Below, in pieces: positions 1 through 64,000 of a stretch of 64,000 nucleotides of DNA; within the stretch, counting starts at the first letter, position 1, and each line of letters starts with the position of its first letter. The position numbers were made by a program, and so were the translations under genes. The stretch comes from Synechococcus sp. RCC307 (GTDB lineage: Bacteria > Cyanobacteriota > Cyanobacteriia > PCC-6307 > Cyanobiaceae). The stretch is taken from NCBI GenBank assembly GCA_000063525.1, contig CT978603.1:677105-741104 (forward strand), given 5' to 3'. The notes under the pieces are model-generated. The model had not been told where the DNA came from, made no database searches, and was given only the letters and a program-made list of their open reading frames with translations.

Positions 1-1589
1 CCTTGTTGATTTTCGATGAACCACTGGGGGGCATGGAGTTTGCCCACGTCGTGATACAGCGCTCCAGTGCGCACAAGATCCACATCGCCGCCGATGGCAC
101 GCACGCCTTCCTCGGCCAGGCCGCAGATCATCAAGGTGTGCTCAAAAGTTCCCGGCGCTTCTGAGGAGAGCTTGCGCAGCAGCGGGCGCTGTAGATCGCA
201 GAGCTCCAGCAAGCGGGAACGCGTGATCATTCCGAAGAGCCGCTCAACGGTGGGGGAGATCAACAGCGCCAGCAGCAGCAGTCCCCCCATCAAGATCCCT
301 TCGCTCAGTAGCTCGCCGCCCACTGAGCCACCCATGACCTGGATCAAGGCGGCTTCCACCAGCAGGGCTGCCACCGTGAGCAACACGGCGTTTTGCAGCA
401 TTTCGGCGCGCGAACGTTGCCGGCCGGCTAGCAGCACGCCCACAACGGCAACGGCTGCGGCTAAGAGCAGGCGCGCTGTGCCCACGCTGTTGAGGGGAAT
501 CGGCCATAGCAGGGTGGCCAGCGACAGCCAGGCCAGGCCGCTGGCGGCGCCCAGCCCTTCAGCCAACAGCAGGCTGGGGGGAACCAGCACGGCCAGGGCG
601 CTGACGGAGGCGCCAAACCAGAGCTTGCAACCTTGCACCACCGCCAAGGTGCCCAGCAGCAGCAGCGCCTGGGGGATCTCCAGATCCGTGCGCCAACGGC
701 GGCAAATCAGCAGCATCAGGCCTGCCGCGATGCTCGCTTCAATCCAACGCACCAGGAACAGGCCTGTCGCCGGACGCCGGCTGATCAGGCCAAAGGCATC
801 CAGCACGTCGTAGGCCCGCTGGCTGATCACCTCGCCTTTGACGGTGATCACCTCGCCGGCTTTGACCTCGATTTTGGGAACGCCGTTTTGCTGAATCAGG
901 TCATTCAGCAACACCTGGGTGAGGCTGTTATCCGTGCGCAGGTTGGTGCTCCCCTGCAGGGAGCGGGTGATCAACTTGGCGCCGAGACTGCGGCCTGGTT
1001 CTGGAAGCTGATCAAGTTGCAGCTTGGCGGCCCGTTGCAGTTGGTCTTCCGCCAGGGTGCTGACCACGCCTTGGGTGAGCATCCGCTGCTGCGCTTGCTC
1101 CACGGTGGTCTGCCACTTCCGCAGTTCCTGCGGCGTTTGCGTTAGTAGGAAGGCTTCATCTTCTGGTGAGACTGCGATCGGGGTGAGGCGCATCTCCCCG
1201 GCAGTTCTTGAGTTGAGCAACTCGGCCAGCATTCGGTTGAGCCGGCTCTCCAACTTGGAGGTGGCGTTCTGATCGGTGATCTGAACTTGAATGCGCGGGC
1301 CCAATTGCGAGCGGCGTTGGGCTAGCGCTTCGCTATCCACCACCGAGGCATCACGGGGGGCGCGGATTTCAAAGGGAGCCGGCAAACCTGGCCGCAGTGA
1401 CGGCTCCACCAACCAAGGCCAGGCGGAGACCAACCCCACACCAAGGCAGGCCAAGAAAACAACGAGTCCGTCCCGCAGGGTCCAGCGCACCGCCATCCGA
1501 CTGGGTCGCTCATGGCGTAGCCACCGCCTCCAGGCCCGCCCAAGGCGCGGCCGAAAGCTCCAGAACCAACGTGAGAGGGCGGAGAGCAC
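1..1589 (-). CDS. 7TM-HD family membrane phosphohydrolase (PgpH-like), 3' end off the window
   Basis: Probable membrane-bound HD-domain phosphohydrolase of the 7TMR-HD family; in other bacteria PgpH members hydrolyse c-di-AMP. Read on the minus strand, the protein has an N-terminal membrane helix ([20 protein letters not shown]), an extracytoplasmic region starting around [19 protein letters not shown], several more hydrophobic segments, then the start of an HD domain near the window edge ([13 protein letters not shown], then [13 protein letters not shown], giving H...HD). The gene continues past base 1. The frame is closed upstream by a TAG just before 1600. The GTG at 1589 is the longest plausible start and an ATG at 1496 is the alternative. 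Family assignment is firm; the substrate is inferred. Confidence 0.8.
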
Positions 1590-1631
1590 AGCGCGGCTGA
1601 GGTCAGACTGACGCTAGCTCCCATCACCGGA

Positions 1632-2510
1632 ATGCCAGCCCAGCGTCTTGATGGCCGCCAGTTGGCGGCTCAGCTCGAGGAGGTGATGGCCGCGGCAATC
1701 GCTTCTGGTTTGCCGCGCGCTGGCCGGCCGCCTGGCTTGGCGGTGCTGCGTGTTGGCGACGATCCGGCAAGCGGTGTGTATGTGGCCAATAAAGAGAAAG
1801 CCTGCGCCCGTGTGGGCTTGGTGAGCCATGGCGCCCACCTCGATGCAGCCACCCCCCAGGCCGAGATTGAGGCCAAGTTGCGGCAGTTGAACCAGGATCC
1901 CGCCGTCGATGGAATCCTCGTGCAGTTGCCGGTGCCCGCTGGTCTGGATGATCGGGCCCTGCTGCTGGAGCTGGATCCAGCCAAAGACGCCGATGGTCTG
2001 CATCCGCTCAATCTGGGCCGCTTGTTGCGGGGAGAGCCCGGTCCGCGCAGCTGCACGCCGGCTGGGGTGATGGCCCTGCTGCGCAGCAACGGCATCGATC
2101 CCGCTGGCAAACGGGCCGTGGTGATTGGCCGCAGCATCCTGGTGGGCCAGCCGATGGCGCTGATGTTGCAAGCGGCCAATGCCACGGTCACGGTGGTGCA
2201 TTCGCGAACTGCTGATTTAGCGGCCCACACCCGTGAAGCCGAGATTTTGGTGGTGGCTGCCGGCAAGCCAGGGATGATCGGCGCCGATCATGTGCGCCCT
2301 GGAGCCGCGGTGGTGGATGTGGGGATTCACCGCAAGCCGGAAGGAGGGTTATGCGGGGATGTGCGCTCTGCCGAGGTGGAGCCCATCGCCTCAGCCCTAT
2401 CGCCTGTGCCCGGCGGAGTGGGGCCGATGACGGTGACGATGCTGCTGCTCAATACCGTGCGGGCTTGGAGCCAGCGGTTTGATCTGCCGGATCCAACCCC
2501 TGGTTATTAA
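1632..2510 (+). CDS. folD: Bifunctional methylenetetrahydrofolate dehydrogenase / methenyltetrahydrofolate cyclohydrolase
   Basis: Cytosolic one-carbon enzyme that interconverts 5,10-methylene-, 5,10-methenyl- and 10-formyl-tetrahydrofolate using NADP. At 292 residues it has family length. The catalytic lysine sits in YVANKEKAC (around residue 56), followed by [10 protein letters not shown], the signature [14 protein letters not shown], the Rossmann segment [17 protein letters not shown] and the C-terminal [16 protein letters not shown]. It starts with ATG about 40 bases from the divergent 7TM-HD gene and is followed on the same strand by a small ORF and crtE. Confidence 0.97.
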
Positions 2511-2564
2511 GGGCGCTGCGGGCTTAAGGTTTCCTTTAGATCCTTCTGCTTGTGGGGTGCCGCC

Positions 2565-4205
<1,641 letters not shown>

Positions 4206-5626
4206 GCTGGCCGATGCCGCTCCCGAGCTGACCGATGGTCAGCGTGTTGCCCTTGAGGGTTTCCAGGACTGGCTGACGGCCTCCGAGGCGGATTGCCCGT
4301 TTGTGCTCAGTGGTTATGCCGGCACCGGCAAAACCTTCCTCTCGGCAAGGTTTTTGCAGCTCGCCGATGCCGCCCATCTCTGCTGGACCGTGGCAGCACC
4401 CACCCATAAAGCCGTTGGGGTGCTGCGTCAGCAGCTCGAGGACCAGGGTCTGCGTCCCACCTGGTATCCCTCCACCATCCACCGTTTGCTCCGCCTCAAG
4501 CTCAGTCGCCAAGAGGAGCAGGAGCGCTGTGATCCCACCGAGCAGACCGCGACGGCGCTCGAACACCTGGGCTTGGTGCTGGTGGATGAAGCCTCGATGG
4601 TGGATAGCCGCTTGCTGGAGATCACCCTGCAATGCGCCCACACCTATGGCACCCGCTTGGTGTTTGTCGGTGATCCGGCCCAGTTGCCGCCGGTGAGTGA
4701 GGAGAGCAGCCCGGTGTTTGCCATGAAGCGCTCAGAAGCGCACCACCTCCAAGAGGTGGTGCGCCACGGGGGGCCTGTGCTGCGTTTGGCCACTGGTCTG
4801 CGGCAAGGGCAGCTGCCCAGCAGTCAACCGCCGCTGCTGCCGCCAGTGGATGACGACAGCGGCCGGGTGGCGGTGGTCAGCCGGGAGGAATGGATCAGCC
4901 AGGCCCAAGAAGCCTTGCGGTTGAGCAGTGAGCGGCTCGACCCAGACCACGCCCGCTTGCTGTGTTTCACCAACCGAACCCTGGATCGTTTGGTGCCGAT
5001 TGCGCGGCGGGCCCTGCACGGGGAGATGGCCGATCAATTGCCCGTGTTGCCTGGTGAGGTGCTGATCACGCGATCGGCGGTGATGGCCCCGGCCTGCCAA
5101 GAGGGCTTGGCCAATGGAGAAGATGCCGATCTGGTGTTGGGCTCCAACCGCGAACTGTTGGTGCGTGATGTGGCCCCGGATCGCTGTGATTTGGCGGACT
5201 TGGGGCTCAAGGCCGCTCCAGTGATTGAAACCCTGCGGGTGGATGTGGAAGCCGGTGAAAGCCAACTCCAGCTGCGTTTAGCGCCAGCCGCAGGCAGCCC
5301 AGGGCGGCAACGGCTCGATGCGGCTTTGGCTGATCTGCGCAGCCAGGCCAAGCAGGCCGAAGGCAGCCAGCGGCGTCAACTCTGGCGCCAGTTCTTTTTG
5401 CTGCGCGATTCCTTTGCCAGCGTCGGACCTGCGGCAGTGCTCACGGTGCATCGCAGCCAGGGCAGCAGCTTCACCGATGTGTTTGTGGCCCCCGATGTCT
5501 ATTGGCCGCAGCAGGAGGAGATTCGCCGTCAGTTGGTCTATGTGGCGGTGAGCCGGGCCCGGCGCCGGGTTTGGTTGGTGGGGCGTGAGGGCTCGGAGGC
5601 CATGCGCTCAAGCTGGCAGCAGGGGC

Positions 5627-6328
5627 TCAGCTGATGGCGGTGAAGCCATCAAGCCCGCTCCAGCCCGACCAGCCCAGATAGAGCGCCAAGGCGACGCTGA
5701 TCAACCCCAGGATCAAGCTGCTGCGTTGCTCGATGAATCGCTTGCCCTGCTCCAGCAGCGGTTGCACCTGCTGTTTGCGGACCAGCACCAACAGAATCGG
5801 AATCAGCAGCAGGGTGCTGCTGATCAGGCTGAAGTAGGCGATTAAGCCCAGCTCCAGCAGCTGGCTGTGATGACCCCCCTGCACCAGGGAGGCTCCCTTG
5901 GCGAGCAGGAACAGGTTGTCGGGGCTCAGGAGAAGCGTTAGCGGTGCGGTGAGCAGCAGCACCGTCAGGGGCAACTGTCCAACTTTTTCCAGCTTGGTGA
6001 TCCAGCTGCCCTGCAGATCTTTGAAGTCTTTGGGTTTGGGATCCAGTTCGCGAATGCCCAGGGCCAGCAGCGCTCCGGCGGCAAACAGATCAATTCCCAC
6101 CTGGTGAATCCCGCCTTTCTCCATCGAGAGGGTGAGCCCCTTGCCCACCGTCACCAGCAGCGCGATGGCAACGCTGTTGGTCACAAACCAGGCGCCACTG
6201 AACAGGCTGGATTTCAGCAGCGGCGTGCTGCCCAGCAGCAGCAGCAGCACCAAGGCGATGTCGAGGGGGCTGAGGGCAACGGCAAAGCCGCAGGCCGTGA
6301 GTTCGGTGAAGGTGCGCGTCAGTGGCAC
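5627..6328 (-). CDS. Sap/GAP-like integral membrane protein
   Basis: A 233-residue polytopic membrane protein with about six hydrophobic segments, for example SPLDIALVLLLLLGSTPLL, LPLTVLLLTAPLTLLLSPDN and ISSTLLLIPILLVLVRK. The arrangement resembles the GAP / sulfolipid-1-addressing-protein (Sap) family, which is distantly related to LysE-type transporters; the substrate is unknown. It overlaps the end of the convergent helicase gene by 8 bases and the upstream histidine phosphatase gene by 10, so it is the last gene of the minus-strand block that starts at petH. Confidence 0.75.
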   Translation of the reverse strand: MPLTRTFTELTACGFAVALSPLDIALVLLLLLGSTPLLKSSLFSGAWFVTNSVAIALLVTVGKGLTLSMEKGGIHQVGIDLFAAGALLALGIRELDPKPKDFKDLQGSWITKLEKVGQLPLTVLLLTAPLTLLLSPDNLFLLAKGASLVQGGHHSQLLELGLIAYFSLISSTLLLIPILLVLVRKQQVQPLLEQGKRFIEQRSSLILGLISVALALYLGWSGWSGLDGFTAIS

Positions 6329-6897
6329 GGCGCGTTCCAGTGTTTGAGCGCTCGATTCTCGCGCTCAAAGCCCAGCACGCTGTAGGTGCCGGTGCCCAAG
6401 ATCAGGTGCTTGCCGCCGCAGGCACCCTGCTCCATCCATGTGCCGGCCAGGCTGCGCAGGATGTGGCCGTGGGCAAACAGGGCCACATCCCCCTCGATCG
6501 TCAGCAGTTGATCGATCACCCGCTGGCAACGAGCCGTGACCGCTGCGGCATCCTCACCGCCTGGGCAGCCATGGCTCCACACACTCCACGTCGGCACGGT
6601 TTGGCGGATTTCTTTGGTGGTGATGCCTTCGTAGTCGCCGTAATCCCACTCGCGCAGGTCTGGGTGCACGTCTGCTTGGGCGCCAAGACCTGCAAGTTCG
6701 CAGGTGCGCCGGGCCCGTTGCAGTGGACTCACCCACACCTGCGCAAAGGACTGACCACGCAGCCGTGGAGCCAAGGCCTTGGCTTCCTCTTCCCCCTCGG
6801 GCAGCAGTGGTATGTCGCTACTACCGGTGTGGCGGCCATTGCGGCTCCACTCCGTGGCCCCGTGGCGGAGCAGCCAGATGCATTGGCTCGCGGCCAT
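6319..6897 (-). CDS. Histidine phosphatase family protein (phosphoglycerate mutase-like)
   Basis: A 192-residue member of the histidine phosphatase superfamily, with the phospho-acceptor RHG in WLLRHGATEWS, the arginine of SPLQRARRT, the acid EWDYGDYEG and the second histidine in ALFAHGHILRSL. Members include phosphoglycerate mutases, broad phosphatases and alpha-ribazole phosphatase (CobC). The cobalamin gene cbiA lies two genes upstream, which makes a CobC-like role possible, but the motifs cannot decide the substrate. Confidence 0.85.
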   Translation of the reverse strand: MAASQCIWLLRHGATEWSRNGRHTGSSDIPLLPEGEEEAKALAPRLRGQSFAQVWVSPLQRARRTCELAGLGAQADVHPDLREWDYGDYEGITTKEIRQTVPTWSVWSHGCPGGEDAAAVTARCQRVIDQLLTIEGDVALFAHGHILRSLAGTWMEQGACGGKHLILGTGTYSVLGFERENRALKHWNAPCH

Positions 6898-6947
6898 GGG
6901 CGGCCTCCGGGGTGACGGTTCTGCTGAACCCTATGGAGCGGATTTTG

Positions 6948-7301
6948 CTAACGGGTTAACGCCCCGCCTTGGAAGTGATTCGGCCTGATTTCAAACCAAT
7001 CGGCACCGGTGGTAGCGACGCGACTGCCATCAACCGAATCAACCCGGGCTCCAGGGGGGCCGCCTTCGCACCACACCCTGAGTTCCGTGAGGCGTTGCTC
7101 GTCGCCTTCGGCTTGCACTTCGACGCTGCCATCGCTGCAGTTGCGCACCCAGCCAGCGAGGCCCAATTCCTGCGCTCGGCGGCAGCACCCGGCCCGGTAG
7201 CCCACACCCTGTACCAGCCCTCGAATGCGAAAGCGCCAACGTTCAGCAGGAATGCGCAGGGAGCGATTCGGTTGGCCATCACGCTCTAGGCGCTTAGCCA
7301 C
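6948..7301 (-). CDS. Acylphosphatase
   Basis: Small hydrolase of carboxyl-phosphate anhydrides. The signature runs RIRGLVQGVGYRAGC (catalytic Arg in GVGYR), then LAGWVRNCSDGSVEVQAEG (catalytic Asn in WVRN), ending with DWFEIRP. The domain is about 95 residues. The GTG at 7301 gives 117 residues and a 16-base overlap with cbiA. ATGs at 7343 and 7394 are longer options, with a basic, low-quality N-terminus that would overlap cbiA by 58 bases or more. Identity is secure, the start is not. Confidence 0.85.
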   Translation of the reverse strand: MAKRLERDGQPNRSLRIPAERWRFRIRGLVQGVGYRAGCCRRAQELGLAGWVRNCSDGSVEVQAEGDEQRLTELRVWCEGGPPGARVDSVDGSRVATTGADWFEIRPNHFQGGALTR

Positions 7302-8647
7302 TTGCCGGCGGCGTGCGTCAACCGTTGGGGAATCGAAGGGCATCCACCCCAATGGAGGTGGAGCCAACTTGCGTGAACGGCGGCGTCGGTCCATCCCTCA
7401 ACCCTAGACCTCACGCCCCACCCCTCCAGCTGCCAAAGTGCTGCTTCCATCGGGCTGTCGTCCAGTTGCCAGCGGTGGAATTCATGGCCGTGCAACACCT
7501 CCCCTTGGCGCACCACCAGCCCATCGCGCTTCACCTGGGCGGTGCGGTAGCCCAGGCTGAGCGCACCGCGGCAGGCGCGATGGGGCAGTAGGCCGGCCAT
7601 GGCGTGGTGTTGCCCATTAGCGTCCACCAACTCCTGCCCCAGCAGCAGCAGTCCGCCGCATTCGGCATACATCGCGCCCCCTGCCGCTCCATGGCGGGCT
7701 AAGGAGCCGAGACTTTGGTGGCATTGGCTCAGCTCCTTGGCATGCAGCTCGGGGTAGCCACCCGGCAACACCACCGCGCCGCATTGCGCTGGCAACGGTT
7801 GATCCGCCAGTGGTGCCCAATGCGTCACTTGACAGCCCAGATGCTGCAACGACTCTTCCAGTTCGGGGTAGCAGAAATGGAAGGCGGCATCCCTGGCCAC
7901 AGCCACCACAGGACCATGGGGCGGTTGCTTTGGCCCAAGGTCCATCAAGGGATGGTCTGTTGCGGCAGTGCCATGACTGGTTAGTTGCGGCCAGAGGCGC
8001 TCGAGATCAAGCCATTGCGCAGCCAACTCGGCCCATTGTTGGCTCCGTTCTGGCCAATCGGGCAGGTCCTGGGGGGGGAGCAAGCCCAGATGGCGGCTGG
8101 GTAGTTCCAAGGCTGGATGCCGCGGCAACACCCCCAGCAGTGGCATGCCGATCTGCTCGAGCACATCGCTCAGCAGCTGTTGGTGCCTCGGCGTTGACAC
8201 GCCGTTGAGCACAACTCCAGCAATGGAGAGGTTGGGGTCGTGATCGCGAAAGCCCCGCACCAAGGCCGCTAACGATGCGGCCTGACGGCTGGCTTCCACC
8301 ACCAACAGCACAGGCAAATCAAGGCTGGTAGCGACTGCAGCGCTGCTGCCTACGGAGCTGGGGCCAACGCCATCGAACAGCCCCATTACCCCCTCCACAA
8401 GCGAGAGGGGTTGCTGTTGGCTCCACCAGCGAAAGCTGCGGCGCACCCACTCCTCACCGCAAAGCAGCAGATCGAGGTTGCGGCAGCGAACCCCACTGAC
8501 GCGGCTGAGCAATTGCGGGTCGAGATAGTCCGGGCCAACTTTGAAGCTCTGCAGTCCCTGCCCGCGCTGGGCGGCAACAGCGGCCAGCAGCAACGACACC
8601 AGGGTCTTGCCGCTCCCGCTGCAGGGGGCGGCGATCAGAAGCGTCAA
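7286..8647 (-). CDS. cbiA: Cobyrinate a,c-diamide synthase
   Basis: ATP- and glutamine-dependent amidation of the a and c carboxylates of cobyrinate in B12 synthesis. In 453 residues, the N-terminal dethiobiotin-synthase-like ATPase has the P-loop IAAPCSGSGKTLVSL and SFKVGPDYLDPQL. The C-terminal glutamine amidotransferase has VVLPGGYPEL and YAECGGLLLLGQ (nucleophile Cys), then HGHEFHRW and HASWLHLHW. It overlaps the acylphosphatase gene and lies 12 bases downstream of opcA. No other cobalamin gene is adjacent; cbiT is about 28 kb away. Confidence 0.95.
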   Translation of the reverse strand: MTLLIAAPCSGSGKTLVSLLLAAVAAQRGQGLQSFKVGPDYLDPQLLSRVSGVRCRNLDLLLCGEEWVRRSFRWWSQQQPLSLVEGVMGLFDGVGPSSVGSSAAVATSLDLPVLLVVEASRQAASLAALVRGFRDHDPNLSIAGVVLNGVSTPRHQQLLSDVLEQIGMPLLGVLPRHPALELPSRHLGLLPPQDLPDWPERSQQWAELAAQWLDLERLWPQLTSHGTAATDHPLMDLGPKQPPHGPVVAVARDAAFHFCYPELEESLQHLGCQVTHWAPLADQPLPAQCGAVVLPGGYPELHAKELSQCHQSLGSLARHGAAGGAMYAECGGLLLLGQELVDANGQHHAMAGLLPHRACRGALSLGYRTAQVKRDGLVVRQGEVLHGHEFHRWQLDDSPMEAALWQLEGWGVRSRVEGWTDAAVHASWLHLHWGGCPSIPQRLTHAAGKWLSA

Positions 8648-8659
8648 GCCTGGGCTGAA

Positions 8660-9952
8660 TCAGCGCGGCAGCAGTCTGGATGCCAGCGGGACACAGGCGG
8701 CCAGCAGCGGATTGGTGCTGTCGTGGCCACCGCGCAGGGTGCGGGAGACCTCCCGTTGGGCGGACTCAATGGTGGAGGTCACCACCTGCTCCACCAACTC
8801 CATTCGAGCCATGCCGCCTGCTTCTAAGCGCATGCAACCCCCGGTTTCACCGCAGAGGATCACGCACAGCGGCGCACGGTGCTCGGGCCTGCAAACCAAA
8901 CGCAAGCCCACGATGCTGCCGGGATGGGTGCTGGGATCGCCCACAGGGACGGGCATCTGGCGGAGCTGCACGGCAACCCCATCGGGCCGCCGGAAGCTGG
9001 CGCTGATGCCATCGCCTTCGCAGTGGTTGCTGGACTCCAGGCTCCAGCCCAGGCGGTTGGCAATCCAGGCAGCCATCAACAGGCCCTGCACGGGTTGATG
9101 CCCCTGCACATCGATATCGAGTTGCACCACGTGGGCCAAGGCATCACGACGGCCGGGGTGGTCGAACACCATGGCCAGGTTTTCTCGCCAGCTCGACAGG
9201 CGATACCAGTTCAGATCGCTGATGGCCTGGCCGGCTGCGGCGCGCTGGCTGAGCACATCGAGGGCGCGGGCTGGAGTGCCGATAGCCGTGTCGATGATCA
9301 GCCGCCGCGGAGCCTGACTGATGCCTTCAAAGACATCCGGTGCCTCATCCAGGGTGCCGTTCCACCACACCCAGCAGGGGAGTTCAGCAGGGATCAGGGG
9401 ATTCACCATGCCAAGCCCCCGCTGCAGGGCCTCCATGCCGCCGCGCATGACCACCACATCACCGCAGACCGATGAGGCTGGCCCGTCTTCAGGGAGAGGG
9501 CAGTAGGCGGCCACCAGGGTTTCCAGATGCTGATGGTGATCGAGGCTGGGAGCCAAGGTGATCAGCCTCCTTGGTTGGTGCAGGCTGATGGCCGGATCCA
9601 CGTACTGGCCGCGGAGATCCTCGCTGGCCTGATCCCCGGGCAGTTGCCCCAATTGCCAGGCCAGCTCTGGGGCCAGTGGCGAGGTGGAGAGCGGAAGCCC
9701 GCATGCGGGAACGGCTTGGCGCCCCGCTTGGAGCAGCTCCTCGCGTTCTAGGCCCGTGATGGGGCCATCGAGGCGGCCAAGCCGCACCAGGTGCTGCTCG
9801 ATCCAAGAGGGCTGCCACACCAACAGGCTGAAGGTGGCGGCGCCACTGGAGGTGGCGTCCTGTTCACCGCCATTCCAGAGACGGCCGAGGTAATCGGAGA
9901 CGTCCTGGGGGGGGAGTTCCAGCGGTGCCTGAAGAGTGAGCTGAGGAGCCAT
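8660..9952 (-). CDS. opcA: Glucose-6-phosphate dehydrogenase assembly/activator protein OpcA
   Basis: OpcA activates cyanobacterial G6PDH and takes part in its redox control. The 430-residue protein follows zwf directly (47-base gap), the usual cyanobacterial arrangement. It has the family pattern VVAAYCPLPEDG, CWVWWNGTLDEAPDVFE and SDLNWYRLSSWRENLAMVFD. Near the C-terminus is a cluster of cysteines, LCVILCGETGGCMRL, two of them six residues apart as in the redox-active pair described for Anabaena OpcA. Located in the cytosol. Confidence 0.92.
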   Translation of the reverse strand: MAPQLTLQAPLELPPQDVSDYLGRLWNGGEQDATSSGAATFSLLVWQPSWIEQHLVRLGRLDGPITGLEREELLQAGRQAVPACGLPLSTSPLAPELAWQLGQLPGDQASEDLRGQYVDPAISLHQPRRLITLAPSLDHHQHLETLVAAYCPLPEDGPASSVCGDVVVMRGGMEALQRGLGMVNPLIPAELPCWVWWNGTLDEAPDVFEGISQAPRRLIIDTAIGTPARALDVLSQRAAAGQAISDLNWYRLSSWRENLAMVFDHPGRRDALAHVVQLDIDVQGHQPVQGLLMAAWIANRLGWSLESSNHCEGDGISASFRRPDGVAVQLRQMPVPVGDPSTHPGSIVGLRLVCRPEHRAPLCVILCGETGGCMRLEAGGMARMELVEQVVTSTIESAQREVSRTLRGGHDSTNPLLAACVPLASRLLPR

Positions 9953-9999
9953 GGTTCAACGGGGTGGCAGAAACGGACGGGAGAGGGACAGGGAATTGC

Positions 10000-11526
10000 T
10001 CAGGGACGACGCCACAGCAGGCCATCACGGGCCAACAGGCTGTCGGAGGCGGCCGGGCCCCAGGTGCTGGCTTCGTAGGGGTAAACCGGAAGCTGCCAGG
10101 GCTGCTGTTCAATCAGCTCCACCAGGGGCGTGTAGAGGCGCCAGGCGGCCTCCACTTCATCGCTGCGGGTGAACAAGGTGGGATCGCCGAGCATGGCGTC
10201 GGCGAGCAGCCGCACATACCCCTCGTCAGAGGGCTCACCAAAGGACTCGTCATAGGAGAAGTCCATATCCACTGGCCGACTGCGCATGCCAGAGCCTGGA
10301 GCTTTGACTTCAAAGCGGAAATCGGCCCCTTCATTGGGTTGGATCCGCAGGATCAATTGATTCGCTCCAGGGGCGCCGCCGCCTGAGGAATCAAAGAGGT
10401 GCACGGGAGCTTCCTTGAAGGTCAGCACCACCTCACTCATGCGCTTGGGCATGCGCTTGCCGGTGCGCACATAGAAGGGCACCCCCTGCCAGCGCCAGTT
10501 GTCGATGAACAGCTTCATCGCCACGTAGGTCTCCGTGGTGCTGTTGGGATCCACGTTGGGCTCCTGGCGGTAGCCCGCCAGGGGATCACTGCTGGTGCCG
10601 CCAGGGCCATATTGACCGCGTACGCAGCAGTTCCAGGGCTCGGCCTCATCGGCGAGCCGAGCGGCCTGCAGCACCTTGGCCTTTTCATTGCGGATGGCCT
10701 CGGGGTCGTAGCGGCCCGGGGTTTCCATGGCCGTGAGGGCCAGCATCTGGGTGAGGTGGTTTTGCACCATGTCCCGGAGGGCACCCGAGGTTTCGTAGTA
10801 GCCCGCGCGCTCTTCCACGCCAACGGTTTCTGCTGCCGTGATCTGAACGTTGTCGATGTAATTGCGGTTCCAGATCGGCTCGAAAATGGTGTTCGCAAAG
10901 CGCATCACCAGGATGTTTTGAACCGTCTCTTTGCCGAGATAGTGGTCGATGCGGAAGATCTGGTTTTCCTGCCCGCAGCTTTTGACCACGCGATTGAGTT
11001 CCTGGGCACTGGCGTAGTCGCGGCCAAAGGGTTTTTCAATCACCACCCGGCTGCGCTTGGGATCGGCCAAGAGCCCGGCTGCCGCCAAAGCGCGGCAACC
11101 ACTGCCGTAGAAGGCTGGGGAGACAGATAGGTAGAAGGTGCGGTTGCTGCGGGTGGCGCGCTGGCGGTCGATCTGCTCGAGGCGCTTGCCGAGTCGCACC
11201 AGGTCGTCGCTTTTTTGCAGATCAACCGGCTCGTAGAAGAGGCCAGCAGAAAAGGTTTTCCAGCTCTCCGGGTCGTCAGCGATCTTGCTGGCGAGCGCCG
11301 CTTCCATCTTTTGGCGGAATTCGTCGTCGCTCCAGGGGCGGCGAGCACAGCCGAGCACCGCAAATTCGCTTGGCAGGCGCCGCTGCCGGAACAAATCAAA
11401 CAGGGCTGGAATCAGCTTGCGATGCGTGAGGTCGCCGCTAGCGCCAAAGATCACCAGGCACTGCGGTGAAATCACCCGCTCCTGGCGTAGGCCAACGCGG
11501 AGCGGGTTGGTCAATGTGGCGGTCAT
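10000..11526 (-). CDS. zwf: Glucose-6-phosphate 1-dehydrogenase
   Basis: First enzyme of the oxidative pentose phosphate pathway and the night-time NADPH source in cyanobacteria. In 508 residues it has the NADP-binding FGASGDLTHRKLIPALFDL, the EKPFGRDYASAQELN lysine motif and the active-site RIDHYLGKETVQN (His base), then RNEKAKVLQAAR. It opens the zwf-opcA pair and lies about 100 bases downstream of petH on the same strand, so NADPH-forming enzymes of photosynthesis and respiration are neighbours. ATG start. Confidence 0.97.
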   Translation of the reverse strand: MTATLTNPLRVGLRQERVISPQCLVIFGASGDLTHRKLIPALFDLFRQRRLPSEFAVLGCARRPWSDDEFRQKMEAALASKIADDPESWKTFSAGLFYEPVDLQKSDDLVRLGKRLEQIDRQRATRSNRTFYLSVSPAFYGSGCRALAAAGLLADPKRSRVVIEKPFGRDYASAQELNRVVKSCGQENQIFRIDHYLGKETVQNILVMRFANTIFEPIWNRNYIDNVQITAAETVGVEERAGYYETSGALRDMVQNHLTQMLALTAMETPGRYDPEAIRNEKAKVLQAARLADEAEPWNCCVRGQYGPGGTSSDPLAGYRQEPNVDPNSTTETYVAMKLFIDNWRWQGVPFYVRTGKRMPKRMSEVVLTFKEAPVHLFDSSGGGAPGANQLILRIQPNEGADFRFEVKAPGSGMRSRPVDMDFSYDESFGEPSDEGYVRLLADAMLGDPTLFTRSDEVEAAWRLYTPLVELIEQQPWQLPVYPYEASTWGPAASDSLLARDGLLWRRP

Positions 11527-11630
11527 CCCGTGGCCTCAGACAGAGGATTTCCACAAGATGAAGGCAACAGATGAACAGAAGGTGAATGGTCCGTTCTTCT
11601 GCAGATTTGACCGTCTGATTGAAGACCTGA

Positions 11631-12845
<1,215 letters not shown>

Positions 12846-12919
12846 TCACACCGTCAGGGCGAAAACACGTTTAGTGTCACTGATGTTGCAGATGTGACGC
12901 TCTGGCGGCCCCAGTCCTT

Positions 12920-13471
12920 TTGTTTTCGATCCCAGAACAATCCAACGGCTTGGAGCCGATTGAGCAGCAGATCGAGCGGCTGCCAAACGCAACCCGTCGC
13001 CTGGCGGCCCAACTGAGGTTGCCGTTGGAGATTGAGGAGGTTTGGGCGGTGTTGACCGATTACGACCGCCTCACCAGCTTCATTCCCAATCTGATCTCCT
13101 CCCGGGTGGTGAGCCGTGAAGGTTTGGAGGTGGTGCTCGAGCAAGAGGGGGCCCAGCGTTTTGCTGGATTGCGCTTCACGGCCAAAGTCACGTTGGAGCT
13201 GCGCGAGCGTCGCCCCGATGGCATGCTCGATTTCCGGATGGTCAGCGGCGACTTCCGCCGTTTTGAGGGCGCTTGGTTCGTCTGCCCTGACCCCCTCGGT
13301 GGCGTTCGCCTGCGCTACGAGGTGTTGATTCAGGCCTGCAGGGGGATGCCCATCGGCCTGATCGAGCAGCGCCTCAAAGAAGACTTGTCGATGAACCTGC
13401 GTGCTGTGGCCGCTGAAGCCCTTAAGCGCACCAACATGGCTGCCGCACAAGCAGAAGCCGCCATTTACTGA
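12920..13471 (+). CDS. SRPBCC (START-like/cyclase) family protein
   Basis: A 183-residue soluble protein of the START/Bet v1-like polyketide cyclase-dehydrase family. It has the opening LPLEIEEVWAVLTDYDRL followed by IPNLISSRVV, a beta-rich middle (AGLRFTAKVTLELRERRPDG) and the C-terminal helix MNLRAVAAEALKRT. Such domains bind hydrophobic ligands; the ligand here is unknown. The only start is a TTG at 12920, about 120 bases from the divergent petH start. A strong hairpin follows the stop. Confidence 0.8.
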   Translation: MFSIPEQSNGLEPIEQQIERLPNATRRLAAQLRLPLEIEEVWAVLTDYDRLTSFIPNLISSRVVSREGLEVVLEQEGAQRFAGLRFTAKVTLELRERRPDGMLDFRMVSGDFRRFEGAWFVCPDPLGGVRLRYEVLIQACRGMPIGLIEQRLKEDLSMNLRAVAAEALKRTNMAAAQAEAAIY

Positions 13472-13473
13472 AT

Positions 13474-13497
13474 AACGTCTACTCATCGGTAGACGTT
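13474..13497. terminator. Perfect 9-bp hairpin, candidate bidirectional terminator
   Basis: AACGTCTAC, a 6-base loop (TCATCG), then GTAGACGTT, beginning 3 bases after the stop of the SRPBCC gene and facing the convergent tRNA-Glu gene. The stem is perfect. No T-run follows on the plus strand, so this is either a factor-assisted terminator or a 3' stabiliser. Confidence 0.5.
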
Positions 13498-13530
13498 GAT
13501 CTGGATGTGGTGTGATTGCCAGTGTCTGGA

Positions 13531-13603
13531 TACCCCCAAGGGGATTCGAACCCCTGTCGCCTCCGTGAAAGGGAGGTGTCCTAGGCCTCTAGACGATGGG
13601 GGC
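13531..13603 (-). tRNA. tRNA-Glu (UUC anticodon)
   Basis: A 73-base cloverleaf on the minus strand. The 5' acceptor is GCCCCCA, the D arm has TCTAGAGGCCTAGGA, the anticodon stem-loop CCTCCCTTTCACGGAGG has anticodon TTC, and the T arm CAGGGGTTCGAATCCCCTT is followed by GGGGGT and discriminator A. No CCA is encoded. G1-U72 is the terminal wobble pair. In cyanobacteria this charged tRNA also feeds tetrapyrrole synthesis through glutamyl-tRNA reductase. Confidence 0.97.
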
Positions 13604-13656
13604 GAGGCCGTTTGGCAAGAAGACAACTTAAACCATCGGGTCCTGCCTGGGTCAAG

Positions 13657-14769
13657 CTAGCTGCTCTGGCCTCTCCAGATCGGAACTGTGAAGTGGAAGC
13701 AGGCCCCTTCGCCGGGGTCTGAAACCACCCAAATGCGCCCGCCATGGACTTCCACAATGCGGCGGCAAACCGAGAGGCCAACACCAAATCCCGAGGTTTG
13801 CCCCGCGGTCTGCGGTAACCGCACCCGGTCTTGAAAGATGCGTTGTTGCTCTTCGGTCGGAATGCCTGGACCGGAGTCGCTCACGCTCACTTGAACCCAT
13901 TGGCTGGTGCGGTGCAGCAGCTTCAAGCTGACCTGACCGCCATCAGGAGTGAACTTCAAGGCGTTCTCCAGCAGGTTCAAGATCACCTGACGCATGCGCC
14001 GTTGGTCGGCGTACACATCCGGCAGGTCCGATGGCACATCGGTGAGCAGTTCCAAGCGGCGGTTCACCCACAGCTTTTCCAGCTCAAGGATGGCTTCGGC
14101 GGCGATGGGAGCTAGCCCCAGCCGTTGTGGGTTGAACAGGGCTTCCCAGCGGGTGCTACCCACCTCCAGCAAATCGTGGGAGAGCTGCTCGATGTCCTCG
14201 AGCCGCCGATCCATCACATCGAAAAAACGATCGGTTTTGATCTGCTCGAGCCGGTAGCTCTGCAGCGCCAGGTTCGCGGCGGTTAGGGGGGTGCGCAGCT
14301 CGTGGGCCACCATCCGCAGCAGCCGTTCCTGCACGCCCAGGCGTGAGGTAAGCGTTTCGTTTTCTTGGCGCAACACCAGTAACTGATCCTCCAGCTGCAT
14401 TTCCCGTTGGCTGGTGCCGCCAGCGGTGTCTGACGGGGTGAGGCTGGAACTCAGGCCACTCACCATGCCGAGCTGCTGCCAGCGGGGCAGCCAGTTCTGC
14501 AGTTGCCTCTGAATGGCATTGCCCGCAAAGACCTGCTTCGGGGCCGGGTCGAGCTTGATCAGCGCCGGTGTGGCCACCAGGCGATGCAGCTCGAGCAGTT
14601 CCGGCTGTTTCTGTGGATCAGCGATTGAGAAGCTGATGTTGAAGGTGTGCTTTTGTTCCTCGAGAAAAGACAGCAAAGCCCTGACGTCGGGCCCAGCAAG
14701 GTGGTGGGGCCCGGCGACCAAGAGCAGGGTGATGTCCTGCCGATTTTCGTTATCGCCGGTGGGGGGCAA
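13657..14769 (-). CDS. sasA: Circadian clock output histidine kinase SasA
   Basis: Adaptive-response kinase that reads the KaiC state and phosphorylates RpaA. The 370 residues have an N-terminal KaiB-like thioredoxin fold (about residues 12-100: [20 protein letters not shown] to [13 protein letters not shown]), a short coiled linker, the HisKA motif [16 protein letters not shown] (phospho-His) and the HATPase boxes [25 protein letters not shown] and [18 protein letters not shown]. The start is a TTG at 14769 and no in-frame ATG is nearby. It diverges from the DUF2079 gene with only 27 bases between starts. kai genes are not in the window. Confidence 0.94.
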
Positions 14770-14796
14770 TGAAACCCATCAATCGGAAACAGGTTA

Positions 14797-16374
14797 TTGA
14801 GGTTTCTTGATTTGCTCAGCAAAAAACGACAAACCGCAGTAAATGACCCCGCCCGTTGGGTTTGGTGGGCGGCTGGCCTGTTCCTGCTGCTGGGTCTGCT
14901 GGTGCAGTTTTGGCGGCTTTGGTCGCTGTCGGCTACTTACGACCAAGGCATCTTCAACCAGGTGCTCTGGAACAGCGGCCACGGCCGCTGGTTTGCCAGC
15001 AGCCTCTCCTCCCAGCTTTCCAGTGCTGTGTTGCATGGGGGATTGGCGCCTGATCCCAGTTATCAGCGCCTCGGCCAGCACTACACGCCATTGCTGCTTC
15101 TCTGGGCACCGCTGGTGCGGTGGTTGGGCTTCGCTGCCTTGCCCCTCGTGCAAGTGAGCCTGATGACGGCGGCCGGTTTGGTGTTGCACCGCCTGGCTCG
15201 GGGGTTGCTTCCAGCTGGGCTAGCTGCAGCTGTGGCCTGCAGTTTTTATTGCGCCCAGGCAGTGATTGGCCCCACCTGGTGCAACTTCCACGATCTCTGC
15301 CAGCTGCCGCTGCTGGTGTTTCTGCTGCTCTTGGGGCTGCTGGAGCGGCGTTGGTGGTTGCTGCTGTTGGCGGCGCTGTTGATTCCGTTGGTGCGTGAGG
15401 ACACCGGTGTTGTTCTCTTTGGCATGGCCCTGTGGATGGGCCTGCGGCGCAAGGCCCCCTGGTGGGTGGCTGCGTTAATCGGCCTTTGGGGCGCTGCCTG
15501 GTGCGTTGTGGTCACCTCGGTGTTGATGCCTGCGGTGAGCGCCGATGTCAGCAAGCGCTTCATGGTGGAGAACTTTGGTCAGTACACCCCCGATGCTGAA
15601 GAGCTCAGCAGTTTGGAGGTGCTCAAGGGTTTGCTGCTCCAGCCGTGGCGCCTGCTCTGGGAGCTGATTAATCCCCCCGGAAAAACCCTGGCCTATCTGG
15701 CAGCGCAGTGGTTGCCACTGATGTTTGTGCCAGCGCTCAGCCTCGATGCCTGGTTGTTGGTCGCTCTGCCATTGGCGGGATTGTTCTTGGCTCGGGGCAG
15801 TAACGATCCGCTGTCCATCAACATCCGCTACGCCCTGCTGGTGGCACCGGGCCTTTTTGCCGGAGCGGTGTTTTGGTGGCAGCAGCGCAGCCAGCTGTTT
15901 GCGAGGCGCCGTTTGCGCCGCATTTGGACCGGGTGTGTGCTGCTCTCGCTGTTGTTGACGTTGATCAGTAATCCGAACCGAAGCCTGTCGTTTTTGGTGC
16001 CTGACAGCTTTGTTCCTTGGGTGCATGTCTCGCCGCTGCAGCAGTGGCGACATGGCCGTTTGGCTCGCCAAGCCCTGGCCGTGATTCCCCCTGAGGCGTC
16101 GGTGGCTGCCAATACGCCATTGATTCCACTGCTCTCGCACCGCCGGGTGTTGGTGCGCTTACCCGCTTGGTATCAGTGGCAAGACAGCGATGGGCAGCGC
16201 CAGAACGTCGATTGGGTGGCGATTGACACAGCTCAAGCCAGTCGGCGCGCCAAGGCGTTTGCCCCTGATCGACGCAGGCAGTTGCAACTCCAGTTGCAGC
16301 TGCGCGACTTACAGGGCCAGGGCTACAGCCCAGTGGCCAACGCTGATGGTGTTGTGGTGCTACGCCGCAGTTGA
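14797..16374 (+). CDS. DUF2079 family polytopic membrane protein
   Basis: A 525-residue integral membrane protein with about ten hydrophobic segments. It has the N-terminal pattern of the DUF2079 family: a membrane helix (WVWWAAGLFLLLGLLVQFW), then ATYDQGIFNQVLWNSGHGRW, and later FHDLCQLPLLVFLLLLGLLE and PLVREDTGVVLFGMALW. The family resembles glycosyltransferase-like membrane proteins of the GT-C type, but activity is unproven. TTG start. Confidence 0.85.
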   Translation: MRFLDLLSKKRQTAVNDPARWVWWAAGLFLLLGLLVQFWRLWSLSATYDQGIFNQVLWNSGHGRWFASSLSSQLSSAVLHGGLAPDPSYQRLGQHYTPLLLLWAPLVRWLGFAALPLVQVSLMTAAGLVLHRLARGLLPAGLAAAVACSFYCAQAVIGPTWCNFHDLCQLPLLVFLLLLGLLERRWWLLLLAALLIPLVREDTGVVLFGMALWMGLRRKAPWWVAALIGLWGAAWCVVVTSVLMPAVSADVSKRFMVENFGQYTPDAEELSSLEVLKGLLLQPWRLLWELINPPGKTLAYLAAQWLPLMFVPALSLDAWLLVALPLAGLFLARGSNDPLSINIRYALLVAPGLFAGAVFWWQQRSQLFARRRLRRIWTGCVLLSLLLTLISNPNRSLSFLVPDSFVPWVHVSPLQQWRHGRLARQALAVIPPEASVAANTPLIPLLSHRRVLVRLPAWYQWQDSDGQRQNVDWVAIDTAQASRRAKAFAPDRRRQLQLQLQLRDLQGQGYSPVANADGVVVLRRS

Positions 16375-16446
16375 AGATCATCTGCAGCTTGGGGATGTTT
16401 TTCTTTGCCCCTGGCTAAGACGAAATTGAGAGATCGTCCCTGATCA

Positions 16447-17004
16447 GTGGAACCCGTCTCCCTGTTTCGAGCCAAGCCGACCGTTGAGCCGCAGCAGCGG
16501 CTGCAATTTGATACGTCGCTGCGGCGTTGGTTTAATCGCAATTTGGGGTTGTGGCGCTCCCGCCGGCAGTACTTTTTTGCCGACGATCAGGCCTTGCGGG
16601 TCGACATGTTCTTACGCATGGAGGCGTTCAGTGAGCCGGTTGAGGGAGAGGCGGCCTATCGCTTCACCTGGTGGCCCGAGAAGGAATACGACTTTTTCGA
16701 CAAGAACCCGCGCTACGTGCGGGAAGGAACCCTGGAGGCCTATCTGTGCGGCCATCAGCTGCGCCGTAGCCGCGGCTATCTCTGCGGCTCACCCACCAAG
16801 AGCCAGATTCGCCAGGTGGATGAGCATGAGTTGGTGTTTGAGTCCCATTACCTGGAGTGGGACATCCTTGAGCACATCCGCTTGGTGGACATGGACCGCT
16901 ACCGGGCCCGCTCGATTTATTCCTGGTGCAATGGGGAGTTGGTGCTGGCCGAAGTGCACCACGAAGAGCGTCTGGAATCCTCAGGCCAACCGTTGACATC
17001 CTGA
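16447..17004 (+). CDS. CpeS-like calycin (phycobiliprotein lyase-like) protein
   Basis: A 185-residue soluble protein whose layout matches CpeS/CpcS-like calycins: NLGLWRSRRQYFFADDQAL (the WxSxRxY-type opening strand), VDMFLRMEAF, FTWWPEKEYDFF, then LRRSRGYLCG, HELVFESHYLEWDILEHIRL and YRARSIYSWCNGELVLAEVH. CpeS/CpcS lyases attach bilins to phycobiliprotein cysteines. This one is nearer to the slr2049-type CpeS-like group, whose client is less clear. Starts at ATG-less GTG 16447. The fold call is moderately sure; the lyase role is inferred. Confidence 0.55.
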   Translation: MEPVSLFRAKPTVEPQQRLQFDTSLRRWFNRNLGLWRSRRQYFFADDQALRVDMFLRMEAFSEPVEGEAAYRFTWWPEKEYDFFDKNPRYVREGTLEAYLCGHQLRRSRGYLCGSPTKSQIRQVDEHELVFESHYLEWDILEHIRLVDMDRYRARSIYSWCNGELVLAEVHHEERLESSGQPLTS

Positions 17005-17066
17005 TTCGATCTCGTTGCCGCCGGCTGTGGGACGGGCTAGACAGCCTGGAGCCGATCTGCTCCTCG

Positions 17067-17261
17067 ATGACATCAGCAGCGAAGCCCATCCAGGAGCCTG
17101 ACGGCTGGGATGAGGAAATCAGCGAGGAGGAGCTGCAGTTTTTGGCCGAATGCATGCCGGAGCAGCTGGCAGCCAAGGCCGCTGAGCTGGAACAAGACCT
17201 GCCTGAAATTCCAAGAGTTCCGAACTTGAGCGAAAAGCGGCCACTGCGCCGGGCGGCTTAA
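17067..17261 (+). CDS. Small acidic hypothetical protein
   Basis: A 64-residue acidic protein (DGWDEEISEEELQFLAE, then LEQDLPEIPRVPNLSEKR) starting at ATG 17067, 62 bases after the CpeS-like gene. No domain or membrane segment is recognised. The acidic helix plus basic tail and the codon pattern suggest a real small protein. A longer frame from 16926 would overlap the previous gene and looks spurious. Confidence 0.55.
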   Translation: MTSAAKPIQEPDGWDEEISEEELQFLAECMPEQLAAKAAELEQDLPEIPRVPNLSEKRPLRRAA

Positions 17262-17305
17262 GCAAATAAGGGCCAACATGGAGCGTCTTTTGAGCTGTCT
17301 TGGCC

Positions 17306-17698
17306 ATGCGCCAGTTGCTGTCTGCTGCTGCCTTGATGGCCGTGGCCATCTCCCCCCTGCTGCAACCCAGCGCAGTGCAGGCTGCTCCTGCCACTGAGGA
17401 GGAGATGACGCTGTATTCGCGCATCACTGCTCTTAATGCCTGTTTGGCTGTTTCCAACGGCGTTGAATTCAAAAAAGCCATTGGCATTGCCGGCGAAACC
17501 CTGACCCAAACCATCCAGGGTCAAAACGGCGGCGCCATTGCCCAGCTCGGCGATAATCCTTTGCCGATTGAAGATCTACGCAAGGGTTCTATTAACTCCG
17601 TGTTGATTGCTGTGGCTCAGGTTTGCCCTGATCAGATGCCCGATGACGTGCGCGCGAAGATCCAAGAGGCCCTGCAAGCCGGCGGCGGAGCTGAGTGA
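17306..17698 (+). CDS. Exported small protein of unknown function
   Basis: A 130-residue protein with a typical Sec signal peptide (RQLLSAAALMAVAISPLL... cleavage likely after VQA-APATEE). The mature part of about 105 residues is largely helical (EEMTLYSRITALNACLAV, then EFKKAIGIAGETLTQTI) and holds two cysteines (ALNACLA and AQVCPDQ) that could pair in the periplasm. ATG 17306 is preferred over TTG 17300. It ends inside the start of pepN (4-base overlap, GTGA). Function unknown. Confidence 0.7.
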   Translation: MRQLLSAAALMAVAISPLLQPSAVQAAPATEEEMTLYSRITALNACLAVSNGVEFKKAIGIAGETLTQTIQGQNGGAIAQLGDNPLPIEDLRKGSINSVLIAVAQVCPDQMPDDVRAKIQEALQAGGGAE

Positions 17699-20307
17699 GC
17701 GCTGAGGTGGCGGTTCGCCTGTCCGACTACCAGCCTCCGCTCTGGCTGGTTGATGCCCTGGAGCTGCGTTTTGAGCTCTTCAGCGCCGAGACCTTGGTTC
17801 ATGCCCAGCTGAGCATTCAGCGCTCAGCTGATCGGCAGCTCGAGCCGCTGTGTTGGCCGGCTGTGGCCATGGAGATCCAGGAGCTGGCCATCAATGGCAT
17901 GGCCCTGCCAGCGGAGGCGTGGAGTCATCAAGGCGGTGAGCTGGTGATTGAATCGGCCGTGTTGCCGGACGATCCCAGCTGGACGCTGCAAACCCGAGTG
18001 CGGCTGGATCCAGCCAGCAACACCAGTCTGGAAGGTTTGTATGTGAGCGGTGGGTTGTTCACCACCCAATGCGAAGCCGAAGGCTTTCGCCGCATCACCC
18101 CGTTTCCTGATCGCCCTGATGTGCTGAGCCGCTACCGGGTTCGCATTGAGGCTGATCAAAACGATTGCCCCGTGCTGTTGAGCAACGGCAACTGTGCGGC
18201 CACTGGCAATCTTTCCGGAGGTCGTCATTTCGCCGAATGGCACGACCCCTTCCCCAAGCCCTCCTATCTATTTGCCCTGGTGGCGGGCCGGTTGCAGGAG
18301 GTGCGCGATCAGTTCACCACCGCCTCAGGACGTGAGGTGGCCTTGCGCATTCATGTGGAGCCGGGTGATGAGCACCTCTGCGGCCATGCCATGGCCAGCT
18401 TGAAGCGCAGCATGGCGTGGGATGAGCAGGCATTTGGGCTGGAATACGACCTCGATGAGTTCAATCTGGTCGCTGTGCGTCACTTCAACATGGGCGCCAT
18501 GGAGAACAAGAGCCTCAATATCTTTAATTCCAAGTTGGTCTTGGCCGATAGCGAAACAGCCACCGACGCTGAGCTGGAACGCATTGAAAGTGTGATTGGC
18601 CATGAATATTTCCACAATTGGACAGGCAATCGCGTCACCTGTCGAGATTGGTTCCAGCTCTCGTTAAAAGAGGGACTTACGGTTTTTCGTGATCAAGAGT
18701 TCACCTCTGATCTGCATGGAGCTGCTCTCAAGCGCATTGAAGATGTGTCCATGTTGCGGGCGGCTCAATTCCCTGAAGATGCTGGTCCAACCGCCCATCC
18801 TGTGCAGCCCAGTGAATACATCGCGATTGATAATTTCTATACAACAACCATCTATGAGAAAGGCGCTGAATTGATTCGCATGCAGCGAACGCTGCTGGGT
18901 CCTGAAGCCTTTTTGAAAGGGGTTCAGCTGTATTTGCGGCGCCACGATGGTCAGGCCGCCACCTGTGAGCAATTTGTTCAGGCCCTTGAGGAGGCTTCGG
19001 GGGTGTCCCTGCAAACCTTCCGCCGCTGGTATCACCAGGCCGGAACACCCCAGCTCTGCCTTCAAACCCATTGGGATGGTGCTGCTGGAGAACTGAAGCT
19101 GACGCTGTCTCAGCTCACACCCCCCACTCCTGGGCAAAGCGACAAGCAGCCCGTGCCGATTCCGGTGCGCCTTGGCGTGTTGGATGCCGCCGGCCAGCAA
19201 TTGCAAGAGCGCTTGTTGGTGCTTGAGCAGGCAGAGCAGAGCTGGACTCTTTCGGGTTTGCCCACTGGGCCCAAGCCGCCTGTGTTGTCGCTGCTCCGCG
19301 AGTTCACGGCGCCCGTGCAACTGGAGTTCCCCCGCAGTGACGCTGATTTGGCGCTGTTGCTGCGCTCAGATCCTGATCCCTTTAGCCGCTGGGATGCTGG
19401 CCAGCAGCTCTGGCAGCAGCAGTTGCTGCAGCCCAATCCCGCCACCGCTGAGTTGCTCGAGAGCGTTTGCAGCCAGCTCTTGCAGGCCGTGGTGTCTGGT
19501 TCCAGTGACCCGCGGCTGGTTTGGGCCTTGTTGCAGGCCCCCTCACGCCCAGAGTTGGAAGCTGCCTGCATGGCTGCAGGCACAACACCGGATCCGCTGG
19601 AGTTGGAGCGGTCGTTGTTGCAACGTCGCTGCTGGCTCGGTGAGGCCTTGCAAGCTGAATTGAAGGCTGTCATCGCTTGGGCTGAGCCCCAGGCTGATCA
19701 GAGCTGGCCTGCTGGGGTTGGTGCGCGGGCCATGCTGGCTCTGGCTTGGTCGTGGCTCTCGGCAGCAGGCGATGGGGCTGTGCGCCAGCAAGCCGCCAGG
19801 GCCGTTGACGGCGGCTCAATGAGCTTGGCTCGATCCGGTTTGGCTGCCTTGCAGCCTTGGGATTGTCCCGAGCGGCAGCAGGCCAGTCTTGCTTTTGCCA
19901 AGCGCTGGCGGCAGAGGCCTGTGATCCTCGATGCCTGGTTTGGCATGGAAGCCTCCGCCCCCTTTGGCGATGGAATCACCCGGGCTGATGCGCTGCTGGA
20001 AGATCCGGCTTTTGACCCCAATGCGCCCAACAGTCTTCGGGCCGTGTTGGGTGGTTTTGGCCGCTGCGCCGAACATTTCCATCGCAGCGATGGCCGCGGC
20101 TACCAGTGGATGGCGCAGCAGTTGGTGGCGGTGGATCAGCGCAATCCGATCGCTGCCTCGCGGATGCTGAAGCTGTTCATGGGCTGGCGCCGTTACAGCC
20201 CGGAACGCCAACAGTTGATGCGCTCCAGTTTGGAGTGGTTGGCTGAGAATCTCACTTCCCCCAACAGCAAGGAAGTGGTGATGTTGTGTCTCGGCGCTGC
20301 TGAATAG
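17695..20307 (+). CDS. pepN: Aminopeptidase N (M1 family)
   Basis: Zinc metallo-aminopeptidase removing N-terminal residues from peptides in the cytosol. In 870 residues, the exopeptidase motif GAMENKSLNIFN precedes the zinc site VIGHEYFHNWTGNRVT (HEXXH), and the distal glutamate ligand is in LKEGLTVFRDQEF. The catalytic-tyrosine region NFYTTTIYEKGAELIRM and the DUF3458-type C-terminal helical half follow. Length fits the E. coli type. GTG start overlapping the preceding gene. Confidence 0.96.
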   Translation: MSAEVAVRLSDYQPPLWLVDALELRFELFSAETLVHAQLSIQRSADRQLEPLCWPAVAMEIQELAINGMALPAEAWSHQGGELVIESAVLPDDPSWTLQTRVRLDPASNTSLEGLYVSGGLFTTQCEAEGFRRITPFPDRPDVLSRYRVRIEADQNDCPVLLSNGNCAATGNLSGGRHFAEWHDPFPKPSYLFALVAGRLQEVRDQFTTASGREVALRIHVEPGDEHLCGHAMASLKRSMAWDEQAFGLEYDLDEFNLVAVRHFNMGAMENKSLNIFNSKLVLADSETATDAELERIESVIGHEYFHNWTGNRVTCRDWFQLSLKEGLTVFRDQEFTSDLHGAALKRIEDVSMLRAAQFPEDAGPTAHPVQPSEYIAIDNFYTTTIYEKGAELIRMQRTLLGPEAFLKGVQLYLRRHDGQAATCEQFVQALEEASGVSLQTFRRWYHQAGTPQLCLQTHWDGAAGELKLTLSQLTPPTPGQSDKQPVPIPVRLGVLDAAGQQLQERLLVLEQAEQSWTLSGLPTGPKPPVLSLLREFTAPVQLEFPRSDADLALLLRSDPDPFSRWDAGQQLWQQQLLQPNPATAELLESVCSQLLQAVVSGSSDPRLVWALLQAPSRPELEAACMAAGTTPDPLELERSLLQRRCWLGEALQAELKAVIAWAEPQADQSWPAGVGARAMLALAWSWLSAAGDGAVRQQAARAVDGGSMSLARSGLAALQPWDCPERQQASLAFAKRWRQRPVILDAWFGMEASAPFGDGITRADALLEDPAFDPNAPNSLRAVLGGFGRCAEHFHRSDGRGYQWMAQQLVAVDQRNPIAASRMLKLFMGWRRYSPERQQLMRSSLEWLAENLTSPNSKEVVMLCLGAAE

Positions 20308-20326
20308 GTTGCATTGAAGAGCATGA

Positions 20327-20346
20327 AGGCCTGATTCTTCAGGCTT
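20327..20346 (+). terminator. Stem-loop after pepN
   Basis: An 8-pair hairpin (AGGCCTGA / TCAGGCTT with one G-U, loop TTCT) 19 bases after the pepN stop and just before the parA promoter. There is no T-run, so intrinsic termination would be weak. Confidence 0.35.
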
Positions 20347-20372
20347 GCCTGCTGAGCGATGAGCGGTATAAA
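20345..20372 (+). promoter_or_regulatory. Candidate sigma70 promoter for the ParA gene
   Basis: TTGCCT (20345-20350), a 16-base spacer and TATAAA (20367-20372), ending 20 bases before the ATG at 20393. It partly overlaps the preceding hairpin. Inferred from consensus only. Confidence 0.4.
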
Positions 20373-20392
20373 ACGCCCATTGGCAGGGTGTG

Positions 20393-21085
20393 ATGTTCGT
20401 AACAGTTTTCGGTCAGAAAGGTGGTGTTGCCAAAACTTGCACCAGCGTTCATTTGGCGGCGATTTGGTCCAACCAATACCAATCGGTTGTGTTGGTTGAT
20501 GCCGACCGCAATCGTTCGGCCAGTGCCTATGGCGCCCGCGGACTATTGAACTTTGAAGTGGCTCCGATCGAAGCGGCGGCCAAGGCCACGCGCTATGCCG
20601 AGGTGGTGGTCACCGATGGGCAAGCCAGCAGCAGCCAAGAAGAAATTAAAAACTTGGTGGATGGCGCTGATGTGATCATTCTCCCAACGGCAGCTCAAAC
20701 CCGTTCGTTGGAATTGACCTTGGAGATGGCTGAGCATCTCAAGCAGTTCAAGGTTCCCTTTGCTGCTTTGTTGGTCAAAGTTGATTCGCGTAAGGCCAAG
20801 GCTGCGCGCGAGATTCGCCAAGCGCTTGATGCCGCTGGTATTTCAGTTTTGCGCGCTCAAATCCCCTTGCTGGCTGCTTTTGAAAAGGCAGAAAATGCTG
20901 GTGTCACGGTGGATCAAGCGGTGTCGGCTGCAGGTAAATCTGATCCTCGCCGCATGATCGGTTGGCATGCCTACACCAAGGCCTGTGAGGAAATTGCCGA
21001 GCTGGTGCCCCAGCGGACGAATGTGATCCCCATGCATCCGATTGGTTGGGATACAACGCCGCTTGAGGATCGCCGGGCTGCTTAA
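20393..21085 (+). CDS. Orphan ParA-family ATPase
   Basis: A 230-residue ParA/MinD-superfamily ATPase with the deviant Walker A FGQKGGVAKTCTSVHLA (both lysines present), the second motif VVLVDADRNRSASAYGARG, and DVIILPTAAQTRSLELTLEMA. The Walker B-like segment reads VVVTDGQASSS rather than the usual DTP form. No parB or parS-like gene is adjacent. It could act in positioning of a cargo such as carboxysomes or in partitioning; the sequence does not decide. ATG 20393 follows a purine-rich GGCAGGGTG. Confidence 0.85.
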   Translation: MFVTVFGQKGGVAKTCTSVHLAAIWSNQYQSVVLVDADRNRSASAYGARGLLNFEVAPIEAAAKATRYAEVVVTDGQASSSQEEIKNLVDGADVIILPTAAQTRSLELTLEMAEHLKQFKVPFAALLVKVDSRKAKAAREIRQALDAAGISVLRAQIPLLAAFEKAENAGVTVDQAVSAAGKSDPRRMIGWHAYTKACEEIAELVPQRTNVIPMHPIGWDTTPLEDRRAA

Positions 21086-21100
21086 GCCAGCCCATCCCAA

Positions 21101-23113
21101 CTACCCCTGCTGGGGCGCCTGAAGCGTGATCTGGATCGATTTGAAATAGCGGCTGATTGGCGGTGCGTTTCCAGCGGCCTTCCATTTGAGGATCACCTTC
21201 ATCGCCACAGGCGTGTCGCGTTCGCTCATGCTCAGATCGACGGGCTTGGTTTTCGCCTGGATGTACTCCAGTAGTGCGTCTTCATCGCGGGGGATGGGGA
21301 CCAGGGGCATCTGCTCGGCTGCCGAGGGGACTAGCCGGTATTTCTCTTCATATCCATCGGCATAACGCACAAACAGACGCGTCACGAAGGGTGGTCGGTA
21401 GAGGCTTTTGAGCAGCTTGTAGCGCAGGGTGGGCTCAAATTTGAGGCTGAAGCTGGTTCCAGGCGGGAGATCTTTGGGTAGCTCCAGAAGTTCTGTGCGG
21501 GGCCGATTGGGGTTGAGTGTGAAGTCGCGCTGCCAGATCACGGTCTCCTTCGCGTTGGCCTGGGAGCCTGCCTTCTCTTCAAGCACCAGCGAGCCGCGAT
21601 CCCCGCGGTTGCGGTAGCTGTAGTTGTTGGCGATGGCCGTCAGGGCTGGGCCGTCGAGGCCCGTTGACAACCAACGGTTATCGATGCTGTTGACGCCTAG
21701 AACAACGAATTGGGGCCTTCGCTCGGGGTCGGTGAAGAAGGCGCGGTTCAGCTCCAACAGTTCGGCTGAATAGGGATTCAGCGAGTGGGGAATTGGCCTG
21801 GGGGTGTAGCTGAGCTTGTTGGCCACCAGATCGGTGGTGTCCCAAGGCAGGAGGTCGGCGGTGCTGCCCTCCGGGATATTGAAGCTTTCGGTGAAACCAC
21901 TGACGCGTTGAAGATCCCGTTGGCGCCGATCGCGTAGGGCTTGACGGCCCTCTTCACCCTGGCTGGCGCCAATAAACCCTCGGATCCCGTCGTTGCGTTC
22001 CTGCAGCTTGTAGCCCCAGTCAGAAGCCAGTTTTTTGCTGCTGATGGAGTATCCCGCCACCACTGGCAACAGCATCACTAGCCACAGCCAAGCGCGCTTG
22101 GGGTTCAGCTCACGCCAGAACAGCATCAGCGTGAGCACACCGGCGGTCAGCAAAAACAGCCCCGACATGGGGAAGTGGCCCCCGTCATGGCGGACCATGC
22201 CGGCTTTAAACGGCGACCAGAAATAGATGGCGCTGACGCCGACCATCAGCACGCTCCACCAGGGGCTGCGCCACTGCAAGCGTCGTTTGAGCCCGGTGAC
22301 CAGCAGGCTGATGGTGAAGCCACTGGCGAGCCAATAGGGCAGCTGTTGCCAGTCGTTGCGGCGCCGGTAGAGCGCCATGGCTTCGCTGTAACCAGAAACG
22401 ATGTCTTTGTTGGGGCCGGTGATGTAGTGCCAGCCATCGCTGATTCCCATGCCCGCCGGAGCCATCAGGCCGATGCCGATGAGGGGCAGGGCCAGCACCT
22501 TGATCAATTTTTCAAAGCCAAAGCTCTGCCGGTGCGTAAGTTCGGTGCCCACCAGCACCAGGATCGTTGGCGCTGCCAGGGCCACAAACGAAAGCTTGAT
22601 CAATACCCCCAGCACCAGGGTGCTCAGTTGCAGCAGATAGCTGATCAGGGGCAAGGCGTCTTGGCGGATGCGACACAGCGCCGTGAGGCTGACGATCAGG
22701 CAGAAGCTGTTGAAGAGGGCATCGAGCCGTTGGGAGGTCAAAAAGGCCAGCACCAGCAGCATCAGCCAGCTCAGGGGATGGCCGATTTGCCGGCGCAGGC
22801 TGAGCATCGCGGCCCCCCAGCCCAGGCCATAGAGCCAGCGGCCCAGCAAAAAGAAATTGAGGTTCTCGCTGACCTGACCTGTGTAGAGCTGGTGGTACGG
22901 ACCAAAGGTGAAGACCACATCGCTGCCATAGAGGCGGCCGGCATCGGTGGCCTGAACAAGCGACTCCACCCAGCCCGGGTCAAGGCCGATCCATGGGGTG
23001 CGGATCGGCAGGCTCCAGATCAAAGCAGTGGCTGCTGCAAGAAACAGCAGCCCATCGAGCAACCGCGTGGACCACTGCTGTGACGTCGTTGGACGGCGCA
23101 GCGTCAGCGGCAT
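21101..23113 (-). CDS. Large membrane protein of unknown function
   Basis: 670 residues. The N-terminal half has roughly nine or ten hydrophobic helices (LLDGLLFLAAATALIWSLPI; LSWLMLLVLAFLTS; LSTLVLGVLIKLSFVALAA; LFLLTAGVLTLMLFW). The soluble C-terminal region of about 300 residues includes DPERRPQFVVLGVNSIDNRW. The topology, with a conserved-looking extracytoplasmic loop after helix 1 (DPGWVESLVQATDAGRLYGS), recalls GT-C type glycosyltransferases, but no family was recognised with confidence. It faces the GHL10 gene upstream on the same strand. Confidence 0.75.
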   Translation of the reverse strand: MPLTLRRPTTSQQWSTRLLDGLLFLAAATALIWSLPIRTPWIGLDPGWVESLVQATDAGRLYGSDVVFTFGPYHQLYTGQVSENLNFFLLGRWLYGLGWGAAMLSLRRQIGHPLSWLMLLVLAFLTSQRLDALFNSFCLIVSLTALCRIRQDALPLISYLLQLSTLVLGVLIKLSFVALAAPTILVLVGTELTHRQSFGFEKLIKVLALPLIGIGLMAPAGMGISDGWHYITGPNKDIVSGYSEAMALYRRRNDWQQLPYWLASGFTISLLVTGLKRRLQWRSPWWSVLMVGVSAIYFWSPFKAGMVRHDGGHFPMSGLFLLTAGVLTLMLFWRELNPKRAWLWLVMLLPVVAGYSISSKKLASDWGYKLQERNDGIRGFIGASQGEEGRQALRDRRQRDLQRVSGFTESFNIPEGSTADLLPWDTTDLVANKLSYTPRPIPHSLNPYSAELLELNRAFFTDPERRPQFVVLGVNSIDNRWLSTGLDGPALTAIANNYSYRNRGDRGSLVLEEKAGSQANAKETVIWQRDFTLNPNRPRTELLELPKDLPPGTSFSLKFEPTLRYKLLKSLYRPPFVTRLFVRYADGYEEKYRLVPSAAEQMPLVPIPRDEDALLEYIQAKTKPVDLSMSERDTPVAMKVILKWKAAGNAPPISRYFKSIQITLQAPQQG

Positions 23114-23152
23114 TAGCTCTCAAAAGAAGTGGCTGGAACCTTACTGGAGCTT

Positions 23153-24331
23153 TCAGAAGGGCAGGATCTGCTCACCAAACAGTTCTGCGTGGCGCCGGCG
23201 CAGGCCTTGGCGCCGGAAGTCACCGCCTTCGGGGCCGGCATATGTCCCCCATAGCCCTTCCCAATAGAAATAGACCGCGCCAAAGCCGCGCTGATGGGCC
23301 AGCTGTAGCTTGCGGTGCAGCTTGGTCATTGGCGTGGTGCGCCCGCCGAAGCCAGCGAGGATGCCGATGTGCACGGGAATGCCCCAGCTTTCCGCGCGCC
23401 GGATTGCGCTCTGGCCCAGATCGTTTTCAAACCCTTTGAGCGAGTAGGCGTAGTTCTGCACGATCAGCTCATCCACCAGGCCGCGCACAGCCCAGATCTC
23501 CCAGTCTTGAAGCCATTGGTTGTAGGCAAAGCGAAAGGGTCCCGGCGAAAGGCTGATGCGTTCATTGCTGCCGCTTTCAGCTAGGGCGATACGCAGGCTG
23601 AGCAAGAGTTCGGTGAGCTTGTCCCTGCGCCAGTTCATCCAGGCCCGGTTGCTGAAATCCGCTGGAGGGTCCTCGCCGGTGTCGCGGCGGTAGAGCTGAC
23701 GGGTGTAGTCGTCGTAGCCCAGCTCCACAGGCCAGGCGAAATGGTCATCGAGCTGGATGCCATCGGCGTTGCAACGGCTAACGATCTCGGTGATCAGCCC
23801 AATGAAGCGCTCTTGCACCCCAGGATGGGCGGGATTAAGCCACACCCGCAGGTCCTTCAGGGGCGAGGTTTGCAGGTTGGCGCCATGCATGGCGTGCAGC
23901 GCTGAGCCATCGGAGCGCTTCAGCACCCACTCCGGGTTTTGCTGCACCACCGCCGCATCAGCCGGCTCCATCAGTCCGTATTCGAACCAGGGGATCACCT
24001 GCATGCCCCGCTTTTGGGCGCTGCGCGTTAGGCGGCAGATGGGATCGAGATCAGGGGCATCGCGCTGCAGCTGGGGCTCCATCGGTGCCCAGCGGCTGCG
24101 GTGGAAGGTGGCGCCCCTGCTCCACACATTGGGGTAGAGCGTGTTGAATCCGGCGGCATCGAGCTGCTGTACAGCGCGCTCGATCCGCTCGGGGTCGTAG
24201 TAGAGAGGGCTGGGGCTATTGGTGAGCCACACACCCACGCGGCGGAAGTCAGCGCGGGCCGGAGATGGGACAAGACTGAGAGCCAAGCTGGCCAGCAGCC
24301 CACAGGCGCCGGCCCGGCGCAACCGTGTCAC
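23153..24331 (-). CDS. GHL10 (DUF187) family exported glycosyl hydrolase-like protein
   Basis: A 392-residue protein with a signal peptide (GLLASLALSLVPSPARA) and a TIM-barrel-type GHL10/DUF187 domain: RRVGVWLTNSPSPLYYDPER, AGFNTLYPNVWSRG, VIPWFEYGLMEPADAAVVQ, WLNPAHPGVQERFIGLITEI, DGIQLDDHFAWP and ELIVQNYAYSL. The acidic residues in FEYG and LDDHF are candidate catalytic groups. Likely acts on an envelope polysaccharide. Its start overlaps the prs stop by 4 bases. Confidence 0.88.
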   Translation of the reverse strand: MTRLRRAGACGLLASLALSLVPSPARADFRRVGVWLTNSPSPLYYDPERIERAVQQLDAAGFNTLYPNVWSRGATFHRSRWAPMEPQLQRDAPDLDPICRLTRSAQKRGMQVIPWFEYGLMEPADAAVVQQNPEWVLKRSDGSALHAMHGANLQTSPLKDLRVWLNPAHPGVQERFIGLITEIVSRCNADGIQLDDHFAWPVELGYDDYTRQLYRRDTGEDPPADFSNRAWMNWRRDKLTELLLSLRIALAESGSNERISLSPGPFRFAYNQWLQDWEIWAVRGLVDELIVQNYAYSLKGFENDLGQSAIRRAESWGIPVHIGILAGFGGRTTPMTKLHRKLQLAHQRGFGAVYFYWEGLWGTYAGPEGGDFRRQGLRRRHAELFGEQILPF

Positions 24332-25323
24332 CGGAACATTGAGCTGACCGAGCTCTCCTCGTGAATCCGCCAGATGGTTTCGCCAAGCATGTTGGCGACC
24401 GAGAGCATCTGCAGCTGCGGGAAGCGATCCTCCGGTGCAACCGGGATGCTGTTGGTGACCACCACCTCTTCAAACAAGCCGGGTTCTGAGAGCCGCTCGA
24501 CGGCAGGGGGCGAGAACACAGCATGGGTCGCGCAGGCGATCACGCGCTTGGCCCCTTGCTGACGCAGCAGCTTGGCCCCCTGAGAAATCGTGCCGCCGGT
24601 GTCGATCATGTCGTCCACCAGCACGGCGGTTTTACCGCTCACATCACCAATCACGGTGAGGCTTTCGGCCACGTTGTGGGCGGAGCGGCGCTTGTCGATG
24701 ATGGCCAGAGGAGCGTCGTCCATGCGCTTGGCAAAGGCCCTGGCGCGCGCCACACCGCCGACATCGGGTGACACCACCACCACTTCGCCGAGATCGCGTG
24801 TGGCCAGGTAATCCACCAGCACCGGGGCTCCGTAGATGTGATCGCAGGGGATATCGAAATAACCCTGGATCTGGGCAGAGTGCAGGTCCATCGCCAGCAC
24901 GCGGTTGACCCCGGATTCCTTCAGCAGGTTGGCCACCAACTTGGCGGTGATCGACTCACGGCCTGCTGTTTTGCGATCAGCGCGGGCGTAGCCGTAGTAA
25001 GGGATCACAGCGGTGATCTGCCTTGCCGAGGCTCTGCGACAGGCATCCACCATGATCAGCAGCTCCATCAGGTGGTCATTGACCGGAGCGCAGGTGGGCT
25101 GCACCAAGAACACATCGCAGCCGCGGATGGATTCTTGGATTTGGATATAGAGCTCGCCATCAGCAAATCCCTTGCTGACCCGGGGACCGACGGGAATGCC
25201 GAGATAACCAGCGATTTCTTGAGCCAGAGCGGGGTTGGAATTGCCGCAAAACAGACGAAGTCTTGAACTGTCGACTGTTGTTGGTGTCGGCACGCTGCGC
25301 TCGGTGGCCACGTAACTGGTCAC
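24328..25323 (-). CDS. prs: Ribose-phosphate pyrophosphokinase
   Basis: Makes PRPP from ribose 5-phosphate and ATP for nucleotides, histidine and tryptophan. In 331 residues it has LRLFCGNSNPALAQEIAGYL, FADGELYIQIQESIRG, the ATP-site PYYGYARADRKTAGRE, the HSAQIQGYFDIPCDH segment, the flexible loop VVVSPDVGGVARARAFAK and the PRPP loop VLVDDMIDTGGTI. It is ATG-started and about 50 bases from a divergent gene. Confidence 0.97.
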   Translation of the reverse strand: MTSYVATERSVPTPTTVDSSRLRLFCGNSNPALAQEIAGYLGIPVGPRVSKGFADGELYIQIQESIRGCDVFLVQPTCAPVNDHLMELLIMVDACRRASARQITAVIPYYGYARADRKTAGRESITAKLVANLLKESGVNRVLAMDLHSAQIQGYFDIPCDHIYGAPVLVDYLATRDLGEVVVVSPDVGGVARARAFAKRMDDAPLAIIDKRRSAHNVAESLTVIGDVSGKTAVLVDDMIDTGGTISQGAKLLRQQGAKRVIACATHAVFSPPAVERLSEPGLFEEVVVTNSIPVAPEDRFPQLQMLSVANMLGETIWRIHEESSVSSMFR

Positions 25324-25374
25324 GGTACTGGCCCAGGCCTCTCAGACTTCGATGGTAGAAGCGAGCCTGCACCT

Positions 25375-25848
25375 TTGACAGCTATCGAGCGTCTGTTCTG
25401 CTGCAGCCCCCATGGCAGTGCGGTGTTGCCGCCGCTGGCCCAGGCCTGGGATCAGCTCAAGTTGGGTCCCAAGCGCTGGTTGGAGGCCGGTGCAACGATC
25501 CAAGATCTGGCGCCCAATGGTGAACGGCTGCTGCTGCTCTCCGGTGGCGCGGAGCTGGTGGATTGGGCTCAAGCCGTTGCGGCTTGGCGCCTGCCGACGC
25601 TGCTCTTGATTCCAGCTGGTGAGCGCCTGCGAGCTGAAGCCGCTCTGCACTACGCCCTACTTCAGCAGCAGCAGGTGCCGGTGTTGGGCGTGTTGCAGGT
25701 GGGGGATCCATGGCACCCCGCTGATCGCCAGAGCGATGCCCTTCCTTGGTTGGGTTGCTGGAACCCTGATGAGCCCCAAGAGCTGGCCGCCTTCGGCAGC
25801 CTGCTGCAGCAACGCTTTCTGCAGCTGGATCCCTCCCAGGGCGCTTGA
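25375..25848 (+). CDS. Conserved-looking hypothetical protein
   Basis: A 157-residue soluble protein with alternating hydrophobic strands and helices (ERLLLLSGGAELVDWAQAVA; LPTLLLIPAGERLRAEAALH; VPVLGVLQVGDPWHP) like a flavodoxin- or Rossmann-type fold, but no family is recognised. TTG start at 25375, divergent from prs and convergent to the LCP gene, whose stop is 3 bases beyond. Function unknown. Confidence 0.65.
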   Translation: MTAIERLFCCSPHGSAVLPPLAQAWDQLKLGPKRWLEAGATIQDLAPNGERLLLLSGGAELVDWAQAVAAWRLPTLLLIPAGERLRAEAALHYALLQQQQVPVLGVLQVGDPWHPADRQSDALPWLGCWNPDEPQELAAFGSLLQQRFLQLDPSQGA

Positions 25849-25851
25849 GCC

Positions 25852-27039
25852 TCAGGGTCGCCAGTCCTGCCCCAGCAGCACAGCAATTCCCGTATCCGGT
25901 GGGGTGGGGCCCGGTTGCAGTTCCCCTTGCCCAAGGGCGCGCTGGACCGCCAGCGCTTCGGGCCGCCCGCCGCTGTAGCGAATCAAGGTGCGCGGCAGCG
26001 GGGCCTCCAGCGGCAGTTCAGCCTCATAGGCCGGTTGCCCCGCGCGCCTGAGTTTGTTGAGGGCTTGGCCGCTGCTGATGGCATCGCTGCCCATCACGGC
26101 CACGGCGGTGTCGCTGTCGCTGGGGGGGCTCTGGCTCAGCCATCGCTCCAGCACGCTGCTGGCTTGGCCCTGATCCAGGCGCAGGCTGCCCCCCTCGGTT
26201 TGCAACGGCAGCCGGGTGATGCGCATGTTGCTGGGCTGCTGCAAGCCAGCGGCCAGCAAGCTCAGGATTTCACCTTTGGAGAGGTTTGTGCTGCTGGTGT
26301 TGTTCAGCTCCTGCAGCAGTTCGGGTAGCAGCGGCACCACGGCTGGATCGCCAAGCCGCTCAGCTATCGGCAACAGCAGTTCCTGTTGGCGTTGGCGCCG
26401 TGCCCCTTCACTGCCGGTGCCGCGCAGGCGCAGCAGCTGGAGGGCTTGCTCACCGCTAAGCCATTGCTGGCCGGCTTCGAGATTGATGTTGAGGCCTCCT
26501 GCTTTGTCCTGATAGCGCAATGGGGTTTGCAGCAGGAATGGGATGCCTCCAGCGGCATCAATGGCTGCGCTGAGGCTGTTCATGGGGATCAGCGCGTAGC
26601 GGTCGGGCCGCAGGGGGTCTCCAGAGCCCCCCAGCAGTTGGCTCACCACGTCGCTAGTGAGGGCTACACCGCCGAGTTGGTAGAGCTCCTGCAAGGGCAC
26701 CAGTTGGTTTTGGCCCGGCAGCAGCACCTCGAGTTCACTGGGGATCTGCAGCCATTCCATCCCGCCTGTGGGATGGACCCGCGCCATCAGCATCAGCTGA
26801 ATCTCGCCTTCAGTCGGGCTGTTTAGGTTCGGCTGGTCCAGGCCTAAAAGCAGCACGGTTTGCGCTTGGCCCGGTGGTTCGGCCAGGCGGCTAATGGCTG
26901 GCCGCTGCTCGTCGAGCGAGATCGTTTGCCTAGGGATCAAACGGTCGGCCAACCACACCCCGGCCAGCAAGCCGCCAAAGGCCAAGCTCACCCGCCAAAC
27001 AATGCGTGTGCTGCGGCGGAGATCGGCCCAGGCACCCAT
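25852..27039 (-). CDS. LytR-CpsA-Psr (LCP) family protein
   Basis: A 395-residue protein with one N-terminal membrane helix (VSLAFGGLLAGVWLADRLI) and an extracytoplasmic LCP domain: TVLLLGLDQPN, IPSELEVLLPGQ, LIPMNSLSAAIDAAGGIPFLL, EQALQLLRLRGTGSEGARRQ then RQQELLLPIAERL. LCP proteins transfer polyprenyl-linked glycopolymers to the cell wall. The arginines of RLRG...ARRQRQQ fit the diphosphate-binding site, though the usual acidic residue between them is replaced. A longer open frame to 27630 is antisense to bciB; ATG 27039 is the realistic start. Confidence 0.87.
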   Translation of the reverse strand: MGAWADLRRSTRIVWRVSLAFGGLLAGVWLADRLIPRQTISLDEQRPAISRLAEPPGQAQTVLLLGLDQPNLNSPTEGEIQLMLMARVHPTGGMEWLQIPSELEVLLPGQNQLVPLQELYQLGGVALTSDVVSQLLGGSGDPLRPDRYALIPMNSLSAAIDAAGGIPFLLQTPLRYQDKAGGLNINLEAGQQWLSGEQALQLLRLRGTGSEGARRQRQQELLLPIAERLGDPAVVPLLPELLQELNNTSSTNLSKGEILSLLAAGLQQPSNMRITRLPLQTEGGSLRLDQGQASSVLERWLSQSPPSDSDTAVAVMGSDAISSGQALNKLRRAGQPAYEAELPLEAPLPRTLIRYSGGRPEALAVQRALGQGELQPGPTPPDTGIAVLLGQDWRP

Positions 27040-27093
27040 GGCATACGGCAACGGAGTGGCAGATAGTTTGGGGCCTGTGGTGATCTCTGTCTG

Positions 27094-28287
27094 TTGACCC
27101 TCGCCCCGCATCAAAAGGCCAAGCCGATGGCCAGGGGCACGCTGCGTCCGGCCAAGGACCTGTGCAGCGACTGTGGCCTCTGCGACAGCCGTTGGGTGGC
27201 CTACGTGCGCCAGGCCTGTGCCTTTATCCATCAGCAATTTGAATCGCTGGAGCGCAAGGCCCATGGCCGCAGCCGCGATCTCGACAACGAAGACGAGCTC
27301 TATTTCGGCGTTACTGAGCGGATGTTTTGCGCCCAGCTGCAGCAGCCGCTGGAGGGTGCCCAATGGACGGGCATCGTCAGCACCCTTGGGGTGAGGGCCC
27401 TCGAGCAGAACCTGGTGGATGCGGTGCTCTGCGTGCAGCAGAGCCCAGAGGATCGCTTCACTCCCATGCCGGTGCTGGCCCGCACGCCCCAGGAGGTGTT
27501 GGCAGCGCGGGTGAACAAGCCCACCCTCTCCAACAACCTTTCGGTGTTGGAGCAATTGCCGGGTAGCGGCATCAAACGCTTGCTGGCGATTGGGGTGGGT
27601 TGCCAAACCCAGGCCCTGCGCGCTGTTCAAGACAGCCTTGGCCTCGAGGAGCTCTACGTGCTGGGCATGCCCTGCGTGGACAACGTCAGCCGCGAAGGCC
27701 TGCAGACCTTTTTAGAGAGCACCAGCCGTTCACCAGAGACGGTGGTGCACTACGAGTTCATGCAGGACTTCCGCATTCACTTCCGCCACAGCGACGGCAG
27801 CACCGAGACCGTCCCCTTCTTTGGGCTGGATACCCCCAAGCTCAAAGATGTCTTTGCTCCCAGTTGCCTCAGCTGCTTTGACTACGTCAACGCCTGCGCT
27901 GACTTGGTGGTTGGCTACATGGGCGCGCCGTTCCAATGGCAATGGCTGGTGGTGCGAAACCAGCGGGGCCAAAAGCTTTTGGATCTGGTGGAGGCTGAAC
28001 TCAAAACTCAGCCGGTGATGAGCTCAGGCCAGCGGGCCCAAGCGGTGCAACAGGGGATCGATGCCTACGACAAGGCCCTGCGGTTGCCCCGTTGGTTAGC
28101 CGAAGTGGTCGGTGTGGTGGTGCAGCGAGTAGGACCGAAGGGTCTGGAATATGCCCGCTTCTCCATCGATTCCCATTTCACGCGTAACGCCACCTGGCTG
28201 AGACGCCATCACCCAGAGAAATTGGCACAGCATCTGCCGGCTTTCGCTCAAAAGATCGTGAGCCGCTATCGCCTGCCGCAGCCATGA
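27094..28287 (+). CDS. bciB: Fe-S/flavin 3,8-divinyl (proto)chlorophyllide 8-vinyl reductase
   Basis: 397-residue member of the F420-hydrogenase beta-subunit (FrhB) family. In oxygenic phototrophs this form (Slr1923 type) reduces the 8-vinyl group in chlorophyll synthesis with reduced ferredoxin. It has the N-terminal cysteines LCSDCGLCDSRWVAYVRQAC and the distal cysteines FAPSCLSCFDYVNACADLVVG, with the FAD/F420 domain core RLLAIGVGCQTQALRAVQ between them. TTG 27094 gives the full N-terminus; ATG 27127 is an alternative. The 7-hydroxymethyl-chlorophyll a reductase is the closest paralogue and cannot be fully excluded. Confidence 0.85.
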   Translation: MTLAPHQKAKPMARGTLRPAKDLCSDCGLCDSRWVAYVRQACAFIHQQFESLERKAHGRSRDLDNEDELYFGVTERMFCAQLQQPLEGAQWTGIVSTLGVRALEQNLVDAVLCVQQSPEDRFTPMPVLARTPQEVLAARVNKPTLSNNLSVLEQLPGSGIKRLLAIGVGCQTQALRAVQDSLGLEELYVLGMPCVDNVSREGLQTFLESTSRSPETVVHYEFMQDFRIHFRHSDGSTETVPFFGLDTPKLKDVFAPSCLSCFDYVNACADLVVGYMGAPFQWQWLVVRNQRGQKLLDLVEAELKTQPVMSSGQRAQAVQQGIDAYDKALRLPRWLAEVVGVVVQRVGPKGLEYARFSIDSHFTRNATWLRRHHPEKLAQHLPAFAQKIVSRYRLPQP

Positions 28288-29693
28288 GTGCCCTGCGCCA
28301 GTCGCTCGGCGGCCGCCGTCAGGTGGGTGTGCTTTTGCACGTCACCGCTTTGCCCAGCGGGGGCTTTGGGGCCGGGGCGCAGCGCTTGCTGCAGCTGTTG
28401 AGCCGGCACCGCGTTGGGGTGTGGCAGGTGCTGCCGTTGGCCCCCCCCGATGGCACCGGCTCGCCCTACAGCTCCCCCAGTGGCTTTGCCCTAAATCCAG
28501 CGTTGCTGGATCAGCAGGATCCTTTGCCGCCATGGACAGCCCAGAGCACGGCGGATTACCGCCAATGGTGCAAGCAGCAGCGCCATTGGTTGCAGGATCA
28601 TGCGCGCTTCATGGTGCTGCGCGCGCGCTTTGAGCAGCAGCCCTGGTGGCAATGGCCTGAGCCGGCAGCTCGCCGCTCCAAAGCGTTTTTGCGTCAGTTG
28701 GATGGTGAGGAAGCCACGGCGATTGAGGCAGAAAAGCAGCAGCAGTGGTGGTTGCAGCAGCAATGGCAGCGCCTGCGCGGGGCATCTGCCGATTGCGGGG
28801 TGCAGATCCTGGGTGATCTGCCGTTTTATGGCGCCCATGACAGCGCCGATGTCTGGAGCCTGCCGCAGCTGTTCAGCCTGCGGCGAGACGGCAGCCTCGA
28901 GCAGCAGAGCGGTGTGCCGCCGGATTATTTCTCAGCCACTGGCCAGCTCTGGTCGACGCCGGTGTATCGCTGGAGCCGTCATCGGCTCAATGGCTACCGC
29001 TGGTGGCTGAAGCGCCTTGAACGCCAACTGGAGTTGTTTGATCTGCTGAGGATTGATCACTTCCGCGCACTCGCCGGCTACTGGAGCGTGCCTGGGGAGG
29101 ATGACACCGCGCAAAACGGCCGTTGGCTGCCATCCCCTGGCCTTGCCATCCTCAAGCGGCTGCAAAAGCGATGTGGTGGCCGCTTGCCGCTGATCGCGGA
29201 GGATCTGGGCGTGATCACTCCAGATGTGGAGGCTCTCCGTGATGGCCTGCAGCTGCCAGGGATGAAGGTGTTGCAGTTCGCCTTTGATGGTGATCCGGCC
29301 AATGCCTATTTGCCCCACAACTTCGCTTCGGGGTCGTGGGTGGCCTACACCGGCACCCATGACAACGCTACGGCGATCGGCTGGTGGCAACAGCTCAGTG
29401 ATCAGCAGCGTCAGCAGGTGCAGTCGGTGCTTGGTCACCCCGTGGCAGCACCGGGTTGGGAGCTGCTGCGTTTGGCGCTGGCATCCACGGCGGATTTGGC
29501 GGTGGTGCCGCTGCAGGATTTGATGAGCCTGGGGGATGAAGCCCGTTTCAACACGCCAGGGACAGCCTCAGGTAACTGGAGCTGGCAATTACAGGGTGAT
29601 CTCGATGCTCTCGATGGGCACCTCAGTGGTTTGCAGCAACTGGCGGCTTGTTACGACCGCGGTTCAGTCGCGCCCCAGAGCGGCACGGAGTAG
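28284..29693 (+). CDS. malQ: 4-alpha-glucanotransferase
   Basis: GH77 amylomaltase that disproportionates alpha-1,4-glucans in glycogen metabolism. In 469 residues it has WQVLPLAPPDGTGSPYSSPS, ILGDLPFYGAHDSADVW, the nucleophile Asp in LLRIDHFRALAGYW, the acid/base Glu in LIAEDLGVITPDVE and the third Asp in AYTGTHDNATAIGW. Its ATG overlaps the bciB stop (ATGA). The 3' end overlaps the convergent RodZ-like gene by 43 bases. Slightly short of the usual 500 residues but complete. Confidence 0.95.
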   Translation: MSALRQSLGGRRQVGVLLHVTALPSGGFGAGAQRLLQLLSRHRVGVWQVLPLAPPDGTGSPYSSPSGFALNPALLDQQDPLPPWTAQSTADYRQWCKQQRHWLQDHARFMVLRARFEQQPWWQWPEPAARRSKAFLRQLDGEEATAIEAEKQQQWWLQQQWQRLRGASADCGVQILGDLPFYGAHDSADVWSLPQLFSLRRDGSLEQQSGVPPDYFSATGQLWSTPVYRWSRHRLNGYRWWLKRLERQLELFDLLRIDHFRALAGYWSVPGEDDTAQNGRWLPSPGLAILKRLQKRCGGRLPLIAEDLGVITPDVEALRDGLQLPGMKVLQFAFDGDPANAYLPHNFASGSWVAYTGTHDNATAIGWWQQLSDQQRQQVQSVLGHPVAAPGWELLRLALASTADLAVVPLQDLMSLGDEARFNTPGTASGNWSWQLQGDLDALDGHLSGLQQLAACYDRGSVAPQSGTE

Positions 29694-30487
29694 GTGTTGG
29701 GCTTGGCCGGATCTGCTTCGAGTGGTTGGCCGTTCCATTGCACGCCAACGTCTTCAGGTGTCACCCCTTCGGGCAGGGTGAGCTGCAACGTCCCTTGAGC
29801 GGGCTGGGCTGTTGAGCTGGCATCGTCGTTGCTGGCGAGCCGTTCCAGCGGTGAAGGCGGGGTTTGCTGGAGTGGCAACAAATCTGGGTGCAGCCGCAGC
29901 AGCTGTTCGTTGGCGGAGATCTCAGGCCGCTGGCCTACTTCGCTCGCTTTGACTGGATTGGCAGCGATGGGCCGGAGGCTTTGGCGTTGAGCCAATTGCA
30001 ATTGGCGATGCTGCAGGTTCAAGCCATACAGCACACCGGCCACCAGCAGGCTGTAGGCGATGGTGCCCTGCCAGGTGTTGAACAGTTCAATGGAGCTCAG
30101 GGTGAAGCGGGTGAGCGGGCCGTGGCGGCGACCAAAGCGGTTCGTTTGCTTCGGCAGGTTTTGCTGCAGCGTGGCAACGATCTCACCGGCATCGAGCTCC
30201 AAGCGATCGGCCAGCTTGTCGATGATGGTGCGCAGGAACGCAGCTTCCGGCAGGCGATCACTCCAGGCTTTCTCAAGCGCTTCAATCACGGGGGTGCTGA
30301 CCCGCGTGTCGAGCGCTAGCTGACGCATGGTGAGGTCGAGGCTTTCGCGGCGTTCACGCAAGCGATCACCCAGTTGCTCTAGCTGAACCTGGGGATCGCC
30401 GAGATCCAAGTCGCCAGCCACGCCTCTGCGCTTGCGGCTAGAGAAGCGCTGGCGCAAGGCGGTGATCGGTGCGCTGAGGCTGGCCAT
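29651..30487 (-). CDS. RodZ-like helix-turn-helix membrane protein
   Basis: A 278-residue protein with an N-terminal HTH_25-type domain (LGDRLRERRESLDLTMRQLA, then STPVIEALEKAWSDRLPEAAF), a single membrane helix (GTIAYSLLVAGVLYGLNL, about residue 145) and an extracytoplasmic tail ending in a small beta-type segment (TLQLTLPEGVTPEDVGVQW). RodZ links the MreB cytoskeleton to elongation, though here the C-terminal domain is shorter than in E. coli. ATG 30487 avoids overlapping the pseudouridine synthase gene upstream. Confidence 0.75.
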   Translation of the reverse strand: MASLSAPITALRQRFSSRKRRGVAGDLDLGDPQVQLEQLGDRLRERRESLDLTMRQLALDTRVSTPVIEALEKAWSDRLPEAAFLRTIIDKLADRLELDAGEIVATLQQNLPKQTNRFGRRHGPLTRFTLSSIELFNTWQGTIAYSLLVAGVLYGLNLQHRQLQLAQRQSLRPIAANPVKASEVGQRPEISANEQLLRLHPDLLPLQQTPPSPLERLASNDDASSTAQPAQGTLQLTLPEGVTPEDVGVQWNGQPLEADPAKPNTYSVPLWGATEPRS

Positions 30488-30504
30488 GGTGGAACGAACG
30501 CCGC

Positions 30505-31269
30505 TCAATGCTGCCTGGATTCTTGACGGGATGCCGCCAATGTGACGGCTTTCAGCGCCGCCTGTTCGTCTGGATGCAGCCGTCGCCACTGACCGCTGGG
30601 TAAATCGCCTAGCTGGACTGGGCCGATGCTGACCCGCAATAGGTCACGCACCGGGTGGCCCAGCTGCTCTGCCACACGGCGGATTTGGCGATTGCGGCCC
30701 TCCCGCATCACCAGCTCCAGCTGGCTGTGTTCTGCGTCTTGCTGCAGTTCTCGTACATCGGCTGACCGGGTGGGGCGGCCATCGAGCAGCACCCCATGGC
30801 GCCATTGCTGCAGCACGGCGCTACTGGGATGGCCACTCACCCAGATGCGGTAGCTCTTGCGGTGGCTGAAGCGGGGGTGGGTGAGCGCCAGGGTGAGCGC
30901 GCCGTTGTTGCTGAGCAGCAAGGCACCGCGACTGTCGCAATCCAATCGCCCCACCGGATGCAGCCCCTGCCCTTCTGCGAGCTCGGCGGGCAGCAGATCC
31001 AGCACCGTTCGCCGGCCGCGGGGGTCAAAGCAGGTGCTGTGCACGCCCCTGGGTTTGTGCAGCAGCACGGTGAGCTCTTCGGCTGGCGGCGACACCAGCT
31101 CACCATCCACCAAGATGCGATCGCGCAGTGGATCGCCTTGATCCCCTGGGCTGGCAGGGCGTCCATTGAGTAGCACGCGGCCTTGGCGCATCAGCTCTTC
31201 GGCCCGCCGCCTTGAGCAGACACCCGCTTGGGAGAGCACTTTCTGCAGGCGTTGGCGCTCGCTGCTCAT
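30505..31269 (-). CDS. RsuA/RluB-family pseudouridine synthase
   Basis: A 254-residue enzyme isomerising a uridine in rRNA. An N-terminal S4 domain (LQKVLSQAGVCSRRRAEELM, then RVLLNGRPASPGD) is followed by the catalytic motif PVGRLDCDSRGALLLSNNG (Asp of GRLD) and the C-terminal EGRNRQIRRVAEQLGHPV. Which position is modified (RsuA, RluB or RluE type) cannot be told by eye. Its start overlaps the phoR stop (4 bases). Confidence 0.92.
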   Translation of the reverse strand: MSSERQRLQKVLSQAGVCSRRRAEELMRQGRVLLNGRPASPGDQGDPLRDRILVDGELVSPPAEELTVLLHKPRGVHSTCFDPRGRRTVLDLLPAELAEGQGLHPVGRLDCDSRGALLLSNNGALTLALTHPRFSHRKSYRIWVSGHPSSAVLQQWRHGVLLDGRPTRSADVRELQQDAEHSQLELVMREGRNRQIRRVAEQLGHPVRDLLRVSIGPVQLGDLPSGQWRRLHPDEQAALKAVTLAASRQESRQH

Positions 31270-32369
31270 GCCTTGTTGGCTGGCAGCGAGAGCTGCACTA
31301 CTGCTCCACCATCGGGGTGATTTTTGGCCTTGATGTGGCCGCCATGGGCGTGGGCGATCTGCTCCACGATGGCCAGGCCAAGCCCACTGCCCACCCGCTT
31401 ACCTCGCGAGCGTGAGGGGTCCCCTCGGTAGAAGCGATCAAACATGTGCTGTAGATCTTCCGGGCTGAAACCATCGCCGCTATCGCGCACTTCAATGCGC
31501 TCCCAGCGGCCCTCCTGCAGCAGCCGCACCTCCACTGAAGTTTCGTTGGGGCTGTAGCGCAGCGCGTTGTCGAGCAGATTCAGCAGGGCCCGGTGGAGCC
31601 GTGAGGCGTTGCCGCGCACCGGGTGGCTGCCGCTGCTTTCGATCACGAGCTCAACGCTGCGTTGCTCAGCCAACGGGGCCAAGCTTTGCCAGGCCTGGCT
31701 AGCTAGCTCACGGATTTCCACTCTGGCCATCGATTCCACCCGGTTGGCCGCCGCGGAGGATTCCAGCCGGTTGAGCTCGAGCAGGTCGGCAACCAGTTGC
31801 TGCAAGCGGTTGAGCTCCCGCTGCAGCCGCTCGATTTGAACCTCTTGTTTTGGATCTGGATTGAGGGCCAGGGTTTCGGTCACCAGTGAGAGAGCCGTTA
31901 GCGGTGTGCGCAGCTCATGGGCCACGTCGCTCACCCAGCGTTGGTGCAGATCTTGTTGGGCTTGCAGGGATTGGCGGCTCTGCAGAAACACCCCAACGGA
32001 GCCGTCACGCCCTGCAATGGCAATGGCCTCGAGCGGCTCGCTGCGGATCGGCTCAGGATGCAGTGGGGTGGGGCTCACGGTGCTGTTGGTCCAGCTCACC
32101 CGTTGACGCCCATCACCGGCGCGCGCTTTGCGCACTGATTCTTCCAATTGGTGGCAGCGCACCACCTCCAACAGATAGCGGCCTTTCACCACTTGCTCGG
32201 TGCCGATGCCCAGCAGGCGGCGAGCGCGGCCATTGAGATGCTGCAGGCGGTTGGCGCGATCAAGCAGCAAAAAACCCTGAGAGGCCTCCTCCAACCAATC
32301 GAGCAACTGCCGCGAACGGATCACCGGTTGACGCGGCCGGCCCAGCCAGCGACGCAACGTTTCAATCAT
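31266..32369 (-). CDS. phoR: PhoR/SphS-type sensor histidine kinase
   Basis: A 367-residue kinase paired with the adjacent phoB-like regulator through a 4-base overlap. The PAS-like N-terminal region is LLDWLEEASQGFLLLDRANR, then HLNGRARRLLGI. The HisKA motif is [17 protein letters not shown], and the HATPase boxes are LLNLLDNALRYSPNE, VRDSGDGFSPEDL and GSGLGLAIVEQIAHAHGG. No membrane helix is evident, so it appears cytosolic. The match to the cyanobacterial phosphate sensor rests on its partner and on the Pho-box-like repeats upstream. Confidence 0.85.
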   Translation of the reverse strand: MIETLRRWLGRPRQPVIRSRQLLDWLEEASQGFLLLDRANRLQHLNGRARRLLGIGTEQVVKGRYLLEVVRCHQLEESVRKARAGDGRQRVSWTNSTVSPTPLHPEPIRSEPLEAIAIAGRDGSVGVFLQSRQSLQAQQDLHQRWVSDVAHELRTPLTALSLVTETLALNPDPKQEVQIERLQRELNRLQQLVADLLELNRLESSAAANRVESMARVEIRELASQAWQSLAPLAEQRSVELVIESSGSHPVRGNASRLHRALLNLLDNALRYSPNETSVEVRLLQEGRWERIEVRDSGDGFSPEDLQHMFDRFYRGDPSRSRGKRVGSGLGLAIVEQIAHAHGGHIKAKNHPDGGAVVQLSLPANKA

Positions 32370-33091
32370 CCGAAGCGATAGCCAAACCCGCGCACGGTGA
32401 GGATGTAGGTGGGCGCACTGGGGTTGGTCTCCAACTTCTCGCGCAGCCAGCGGATGTGGACATCAACGGTCTTGCTGTCGCCCATGAAGTCGATGCCCCA
32501 GACACGCTCCAGCAACTTGTCGCGGCTCCAAACCCGTTTGGGGCTTTGCATGAATACCTCCAGCAGGCGGTATTCCTTGGGGGAGAGGTTCACCTCTTGG
32601 CCGCCGCGGGTGACGCGGCACTCCTCGGGGTAGAGCGTGATCTCATCGAAACGCAGCACTTCTTTGGCGCCGCTATCGCCATTGCGGGCGCTGCGGCGCA
32701 GCAGCGCGCGGCAGCGGGCTACGAGCTCGCGCATGCCAAAGGGCTTCACCAAGTAGTCGTCGGCCCCAATCTCCAGGCCCACCACCCGATCGGTTTCGCT
32801 GTCGCGGGCGCTCACGACGATGATCGGCGTTGAAAAGCCGCGGCGGCGCATGTAGCGGCAGACATCCAGGCCGCTGACGCCAGGAAGCATCAGGTCCAGT
32901 AAGACCAAATCACAGGAGGGGTTATCCGGAGACCCCTTGAAACGCTCCAGTGCTGTGCTGCCGCTGCCAACGGCATCAACTTCAAAGCCTTCGCTGCTGA
33001 GGGCCTCGGCAATGGTTTCGCGAATCGTGTCGTCGTCTTCAACGACCAAGAGTCGTGTTGGTGGTGCCTGGGGCGGAGGGCTGACGGCCAC
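32366..33091 (-). CDS. phoB: PhoB/SphR-type response regulator
   Basis: A 241-residue OmpR/PhoB-class regulator. The receiver has the acidic pocket VVEDDDT, the phospho-Asp in VLLDLMLPGVSGLD, the Thr/Ser switch VVSARDSETDR and lysine DDYLVKPFGMREL. The winged helix includes VNLSPKEYRLLEVFMQSPKR and KTVDVHIRWLREKLETN, ending VRGFGYRFG. It starts at GTG 33091. The long SARDSETDRVVGLEIGADDY stretch is typical of picocyanobacterial PhoB. Likely controls phosphate-starvation genes. Confidence 0.87.
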   Translation of the reverse strand: MAVSPPPQAPPTRLLVVEDDDTIRETIAEALSSEGFEVDAVGSGSTALERFKGSPDNPSCDLVLLDLMLPGVSGLDVCRYMRRRGFSTPIIVVSARDSETDRVVGLEIGADDYLVKPFGMRELVARCRALLRRSARNGDSGAKEVLRFDEITLYPEECRVTRGGQEVNLSPKEYRLLEVFMQSPKRVWSRDKLLERVWGIDFMGDSKTVDVHIRWLREKLETNPSAPTYILTVRGFGYRFG

Positions 33092-33108
33092 GGGAGCACT
33101 GCGGATTA

Positions 33109-33142
33109 GCTCTAAACAAATTTTAAACGCGTTCTTAATGAG
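33109..33142 (-). promoter_or_regulatory. Candidate Pho box (three 11-bp-spaced repeats)
   Basis: On the minus strand, TTAAGA (33139-33134), TTTAAA (33128-33123) and TTTAGA (33117-33112) recur exactly every 11 bases just upstream of phoB. Cyanobacterial Pho boxes are tandem TTAA-containing octamers with 3-base spacers, which is the same period. Autoregulation by PhoB is inferred. Confidence 0.5.
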
Positions 33143-33157
33143 CCCAAAACGGGCTCA
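33141..33157. terminator. 6-bp inverted repeat downstream of the 33184-33591 gene
   Basis: GAGCCC, loop AAAAC, GGGCTC. It lies between the small membrane protein gene and phoB and abuts the Pho-box-like repeats. There is no T-tail; it may be a terminator or an operator. Confidence 0.3.
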
Positions 33158-33183
33158 CCGAAGATCTGCAGATTTGAGTTGGC

Positions 33184-33591
33184 TTAGAAAAATTCGTCGA
33201 AGTTGTCGAAATCAACGGCGCGGAAACGTCCCTCTTCCACTTGAACCATCAAGCGCTCGAGCTGCACCCAAAGGGCGCCACCGGTGAGCAAGGACAGCAG
33301 GGTGGCAATCAGCAGGGCAGCCCCTGAGGCAAAGCCAAACACCTGCAGCGAGGCGCCAATAAACAAGGTGGTGCCCACCAGCACACCGCTGTAGCTGATC
33401 GTGATTTCGGCATTCCCCAACGGCAATAGGGCGAGGCGGTCCTGCTTCCAGGCATCCAACTTGTTTTGAATCAAGCGCGAGAAGGTGAGTCCGCACAGCA
33501 CGCCAATGGCTAGACCCAGCCCTGCCACCAGATAAGGGGGCTGCGGCAGGCTCATCAGCGGCAGATCAAAATCAAAAGTCTCGTAGTCCAC
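33184..33591 (-). CDS. Small membrane protein of unknown function
   Basis: A 135-residue protein with two or three membrane helices (YLVAGLGLAIGVLCGLTF; ISYSGVLVGTTLFIGASL; GAALLIATLLSLLTGGALWV) and an acidic C-terminus (FRAVDFDNFDEFF). The termini are probably cytosolic. It lies between the AarF-type kinase and phoB on the same strand, with a 24-base gap to the kinase gene. No family recognised; looks like a conserved cyanobacterial protein. Confidence 0.7.
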   Translation of the reverse strand: MDYETFDFDLPLMSLPQPPYLVAGLGLAIGVLCGLTFSRLIQNKLDAWKQDRLALLPLGNAEITISYSGVLVGTTLFIGASLQVFGFASGAALLIATLLSLLTGGALWVQLERLMVQVEEGRFRAVDFDNFDEFF

Positions 33592-33615
33592 TGGTGGCTT
33601 TAAGGGAGCTGCACG

Positions 33616-35268
33616 TTAAAGGCTGAGTTGCTGCCACCAGTCGCCCGCCAGCCGAGCCGGACTGAAGCGGCGGCGCACCAAGGCCGCCAGCGCCTGGATG
33701 TCATCGGTGTGTAGCCGTCCATCGCGCACCAAGGCCAGGAGCAGCCGTTGGCGTAGGCCGTGGCCCTCTTTGCCCACCATCAACTTCAAGCCAGCCCCAG
33801 CGACCGGGATGAGATCGGCGGGATTGCCATCGGTGCCGACCACCTCCAGCAGGTTCTCCAGCCGTTCAAGTTGCAGCCGGCCTTGGCGATCAAACAGCAC
33901 ATCGAGCAGCTTGTGCCGCAGCTCTTCGGTGTCAGCTGCGAGCAGGCGTTTGGCCACATAGGGATAGGCCACGCGGATGATGCTGAACTCCGGCTCGAGC
34001 CGCAGGGCTAAGCCCTCTTGGCTGACCACCGCGCGAATGATCAGCGCAAAGCGAGCTGGTACCCGGAAGGGGTACTCAAACATCAGCTCGGAGAAGCGAT
34101 CGGTGATCGTTTTGAAGTTGAAGTCTTGAACGCTGTCGCCCAGCTGTCCCCCCAGCACGCTCTCGAGGGCTGGCACCAGGGGCTCGAGGTTGGTGCCGGG
34201 CTGCAAAAAACCCAGCCGCACAAAGTCGTGGCCGAGGGCGCGGAAGTCCTTGTTGATCAGATGAACAACGGCGTCGGTCAGCGTCAGCCGATCGTCGTTG
34301 CTCAGCATGTCCATCATGCCGAAATCGACGTAGCCAAGCCGGCCAAATCCGTTGGGACCGCCCGAGAGGGCGAACAGATTGCCGGGATGGGGATCGGCAT
34401 GGAAATAGCCGAATTCGAGCAGTTGCCGCAGCCCTGAAATCACTCCAGCGCGCACCAAGGTGGTGGGATCGAGTTGGTTGCGCTCCAGCACCTCCCGGTT
34501 CTGCAGCTTCACCCCAGCAAGCCAGGTGGTGGTTAGGACGCGGCGGCTGCTGAGCACCCGCTCCACCTCAGGCACCACCACGGTGGGGTCGGTTTCAAAC
34601 AGCTGGGCGAAGCGTTCAGCGTTATCGGCTTCGAGCTCGTAGTCGATTTCGCGAAACAGCGTCTGACCAAACTCATCAACGATGGCGGTGAGGTCGTCGC
34701 CGAGGTTGAGCGGCAGGAACGGTCCTGACAGCTGAGCCAACAGGCGGATGACGGCCAGGTCCAGCCGCAGCCGCGGCTCTAGATCAGGGCGCTGCACCTT
34801 GACCGCCACCCAGCGGCCATCGAGCAGCTTGGCTTTGTAGACCTGGCCGAGACTGGCCGCCGCCACCGGATGATCCGGGAAAGTGGCAAACAGTTGCTCG
34901 GCCGGTGCTCCCAATTCCGATTGGATGGTCGCCAGGGCCTTGCCGTGATCAAACGCCGGAAGGTCGTCCTGCAGGCGAGTGAGTTGTTCGAGCCAATCGC
35001 GCTGCACCAGATCCGGTCTGGTGGAGAGGGACTGGCCCAACTTGATGAAGCAGGGCCCCAGGCCTGTGAGCGTATGCAGCAAACGCTTGCCCAGACGGCG
35101 CTGGACAGCCCGGTCCTCACTGCCGCCTTGAACGACCAGGGTGAGGCTCAAGCCGCCGAGCTGCCAGAGCACCACCACCAGGCGGCCCACCAATTGATGC
35201 AGGGGAACGGGGTACTGGCGGTGAATGGCAGGGCTCAGTGCTGGGCAGACTCTAGAAACTGCGCTCAA
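33616..35268 (-). CDS. ABC1/AarF (UbiB-like) atypical kinase
   Basis: Atypical protein-kinase-like ATPase. In plastids and cyanobacteria these support quinone and lipid metabolism. It has the family's KxGQ motif FIKLGQSLSTRPDLV, the alanine-rich loop AAASLGQVYKAKLLDG, the lysine AVKVQRPDL, the E of LFREIDYELEADNAERF, the catalytic FHADPHPGNLFAL and the DFG-equivalent YVDFGMMDML. The frame is open to a TTG at 35322. TTG 35268 (550 residues) reduces the overlap with the divergent decarboxylase gene at 35225. Start unsure, family sure. Confidence 0.92.
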   Translation of the reverse strand: MSAVSRVCPALSPAIHRQYPVPLHQLVGRLVVVLWQLGGLSLTLVVQGGSEDRAVQRRLGKRLLHTLTGLGPCFIKLGQSLSTRPDLVQRDWLEQLTRLQDDLPAFDHGKALATIQSELGAPAEQLFATFPDHPVAAASLGQVYKAKLLDGRWVAVKVQRPDLEPRLRLDLAVIRLLAQLSGPFLPLNLGDDLTAIVDEFGQTLFREIDYELEADNAERFAQLFETDPTVVVPEVERVLSSRRVLTTTWLAGVKLQNREVLERNQLDPTTLVRAGVISGLRQLLEFGYFHADPHPGNLFALSGGPNGFGRLGYVDFGMMDMLSNDDRLTLTDAVVHLINKDFRALGHDFVRLGFLQPGTNLEPLVPALESVLGGQLGDSVQDFNFKTITDRFSELMFEYPFRVPARFALIIRAVVSQEGLALRLEPEFSIIRVAYPYVAKRLLAADTEELRHKLLDVLFDRQGRLQLERLENLLEVVGTDGNPADLIPVAGAGLKLMVGKEGHGLRQRLLLALVRDGRLHTDDIQALAALVRRRFSPARLAGDWWQQLSL

Positions 35269-36670
35269 GACGTCGAGGTTGCTGCGCCCATCCCGCTGGC
35301 CATTGGAGCAAGCCCTTGCCAAGGCGGCTGGTGCATCCGGCGTCTTTCTGCATCTGCCGGCCCATCGCCGCGGTGCTGGGCGGACGCCTTCAGCCGTTGC
35401 ACTGCCCTGGCCTTACGACCTGCCCGAGCTCCCTGAAATTGGTGGACCGCTCGAGCGTGATGGCGCCATTGCTGACTCCCAGCAGCAGGTGGCCCAAGGC
35501 CTCGGTGCTGAGCGCAGCTGGTATGGCGTCAATGGTGCCAGCGGGCTGCTGCAGGCCTGCCTGCTGGCGGCCGCGCAACGGCCCGGCCAGCTGCTGCTGC
35601 CGCGCAACTTGCATCGTTCGCTGTTGCACGGTTGTGCCTTGGCTGGCGTCACCCCATCGCTCTACAGCCCGCCGATCGATCCGCTCACAGGGCTGTGGCA
35701 GCCCTTGCCGCCTGAACAGCTCGAACGATTGCTGCAACAGGTTGGCCCGGTGTCGCTGCTGGTGTTGGTTTCACCTACCTATCAGGGCTTAGCCAGTGAT
35801 CTGCCGGCGCTGGTGGCCATCGCCCATCGCTATGGCGTGGCGGTGCTGGTCGATGAGGCCCATGGGGGGCACTTCGGCTTTGATTCCAGCCTGCCGGTCT
35901 GTGCCCTGGCGGCAGGCGCTGATCTGGTGGTGCATTCGGTGCATAAGAGCTTGGGCGGCTTGGGCCAGAGCGCGGCACTGCATGCCCAAGGCGCAGCCTT
36001 TGCGCCCGCTGCACTCGAGCAATCCCTGGGCTGGCTGCAAACCAGCAGCCCCAGTGCTGTGTTGATGCTCAGCGCCGAGCAGGCCTACCGCCATCACTGC
36101 TCAGTCACAGGCAGGCGGCAACTGCGCGGCCGGCTGCAGCAGGCCCGGGCTTTGCGGGAGCAACTGCTAGCTGCTGGCATTCCGTTATTGATGAATGACG
36201 ATCCCTTGCGGCTGCTGCTGCATACCGGCGCTTGGGGATGCTCTGGAGCCGAGGCGGATGCCTGGTTGCTGGGGCGCGGTGTGATTGCTGAATGCCCTGA
36301 GCTGTTGAGCCTCACGTTTTGTTTGGGCTTGGGGCCCAGTCGGGGGCTGGGACGGCAACTGCGCAGGGCACTCCAGCAATTGCGGCAGGCCAATGGGGGG
36401 CCTCCTTTGCCGCCCCTGCAGCCGCCACCCTTTCCTTTGATCAGCCCCTTGGCCCTCTCTCCAAAGCAGGCCTGGGCGCAGCCATCAGAAGCGGTGCCAT
36501 TGGGCCAGGCCCGCGGGCGCATTGCCGCTGAACTGCTCTGCCCCTATCCCCCAGGAATTCCAGTGGTGGTTCCAGGTGAGCGGCTGGAAGCAGAGCGCTT
36601 GGAGTGGCTGCAGCAGCAGCAGCGGCTTTGGGCCGGTCAGATCCCTGATACGGTAAGGGTTCTGGTCTGA
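35225..36670 (+). CDS. Orn/Lys/Arg decarboxylase-family PLP protein
   Basis: A 481-residue fold-type I PLP enzyme resembling the short basic amino acid decarboxylases. It has ERSWYGVNGASGLLQACLLA, LLPRNLHRSLLHGCALAG, LVSPTYQGLASDLPALVAIA, the PLP aspartate VLVDEAHGGHFGFD, the Schiff-base lysine VVHSVHKSLGGLGQSAA and the C-terminal PYPPGIPVVVPGE. Substrate (arginine, lysine or ornithine) is not decidable by eye. ATG 35225; an in-frame TTG at 35279 is the alternative if the opposite kinase gene begins further upstream. Confidence 0.9.
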   Translation: MAGLSAGQTLETALKTSRLLRPSRWPLEQALAKAAGASGVFLHLPAHRRGAGRTPSAVALPWPYDLPELPEIGGPLERDGAIADSQQQVAQGLGAERSWYGVNGASGLLQACLLAAAQRPGQLLLPRNLHRSLLHGCALAGVTPSLYSPPIDPLTGLWQPLPPEQLERLLQQVGPVSLLVLVSPTYQGLASDLPALVAIAHRYGVAVLVDEAHGGHFGFDSSLPVCALAAGADLVVHSVHKSLGGLGQSAALHAQGAAFAPAALEQSLGWLQTSSPSAVLMLSAEQAYRHHCSVTGRRQLRGRLQQARALREQLLAAGIPLLMNDDPLRLLLHTGAWGCSGAEADAWLLGRGVIAECPELLSLTFCLGLGPSRGLGRQLRRALQQLRQANGGPPLPPLQPPPFPLISPLALSPKQAWAQPSEAVPLGQARGRIAAELLCPYPPGIPVVVPGERLEAERLEWLQQQQRLWAGQIPDTVRVLV

Positions 36671-36675
36671 TTGCA

Positions 36676-37287
36676 GTGGCCCTTCAGGAGCCATACCAGT
36701 GGGATTTCGTGACCCCGGGTTTGCCCGATGGGGTTTTTGAGGCGGCTCCTGGATTTAGCCCGACGCCGATGGAGCTGCGGGTGATCCTGCTGGCCTATTT
36801 GCGGCCGAGACCCGATTCAGTGGTTTGGGATGTGGGCGGCGGTACTGGTGCGCTCGCTCTGGAGATCGCCCGTCTGTTGCCCGGCGGGCGGGTGCAGGCG
36901 CTCGAGCGTGATCCAGAAGCGATCGATCTGCTGGAGCTCAACCGGGCCCGGTTTGGGATCAAAAATCTCGAGGTGTTTGCGGGGCAAGCTCCAGCCGATC
37001 TCGCCAAGCTGGCGCCGGCTCCAGACCGGGTGGTGCTGGAGGTGGGGCGTCCCTTGGGCGATGTGCTGCGAGCCGTTTGGGATGCCATGGCTCCAGCTGG
37101 TCGTTTGGTGATCAGCACCACCAGTCTGGAGGGCTTGGTGGATGCCACCGACCATCTGGGTCAATTGGCAGCCAATGATGTGCAGGTGTCTCAAGCCACT
37201 GTTCATCGCATGGTGCGGCGCAGTAATCAAACGCGCTTGGCCGCGGCGGAACCTCTGTTCGTGATTGCGGCCGAACGTCACCCATGA
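36676..37287 (+). CDS. cbiT: Cobalt-precorrin C15-methyltransferase (decarboxylating), CbiT type
   Basis: SAM-dependent methylation and decarboxylation of the corrin ring. The 203-residue protein has VTPGLPDGVFEAAPGFSPTP at the N-terminus and the SAM motif VWDVGGGTGALALEIARLL, then LERDPEAIDLLELNRARFG. It stands alone rather than fused to CbiE as in CobL, so a separate cbiE is expected elsewhere. GTG start 5 bases after the decarboxylase gene; overlaps cdsA by 4 bases. Confidence 0.9.
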   Translation: MALQEPYQWDFVTPGLPDGVFEAAPGFSPTPMELRVILLAYLRPRPDSVVWDVGGGTGALALEIARLLPGGRVQALERDPEAIDLLELNRARFGIKNLEVFAGQAPADLAKLAPAPDRVVLEVGRPLGDVLRAVWDAMAPAGRLVISTTSLEGLVDATDHLGQLAANDVQVSQATVHRMVRRSNQTRLAAAEPLFVIAAERHP

Positions 37288-38120
37288 GGGGCTCGAGCCG
37301 TTGGTTGAGCGGTCTGGCGGCGGCAGCCTTTGGTCTCTTGATCGTTGGGTTGGGGGGCTGGTGGTTCACCCTCAGCCTCGGTGTGATCGTGCATCTGGCC
37401 TTGCTGGAATTTTTCCGGCTGGCCCAGTTCAAGGGCATTCGTCCAGCCAGCAAAACCACCTTGGTGGCCTGTCAGTTGCTGTTGATCATTACCCAGTTGG
37501 CCCCGGGAAGTCCCTGGGCGGCAGCGGTCCTGCCAGTGGCGGGCTCGGTGATCTGTGGCTGGCTGCTGCTGCAGCCGGTCACCGGCACGATCGCCGATAT
37601 TGCGGCGTCGATTTTTGGCCTCTTTTATTTGGGCTTTTTGCCCAGCCATTGGGTGCGCTTACGCGATCTCAGTGACGCTTGGGCGGCGCCCCATTGGCCT
37701 CTGCATCCGGGACTGTCGATCACGCTGTTGGCGTTTGTGCTGATTTGGGCGGCTGATTGCGGGTCCTATTTGTGGGGCAGCCGTTTTGGCCGCACGCGCC
37801 TCTCGGAGGTGTCACCGGGCAAGACAGTGGAAGGGGCTTTGGCGGGCTTGTTCGCCACGGTGATCACGGGCGCTGTGGGGGGCTGGTTGTTGGGTTGGCC
37901 GTTGGGGCTTTTGCTCGGTGCTGGGCTGGGGGGCTTGGTAGCGCTGTTTGCCCTGGTGGGTGATCTCACCGAATCGATGATGAAACGCGATGCCGGTGTG
38001 AAGGACTCAGGCGCGTTGATTCCAGGCCATGGCGGCATTCTCGATCGGGTCGATAGTTATTTGTTCACCCCTGCGGTGGTGTTTTACGCCGTCACTTTGG
38101 TCTTGCCGCTGGTGGGCTAG
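37284..38120 (+). CDS. cdsA: Phosphatidate cytidylyltransferase
   Basis: Makes CDP-diacylglycerol for phosphatidylglycerol synthesis in the membrane. The 278 residues have seven or so hydrophobic helices and the CDS signature near the C-terminus: LTESMMKRDAGVKDSGAL, then IPGHGGILDRVDSYLF (the Asp pair). WGSRFGRTRLSEVSPGKTVEG precedes it. ATGA overlap with cbiT suggests co-translation. Confidence 0.95.
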   Translation: MRGSSRWLSGLAAAAFGLLIVGLGGWWFTLSLGVIVHLALLEFFRLAQFKGIRPASKTTLVACQLLLIITQLAPGSPWAAAVLPVAGSVICGWLLLQPVTGTIADIAASIFGLFYLGFLPSHWVRLRDLSDAWAAPHWPLHPGLSITLLAFVLIWAADCGSYLWGSRFGRTRLSEVSPGKTVEGALAGLFATVITGAVGGWLLGWPLGLLLGAGLGGLVALFALVGDLTESMMKRDAGVKDSGALIPGHGGILDRVDSYLFTPAVVFYAVTLVLPLVG

Positions 38121-38725
38121 GCAGCCGCTTCGGGGCTCACCACTGACTGCCCTCGCAGCGTCAGCTGAGCCGCTTGCAGCTCTAGCTGCTCCAGGGTGAT
38201 AGCGGGATCCATTGGCACGACCAATGTTTTCTCCTGATCGCGCAGGCTCAACTTCCCGTTTTCCAGAACGCACTGGCAGGGCACAGGAGCTGCCAATGCG
38301 CAGTGCAGCAGCACCTTGTCGGCTTGGATCTCCAAATGCTGCAGGGGCTGGCCGCATAACAACACGTCGCTGAGTTCAGCCCTGAACTCAGCAAGGGCAG
38401 GGCTTTGCAGGCAGCCGGTGAGACCGGATTCGCTGAATTGCACCCACCCTCTCACCGAGAAGCTTTGGCGCAGCTGCAGCGGCTGGCCTTTCAGCAGCGC
38501 ACCCACATCAAGATCAATCGGTTCACTGCTCAGCTCCACCTGCTCAAGGGCGAGGTCTTGAAACACCACGCCCCTGGCGCGAACGGTGGCCCCGGCCAGG
38601 TGGCCCTGCAGCAGGCGCCAGAGCGAGCCTTGCAGCTTCAGATCGAGATGCTGCAGTTGGCTGCAAATGCTTTTGAGCCAGAGCTTGATGGCTTGGCTGA
38701 TCACTCCCAGCGCCGGCCCGCTCAT
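38117..38725 (-). CDS. DUF2993 (LmeA-like) family protein
   Basis: A 202-residue protein with the DUF2993 layout: an N-terminal helix (ISQAIKLWLKSICSQLQHLD), repeated beta-type segments (RARGVVFQDLALEQVELSSE, IDLDVGALLKGQPLQLRQS) and LSDVLLCGQPLQHLEIQADK. Relatives bind phospholipids or acyl chains at the envelope. Its 5' end overlaps the stop of the alpha/beta hydrolase gene by 4 bases, and its stop touches the end of convergent cdsA. Confidence 0.8.
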   Translation of the reverse strand: MSGPALGVISQAIKLWLKSICSQLQHLDLKLQGSLWRLLQGHLAGATVRARGVVFQDLALEQVELSSEPIDLDVGALLKGQPLQLRQSFSVRGWVQFSESGLTGCLQSPALAEFRAELSDVLLCGQPLQHLEIQADKVLLHCALAAPVPCQCVLENGKLSLRDQEKTLVVPMDPAITLEQLELQAAQLTLRGQSVVSPEAAA

Positions 38726-39591
38726 CGGGCCATCCAGGTGCTGGCCACCAGCTCCGGTTGATCGAGATGGGGCAGGTGGCCGCAGCCTTCCACCAGTTGC
38801 AGCCGATCTCCCAGCAAGGCTTCAGCGGCGCGCTTTTGGGGTGCTCGCAGGATGCGGTCTTGCGCGCCCCAGAGCACATGAATGGGCGCTGCAGGCAATG
38901 GCGCGCCAACCCCGGCAAAACCACCGCTGCGGGCAAAACAGGCCAGTGCGGCTGCCCAGCCTGGGGTGCTCAGATGCAGGCTGGCGATTTCTTCTTCGGC
39001 TGGCCCCACGGCTGCATCGGGATCTGCGAAGGCTTGGCGGCAGAGGCCGCGGCGTACAGCCGGCAGGCCCAAGAAGCTGGCCCCCAAACGATCGAGCAGC
39101 GGCGGCAGTGGCATGGGTTTGCCGGTCAGCCCCGCTGGAGCCAGCAGCAACAGCTTCTCAATGCGATGCGGTTGTGCGTCTTCAAGGGCACGGGCCAGCA
39201 CCACGGCCACCGATCCCCCCATCGAGGCACCAATCAGGCCGATGGGGCCCGCTGGCATCTGCTCCGTGATGGTCAGCAGATGTTGGAGCACCGCCTCGGG
39301 GTTGTAGCCAATGCCTTTCGGTCTTGGCGTGAAGCCAAAACCAAACAAGTCGGGGATCCAGAGTTGATAGCGACCGGCCAGTAGCGGTGCCAGGCGCCTG
39401 AACTCCAGCAGGGAGCTATCAAAGCCATGCAGCAGCAACACCGGTTGGCCTTCGCCGACCACAGCCACCGGCCAGCGCAGCTTGGGATCCAAGCCGGGCA
39501 AATCCAGCTCCAGCCAGCGCACAGCCTTGGCTAACTCACGCCCTTGCGGATCGATCAGCTGCTGCGCAGCGGCTCTTAGTGCGTCAGACAT
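38722..39591 (-). CDS. Alpha/beta hydrolase
   Basis: A 289-residue alpha/beta-fold hydrolase with the oxyanion region VLLLHGFDSSLLEFRRLAP, the nucleophile elbow LIGASMGGSVAVVLARAL, the acid region IHVLWGAQDRILR and the catalytic histidine VEGCGHLPHLDQPELV. Substrate unknown. It overlaps the neighbouring genes on both sides by 4 to 16 bases, forming a three-gene minus-strand unit with the GldA-like and DUF2993 genes. Confidence 0.9.
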   Translation of the reverse strand: MSDALRAAAQQLIDPQGRELAKAVRWLELDLPGLDPKLRWPVAVVGEGQPVLLLHGFDSSLLEFRRLAPLLAGRYQLWIPDLFGFGFTPRPKGIGYNPEAVLQHLLTITEQMPAGPIGLIGASMGGSVAVVLARALEDAQPHRIEKLLLLAPAGLTGKPMPLPPLLDRLGASFLGLPAVRRGLCRQAFADPDAAVGPAEEEIASLHLSTPGWAAALACFARSGGFAGVGAPLPAAPIHVLWGAQDRILRAPQKRAAEALLGDRLQLVEGCGHLPHLDQPELVASTWMAR

Positions 39592-40679
39592 CCCTGGCTG
39601 CTGCTCACGAGTGCGGAGAGCAGATCATCGGGGGACACCGCAAAAGGCAGATGGTGCAGATCGGAGCCATCGCAGCAGGCAAAGCGGCACACCTCTTGCA
39701 GTTCCTGCAAGCTGGCGCCAGCCAGCCCCAGCTCCTCCAGGCTCACGGGCAATTGCAACTGACGGAAAAAGCTGAACAGTTGCCGGCGGGCTTGTGCGGC
39801 TAGTTGGCTGCCCCCCAGCTGCTCTTCCAGGCGCAGCTGCACCAAGATCCCAAAACCAACCTTCTCGCCATGCAGCACGCCATGGCAAGCGGCTAACTGC
39901 GTGAGGCCGTTATGAACCGCATGGGCGGCCACAGTGCGGCAGCGAGCACCACCGATGCCGCCAATCAACCCGGCGGTGAGACCACTGGCTTCGGCCACGC
40001 GTTGCCAGGCCCCAGACCCAGGATGCTCGATGGCTTCCAGTCCCTCGAGCAGCAGTTGATCGCGCAGCACGCGGGCTTGCTGCACCGCCTGCTGCACCAG
40101 TCCATCGGTGCTGGAGCTGCTGCTCACTGATGCCTCATACCACTTGGCCATTGCATCAGCGATGCCGCTCGCCAGGGTTCGCGCCGGAGCCTGAACCACC
40201 AGATCGTGGTCAAAGATCAACAGCTCGGGGCAGTGGCGCAGGGCCACATCGCCCTCAAAGGCCCCTTGCGGTGAATAGATGTTGGCCAGTGCGGTCCAGC
40301 CGGCGCAGGTGGCGGCGCTGGTGGGCACCGTGATGCAGGTCAAACCCAGGCGGTCAGCCAGCAGCTTGCCGGCATCCAGCACCTTGCCCCCGCCGGCCGC
40401 CAAGACCGCATCGCAGCCGCAGGCTCTGATCTCAGTGGCTAAGCGCTGCAGATCTTGCTCGCAGCAATCGAATTCCAGCTCTCCAGTGTCAACAGACAGG
40501 CCTGTTGCCTCGAGATCACTTCTCAGTGTTTGGCGCAAATCCGCTGTGGCATTGCTGCGGCCGAGCACAAACGGCTTTTGGCACAGCTCGGCAATCAACG
40601 AAAGCGCTTCGCCCCATGCGCCACTGCCGCGCAGCACGTTGGCTGGAGCAATGGCGTGGGACGAGATGGTGCTGCTCAT
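39576..40679 (-). CDS. Iron-containing alcohol dehydrogenase, glycerol dehydrogenase-like
   Basis: A 367-residue group III (GldA-like) dehydrogenase. The NAD motif is VLAAGGGKVLDAGKLLADRL, followed by ITVPTSAATCAGWTALANIY. The metal ligands are the Asp of ASGIADAMAKWYEA and the His residues of VAAHAVHNGLTQL and GVLHGEKVGFG. It may reduce a small ketone or aldehyde; a role with glycerol is not established. ATG start about 40 bases downstream of clpC's stop on the same strand. Confidence 0.88.
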   Translation of the reverse strand: MSSTISSHAIAPANVLRGSGAWGEALSLIAELCQKPFVLGRSNATADLRQTLRSDLEATGLSVDTGELEFDCCEQDLQRLATEIRACGCDAVLAAGGGKVLDAGKLLADRLGLTCITVPTSAATCAGWTALANIYSPQGAFEGDVALRHCPELLIFDHDLVVQAPARTLASGIADAMAKWYEASVSSSSSTDGLVQQAVQQARVLRDQLLLEGLEAIEHPGSGAWQRVAEASGLTAGLIGGIGGARCRTVAAHAVHNGLTQLAACHGVLHGEKVGFGILVQLRLEEQLGGSQLAAQARRQLFSFFRQLQLPVSLEELGLAGASLQELQEVCRFACCDGSDLHHLPFAVSPDDLLSALVSSSQGCLTH

Positions 40680-40716
40680 GGCCTCAGCCTACGAATCAGC
40701 TCCCTGCTGTTGCGCT

Positions 40717-43275
40717 TCAGACGCTGCTGCTGGCCAGCTCCTGCGGAGCGCTGGTGGTACCACCTGGGCGGATGACCACTTGCTTGTCATCGTCGACATC
40801 CACCAGGGCGGATTCACCTTCCTTAAGGCGGCCGGCGAGGAACTCTTCAGCCAAGGAGTCTTCCAGCAAGCGCATCACCGCACGCCTCAACGGGCGGGCG
40901 CCGTAGGCGGGGTTGTAGCCCTCTTCCACCAAGCGCTCTTTGAAGGCTTCGGTAACGGAGAGAAGGATGCCCTTCTCTTTCATGCGGTTGAAGACTTCGC
41001 GCAACATGATGTCGGCGATGAGCTTCACCTCATCACGGTTGAGCTGGCGGAAGACGATGATCTCGTCGAGGCGGTTGAGGAACTCAGGGCGGAAGTACTG
41101 CTTGAGTTCTTCATTCACCAGTGAGCGAATGCGGTTGTACTGAGTTTCCTCAGCGTCGTCGCCGCTGAACTCAAAGCCGAGACCACCGCCGCCTTTCTCG
41201 ATGACTTTCGAACCAATGTTCGAGGTCATGATGATCAAGGTGTTCTTGAAGTCCACCGTGCGGCCTTTGGAGTCGGTCAGACGACCGTCTTCCAGCAGCT
41301 GCAGCAGCAGGTTGAACACATCGGGGTGTGCTTTCTCGATTTCGTCGAAGAGCACCACGGTGTAGGGCCGGCGGCGCACCGCTTCGGTCAGCTGGCCGCC
41401 CTCGTTGAAGCCCACATAACCGGGAGGCGAACCGATCAGCTTGCTGACCGTGTGGCGCTCCATGAATTCGCTCATGTCGAGGCGAATCATGGCTTCTTCG
41501 CTGCCGAAGAAATACGACGCCAGGGCCTTGGTGAGCTCGGTCTTACCAACACCGGTGGGGCCGGAGAAGATGAAACTCGCAATCGGGCGATTGGGGTTTT
41601 TCAGACCGACGCGGGCGCGGCGGATGGCCTTGGAGACAGCTTTGACAGCCTCGTCTTGGCCAATGAGGCGCTGGTGGAGGGTTTCCTCCATGTTCAGCAA
41701 CTTGGCCGACTCGGATTCGGTCAACTTCTGAACAGGAACTCCAGTCCAGGACGCCACGATTTGGGCGATGTCCTCTTCATTCACCACGGGGCTGTTGTCC
41801 TGAATGGTGTCAGCCGTTGCGGTGGTGGAGGCAGGTGTCGTTGCATCGGCCGAAGTAGAACCAGATTCCGACGCTTCGCTGCTGGCTTCATCGCGGCGGT
41901 TCTGGGTGATGCCGCGGATCTGCTCGCGCAGCTCCACCTCTTTCTCGCGCAGCTCACCGGCTTTGGTGAAGTCCTGCTCGCGAACGGCGGTCTCCTTGTC
42001 TTTTTGGACCTCGCGCAGCTGCTTGTCCAACTCTTTCGCCGCTGGGGGCAGCTTGGAATTGAGCAGGCGTACGCGGCTGCCAGCCTCATCGATTAAGTCG
42101 ATGGCCTTGTCGGGCAGGAAGCGATCGGAGATGTAGCGATCGCCAAGGGTGGCGGCGGCCACCACGGCATCGTCGGTGATCTTGAGGCGGTGGTGCGCTT
42201 CGTAGCGCTCGCGCAGGCCCATCAGAATTTCGATGGTGTCCTCAACGGAGGGTTCGCCAACGTTGACGGGTTGGAAGCGACGCTCGAGGGCGGCATCGCG
42301 CTCGATGTGCTTGCGGTATTCATCAAGGGTGGTGGCCCCGATGCACTGCAGCTCACCACGGGCAAGGGCTGGCTTGAGGATGTTGGCGGCATCGATGGCG
42401 CCTTCGGCGGCACCGGCACCGATCAAGGTGTGCACCTCATCGATCACCAAGATCACGTTGGCCGCGCCACGGATCTCATCCATGATCTTCTTGAGGCGCT
42501 CTTCAAATTCGCCCCGGTATTTGGTACCAGCCACCAACAGGCCGATGTCCAGCGTCAGAACACGCTTGTCTTCCAGGATGTCGGGAATTTCACCAGCATG
42601 GATCCGCTGAGCCAACCCTTCGGCGATGGCGGTCTTGCCGACACCAGGTTCACCAATCAAGACAGGGTTGTTCTTGGTGCGGCGGCCCAAGATTTGAATG
42701 ACACGATCAATCTCGTTGTGGCGACCAACCACGGGATCGAGCTTGCCTTCGCTGGCTAGCTGGGTGAGGTTGCTGCCGAACTCGTCGAGCGTTGGGGTCT
42801 TGGTGGATCCCTTGCCACCACCACCGGTGGCCACTTCGGCGGTTTCGCCGAGCATGCGGATCACTTGGGTGCGCACCTTCGCCAGGTCAACACCAAGGTT
42901 TTCAAGAACGCGCGCGGCGACGCCCTCACCTTCGCGGATCAGGCCTAGCAGCAAGTGCTCAGTGCCGATGTAGTTGTGGCCGAGCTGACGGGCTTCTTCG
43001 AGGGAGAGCTCGAGGACGCGTTTGGCGCGGGGGGTGAATGGAATCTCAACGGCCACAAAGCCGGAGCCTCGGCCAATGATTTTTTCGACTTCAACGCGAG
43101 CGTCTTTGAGGTTGACGCCCATTGACTTCAAGACTTTGGCCGCAACACCGGTGCCTTCTCCAATCAGACCCAACAGGATCTGCTCGGTGCCAACGAAGTT
43201 GTGACCAAGACGTCTGGCCTCTTCTTGGGCCAGCATGATGACCTTGATGGCCTTCTCGGTAAAGCGCTCAAACAT
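40717..43275 (-). CDS. clpC: ATP-dependent Clp protease ATP-binding subunit ClpC
   Basis: HSP100 unfoldase feeding ClpP/ClpR, essential in cyanobacteria. In 852 residues it has twin Clp-N repeats ([39 protein letters not shown]), AAA1 with Walker [19 protein letters not shown] and Walker [20 protein letters not shown], the UVR segment [18 protein letters not shown], and AAA2 with [15 protein letters not shown] and [15 protein letters not shown] Ser/Thr/Ala-rich stretch (about residues 465-490) lies between the UVR motif and AAA2. ATG start. Confidence 0.98.
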
Positions 43276-43348
43276 GGAGCCTGGGGCCGCTCAGAGTGAC
43301 AACACGCTATCAGGATTGAAGGGGTTGTTGCAGGGGGAAAACCGATGG

Positions 43349-43368
43349 AACTTTGGGAGATCAAAGTT
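43349..43368. promoter_or_regulatory. Perfect 7-bp inverted repeat upstream of clpC
   Basis: AACTTTG, 6-base loop, CAAAGTT, about 74 bases before the clpC start in the 185-base gap between rimI and clpC. It is neither a CIRCE element nor a standard terminator (no T-run). Possible operator or leader hairpin. Confidence 0.3.
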
Positions 43369-43460
43369 TGCAGGTTTTAAAGATGCTGCTCTCAGTGAGA
43401 CCCAAGTCATAGCCTTATTTAATTGCGGCATTAGCAACACTTAGTTGTCCTCTGTTGGCA

Positions 43461-43982
43461 TCACTCAGGACGGTTATCCGTACGAACTTGAATTTGCTTC
43501 AAATCAAGGCATTTGAGCAGGGCATCCTCACCGTTGCGGTAGTAACCGCTGCGTTGTCCGCAATTGATGAAGCCGAGGGCCTCATAGAGGTTGATGGCGG
43601 CTTGATTGCTGGCAGCCACCTCCAGCGAGGCAGTGCTGCAATCCAGTTCTTGAGCCCGTAGCAACAGGGCCTGCAGCACTTGGCGCCCGAGCCCGCGGCG
43701 CTGCTGGTTTGGTTGGACCGCTACCAACATCACTTGCAGTTCGCCTGCCACCAGCCAGCCGCTGGCCAGGCTGAGCAGCTGACATTGTTTGAGATCCCAG
43801 CGCCCAACAGTTAGCCGCTGCGGGTGCTCAAGCTCCTTGAGCCATTGCTCTTGGCTCCAAAAGCCGCCTAGGGCTTGTTGGTCAAGGGCCAGGCACGCCG
43901 CCAGGTCACAGGCAGCCAGTGGTTGTGGATCCTGCGGACTGAAAGGATGGGAGGACGTTGAAGCTTGCGTTGTTCCCGACAT
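43461..43982 (-). CDS. rimI: Ribosomal-protein-alanine N-acetyltransferase (GNAT), RimI-like
   Basis: 173-residue GNAT enzyme with LAACLALDQQALGGFWSQEQ, the core strand VAGELQVMLVAVQPNQQRRG then LGRQVLQALLLRAQELD (acetyl-CoA loop Q/RxxGxG/A) and LEVAASNQAAINLYEALGF, SGYYRNGEDALLKCLDL as in RimI. It probably acetylates a protein N-terminus. The ATG at 43982 lies in a CATG that also contains the ATG of the divergent lysA. The frame extends to 44150, but that part lies inside lysA. Confidence 0.87.
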   Translation of the reverse strand: MSGTTQASTSSHPFSPQDPQPLAACDLAACLALDQQALGGFWSQEQWLKELEHPQRLTVGRWDLKQCQLLSLASGWLVAGELQVMLVAVQPNQQRRGLGRQVLQALLLRAQELDCSTASLEVAASNQAAINLYEALGFINCGQRSGYYRNGEDALLKCLDLKQIQVRTDNRPE

Positions 43983-45372
43983 GGTCAGCACCTCCCCGGT
44001 TGCGACGAGTCCGCTGCCTTGGGCAGCTGGGGGAGTTGATCTCAGCAGCCCCAACCGCAATCTTGCTCCGCTCAGCACCGACATCGATCCAGACGGTCGC
44101 CTGCGCGTTGGCGAGTGCGTGTTGAGCGAGCTGGCCCAGCGCTTTGGCACACCGCTTTATGTGATTGATGAGCGCAGCTTGCGCCAGGCCTGCACCGCCT
44201 ACCGCGAGGCATTGGAACGCCATTACCCAGGGCCGTCGTTGGCTGTCTACGCCTCCAAGGCGAACAGCAGCTTGGCGATCACCGCCGTGGTGGCATCGGA
44301 AGGGTTGGGCCTGGATGCCGTCTCAGCCGGTGAGTTGTTGACGGCACTCGAGGGCGGCATGCCGCCTGAGCGAATCGTGCTGCATGGCAACAACAAATCC
44401 AGCGAGGAATTGGCCCTAGCTGTTCAAAACGGTGTGACGGTGGTGGTCGATAACTGGCACGACATCACCTTGCTGCAGGAGTTGGCCCAGGGCCGCACGG
44501 AACCGGTGGCGCTGATGCTGCGCTTCACCCCTGGCATTGAGTGCCACACGCACGAATACATCCGCACCGGGCATCTCGACAGCAAGTTCGGCTTTGATCC
44601 CGATCAGCTGGAGCAGGTGCTGACCCATCTGGCTGGTTGCCGTTGGGCCCGGGTTCAGGGTTTGCATGCCCATATCGGCTCTCAAATTTTTGAAGTGGAG
44701 CCCCACCGCGATTTGGCGGCTGTCTTGGCTGATGCCTTGGTGCTGGCTCGCCGCTTGGGCCATGAACCCAGCGATCTGAATGTGGGCGGTGGTTTGGGCA
44801 TCCGCTATGTGGCCTCCGACGATCCACCGAGCATCGATGGCTGGGTTCAGGTGGTCGCCGAAGCGATGGTGGCGGCCTGCCGGGAGCGCAATCTCGAGCT
44901 CCCCCGTCTGTTATGCGAGCCGGGCCGATCCCTGGTGGCTCCTGCTGGGGTGACCCTCTACACCGTTGGCAGCCGAAAGCAGATCCCCGATCTCAATACG
45001 TATGTGGCTGTCGATGGCGGCATGAGCGATAACCCCCGCCCGATTACCTACCAATCGGAGTACACCGCCTGCCTGGCCGATCGACCGGGGGCGGAAGCCA
45101 CCGAAACCGTGACCTTGGTGGGCAAACACTGCGAATCCGGCGATGTGTTGCTCAAGCAGTTGCCTCTGCCGGCCACCGAGCCTGGTGATGTGTTGGTGGT
45201 GCTCGCCACAGGCGCTTACAACGCCTCAATGGCCTCGAACTACAACCGAATCCCCAAGCCGGCTGCCGTGTTGGTGGCGGATGGCTGCGCCGAGCTGGTG
45301 CAAAGGAGGGAGAGGCCAGACGAACTGTTGCGCTACGACGTCCTGCCGGAGCGGCTGCGATCGGTAGTGTGA
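43981..45372 (+). CDS. lysA: Diaminopimelate decarboxylase
   Basis: PLP enzyme for the last step of lysine synthesis. In 463 residues it has VYASKANSSLAITAVVASEG (Schiff-base lysine), GLDAVSAGELLTALEGGMP, IVLHGNNKSSEEL, LHAHIGSQIFEVEPHRD, LNVGGGLGIRYVASDDPP, CEPGRSLVAPAGVTLYTVG and VGKHCESGDVLLKQ (Cys of the dimer site). It uses ATG 43981; the open frame upstream to 43789 is antisense to rimI. First gene of a long plus-strand run with cdaA, uppS and bioB. Confidence 0.96.
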   Translation: MVSTSPVATSPLPWAAGGVDLSSPNRNLAPLSTDIDPDGRLRVGECVLSELAQRFGTPLYVIDERSLRQACTAYREALERHYPGPSLAVYASKANSSLAITAVVASEGLGLDAVSAGELLTALEGGMPPERIVLHGNNKSSEELALAVQNGVTVVVDNWHDITLLQELAQGRTEPVALMLRFTPGIECHTHEYIRTGHLDSKFGFDPDQLEQVLTHLAGCRWARVQGLHAHIGSQIFEVEPHRDLAAVLADALVLARRLGHEPSDLNVGGGLGIRYVASDDPPSIDGWVQVVAEAMVAACRERNLELPRLLCEPGRSLVAPAGVTLYTVGSRKQIPDLNTYVAVDGGMSDNPRPITYQSEYTACLADRPGAEATETVTLVGKHCESGDVLLKQLPLPATEPGDVLVVLATGAYNASMASNYNRIPKPAAVLVADGCAELVQRRERPDELLRYDVLPERLRSVV

Positions 45373-45396
45373 TCGCAACGAAGGAGGGATTCAGCG

Positions 45397-46224
45397 GTGC
45401 TGTGGCTGCGCATGCTGCTGGATCTGTTTTGTGCCGGGGCGCTTGGCTATCTCCTGCTTGGCCGGGTCAGTGAGCCCCGCACGCTCTGGTTGCTGCGTGG
45501 CTATCTGCTCTTGGTGGCCCTGGGCTGGTTGCTGCAGCGCTACGGCAACCTGCCGCTGACGGCCAAGTTGATCGAAGCCTTGGTGCTGGTCTGCGGGCTA
45601 GCCCTGGCAATCCTCTTGCAAGGTGAGCTCCGGCGGTTGCTCGAGTTGCTGGGCACAGGACGCCTGGCGGTGTTGATGGGGAGCCGCCCCACCGATCTGC
45701 AGGAAGCCGGCACCGTGGATTTGTTGGTGGACACCGCCGCCCAGCTCTCCAAGCGCCGCTGCGGAGGTCTGATCGTTTTGGACCTCGGCAGTGATCTGCG
45801 GCCCGAGGACTTTCTCAATCCAGGGGTCAATATCGATGCCACCCTCTCGGTGGATCTGCTGCTCAATCTGTTTTCAGCCGATTCGCCGCTGCACGATGGA
45901 GCGGTGCTGATTCAGGCCAACCGCGTGGCCTCGGCGGGTGTGATCCTGCCGTTGTCGCGGCAGAGCAGCTTCACCCGCCATGGCACTAGGCATTTGGCTG
46001 CCCTTGGCCTCACTGAGCGTCATGACCGCTGCCTCTGTGTTGTGGTCAGTGAGGAGTCAGGAACCATTTCGATGGCGAGCCAGGGACGCTTTGAGCGGCC
46101 CATCACCCGTGAGCGTTTGCGCGAGTTGCTGAGTGAGGCGGTGAGCCGGCGTCAGGCGCGTACGCTGCCTAAATCCTCTTTGAGTGGAGATCGTTCCGAC
46201 TCCACCACGCGAGTGCGTTCATGA
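45397..46224 (+). CDS. cdaA: Membrane diadenylate cyclase CdaA (DacA)
   Basis: Synthesises c-di-AMP from two ATP. The 275 residues have three N-terminal membrane helices ([56 protein letters not shown]) and a DAC domain with [20 protein letters not shown], the catalytic DGA in [19 protein letters not shown] and [32 protein letters not shown]. The RHR motif reads RHL here. GTG start 24 bases after lysA; 4-base overlap with uppS. No ybbR or glmM neighbour. Confidence 0.9.
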
Positions 46225-47000
46225 GCCGGCTTCCGGTGGCGGCCGCTAGGCCTGCCCCCACCACTGCCTTGCCTGCTGTCTTGCAGGCAGACCAGCTGCC
46301 CGTCCATGTGGCCGTGATCATGGATGGCAATGGCCGCTGGGCGCGTCAGCGGGGCTTGCCCAGGGTGATGGGCCATCGCCAGGGGGTGGAAGCCCTCAAG
46401 CGCACCTTGCGTTTATGCAGTGACTGGGGCATTGGGGCGTTGACGGCCTATGCCTTCTCGACGGAGAACTGGTCCCGTCCTGGCGAAGAGGTCAGCTTTT
46501 TGATGACCCTGTTTGAGCAGGTGTTGGCCCGTGAGCTCGAGGCCCTCCAGAAAGAGCAGGTGCGCATTCGCTTCCTCGGCGATCTGGCTCCCTTGCCCGC
46601 CAAGCTTCAGGCCCTCATCACCGAAGCCACTGAGCGTTCAGCAGCCAACAGCGGCATTCATTTCAATGTATGCACCAACTACGGCAGCCGCCAGGAGCTG
46701 GTGCACGCGGCCCGCGCCTTGGCAGCTCAGGTGCAGCGCGGTGAGTTGGACCCCGACGCCATCGATGAGCGTGCCTTTGCGGCCCAGTTGCATACGGCCG
46801 GACAACCGGATCCTGATTTATTGATTCGCACCAGCGGTGAGCAGCGGCTGAGCAATTTCCTGCTCTGGCAGCTGGCCTACGCCGAACTGCATGTCACCGA
46901 TGTGTTGTGGCCTGATTTTGATGCGACGGCCCTGACGCAGGCCCTGGTTGATTTCCAGGGCCGTCAGCGCCGTTTTGGTGGCGTGCAAGAGGAGATCTGA
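46221..47000 (+). CDS. uppS: Isoprenyl transferase (undecaprenyl diphosphate synthase)
   Basis: Cis-prenyltransferase making the C55 carrier for peptidoglycan and O-antigen. In 259 residues it has [20 protein letters not shown] (catalytic Asp), [54 protein letters not shown], and [20 protein letters not shown]. It lies between cdaA and bioB with ATGA and TGATG overlaps. The N-terminal 25 residues before QLPVHVAV are an extra extension. Confidence 0.96.
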
Positions 47001-47979
47001 TGTCCGCTCTGATTCGCCACGACTGGGATCTCGCTGAAATCGAAGCCTTGCTGGAGCTGCCGTTGGTGGATCTGCTTTGGCACGCTCAGCAGGTGCATCG
47101 CGACGCGCATCCAGCCGGTTATCACGTGCAGTTGGCGTCTTTGCTGAGCGTCAAAACCGGTGGCTGTGAAGAGGACTGCGCCTATTGCCCGCAATCCATG
47201 CATCACAGCAGTGATGTGACGGCGCAACCGGAGCTGCAATTGCAAGTGGATGGTGTGCTGCAGCAGGCCCGCTCGGCACGGGATGCGGGGGCCCATCGCT
47301 TTTGCATGGGTTGGGCCTGGCGTGAGATCCGTGAGGGCGCACCGTTTGACGCGATGCTCGCCATGGTGCGGGGTGTGCGCGAGCTGGGCATGGAAGCCTG
47401 CGTCACCGCTGGCATGCTCACCGATTCGCAAGCCGAGCGCCTCGCCCAAGCCGGACTGACGTCGTACAACCACAACCTCGATACCAGCCCCGAGCATTAC
47501 GACCAAATCATCAGCACCCGCACCTATCAAGAGCGCCTCGACACCCTGCAGCGGGCCCGTGATGCTGGCTTGAGCCTGTGCTGCGGCGGCATCATCGGCA
47601 TGGGCGAATCACGCCGTGATCGCGCCTCCCTTTTGCAGGTGTTGGCTGGGTTGAATCCCCATCCTGAAAGCGTTCCCATCAATGGCTTGGTAGCCGTGGA
47701 GGGAACGCCTTTGGAAGATCAAGAGCCCTGGGAACCGCTGGAGTTGGTGCGCATGGTGGCGGTGGCCAGGATCCTGATGCCCGAGGCCCGGGTGCGACTC
47801 AGTGCAGGCCGGGAAAGGTTGAGCCAGGAGGCTCAGATCCTGTGCTTGCTGGCCGGTGCTGATTCGATCTTCTATGGCGACAGCTTGCTCACCACCAGCA
47901 ACCCAGCGGTTCAGGCTGATCAGGCGCTTCTGGCTGCAGCTGGAGTGAGCAGCAGTTTGGAGGGCGTGGCAGCGGCCTG

Positions 47980-47980
<1 letters not shown>
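47000..47980 (+). CDS. bioB: Biotin synthase
   Basis: Radical-SAM enzyme inserting sulfur into dethiobiotin. The 326 residues have the SAM cluster cysteines in [18 protein letters not shown] (CxxxCxxC), the second-cluster residues in [81 protein letters not shown] and [17 protein letters not shown]. Start and stop codons overlap those of both neighbours by 1 base, indicating a coupled operon. Confidence 0.97.
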
Positions 47981-50245
<2,265 letters not shown>

Positions 50246-50263
50246 CGACGAGGGCAAGAGACC

Positions 50264-51169
50264 GTGGCGCTCATTCTGCCGAAGAACTATCACAAAGTTG
50301 CGGCGATTGAGCGCAATGGGATCTCCTGGATTGAGCCTGAATTGGCGGAGCGGCAAGACATCAGACCGCTGCGCATCGGCATCATCAACATCATGCCTTT
50401 GGGCATGCAATATGAGTTCAATTTGTTGCATCCCCTTGGCCTTTCGCCGCTGCAGATTGAACCCGTGTGGATTCGTCTTCAATCCCACGACTACAAGACC
50501 TGGGATCACGACCATCTCGATCAGCAATATCGCTCTTGGGAGCAAGCCAATGCATCAGCGTCCCTCGATGGTTTGATCATCACTGGTGCCCCTGTTGAGC
50601 ATTTGGCCTACGAGCAGGTCACCTATTGGCAGGAAATGGTCGAGTTGGTTGGCATTGCCCGCACCCAGTGCGCCAGCACGCTGGGTCTGTGTTGGGCTGG
50701 ATTTGCCTTGGCCTACCTGGCCGGGGTCGATAAGACGGCGTTTGCGCAGAAGTTGTTTGGGGTGTTCCCCATGCGCAGCCTCAAGCCAGGGCATGCCCTG
50801 ATGGGCACCCAAGACGACAGCTTTTTCTGTCCGCAAAGCCGGCACGCTGGTTTGGATGATGCCGCCATGGAGCAGGCCCAGCGGCAAGGGCGCTTGCGTT
50901 TACTCGCCCACGGTGAGCAGGTGGGCTACAGCATTTTTGAAACCCCCGATCAACGTCAACTGATGCATTTGGGTCATCCGGAGTACAGCTCCGGGCGCTT
51001 GCTCGCGGAGATGGAACGGGACCGTGCTCGCGGTGATGTGCCGCCGCCGCAAAACTTTGATGCCGAACTGCCGCAAACGCTGTGGCGCTCCCACCGCAAT
51101 CTGTTTTTTCAGCAGTGGCTCTGGTTCTGCTATCAGCGCATCAGCCTGGCCTCCCCCGCAGGGGCTTAA
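50264..51169 (+). CDS. metA: Homoserine O-acyltransferase MetA (predicted acetyl-CoA dependent)
   Basis: 301-residue MetA-family (glutamine amidotransferase-like) transferase activating homoserine. It has LRIGIINIMPLGMQYEFN, DGLIITGAPVEHLAYEQVTY, the nucleophile Cys in STLGLCWAGFALAYLAG, GVFPMRSLKPGHALM, and the His-Glu pair MHLGHPEYSSGRL. The residue after GAPV is Glu, as in acetyl-transferring MetA proteins, where E. coli has Gly. It directly follows metY, whose substrate would be its product. GTG start. Confidence 0.93.
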   Translation: MALILPKNYHKVAAIERNGISWIEPELAERQDIRPLRIGIINIMPLGMQYEFNLLHPLGLSPLQIEPVWIRLQSHDYKTWDHDHLDQQYRSWEQANASASLDGLIITGAPVEHLAYEQVTYWQEMVELVGIARTQCASTLGLCWAGFALAYLAGVDKTAFAQKLFGVFPMRSLKPGHALMGTQDDSFFCPQSRHAGLDDAAMEQAQRQGRLRLLAHGEQVGYSIFETPDQRQLMHLGHPEYSSGRLLAEMERDRARGDVPPPQNFDAELPQTLWRSHRNLFFQQWLWFCYQRISLASPAGA

Positions 51170-51172
51170 GGC

Positions 51173-52123
51173 TTGACTGGCTTGATCCTCTACAGCTTTC
51201 GGCGTTGCCCCTATGCGATTCGGGCCCGTTTGGCCCTGCGTCAAGCCGGCATTACCCCCGAACTGCGGGAAGTGGATCTGCGCTGCAAGCCGCCTGAATT
51301 GATCGCCGCCTCAGCCAAGGCCACAGTGCCGGTGTTGGTGCGGCCTGAGGGGCCGCCGATCGATGAAAGCCTTGCGGTGATGCGTTGGGCCTTGGCCCAG
51401 AACGATCCCACTCACCTGTTGGAGCTGGCGGCAAGCCGCGATGGCGAGCAGTTGTTGCAGCAAAACGACGGCCCTTTCAAGCACCATCTCGATCGCTACC
51501 GCTACCCCCATCGCTACAGCGGCAGTGACGGGGGTGCTCATCGTCAGCAGGCGCTCGCCATCCTGCGCGAGTGGAATGAACGCCTGCAGCCGCAGGGCTG
51601 GTTGCTGGGTTCAGCGCCCTCGTTGGTGGATCTGGCTCTACTGCCCTTTGTGCGCCAGTTCCGCCATAGCGATCCAGCCGCTTTTGATGCGGAGCCAGCT
51701 CTGCAGCCCCTGCAGCGCTGGCTGAATCAATTCCTCAGTTCGCCTGAGCTGGCGGCCGTTTTGGAGCCGCCATGGGCCGCGCGGCAGCGCTGGCGTTCAC
51801 CGCAGTGGCTGTATCACTTGGCGTTGCCCCACGAGTGGCAGCACGCCCGCCAACAGGGCCGTTATCAGCGCTCCACCCGCGGCCGCTCCCTGCAAGAGGA
51901 GGGCTTTATCCATCTCAGCGGGGCCCACCAGCTGGAGGCCACCCATAGACGGTTCTACGGCGATCTGGATCACGTGGTGCTGCTCACGGTCGATTCCGCC
52001 AAGCTGCTGAGCGATCAGTTGAAATGGGAGCCCATTCCAACCGGCGAACAATTTCCCCATCTCTATGGCCCCTTGCCCTTGGATGCGGTGTTGTCGGCTG
52101 ATCGCTACCGGGCCGAGCCATGA
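51173..52123 (+). CDS. Glutathione S-transferase domain fused to DUF952
   Basis: A 316-residue two-part protein. Residues 1-215 are a GST-like thioredoxin-fold and helical domain (LILYSFRRCPYAIRARLALR with CPYA; KATVPVLVRPEGPPIDESLA with the cis-Pro; GWLLGSAPSLVDLALLPFVR). Residues 220-316 match DUF952 (WLYHLALPHEWQHARQQGRY; EEGFIHLSGAHQLEATHRRF; LKWEPIPTG...HLYGPLPLDAVL). TTG start 3 bases after metA; 4-base overlap with the next gene. Substrate unknown. Confidence 0.85.
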   Translation: MTGLILYSFRRCPYAIRARLALRQAGITPELREVDLRCKPPELIAASAKATVPVLVRPEGPPIDESLAVMRWALAQNDPTHLLELAASRDGEQLLQQNDGPFKHHLDRYRYPHRYSGSDGGAHRQQALAILREWNERLQPQGWLLGSAPSLVDLALLPFVRQFRHSDPAAFDAEPALQPLQRWLNQFLSSPELAAVLEPPWAARQRWRSPQWLYHLALPHEWQHARQQGRYQRSTRGRSLQEEGFIHLSGAHQLEATHRRFYGDLDHVVLLTVDSAKLLSDQLKWEPIPTGEQFPHLYGPLPLDAVLSADRYRAEP

Positions 52124-52620
52124 GCTTTGATTTGGCGCTGATTGAACAGCAGGCCGCTGCGCGGGGCTTGCTATTGCGCTTGCAGTTGGGTGGTGCTGGC
52201 CCTCTGCAAACCCTTCGGGTTGTCGTGGCGCGCCGCAGTTCTGATCAGAGCTTGGCACTGTTGGGCGAACTCAAAGGCTGGGCCACCCCTCAGCGCCAAG
52301 GGCTGCGGCTCGACACGATGCGTGTGCAAGGACGCGACACCCAGGATGTGGGGCTGTTGATTTGGGCGGCCACCTTTGCCTGGGCCCTCGAGGCAACGCC
52401 CTGCCGCACGGCCTGGCTGCTGGCGATTCGTGATGATCCTCGCCAGCACCGGCGCTTGGTGCGCTACTTCGAGCGGCTCAGTTTTCAGCCCCAACGGGAG
52501 CTCGGTGCTGCCCCTTGGGATCTGCCGCGCCGCCTGATCTGGGGTGGCTCGGGGCTGTTGATGCGCGCAGATTGCGCCGAAGGTCTTCGCCGCTGTGAGC
52601 GGCGGCTTCAGCTGCGGTGA
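52120..52620 (+). CDS. Conserved-looking hypothetical protein, possibly GNAT-like
   Basis: A 166-residue soluble protein. The order strand-helix-strand in [59 protein letters not shown] resembles a GNAT acetyltransferase core without an obvious acetyl-CoA loop. The ATG overlaps the GST-DUF952 stop. The 3' end overlaps convergent rlmH by 13 bases. Function unknown. Confidence 0.7.
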
Positions 52621-53051
52621 TAGGGCCCGCCCTGCAGGATCGTGCTGGCCCGGTAGAGCTGCTCCACCAGCATCAGCCGCGCCAATTCATGGGGGAAGGT
52701 CAGCTCTGAGAGAGAGAGCAGGACATCGGCTTGTTGTTTCAGCGTGGGGTCATGGCCATCGGCGCCACCAATCACCAGGGCCAGGCGTTCGGAGGCCCAG
52801 CCCCCCAGGAGTTCGGCCAATCCCACCGAACTGAGCTGCCGGCCTTCTTCGCTCAGCAACACCAAGCGCTCTGCTGGCTTCCTGGCCGCGCGGATGGCCT
52901 CGGCTTCCTTGGCTGGTGTGCTGTCTTTGAGTTCCACCACCTCCAGCCCTGGCAGCCGTTTGCGGTAGAAGGCCACCCCCTCAGCGACCCAGGCCCGTTT
53001 GAGCTTGCCGATGGCCAGGATGCGAATCCGCGCTGGCTGCAGTAGGGCCAT
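52608..53051 (-). CDS. rlmH: 23S rRNA (pseudouridine1915-N3)-methyltransferase RlmH
   Basis: SPOUT methyltransferase acting on helix 69 of 23S rRNA. In 147 residues it has [57 protein letters not shown], the SAM knot [20 protein letters not shown], and [24 protein letters not shown] at the C-terminus. ATG start at 53051 next to a short palindrome (AGGCATGAATGCCT, 53063-53076). Confidence 0.96.
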
Positions 53052-53162
53052 GGCAGGAAAAAAGGCATGAATGCCTAAAGCTCAACAACGGTTATCACAG
53101 CTACGTTTTGAGTCCGGCCTGCGCTGCAAGCTCACGGCCCTTCGCTCTTCGCACAGATCCCC

Positions 53163-53279
53163 GTGCTGTTGTGGTTCACCTCTTTGCTTCGCCGCTGGAC
53201 TCGTTCCATCAATGACGAGCTCGGCCCCAATGGCGCCACGCACGATGTGATCTTCGATGGCATCCAGCCGAAGGCTTAG
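53163..53279 (+). CDS. Candidate 38-residue small protein
   Basis: GTG 53163 opens a short frame with a hydrophobic/basic N-terminus ([20 protein letters not shown]) and tail [13 protein letters not shown], ending TAG at 53279, 4 bases into the convergent lipA. It fills the 224-base gap between rlmH and lipA. The hydrophobic-basic-acidic design looks peptide-like rather than random. The rest of the gap (53052-53162) holds no other gene I can see. Confidence 0.35.
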
Positions 53280-54184
53280 CCAGCGGCGTGGTAGCTGCTG
53301 CGCACCAGCGGACCACTGCGTACATCAGCAAAACCAAGCTCACGCGCGATCTGGGCGAGCTGATCAAATTCACCTGGGTGCCAGTAGCGCTGCACCGGGA
53401 TATGGGCCAGCGATGGCCTTAGGTACTGCCCCAAGGTGAGCCGCTGGCAATCCACGGCCCTCAGGGCTGTCATGGCTGACACCACTTCTTCAAAGCTCTC
53501 CCCAAGCCCCAGCATCAGCCCTGATTTGGTGGGGATGGTGGGGGCCAACTCCCGAGAGGCAGCCAGTAAGCCCAGGGAGTGAGCCCAGCTGGCGCCACGG
53601 CGCACTTCGCCCTGCAGCCGTTCAACGGTTTCCAGGTTGTGGTTGAAGCAGGCTGGCTTAGCGTCCAGCACGGTTTGCAGCCGCTGGCGCTGGGCGTTGA
53701 TGGCCGCTGTTTCATCGCGGTGGCCTCCCCAAAAATCGGGGGTGAGCACCTCAATTCCCACCAGCGGGTTGCGGGCCCAAATCGCTGCCATCGCTTGGGT
53801 GAACAAGCTGGCACCGTGATCGCTTTGATCGTCTCTGGCGACAGCGGTGAGCACCACGTAGCGGAGCTGCAGCGTCTCGACCGCCTCGGCCACACGCTCT
53901 GCTTCGAGTGGGTCCAGTGGGTGCGGGGCTTGTCCTTTGTCGACTTGGCAGAAGGCACAGCTGCGGGTGCAGATCGGGCCCCCAAGAAGGAAGGTGGCGG
54001 TGCCGGCGGCGTAGCACTCACCGCGGTTGGGACAGCGTCCTTCTTCGCAAATGGTGTGCAGCCGCTGCTGCTTCACCACCCCTTGCACAGCCTCAAGATC
54101 GCTGGCATTGCCGATGGGGCGGCGCAACCATTCCGGCAACCGCTCAGCGGGGGGGATGGAGCTGTAGCGGGTGGTTGGCTTCAT
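53276..54184 (-). CDS. lipA: Lipoyl synthase
   Basis: Radical-SAM enzyme inserting two sulfurs into octanoyl-protein. In 302 residues it has the auxiliary-cluster cysteines in [18 protein letters not shown], the SAM-cluster cysteines in [63 protein letters not shown] and a C-terminal [10 protein letters not shown] with the cluster-ligand serine. Adjacent to recR on the same strand. Cyanobacteria often carry two lipA copies; only one is in this window. Confidence 0.97.
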
Positions 54185-54196
54185 AACCGGGCGGTT

Positions 54197-54844
54197 TCAC
54201 TCCACAATCCGGCGCCCTTCAAGGGCCCGAGCCAGGGTCACATCATCGGCGTATTCCAGCTCACTTCCCACCGGCAGTCCATAGGCGATGCGGGTCACCC
54301 GGCAGAAGGGCTTGAGTAGGCGCGCCAGATACAGGCTGGTGGTGTCTCCCTCCACGCTGGGGGTCAGCGCCAGGATGACTTCCTCGACCTGCTCAGGATC
54401 CAGCCTCTGCAGCAGCGGTTGGATGCCCAAAGCTTCAGGACCAATGCCATCCATCGGTGAAATCAATCCGCCCAGCACGTGGTAGCTGCCGGAAAACTCA
54501 CGGGTGCGCTCCAGCGCCAGCAGGTCGCGGGAATCGGCCACCACGCAGATCACGCCAATGTTCCGCTCGGGGTTGCGGCAGATGTCGCAAATCGGATCGG
54601 CCGAGAGGTGGCCGCAGCGTTGGCATTGGCCTACTTGCTGGCGCGCTGCCAAGAGGGCATCGGCAAAGGCGCGGCTCTGCTCCTCGGGTTGGCGCAATAA
54701 ATGGAGGGCCAGTCGCTGGGCCGTGCGCGGGCCGATGCCGGGCAAGCGCTCGAATTGCTCGATCAGCCGGGCCAGTGGTCGGGTGAAGACAGTCAGCGGC
54801 CTGCAATGGCTTGGCTGAAATCTAGGCAGGTCATCACGCCACAA
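54197..54844 (-). CDS. recR: Recombination mediator protein RecR
   Basis: RecFOR pathway protein loading RecA at gaps. It has [20 protein letters not shown] (HhH), the zinc finger [18 protein letters not shown], the Toprim motif [16 protein letters not shown] and [17 protein letters not shown], then [19 protein letters not shown]. The conserved part starts near [10 protein letters not shown]. The ATG at 54844 adds about 20 unusual residues, but no better start codon is visible between. Confidence 0.94.
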
Positions 54845-54871
54845 TGGGGCCCACTTGGGCCAAGTTCTGCC

Positions 54872-55429
54872 ATGGCACGTTCACGCATAAGCCGCCTGCT
54901 GGGCATGCTGCTGCCCCTGCTGTTGGCTGTGTTGCTGGTGAGTTGCGCAGGCTCTGCGGCGGGTCTGCAGCGCTTCAGCAGCGCCGATGGCCGTTATGCC
55001 TTCCTCTATCCAACGGGCTGGAGCCGGGTGGCCATCAGCGATGGCCCGGAGGTGGTGTTCCACGATCTGATCAACAGCGACGAAACCATCAGCCTGGTAA
55101 TTGCTCCTGTTGACCCTGACAAGCGTTTGGAGGATCTCGGCAGCGTTGTGGCGGTGGGTGAAAAGCTAGGGCGCACCGTGATTGCACCGCCTGGCAGCGG
55201 CCGTGAAGCTGAGCTGATCGAAGCCAGTGAGCGGGAAGATTTGGGCCGTACTTTCTATGACTTGGAGTTCAAGGTGCATCTCGCTGAACGGGACCGGCAT
55301 GAACTGGCCACAGTGGTGGCTGATCACGGGCAGCTCTACACCCTGGCTGCCAGCACCAATGAAGCCCGCTGGCCCAAGGTGCAGGAGATGTTCCATCAAA
55401 TGATTGCTTCGTTCACGCTGAATTACTGA
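54872..55429 (+). CDS. PsbP-like (CyanoP) photosystem II lipoprotein
   Basis: A 185-residue lumenal lipoprotein. The signal has basic residues ([19 protein letters not shown]) and lipobox LLVSC, then the PsbP fold: [71 protein letters not shown] and [20 protein letters not shown]. In cyanobacteria CyanoP binds PSII assembly intermediates. ATG 54872; 1-base overlap with the following oxidase gene (TGATG). Confidence 0.9.
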
Positions 55430-56550
55430 TGGCACCCCCGCCCCGCATGCTGCTGCTCGGGGCGGGCCTCAGTGGTGGGTTGCTGGCGCTGGCCTTGGCC
55501 GAGCTTGGCGTTGAGGTGGAACTGGCTGGTGGTTCGCTGGCCGATTCGGCAACGGGCTGGAGCTACGGCGGAGTGCCGTGGTGGGCAGGCGCTGCCAATC
55601 CCTTGGGAGAGCTGTTGGCTACAGCGCCTCGCCGCTGGGATCAGCTGCAGCAGCGCCATGGCGAGCTGGGGCTGAGGCCTGCGCAGTTGTGGCTGCATTG
55701 GCCTGAGCAAGCTCCCCCGCAAGCGGTTGCCAAGGTTCAGCAAGCCTTAGCCGGGTTGCCGCAACAACCAGAGCTCACAGCACTCTCAGCCCATGAGGCG
55801 ATTGAGCAGGAACCGCTCCTGGCTGGAGCCGATTTAGGCGGAGTGATGCAACTGCCCTATTGGCGTGTTGATCCCTTGGCTTTTCAGCAGGGTCTTGAGC
55901 GTGCATGGGCTGCGGCAGGAGTGCAGCGCTGCGCTCCACTGCCGGCTGATGAATTGCGGCAGCGGCTTGAGCAAGGGGAGTCGGTGGTGTTGTGCAGCGG
56001 TGCGGCAACGCTGGCTTTGCTGAAGGCCATGGGTTTGCAGACGCCTTCGGCCTTGGACTTCAGCTGGGCTGGGGTTGGCCAGTGCGATGGAGCCCAGCTG
56101 GCGGCTGAGCGCATCGTCATGCCGTTGTTGGGGCAACGCAGCGGGCGTGAAGCCGCTGTTTCTGGTGCGGCTGTGATCTGTGATCCAGGCTTGGCGCCGG
56201 CGCCAGGGGGTGGTCTCTTGGTTGGGCAAACCTCCTGGTTTGATCGCCCCATCGATGATCCACCGCCCGTTGATGAGGATCTCGAGCAGCTCAGCGGGGT
56301 GCAATCACGGCTTGTGCCATCGCTGATTGAGAGCTCCCATGGGCCCTTGCGTTTGCAGCAGCAGCCTGTTGCCTACAGCCGCGATCAACAACCTCTGCTG
56401 GGACCGCTACCTGGCTGCCCCAACCTCTCGTTGTTCACTGGTTTTGGTGGTCCGTTTGCGTTGGTGCCAGCGCTCACTCCGCTGATGGCCCAGGCCTTAG
56501 TGACGAATGATTGGAGTCAGATCAAGGGTTTGGGCTTGCTGTGTAGGTGA
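55429..56550 (+). CDS. FAD-dependent oxidoreductase (DAO/ThiO-like)
   Basis: A 373-residue member of the D-amino acid oxidase family with the dinucleotide motif MLLLGAGLSGGLLALALAELG, ATGWSYGGVPWWAGAANPLG, a glycine-rich C-terminal FAD contact (LFTGFGGPFALVPALTPLMA) and the mid-domain QLPYWRVDPLAFQQGLERA. Glycine oxidase (ThiO) is one candidate, but the substrate is undecided. ATG start, overlapping the PsbP-like gene; 3' overlap of 29 bases with convergent tolC. Confidence 0.8.
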   Translation: MAPPPRMLLLGAGLSGGLLALALAELGVEVELAGGSLADSATGWSYGGVPWWAGAANPLGELLATAPRRWDQLQQRHGELGLRPAQLWLHWPEQAPPQAVAKVQQALAGLPQQPELTALSAHEAIEQEPLLAGADLGGVMQLPYWRVDPLAFQQGLERAWAAAGVQRCAPLPADELRQRLEQGESVVLCSGAATLALLKAMGLQTPSALDFSWAGVGQCDGAQLAAERIVMPLLGQRSGREAAVSGAAVICDPGLAPAPGGGLLVGQTSWFDRPIDDPPPVDEDLEQLSGVQSRLVPSLIESSHGPLRLQQQPVAYSRDQQPLLGPLPGCPNLSLFTGFGGPFALVPALTPLMAQALVTNDWSQIKGLGLLCR

Positions 56551-58309
56551 GCTGGGGTGTGAAGGGCGCGTTGGGGTCCAGGGGCACGGGCAGCAGTTCC
56601 CTCAGCAGCTGCGCGTAGGTGATGTTCACATCCACCGCAGCATCGAGGCGTTGCACCAGGCTGCTGATTAAGCGCTCTTGAGTGATCGATAGATCCAGCT
56701 CACTCGAGAGGCCGGTTTGATAGCGCAGCCGCACATCGCGAAACGCCTCGATGGCGGAGGCAACGCCCCGCCGCGCCGAGGCCAGTTTCGCCAAACTCGC
56801 CTCATGGTTGAAAAAAGCGCTTTCAAGCCTGAGTCGAATGGCGTTGCGCATGGCGGCATAGTCCTGGGCACTAGCGGCTGCCAGCCGATCAAGTGCCCGG
56901 GCTTGCCCGCTGGTGGTGCCGGCATCAAATAGCAGCCACTGCAAGCTGAGCCCTAGGGCCCAGTCGTAACCACTGTTGTTGGACACGGTGTTGATAGCGG
57001 TACCGCAGCAGCCTCCGTTTTTGGGAATCACGTTGTACATCTGCTCATTGATGCCGTAGGTGCCGGCATTGCCGAACAGCGACAGCTTGGGGAGCAGCTG
57101 CGCAGCCACCGCATCACTGCGCTTGGCCAGTGCCTCGCGCGCGGCCAGGATGGCTTCCAGCTCGGGGTTGCCGCGATAGGCCGCCAGCAGGCTGGCCTCT
57201 AGATCAAGCGGCCAATCCGGCATCGGCACGATCGGATCGCTGGCGCTGGGGGTGATCTCCGGGTTGAGGTTGAGCACCACGGCTAACCGTCGCCGGGCAA
57301 TGGCGCGATCAGCCATGGCTTGGATCAGCACTTCCTGGTCGCTAGCTTCAATGGCACGGCGACGCATTACATCCAAGCGGGGCACCAAGCCGGCAATTTG
57401 CATGTCCAAGGTGTCCTGCAAGATCACCAGGTCGTTTTGAACGGCGGCGTCTTGAATCCGCACGTTCTGGTCGGCGCGCTGCAGTCCGTAATAGGCCTCA
57501 CTCACGTCGAGTTGTAGTCGCCGCAGTTGATTGCCGTAGCGATTGCGCTGTTGCTCGAGGTTGGCGCGCGCCGCCTGCACCAGGGGTGTGCGGGCAAAGT
57601 CGATCAAGGCGTAGTCAATCTCTAGGCCCGCTTCACCGAGATTGTCGGTGCCGTTGTAGTAGGCCCCCCCGCCCGCTGGTGTGTAGAAAGGGCCATCGGT
57701 GGGTTGATTCTTGGAATCGAGCAGCCCGTTTTTCGACATCACGGGGATGCCATTGAGAGTGTCATTGCCCGTGGGCACGTTCATGTTGTTGCTGTTCTGC
57801 CCCGTGCTCCCCTCGGCATAGGCACTGATGCGCGGCCAGTAGGTGCCCATGGCGGCCTGCAGTTCAGCGAGGGCTGCCGCAACGCGTTCGCGCTGGGCTT
57901 GCAGCTCAGGGTTGTTGTTGAAGGCAATGGCGAGGGCTTGATCCAAGCTCAGCGATTGGATGGCTCCGGCTTTGAGCTGTTCGGCATCCGGTAGCGCTAG
58001 GGGGATGGGCGCCGCTGTTGCGCTTGGAGCCAAGGTTCCAGTGGGAGCTGCATTGGGCTTCAAGAGCGATTGCGGCAGCGGTGGTGCCGGTGCAAAGCGA
58101 TTGGGAATAGGTTCAGGTTCCGGTGGAATCAGGGCATCGAGGGCCCGTAATTCACGATCCAGCCGCTTCCAGCTGCGCTCGAGCTTGTCAACTTCTGCTG
58201 TGGAATCCAGCTGGGCTAGGGCCGGCAGCGTTGCAGGGGCCGCCAGCGCCAGCGTCAAGGCTGCCCACCGCATCAAGCCAAGAGGGCGCGCGATCAACAA
58301 CCTGGACAA
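56522..58309 (-). CDS. TolC-family outer membrane efflux protein
   Basis: A 595-residue outer membrane factor. The signal peptide (MRWAALTLALAAPATLPALA) is followed by a Pro/Ala-rich linker (about residues 60-100) and two TolC repeats: LDQALAIAFNNNPELQAQRE, GLEIDYALIDFARTPLVQAA, YGLQRADQNVRIQDAAVQND and, in the second half, WALGLSLQWLLFDAGTTSGQ, LRYQTGLSSELDLSITQERL. Divergent from the HlyD-like gene by 62 bases, so one shared control region may serve both. Confidence 0.9.
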   Translation of the reverse strand: MSRLLIARPLGLMRWAALTLALAAPATLPALAQLDSTAEVDKLERSWKRLDRELRALDALIPPEPEPIPNRFAPAPPLPQSLLKPNAAPTGTLAPSATAAPIPLALPDAEQLKAGAIQSLSLDQALAIAFNNNPELQAQRERVAAALAELQAAMGTYWPRISAYAEGSTGQNSNNMNVPTGNDTLNGIPVMSKNGLLDSKNQPTDGPFYTPAGGGAYYNGTDNLGEAGLEIDYALIDFARTPLVQAARANLEQQRNRYGNQLRRLQLDVSEAYYGLQRADQNVRIQDAAVQNDLVILQDTLDMQIAGLVPRLDVMRRRAIEASDQEVLIQAMADRAIARRRLAVVLNLNPEITPSASDPIVPMPDWPLDLEASLLAAYRGNPELEAILAAREALAKRSDAVAAQLLPKLSLFGNAGTYGINEQMYNVIPKNGGCCGTAINTVSNNSGYDWALGLSLQWLLFDAGTTSGQARALDRLAAASAQDYAAMRNAIRLRLESAFFNHEASLAKLASARRGVASAIEAFRDVRLRYQTGLSSELDLSITQERLISSLVQRLDAAVDVNITYAQLLRELLPVPLDPNAPFTPQLTYTASPNP

Positions 58310-58371
58310 AGAGTTCGGCGGCAGTCTGGCTTGATCTGGTTGTCCTTGCCCGGATCTGAGCGTTAAACGCC

Positions 58372-59715
58372 ATGGCGAAGCGTTTCTTCTCCCAACTGCT
58401 CGATCGCTGTGAGGCCAAAGCCGAACAGCTCAAAACCCGCTGGGCCGGCCTGAGTGACCACGGCCAGGTTGGCGTTTGCCTCACCGGCGTCACCGGGGTC
58501 TTGGTGCTATGGGCCCTGTTTTGGCCGGTGCCAACCGAGGTCAAAGGCCAAGGCGTGTTGATCTTTCCCAGCAAGGCGGGATTGCTCAATGCCCGGGCGC
58601 AAGGCCAAGTTCTGGCCGTGAATGTGGAGGTGGGCGATCGGGTCAAGCAAGGCCAAGAGCTGATGTCGCTCTATTTGCCGGTTTTGGAACGGGAATTGGC
58701 GCAGCAGCGGGGCAACTTGCTGCAGCTCGAAGCCATCAACCGCGAGCTCAATGAGCGTGATGCCCGTCGCTTGGAGACTGAAAAGGCCGCCGTGGATGTG
58801 GCCCTCGCCAAATTCGATGACGATCTCGACCGCTACAGCCGCCTGCAAGCGACCTATGGCAACAAGCTGAACAACCTCGAATGGCTCAGTTCACGCCAGG
58901 TGGTAGCCCCGCTGTCCCGTGAGGTGGTTTCAGCTGAGCAGGGTCTGACCAATACCAGCGTCAGCCTTGATGACGTCACGATTCAGCGCAAGCGGGTGTT
59001 GACGGCTTATCAGCAGGTGAAGCTCGACATTGAAACCGAAGCGCTCGAGCGGCAATTCGCCATTGGTGATCTCAAGCGCAAGATCAGCGTCACCGAAGCC
59101 CAGATCGCTTACGACGGCAAGGTCATGGCTGGACGTGATGGCGTCATGATTGATCTTCAGGTGATCCCAGGTCAGACGGTCAAAGTCAGCGACCGCTTGG
59201 GAACCATCTTGGGATCGTCTGAGGCCGGAGAAAGCAAGGCTCCCCAGCTCAATGCCGTGGCCTATTTCAAGCCTGCTGATGCGCGCCGTCTACCGCTGGG
59301 CTTACCCGTGGAGGTGGTTCCTGATTGGCAGCAGCGCGGACGCTTTGGCGGGATCGTTGGCAAGGTCACGAGCGTTCTCACCCTCCCCTCCACCGAAGAC
59401 GATGTGTCCACCACAACGGGTAACCCGCAGCTGGCCAAGGAGCTCACCAAAGATGGGCCGGTGATGCGCGCTGAAATTGGGTTGGTGCGGAGCAAAGGCA
59501 GCATGGATGGCTACCGCTGGACGCTCTCATTGGGCAGTGGTGTGTTCCCAATCCGCGAGGGCTTAACCGCCACCACCCATGCCTATGTGGAGTGGCGCTC
59601 CCCCTTGAGTTATGTGATTCCTGGCCTGCGCTCCCTGACCGGTGGATTCCGCACCTTGCGCATCGATCGCCTCTGGAACCGCCCCTTCTTGGTTCAACCC
59701 GACACGATTGAGTGA
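58372..59715 (+). CDS. HlyD-like membrane fusion protein (NHLP/NHLM type)
   Basis: A 447-residue periplasmic adaptor with one membrane helix (VGVCLTGVTGVLVLWALFW), a barrel-lipoyl half (GQGVLIFPSKAGLLNARAQG, VEVGDRVKQGQELMSLYL), a long coiled hairpin (about residues 105-235, with QQRGNLLQLEAINRELNERD and RYSRLQATYGNKL) and the returning lipoyl part (VMAGRDGVMIDLQVIPGQTV). It resembles the secretion adaptors of NHLP bacteriocin systems, but no peptidase-ABC gene is adjacent. Followed after 4 bases by a small membrane protein. Confidence 0.85.
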   Translation: MAKRFFSQLLDRCEAKAEQLKTRWAGLSDHGQVGVCLTGVTGVLVLWALFWPVPTEVKGQGVLIFPSKAGLLNARAQGQVLAVNVEVGDRVKQGQELMSLYLPVLERELAQQRGNLLQLEAINRELNERDARRLETEKAAVDVALAKFDDDLDRYSRLQATYGNKLNNLEWLSSRQVVAPLSREVVSAEQGLTNTSVSLDDVTIQRKRVLTAYQQVKLDIETEALERQFAIGDLKRKISVTEAQIAYDGKVMAGRDGVMIDLQVIPGQTVKVSDRLGTILGSSEAGESKAPQLNAVAYFKPADARRLPLGLPVEVVPDWQQRGRFGGIVGKVTSVLTLPSTEDDVSTTTGNPQLAKELTKDGPVMRAEIGLVRSKGSMDGYRWTLSLGSGVFPIREGLTATTHAYVEWRSPLSYVIPGLRSLTGGFRTLRIDRLWNRPFLVQPDTIE

Positions 59716-59719
59716 TCCA

Positions 59720-59923
59720 GTGACTCGACTTCCTCGCATTCGCAATCCATTGCTGCGGCGTGAACTGCCCTGGTTGGTAGCTGATGTGGTGTTGTTGCTG
59801 ATTTTGTTCAATGCCAATGCCCCCGAGCTCTGGTTTTGGCTCGTGGTGCTGTTGGTGATCTTGGCTTACCGCTATGAGCGCTGGTGGTCATCGCGGCCCC
59901 AAAACGACGACTCACGTGATTGA
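59720..59923 (+). CDS. 67-residue membrane protein
   Basis: GTG start 4 bases after the HlyD-like gene, so probably co-transcribed. Two close hydrophobic stretches (LVADVVLLLILFNANA; LWFWLVVLLVILAYRYERW) sit between basic termini, suggesting a helical hairpin in the inner membrane. Length and position recall AaeX (DUF1656), the 67-residue partner of the AaeAB pump, but the primary sequence was not matched. Function unknown. Confidence 0.6.
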   Translation: MTRLPRIRNPLLRRELPWLVADVVLLLILFNANAPELWFWLVVLLVILAYRYERWWSSRPQNDDSRD

Positions 59924-59935
59924 GCTTGTGCTGGC

Positions 59936-60994
59936 TTAGCTGCTCTGCCAATCGGCCCATTGCCGTTCTGTTTGCTCAATGGTGCGCTGGATTTGGCGGC
60001 AGCGACTAATGCGACTGGCCATCCGCTCCAGCTGCTGAAAGCTGAGATCGCCGGTGTTGGTTTGCTGCAGATTTTGGTAAAAGCTGTTCCAGCGCTCGGG
60101 CGGTTGGAATGGCACAGCTGGCGCTGGCGGCAGCCTGTTGCTGTGGGTCTCCACTGTCAGTAGGAGGCGCTGCCAGAGGGCAAGCCGTTCGCTAACAGCA
60201 TTCAGCAAGGCTGATTCGGCTTGGTGAATCACACGCAGGCTTTCAAGATCAGGCCTGACCGATGGGTAACGCAGTAGTCCGTTAATGGCGATGATCAGCC
60301 GCGAGGAACAGCTGATCAGATCGCTTATCAGCAGGTAGCGGGGATGCCGCATCGGGTTTTCGCCGAGTTCTTGGGCCACACTCGGCAGCTCTTTGCGCAG
60401 GCTGATCAGTTGGTTGCGCAGTTGTTGATGCATCACCTGAGCGCTGCGGCGATTGACCGCTCCCCCTTCGATTTGGCGCACGCTCTCATGTAGGCCTGCC
60501 TGGATGCCAACCAGCAAGTTGGAGTAGTGCTTAAACACCTCAACGCCACTACGCATCGGCCAAAACAGCTGCAGCGCTAAGACCGTGAGGATGACCCCAA
60601 ACGCCGTCCAGAACAGCCGGATGGTGATCCAAATGGGGATGTCCCCGCCATGGATCAGCCAGCCCATCACGACGATCAGCCCGCCGACTTTGTAGCCCAC
60701 CTTGAGCTTCAGTAAGCCACCCAGCAGCCTTAGGGTCCCCAGGGTGATGGCAATGGCCAAAGCCAGGGGAATGTCTTTGAGCCCCCAAAAGGAGACGTAG
60801 AGCAGGGCTCCACCAAGGATCGTGCCCAGGATGCGTTGGCGTCCAAGCTCCAGTGATGCGCCGTAGGTGCCACCGGCTGTGGCAAAGACCGCAAGCGGCA
60901 CGTAATACCCAAAAGGGATGCCGCTGAGGTAGCTAAAGCCATTGCCTAGCCCCGCCGTGAATGCCATGCGTAGATCGCGGCGGGTGATCAGCAC
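59936..60994 (-). CDS. FUSC-family membrane protein, second half-length subunit
   Basis: A 352-residue protein with about six N-terminal membrane helices in the FUSC/aromatic-acid-exporter pattern (YYVPLAVFATAGGTYGASLE, LGRQRILGTILGGALLYVSF, IALAIAITLGTLRLLGGLL-like region, WITIRLFWTAFGVILTVLAL) and a cytosolic helical tail of about 190 residues. It overlaps the upstream FUSC gene by 7 bases, so both are likely made together. Together (671 residues) they equal one full AaeB-type permease. Confidence 0.8.
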   Translation of the reverse strand: MLITRRDLRMAFTAGLGNGFSYLSGIPFGYYVPLAVFATAGGTYGASLELGRQRILGTILGGALLYVSFWGLKDIPLALAIAITLGTLRLLGGLLKLKVGYKVGGLIVVMGWLIHGGDIPIWITIRLFWTAFGVILTVLALQLFWPMRSGVEVFKHYSNLLVGIQAGLHESVRQIEGGAVNRRSAQVMHQQLRNQLISLRKELPSVAQELGENPMRHPRYLLISDLISCSSRLIIAINGLLRYPSVRPDLESLRVIHQAESALLNAVSERLALWQRLLLTVETHSNRLPPAPAVPFQPPERWNSFYQNLQQTNTGDLSFQQLERMASRISRCRQIQRTIEQTERQWADWQSS

Positions 60995-61947
60995 GGCACA
61001 CTCCTGGCCAGGGCCCGAAGGGAGCCATGCAGGGGTTGCTGCTCCTGGGCCAAGGCGAGCATTGCGAACAGCGGCAGCTGCTCACGCTGCGTGGTGGTGT
61101 GCCATTGCTTCAGGCTGGCTGGCGCTTGTGATCCGAGCACGCCACTGCGGAGCTCATTGGCCATGGCCTCCACGCTGCTTTCAACCAGTTCGGCTCGCCG
61201 CAGCACAGCTTCTGGCAGCTCGGCCATCATCTGCTCCCAGGCCAGCCAGTGGAAGTAGCCCTGCTGCCACAACAGCAGGCGCCGATTCCAGCCCCGTCTC
61301 TTGAGCTGGCTGCGGCGAGAGCTGCGTTGTTCTTGACTCACCAGCGACTCGATGCGCTGCAGCCTGATGGACAGTGGAGCCGGTGGCAGTGGCACCGGAC
61401 GGGGCCCCTTGTGGGTTAGCCAATCGCGGTAGCGCTGCAATTGATCGCCAATGGCTCGTCGTAAGTAGGCATCGGATTGGTTGAGCTCTTCATAGACACC
61501 ACGCGGCCAAAACAACAGGCCAACCAGCAGGGCAATGATGCAGCCAATGATCGTGTCGAGGCCGCGATTGAAGACGTACTCCCAGTTGAGTGCCGTGTAG
61601 TCGGGAATCATCAAAAACATCACGCTCAGCAGACCAGCGGTGTTCAATCCACCGGACCAACCCAGCACCCGCAGCACCGGGATCATCACCAGCAGCGACA
61701 CCAACACCCCGACCCAGCCTTGAACGATGGTGTGAACGATGAAAGTGATCAGCCCGCCCATGGCGGTGCCAAGAATCCGATTGCTGGCGGCTTTGGCTGT
61801 TTGGTCATCGTTGTCATCCACCACCACCACCACAGCGACGAGCGGATACCAAACAAATTCAATGCGCTCAGTCCACAGCGCGACCCCAGCGGTGATGAAG
61901 GCTGCCGTGAACAGCTTCAGGCTGTTGCGCACCAGCTCGCTCTTCAC
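60988..61947 (-). CDS. FUSC-family membrane protein, first half-length subunit
   Basis: A 319-residue protein with the FUSC start SLKLFTAAFITAGVALWTER, then EFVWYPLVAVVVVVDDNDDQ and TAKAASNRILGTAMGGLITF, about six helices in total (GVLVSLLVMIPVLRVLGW; GLDTIIGCIIALLVGLLFWP) and a basic helical cytosolic tail (residues 165-319). It is a homologue of the following gene by layout, suggesting duplication or splitting of a two-domain permease. ATG start. Confidence 0.82.
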   Translation of the reverse strand: MKSELVRNSLKLFTAAFITAGVALWTERIEFVWYPLVAVVVVVDDNDDQTAKAASNRILGTAMGGLITFIVHTIVQGWVGVLVSLLVMIPVLRVLGWSGGLNTAGLLSVMFLMIPDYTALNWEYVFNRGLDTIIGCIIALLVGLLFWPRGVYEELNQSDAYLRRAIGDQLQRYRDWLTHKGPRPVPLPPAPLSIRLQRIESLVSQEQRSSRRSQLKRRGWNRRLLLWQQGYFHWLAWEQMMAELPEAVLRRAELVESSVEAMANELRSGVLGSQAPASLKQWHTTTQREQLPLFAMLALAQEQQPLHGSLRALARSVPC

Positions 61948-61990
61948 GCTTGGATGGCTCTGCCTGCAGTGCCGTCAGTGTGGGGGCAAT

Positions 61991-62215
61991 TCAGGCGGTC
62001 TTCAACGCCTCGGGCAATAAGCCGGCATCATCCAACTCCGGCAGCAGCCAACCCGGAATGCCATCGCGCTGCCAATCCCAAAGGCCATGCCGTTTGCTGA
62101 TGAAGATGGTTTCACCAGCGCTGTAGGCCTGCAGCACAGCCCCGCGCTCCATGGCTTCCAGAGCATCTTCGCGGCGGATCCGCTGCAGGCGGCTAAGGGC
62201 GTCGGTATCCGGCAA
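61991..62215 (-). CDS. Small hypothetical protein
   Basis: A 74-residue soluble protein (TTG start) with a helical N-terminal part (LSRLQRIRREDALEAMERG) and a strand-rich end (AVLQAYSAGETIFISKRHGL, WDWQRDGIPGWLLPELD). 43 bases upstream of the first FUSC gene on the same strand. The tryptophan-rich WDWQ...GW segment looks conserved-protein-like, but no family was recognised. Confidence 0.55.
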   Translation of the reverse strand: MPDTDALSRLQRIRREDALEAMERGAVLQAYSAGETIFISKRHGLWDWQRDGIPGWLLPELDDAGLLPEALKTA

Positions 62216-62256
62216 CGATTGGGGGGGTGTTGGAGAACACAGTCTGCAACGCCGAG

Positions 62257-62442
62257 CTAGTGATCGCCACGCATGCTTTGGCCGCGCAATTCGACGCCTT
62301 CATCGTCTTGGTGATGAACCGAAGCCTCCCCATTGGGCAGTGCGGGCTCCACCTCTTGCCGTCGTGGCTGCTTTTTGAGCCGTTGCTTCAGGCTTTCATC
62401 CACGACTCCCTTGGACTCTGGTGACGGCGTTGCCTCAGCCAT
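62257..62442 (-). CDS. Small charged hypothetical protein
   Basis: A 61-residue frame (ATG 62442) with a basic run (LKQRLKKQPRRQEVEP) and acidic/polar tail (EASVHHQDDEGVELRG). It is probably disordered. No ribosome-binding site of note. Could be a real regulator-sized protein or chance frame. 62443-62544 is intergenic, with no clear signal before the HdeD-like gene. Confidence 0.3.
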   Translation of the reverse strand: MAEATPSPESKGVVDESLKQRLKKQPRRQEVEPALPNGEASVHHQDDEGVELRGQSMRGDH

Positions 62443-62544
62443 GGCAGCCACGGGCACTGTGAAAGAAGGTTGGATGTCTTAGATCGAAAAAAGGTTAAGA
62501 ACGGCTGCTCTGTCTAGCTTCCAGTTGATTCCGTGATCTGGTTG

Positions 62545-63069
62545 ATGGCTGTTCCTGCGAGTCGCAATCTGCGCATCACCACAGGGGTTCTCCTGTTGCT
62601 CGGGGGGCTGGCCGCCATCGTGTTTCCGTTCATCTCCGCTTTGGCGGTCACGATTGGCTTTGGTGCTGTGGCCTTAGCCGCTGGTGTGAGCCAGTTGTTG
62701 CGCGTCGGCGCTGCAGCCGATGGACGGGGTAAGGCGTTTCGCCTGCTCTCAGCGCTCCTCTATCTCGGTGGCGGCCTGTTTGTGCTGTTGTTTCCGCTGG
62801 ATAGCACTTTCAGCTTGACCTTATTTATTGGTGCTCTGTTGGTGATTGAAGGGGTGATGGAGCTCGCATCCGCTGCCTCCCATAACGATGCAGCCCGCAA
62901 CCTGGTGCTGGTGGATGGGGTGATCACCTGCCTGTTGGGCGGGCTTGTCTTGGCGGAATGGCCCAGTGACACGCTCTGGGCCATGGGCACGCTGTTCGGT
63001 GTGGCCCTGATGATCAGTGCCTTCCGCATGTTCAGCACCAGCGGTGGTGATGCTGCTGCAGCGGGCTAA
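62545..63069 (+). CDS. HdeD-like (DUF308) membrane protein
   Basis: A 174-residue protein of six short helices in three repeats: TTGVLLLLGGLAAIVFPFIS, AVTIGFGAVALAAGVSQLLR, LLYLGGGLFVLLFPLDSTFS, LTLFIGALLVIEGVMELASA, DGVITCLLGGLVLAEWPSD, WAMGTLFGVALMISAFRMF. This is the HdeD/DUF308 pattern known from acid-resistance membrane proteins; its role in cyanobacteria is unknown. ATG 62545 is preferred over GTG 62533. Confidence 0.85.
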   Translation: MAVPASRNLRITTGVLLLLGGLAAIVFPFISALAVTIGFGAVALAAGVSQLLRVGAAADGRGKAFRLLSALLYLGGGLFVLLFPLDSTFSLTLFIGALLVIEGVMELASAASHNDAARNLVLVDGVITCLLGGLVLAEWPSDTLWAMGTLFGVALMISAFRMFSTSGGDAAAAG

Positions 63070-63492
63070 TCAGAGGCGGCGGCGGAAGGCATCGCCGTAG
63101 CCGCCGCGCTCACTGCTGTCTTCGTTGCGGCTGAGTTTCCAGACGTTGCGGCTGATGCGCTTGGCCTGAACACCGCCACGTTCAACCATGGCGGAACCGG
63201 GCCGAGCACCGAGCAAGGCGCCCACTTCGCTGGTGCTTAAAGGCGCTCCAGTGCGAATCGCTAAATCGATGAGTTCCAGGCGTTGTCGCAGGCTGTGCAG
63301 ATCAGCCTGTCCCTCTTGGGATTCCTGCCAGATGGTGGTGAAGCTGTTGTCTTCTCCGTTCAGGCGCTGCATCAAGCCCAAACCCATGAAGGCCAGAGCC
63401 TGCTCAGGCTTGACGCCGTCTTCCATGGCCTTGGAGATCCATTCGTTGGCTTGGGGGTCCACCGTGGTCTGCTGCCCGTTGCTTTTGGCCAT
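63070..63492 (-). CDS. Hypothetical protein with winged-helix-like C-terminus
   Basis: A 140-residue soluble protein. The N-terminal part is helical (DPQANEWISKAMEDGVKPEQ, FMGLGLMQRLNGEDN). The C-terminal part, LRQRLELIDLAIRTGAPLST then SEVGALLGARPGSAMVERGG and RISRNVWKLSR, looks like a helix-turn-helix or winged helix. Convergent with and touching the HdeD-like gene. DNA binding is a guess; no family recognised. Confidence 0.65.
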   Translation of the reverse strand: MAKSNGQQTTVDPQANEWISKAMEDGVKPEQALAFMGLGLMQRLNGEDNSFTTIWQESQEGQADLHSLRQRLELIDLAIRTGAPLSTSEVGALLGARPGSAMVERGGVQAKRISRNVWKLSRNEDSSERGGYGDAFRRRL

Positions 63493-63549
63493 GGCTAAGG
63501 AGTCCGTTGGCCGGAAGGTACCGACTGCGGACCGCAGCGCAAGGGCTAC

Positions 63550-63852
63550 TCAGCTGCGACGTAACCAGTCCGGGGCGCCGCTGAACCAATCGCCGAGATC
63601 GTCGTCGGGATTGTTGGGGGCCTTGGCGTCGCCATCCACATCACCCAAATCGAGCGCGGTCAGCAGTTGATCCACCCCCGTAGCGGCTGGGCCACGCTGA
63701 AGCCTGCGTGCTGTGCGCAACCAGCTGGCGACGGTGGCATCACGGTCGGCGAATTTCTGCACATAGATGCGATCGCCGAGGCTGACTTCGTCTTGATAGG
63801 CAATGCGCCGCAGGATTCCCTGAAGCTTGAGGCGGGTGTTGGAGGTGAGCAC
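63550..63852 (-). CDS. Conserved-looking hypothetical protein
   Basis: A 100-residue protein (RLKLQGILRRIAYQDEVSLG, then RIYVQKFADRDATVASWLRT) with a helical middle (TGVDQLLTALDLGD) and an acidic, Asn/Pro-rich tail ending DWFSGAPDWLRRS. It is 57 bases upstream of the winged-helix-like gene on the same strand, so possibly one unit. No family recognised. Confidence 0.6.
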   Translation of the reverse strand: MLTSNTRLKLQGILRRIAYQDEVSLGDRIYVQKFADRDATVASWLRTARRLQRGPAATGVDQLLTALDLGDVDGDAKAPNNPDDDLGDWFSGAPDWLRRS

Positions 63853-64000
63853 GGTCGCAACGTCCTCTGATTACTCCTGGTGATAGGTGTGATCAGCGCT
63901 CGTGCTGTATCGAGTCGAACGAAAAAAATATGTAGCCCTGGCCGTTAAAGTCCCCACCGACTTGGGACTCATGGCCACCTGGCGGATTTAGCTGCCGATC
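63853..64000. other. Right-edge intergenic stretch
   Basis: 148 bases with no clear gene inside the window. It holds a 6-bp hairpin (AGTCCC 63949-63954, 9-base loop, GGGACT 63964-63969) and, just after it, ATGGCCACCTGGCGGATTTAG (63971 onward), a 6-codon frame. It may be the leader of a gene beyond the edge. Confidence 0.3.

Follow-up and report, generated by a model that had tools for sequence, protein, structure and literature searches.

The question raised by this locus is whether five neighbouring genes of Synechococcus sp. RCC307 encode one exporter and, if so, of what kind. In the window (the whole 64,000-nucleotide stretch of DNA analyzed), a TolC gene (positions 56522-58309, minus strand, 595 aa) is divergent from the gene for an HlyD-type adaptor (58372-59715, plus strand, 447 aa). 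The adaptor stop codon is followed after four bases by the GTG start of a 67-aa open reading frame, here called SM67 (59720-59923, plus strand), which is conserved behind the adaptor and encodes a small two-helix membrane protein. Convergent with SM67 and 12 bases from it lies FUSC2 (59936-60994, minus strand, 352 aa), the second of two half-length FUSC permease subunits; the first, FUSC1 (60988-61947, minus strand, 319 aa), overlaps FUSC2 by seven bases. The original prediction had given the five reading frames, their positions, the 4-base gap and the 7-base overlap correctly to the base. The locus is flanked mostly by housekeeping genes: recR, lipA, psbP and a gene for an FAD oxidoreductase lie to one side, and the opposite side includes an ABC transporter among other genes (part of the flanking genes were named from the sequence by eye). 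The gene neighbours of the cassette were inspected for a hint of its substrate and offered nothing informative.

The five genes very probably encode a single efflux pump that would span both membranes, with FUSC1 and FUSC2 as its permease. TolC matches OEP at 159.8 bits in two stretches (cut-off 22), and the adaptor, which has one N-terminal membrane segment at about residues 31-54, matches HlyD_3 at 24 bits (cut-off 22.2). Both permease halves belong to the FUSC superfamily (PF13515/PF04632), each carrying an FUSC_2 domain above the curated cut-off of 25.6 bits (43.2 bits in FUSC1 and 40.2 bits in FUSC2); FUSC1 also matches ArAE_1 above its cut-off, at 27.8 bits.

The inheritance of the genes was examined in 200 Cyanobiaceae genomes. 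Orthologues of the adaptor were present in 84 and those of FUSC1, FUSC2 and TolC in 83 each, in nearly identical sets of genomes; TolC occurs in the same genomes as the adaptor, and the co-occurrence of adaptor and FUSC1 is highly significant (Fisher p 8e-53). FUSC1 and FUSC2 orthologues were found without the adaptor in only one of 83 genomes (G066), in which they adjoin the end of a contig, and no genome in the sample held an orthologue of just FUSC1 or just FUSC2. The original prediction would have been refuted had the FUSC halves mostly occurred in relatives without the adaptor and TolC, which is not the case. The genes for adaptor, permease and TolC are both linked and co-inherited, as expected of a tripartite pump, and the loci described next bear on the co-occurrence of all five genes that the original prediction proposed to check.

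All five genes stand together in 75 of 81 loci; of the remaining six, four are interrupted or divided where a contig or the fetched sequence ends, and two have TolC about 30 kb away. The order conserved in Cyanobiaceae is adaptor then SM67, tail-to-tail with FUSC1 and FUSC2 on the opposite strand, and so adaptor and FUSC genes are not one transcript in this family. FUSC1 and FUSC2 form a same-order pair in all these loci, as a rule with an overlap or a gap of no more than tens of bases; about 20 genomes carry a second such pair. TolC is divergent from the adaptor in RCC307, whereas in most relatives it comes after FUSC2 and is read in the same direction; in three loci (L128, L132 and L144) these two genes overlap by 4 bp. 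The cassette TolC is an outer-membrane channel dedicated to the cassette.

The original prediction held that the two half-length proteins form one permease, and this is supported by counterparts in which the permease is a single chain. No fused FUSC was found in Cyanobiaceae loci, but Microcystis, Chroococcus and other cyanobacteria have a fused FUSC of 720-780 aa, accompanied by a relative of SM67 in 13 of 13 loci and by a recognised adaptor in 12 of them. The order is adaptor, small protein, FUSC in nearly all, and the half-length pair therefore takes the place of one permease. The RefSeq annotation of a Leptolyngbya BL0902 plasmid likewise gives TolC in one direction and adaptor, a 58-aa protein and FUSC in the other. 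A third Cyanobiaceae cassette consists of adaptor, small protein and a compact FUSC of 390 aa. Fission of a fused ancestor, with FUSC1 as its N-terminal and FUSC2 as its C-terminal half, was considered as the origin of the split permease. This is unsupported: the profiles of FUSC1 and FUSC2 each match both halves of fused FUSC proteins, and both resemble the N-terminal half most.

Searches for solved relatives in the PDB by FUSC sequence profiles gave only marginal matches, such as plant ALMT, and FUSC2 has weak direct similarity to AaeB (hhalign probability 2.4%). Structure models of the two halves (mean pLDDT 80 for FUSC1 and 84 for FUSC2) were compared with the PDB by fold. The best PDB matches of FUSC2, which has about six membrane helices and a helical cytoplasmic domain, were plant ALMT1 and ALMT9 (E 3e-5, probability 1.00), and that of FUSC1 was AtALMT1 (E 7e-3, probability 1.00). 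Like these malate channels, each half combines a membrane part and a helical domain in one half-length subunit, at 12-16% identity and modest TM-scores of 0.32-0.57. ALMT is a homodimer of six-helix subunits and, unlike the cassette, has no adaptor or outer-membrane channel; the ALMT-like fold predicted for each FUSC half is compatible with a FUSC1-FUSC2 heterodimer.

The same likeness could be read differently. Half-length FUSC-like proteins can function as homodimers, as plant ALMT does, and neither FUSC1 nor FUSC2 is clearly the N- or C-terminal half of a fused protein, so they might be two separate homodimeric transporters, of which only one or neither works with the adaptor. This is unlikely, given that the two are always paired, are paired again where second pairs occur, and are in no genome of the sample found one without the other. 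A different doubt was voiced with the original prediction, namely that the adaptor may instead work with a peptide exporter encoded elsewhere. The adaptor scores 174.3 bits against NCBIfam TIGR03794 (cut-off 156.2), and so the FUSC-linked gene falls under the name ‘NHLP bacteriocin secretion protein’; it could then be part of an NHLP or C39-peptidase ABC exporter, the convergent and separately transcribed FUSC pair being a mere neighbour. However, adaptors of FUSC operons likewise exceed this cut-off, and the scores separate into classes: ABC-linked NHLP adaptors reach 230-496 bits and lie beside NHLM_ABC1, whereas FUSC-linked adaptors reach 160-224 bits and do not. RCC307 has no NHLM_ABC1 match above cut-off (best 431 bits against 853), and this best match, its single C39-type ABC exporter (451898-453850), adjoins an HlyD gene of its own. 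For RCC307 the literature records one group I bacteriocin cluster (PMC3140520). Of the further genomes with a FUSC-linked adaptor that were searched, G375 alone has an NHLP ABC exporter scoring above cut-off, 4.3 Mb from the FUSC-linked adaptor and beside an adaptor of its own; the consistent pairing of an ABC-peptidase gene with this adaptor that would have refuted the original prediction was not seen in these genomes. As ABC-linked adaptors score higher and adjoin their exporter, and RCC307 has none above cut-off, the doubt is answered, and a peptide-exporter role for the adaptor is extremely unlikely. The cassette thus shares with NHLP bacteriocin export (TIGR03794, TIGR03796, NHLM ABC2) an adaptor above the TIGR03794 cut-off, and differs in the lower score class of that adaptor and in having a small protein and an FUSC permease instead of an ABC exporter.

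The original prediction had also likened the 67-residue protein to AaeX (DUF1656), in which case SM67 would be a distant AaeX/FusD homologue and the cassette a plain relative of AaeXAB. Similar size (AaeX and FusD are also 67 aa) and a similar place in the gene set speak for this. Against it, no SM67 protein scanned, close or distant, matched DUF1656 in Pfam at E up to 10, while AaeX, the positive control, matched at 3e-20; profile comparison of SM67 with AaeX gave a probability of 1.1% over seven columns (hhalign); and aaeX stands before aaeA, whereas SM67 stands behind the adaptor. Relatives of SM67 vary between about 48 and 70 aa, and because the exact length is not conserved, the 67-residue match with AaeX is a coincidence. 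Homology to DUF1656 is very unlikely. Weak matches of single members to DUF5993, YwiC, MauE, DUF4131, VirB3 and Wzy_C were all below cut-off and inconsistent between members, and were rejected.

SM67 lies directly behind the adaptor on the same strand in 77 of 77 loci where both genes are single-copy, and its relatives in this position in the fetched loci are 62-90% identical over the aligned part; this conservation indicates a real gene. The protein has the motif E-x-P-W ... N-A-N-x-P-E-L-W-F-W ... R, and judged by sequence it appears to be a separate, highly conserved two-helix family without a name, matching no described family. SM67 paralogues lie behind adaptor paralogues. One of these, a close paralogue with about 50% identity to the adaptor, is accompanied by a small protein and a TolC of its own, but none of the genes up to about 9 kb away encodes a permease, so an adaptor of this clade need not go with FUSC; a tree of the adaptors gives weak support (78/45) to a group that unites every FUSC-linked one. 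SM67-type proteins were found beside adaptors of the FUSC type and beside this close paralogue, and were absent from the ABC-linked loci examined. It can be proposed tentatively, with slightly more doubt than confidence, that they are a new adaptor-associated subunit class independent of AaeX/FusD, required by this HlyD clade to couple fused, compact or split FUSC permeases and, in the second cassette, perhaps a permease elsewhere. On this view a fourth part would be the rule in FUSC pumps, with unrelated small subunits recruited twice.

In the preferred model of a single pump, the paralogous FUSC1 and FUSC2, with about six membrane helices each, would together form the inner-membrane permease, probably as a heterodimer. 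The adaptor, anchored in the inner membrane, would join it to the dedicated TolC channel, and the strict linkage of SM67 suggests that its helical hairpin sits in the inner membrane as a fourth subunit with adaptor and permease. Judged by its family, which includes the homologues AaeB and FuaA, it may be a secondary transporter exporting small organic, probably aromatic, acids.

E. coli AaeXAB (FUSC/ArAE, aromatic carboxylic acid efflux) also encodes an HlyD-type adaptor, an FUSC permease and a small membrane protein together. It differs in that AaeB is one 655-aa chain, against 319 and 352 aa here; its DUF1656 small protein, encoded before the adaptor, is unrelated in sequence to SM67; its adaptor is of another HlyD subfamily; and its outer-membrane partner is presumed to be of the TolC type, whereas the cassette encodes its own. 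The Bucl8-FusCDE pump of Burkholderia, described as tetrapartite and linked to fusaric acid resistance, likewise combines outer-membrane channel, FUSC permease, adaptor and a 67-aa small protein, FusD (likened by description), whose function its authors give as not known; unlike the cassette, it has a one-chain FusC of 733 aa and a collagen-like extension on Bucl8 (PMC7682875). Stenotrophomonas FuaABC and B. cepacia FusABCDE are tripartite FUSC pumps, and no small two-helix protein was seen in their description. B. cepacia FusB (142 aa), FusC (346 aa) and FusD (208 aa) are reported to match parts of the 656-aa FuaA (PMC3517613), a precedent for dividing a permease among several chains. These three proteins correspond to consecutive segments of FuaA; FUSC1 and FUSC2, by contrast, are two paralogues of one and the same half.

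The open-licence literature searched yielded no account of a FUSC pump in cyanobacteria. Tripartite FUSC pumps are already known; what is new is a variant with a probable two-protein permease and a small protein outside the described families. FUSC pumps are poorly understood, and the split, fused and compact cyanobacterial permeases provide naturally occurring variants with which to test the construction of the permease, as the different small subunit does for the role of that component. By analogy, the cassette points to export of small molecules, perhaps acids, by picocyanobacteria. The annotation ‘NHLP bacteriocin system secretion protein’ is carried by some cyanobacterial adaptors that are components of FUSC efflux pumps, a misnaming that matters for bacteriocin genome mining. 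RCC307 has a second TolC elsewhere (G000:C1:304120-305778), 30% identical to that of the cassette. In G050 and G181, decayed copies of the cassette have several genes damaged at once, which speaks for a single pump.

The window covers positions 677105-741104 of its host genome, which is complete (Cyanobiaceae; 2,224,914 bp). The five open reading frames of the original prediction were recovered at exactly their predicted places, and Pfam and NCBIfam assigned a TolC, an HlyD-type adaptor and a FUSC_2 domain in both half-length proteins (FUSC1 and FUSC2); no other protein of this genome matched FUSC_2. The adaptor also passed the NCBIfam cut-off for the 'NHLP' adaptor model TIGR03794. The 67-aa protein (SM67) matched no Pfam or NCBIfam family above cut-off.

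Each protein was used as a query against the same 200 Cyanobiaceae genomes and the presence sets were compared. The co-occurrence check proposed originally bore the cassette out: orthologues of the adaptor were present in 84 genomes, and of FUSC1, FUSC2 and TolC in 83 each (Fisher p = 8e-53, which gauges strictness rather than independent events, as the genomes are related). FUSC halves were not mostly without the adaptor; this occurred in a single genome, G066, where the FUSC genes run to the contig end. The other exceptions were G030 and G071, in which the sole FUSC pair is diverged and sited at the locus, and G187, from which TolC is absent.

Eighty loci were fetched; counting the window as well, the complete five-gene set was found in 75 of the 81. 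Where a locus had a single adaptor and a single small protein (77 loci), the small gene always lay behind the adaptor on the same strand, its stop 167-260 bp past the adaptor stop, and in nearly all loci this pair was faced by the FUSC1-FUSC2 pair. TolC either diverged from the adaptor, as in the window, or followed FUSC2 on the strand of the FUSC pair, with a 4-bp TolC/FUSC2 overlap in three loci. About 20 genomes carry a second FUSC pair beside TolC; in L119, L122, L206, L209 and other loci two pairs flank TolC, and the inner one is strongly diverged (24-36% identity). Two cassettes are decayed: in L176 (G050) the adaptor contains stop codons and the TolC and FUSC genes are broken, and in L268 (G181) only adjoining adaptor and FUSC1 fragments are left. 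Such joint damage is as expected of a unit decaying together.

The FUSC1 and FUSC2 profiles are related (hhalign E 7e-14), and each also matches the two halves of fused FUSC proteins. Both were modelled (mean pLDDT 80 and 84) with some six membrane helices each and a cytoplasmic domain that is helical too, and the closest PDB matches of both are plant ALMT subunits, with modest TM-scores. ALMT channels are homodimers, and by analogy a FUSC1-FUSC2 heterodimer would be the natural reading of the paired halves.

It had also been proposed that the adaptor might instead serve a peptide exporter encoded elsewhere, and its TIGR03794 score (174 bits; cut-off 156) fits that reading. However, adaptors beside fused FUSC genes pass as well (205-224 bits), and FUSC-linked adaptors as a whole score 160-224 bits. 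When positions were compared across cyanobacteria, adaptors at 230-496 bits adjoined an NHLM peptidase-ABC gene wherever checked, excepting G260, which had no ABC search, and G361, where the adaptor and the listed above-cut-off ABC lie at different places. The consistent pairing with an ABC-peptidase that a peptide exporter implies was not seen: genomes with FUSC-linked adaptors had no NHLM ABC above cut-off save G375, whose ABC lies 4.3 Mb off and adjoins its own adaptor. The RCC307 genome encodes a single C39-ABC (451898-453850) that has an HlyD gene of its own, in agreement with PMC3140520, which lists just one group I cluster in this strain. The small protein was absent from six ABC-linked loci in plasmid records, and in the adaptor tree the FUSC-linked adaptors lie to the same side of a weakly supported branch (78/45). 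At its equivalog cut-off TIGR03794 over-calls the adaptors of FUSC pumps, which receive the name of NHLP bacteriocin secretion protein, including in RefSeq (Leptolyngbya BL0902 plasmid locus, L285).

Of the 200 Cyanobiaceae genomes, some 30 have a paralogue of the adaptor (~50% identity); in L179-L196 (e.g. L184:7352-10645) it is accompanied by a two-helix small protein of its own. The two genes stand tail-to-tail with a second TolC, mutS2 and hemB adjoin in L184, and no permease gene occurs within ~9 kb of this cassette in L179-L196.

SM67 has the conserved core E-x-P-W...LL...N-A-N-x-P-E-L-W-F-W...R, and a polar, proline-bearing turn flanked by two hydrophobic stretches. The suggestion that it is AaeX/DUF1656-like did not hold: the Pfam search recovered the AaeX control at 3e-20 and matched none of the SM67 proteins, and profile comparison with AaeX gave only 1.1% probability. 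Judged by sequence, SM67 is a separate family in a place analogous to that of the AaeX/DUF1656 protein.

Outside Cyanobiaceae, the small-protein profile matched in eight genomes. In all six whose DNA was inspected, the small protein precedes a fused FUSC gene (719-809 codons), and the adaptor stands ahead of it wherever recognised. A second, independent scan with the fused FUSC as its starting point yielded 13 loci, from Microcystis, Chroococcus, Lyngbya, Stenomitos, Scytolyngbya, Rhizonema and an uncultured cyanobacterium. Every one has the small protein, and 12 have a recognised adaptor; the adaptor profile gave no match in the other, L272. RefSeq annotates the BL0902 plasmid as TolC (reverse), then 'NHLP bacteriocin system secretion protein', a 58-aa hypothetical protein and a FUSC family protein (all forward), which is the window layout with a fused permease instead. 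A third Cyanobiaceae cassette (L254-L259, L263, L265) has TolC in reverse orientation, divergent from the adaptor, behind which come the small protein and a compact, ~390-aa FUSC. The gene set therefore accommodates three permease builds: fused, compact and split. The compact FUSC seems to comprise both membrane halves but to lack long cytoplasmic domains. In L282, from an uncultured cyanobacterium, the small-protein gene (2074-2352) is inverted upstream of adaptor, FUSC and TolC, which share one direction, and the FUSC and TolC frames overlap. L260, L261 and L262 hold another split FUSC pair (~270-290 and 360-390 aa), with neither adaptor nor TolC in the 19-kb stretch fetched.

Gene identities, linkage, order, a fused counterpart and the absence of an ABC partner are established. 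In the proposed mechanism a FUSC1-FUSC2 heterodimer would act as a secondary transporter, the adaptor would bridge it to TolC, and the small hairpin protein may be a fourth subunit. FUSC pumps, tripartite and four-part, are already known, and a three-piece permease was described earlier for B. cepacia (PMC3517613). Judged against the literature searched, the new features are a permease made of two paralogous genes, a small subunit of a different kind and the NHLP over-call of FUSC adaptors. Genes neighbouring the cassette gave no clue to cargo; by analogy with AaeAB, FuaABC and Bucl8-FusCDE it might be small organic or aromatic acids. On the BL0902 plasmid a linear amide C-N hydrolase gene (L285:8997-10151) lies behind the fused FUSC, a single occurrence and a possible hint of cargo.
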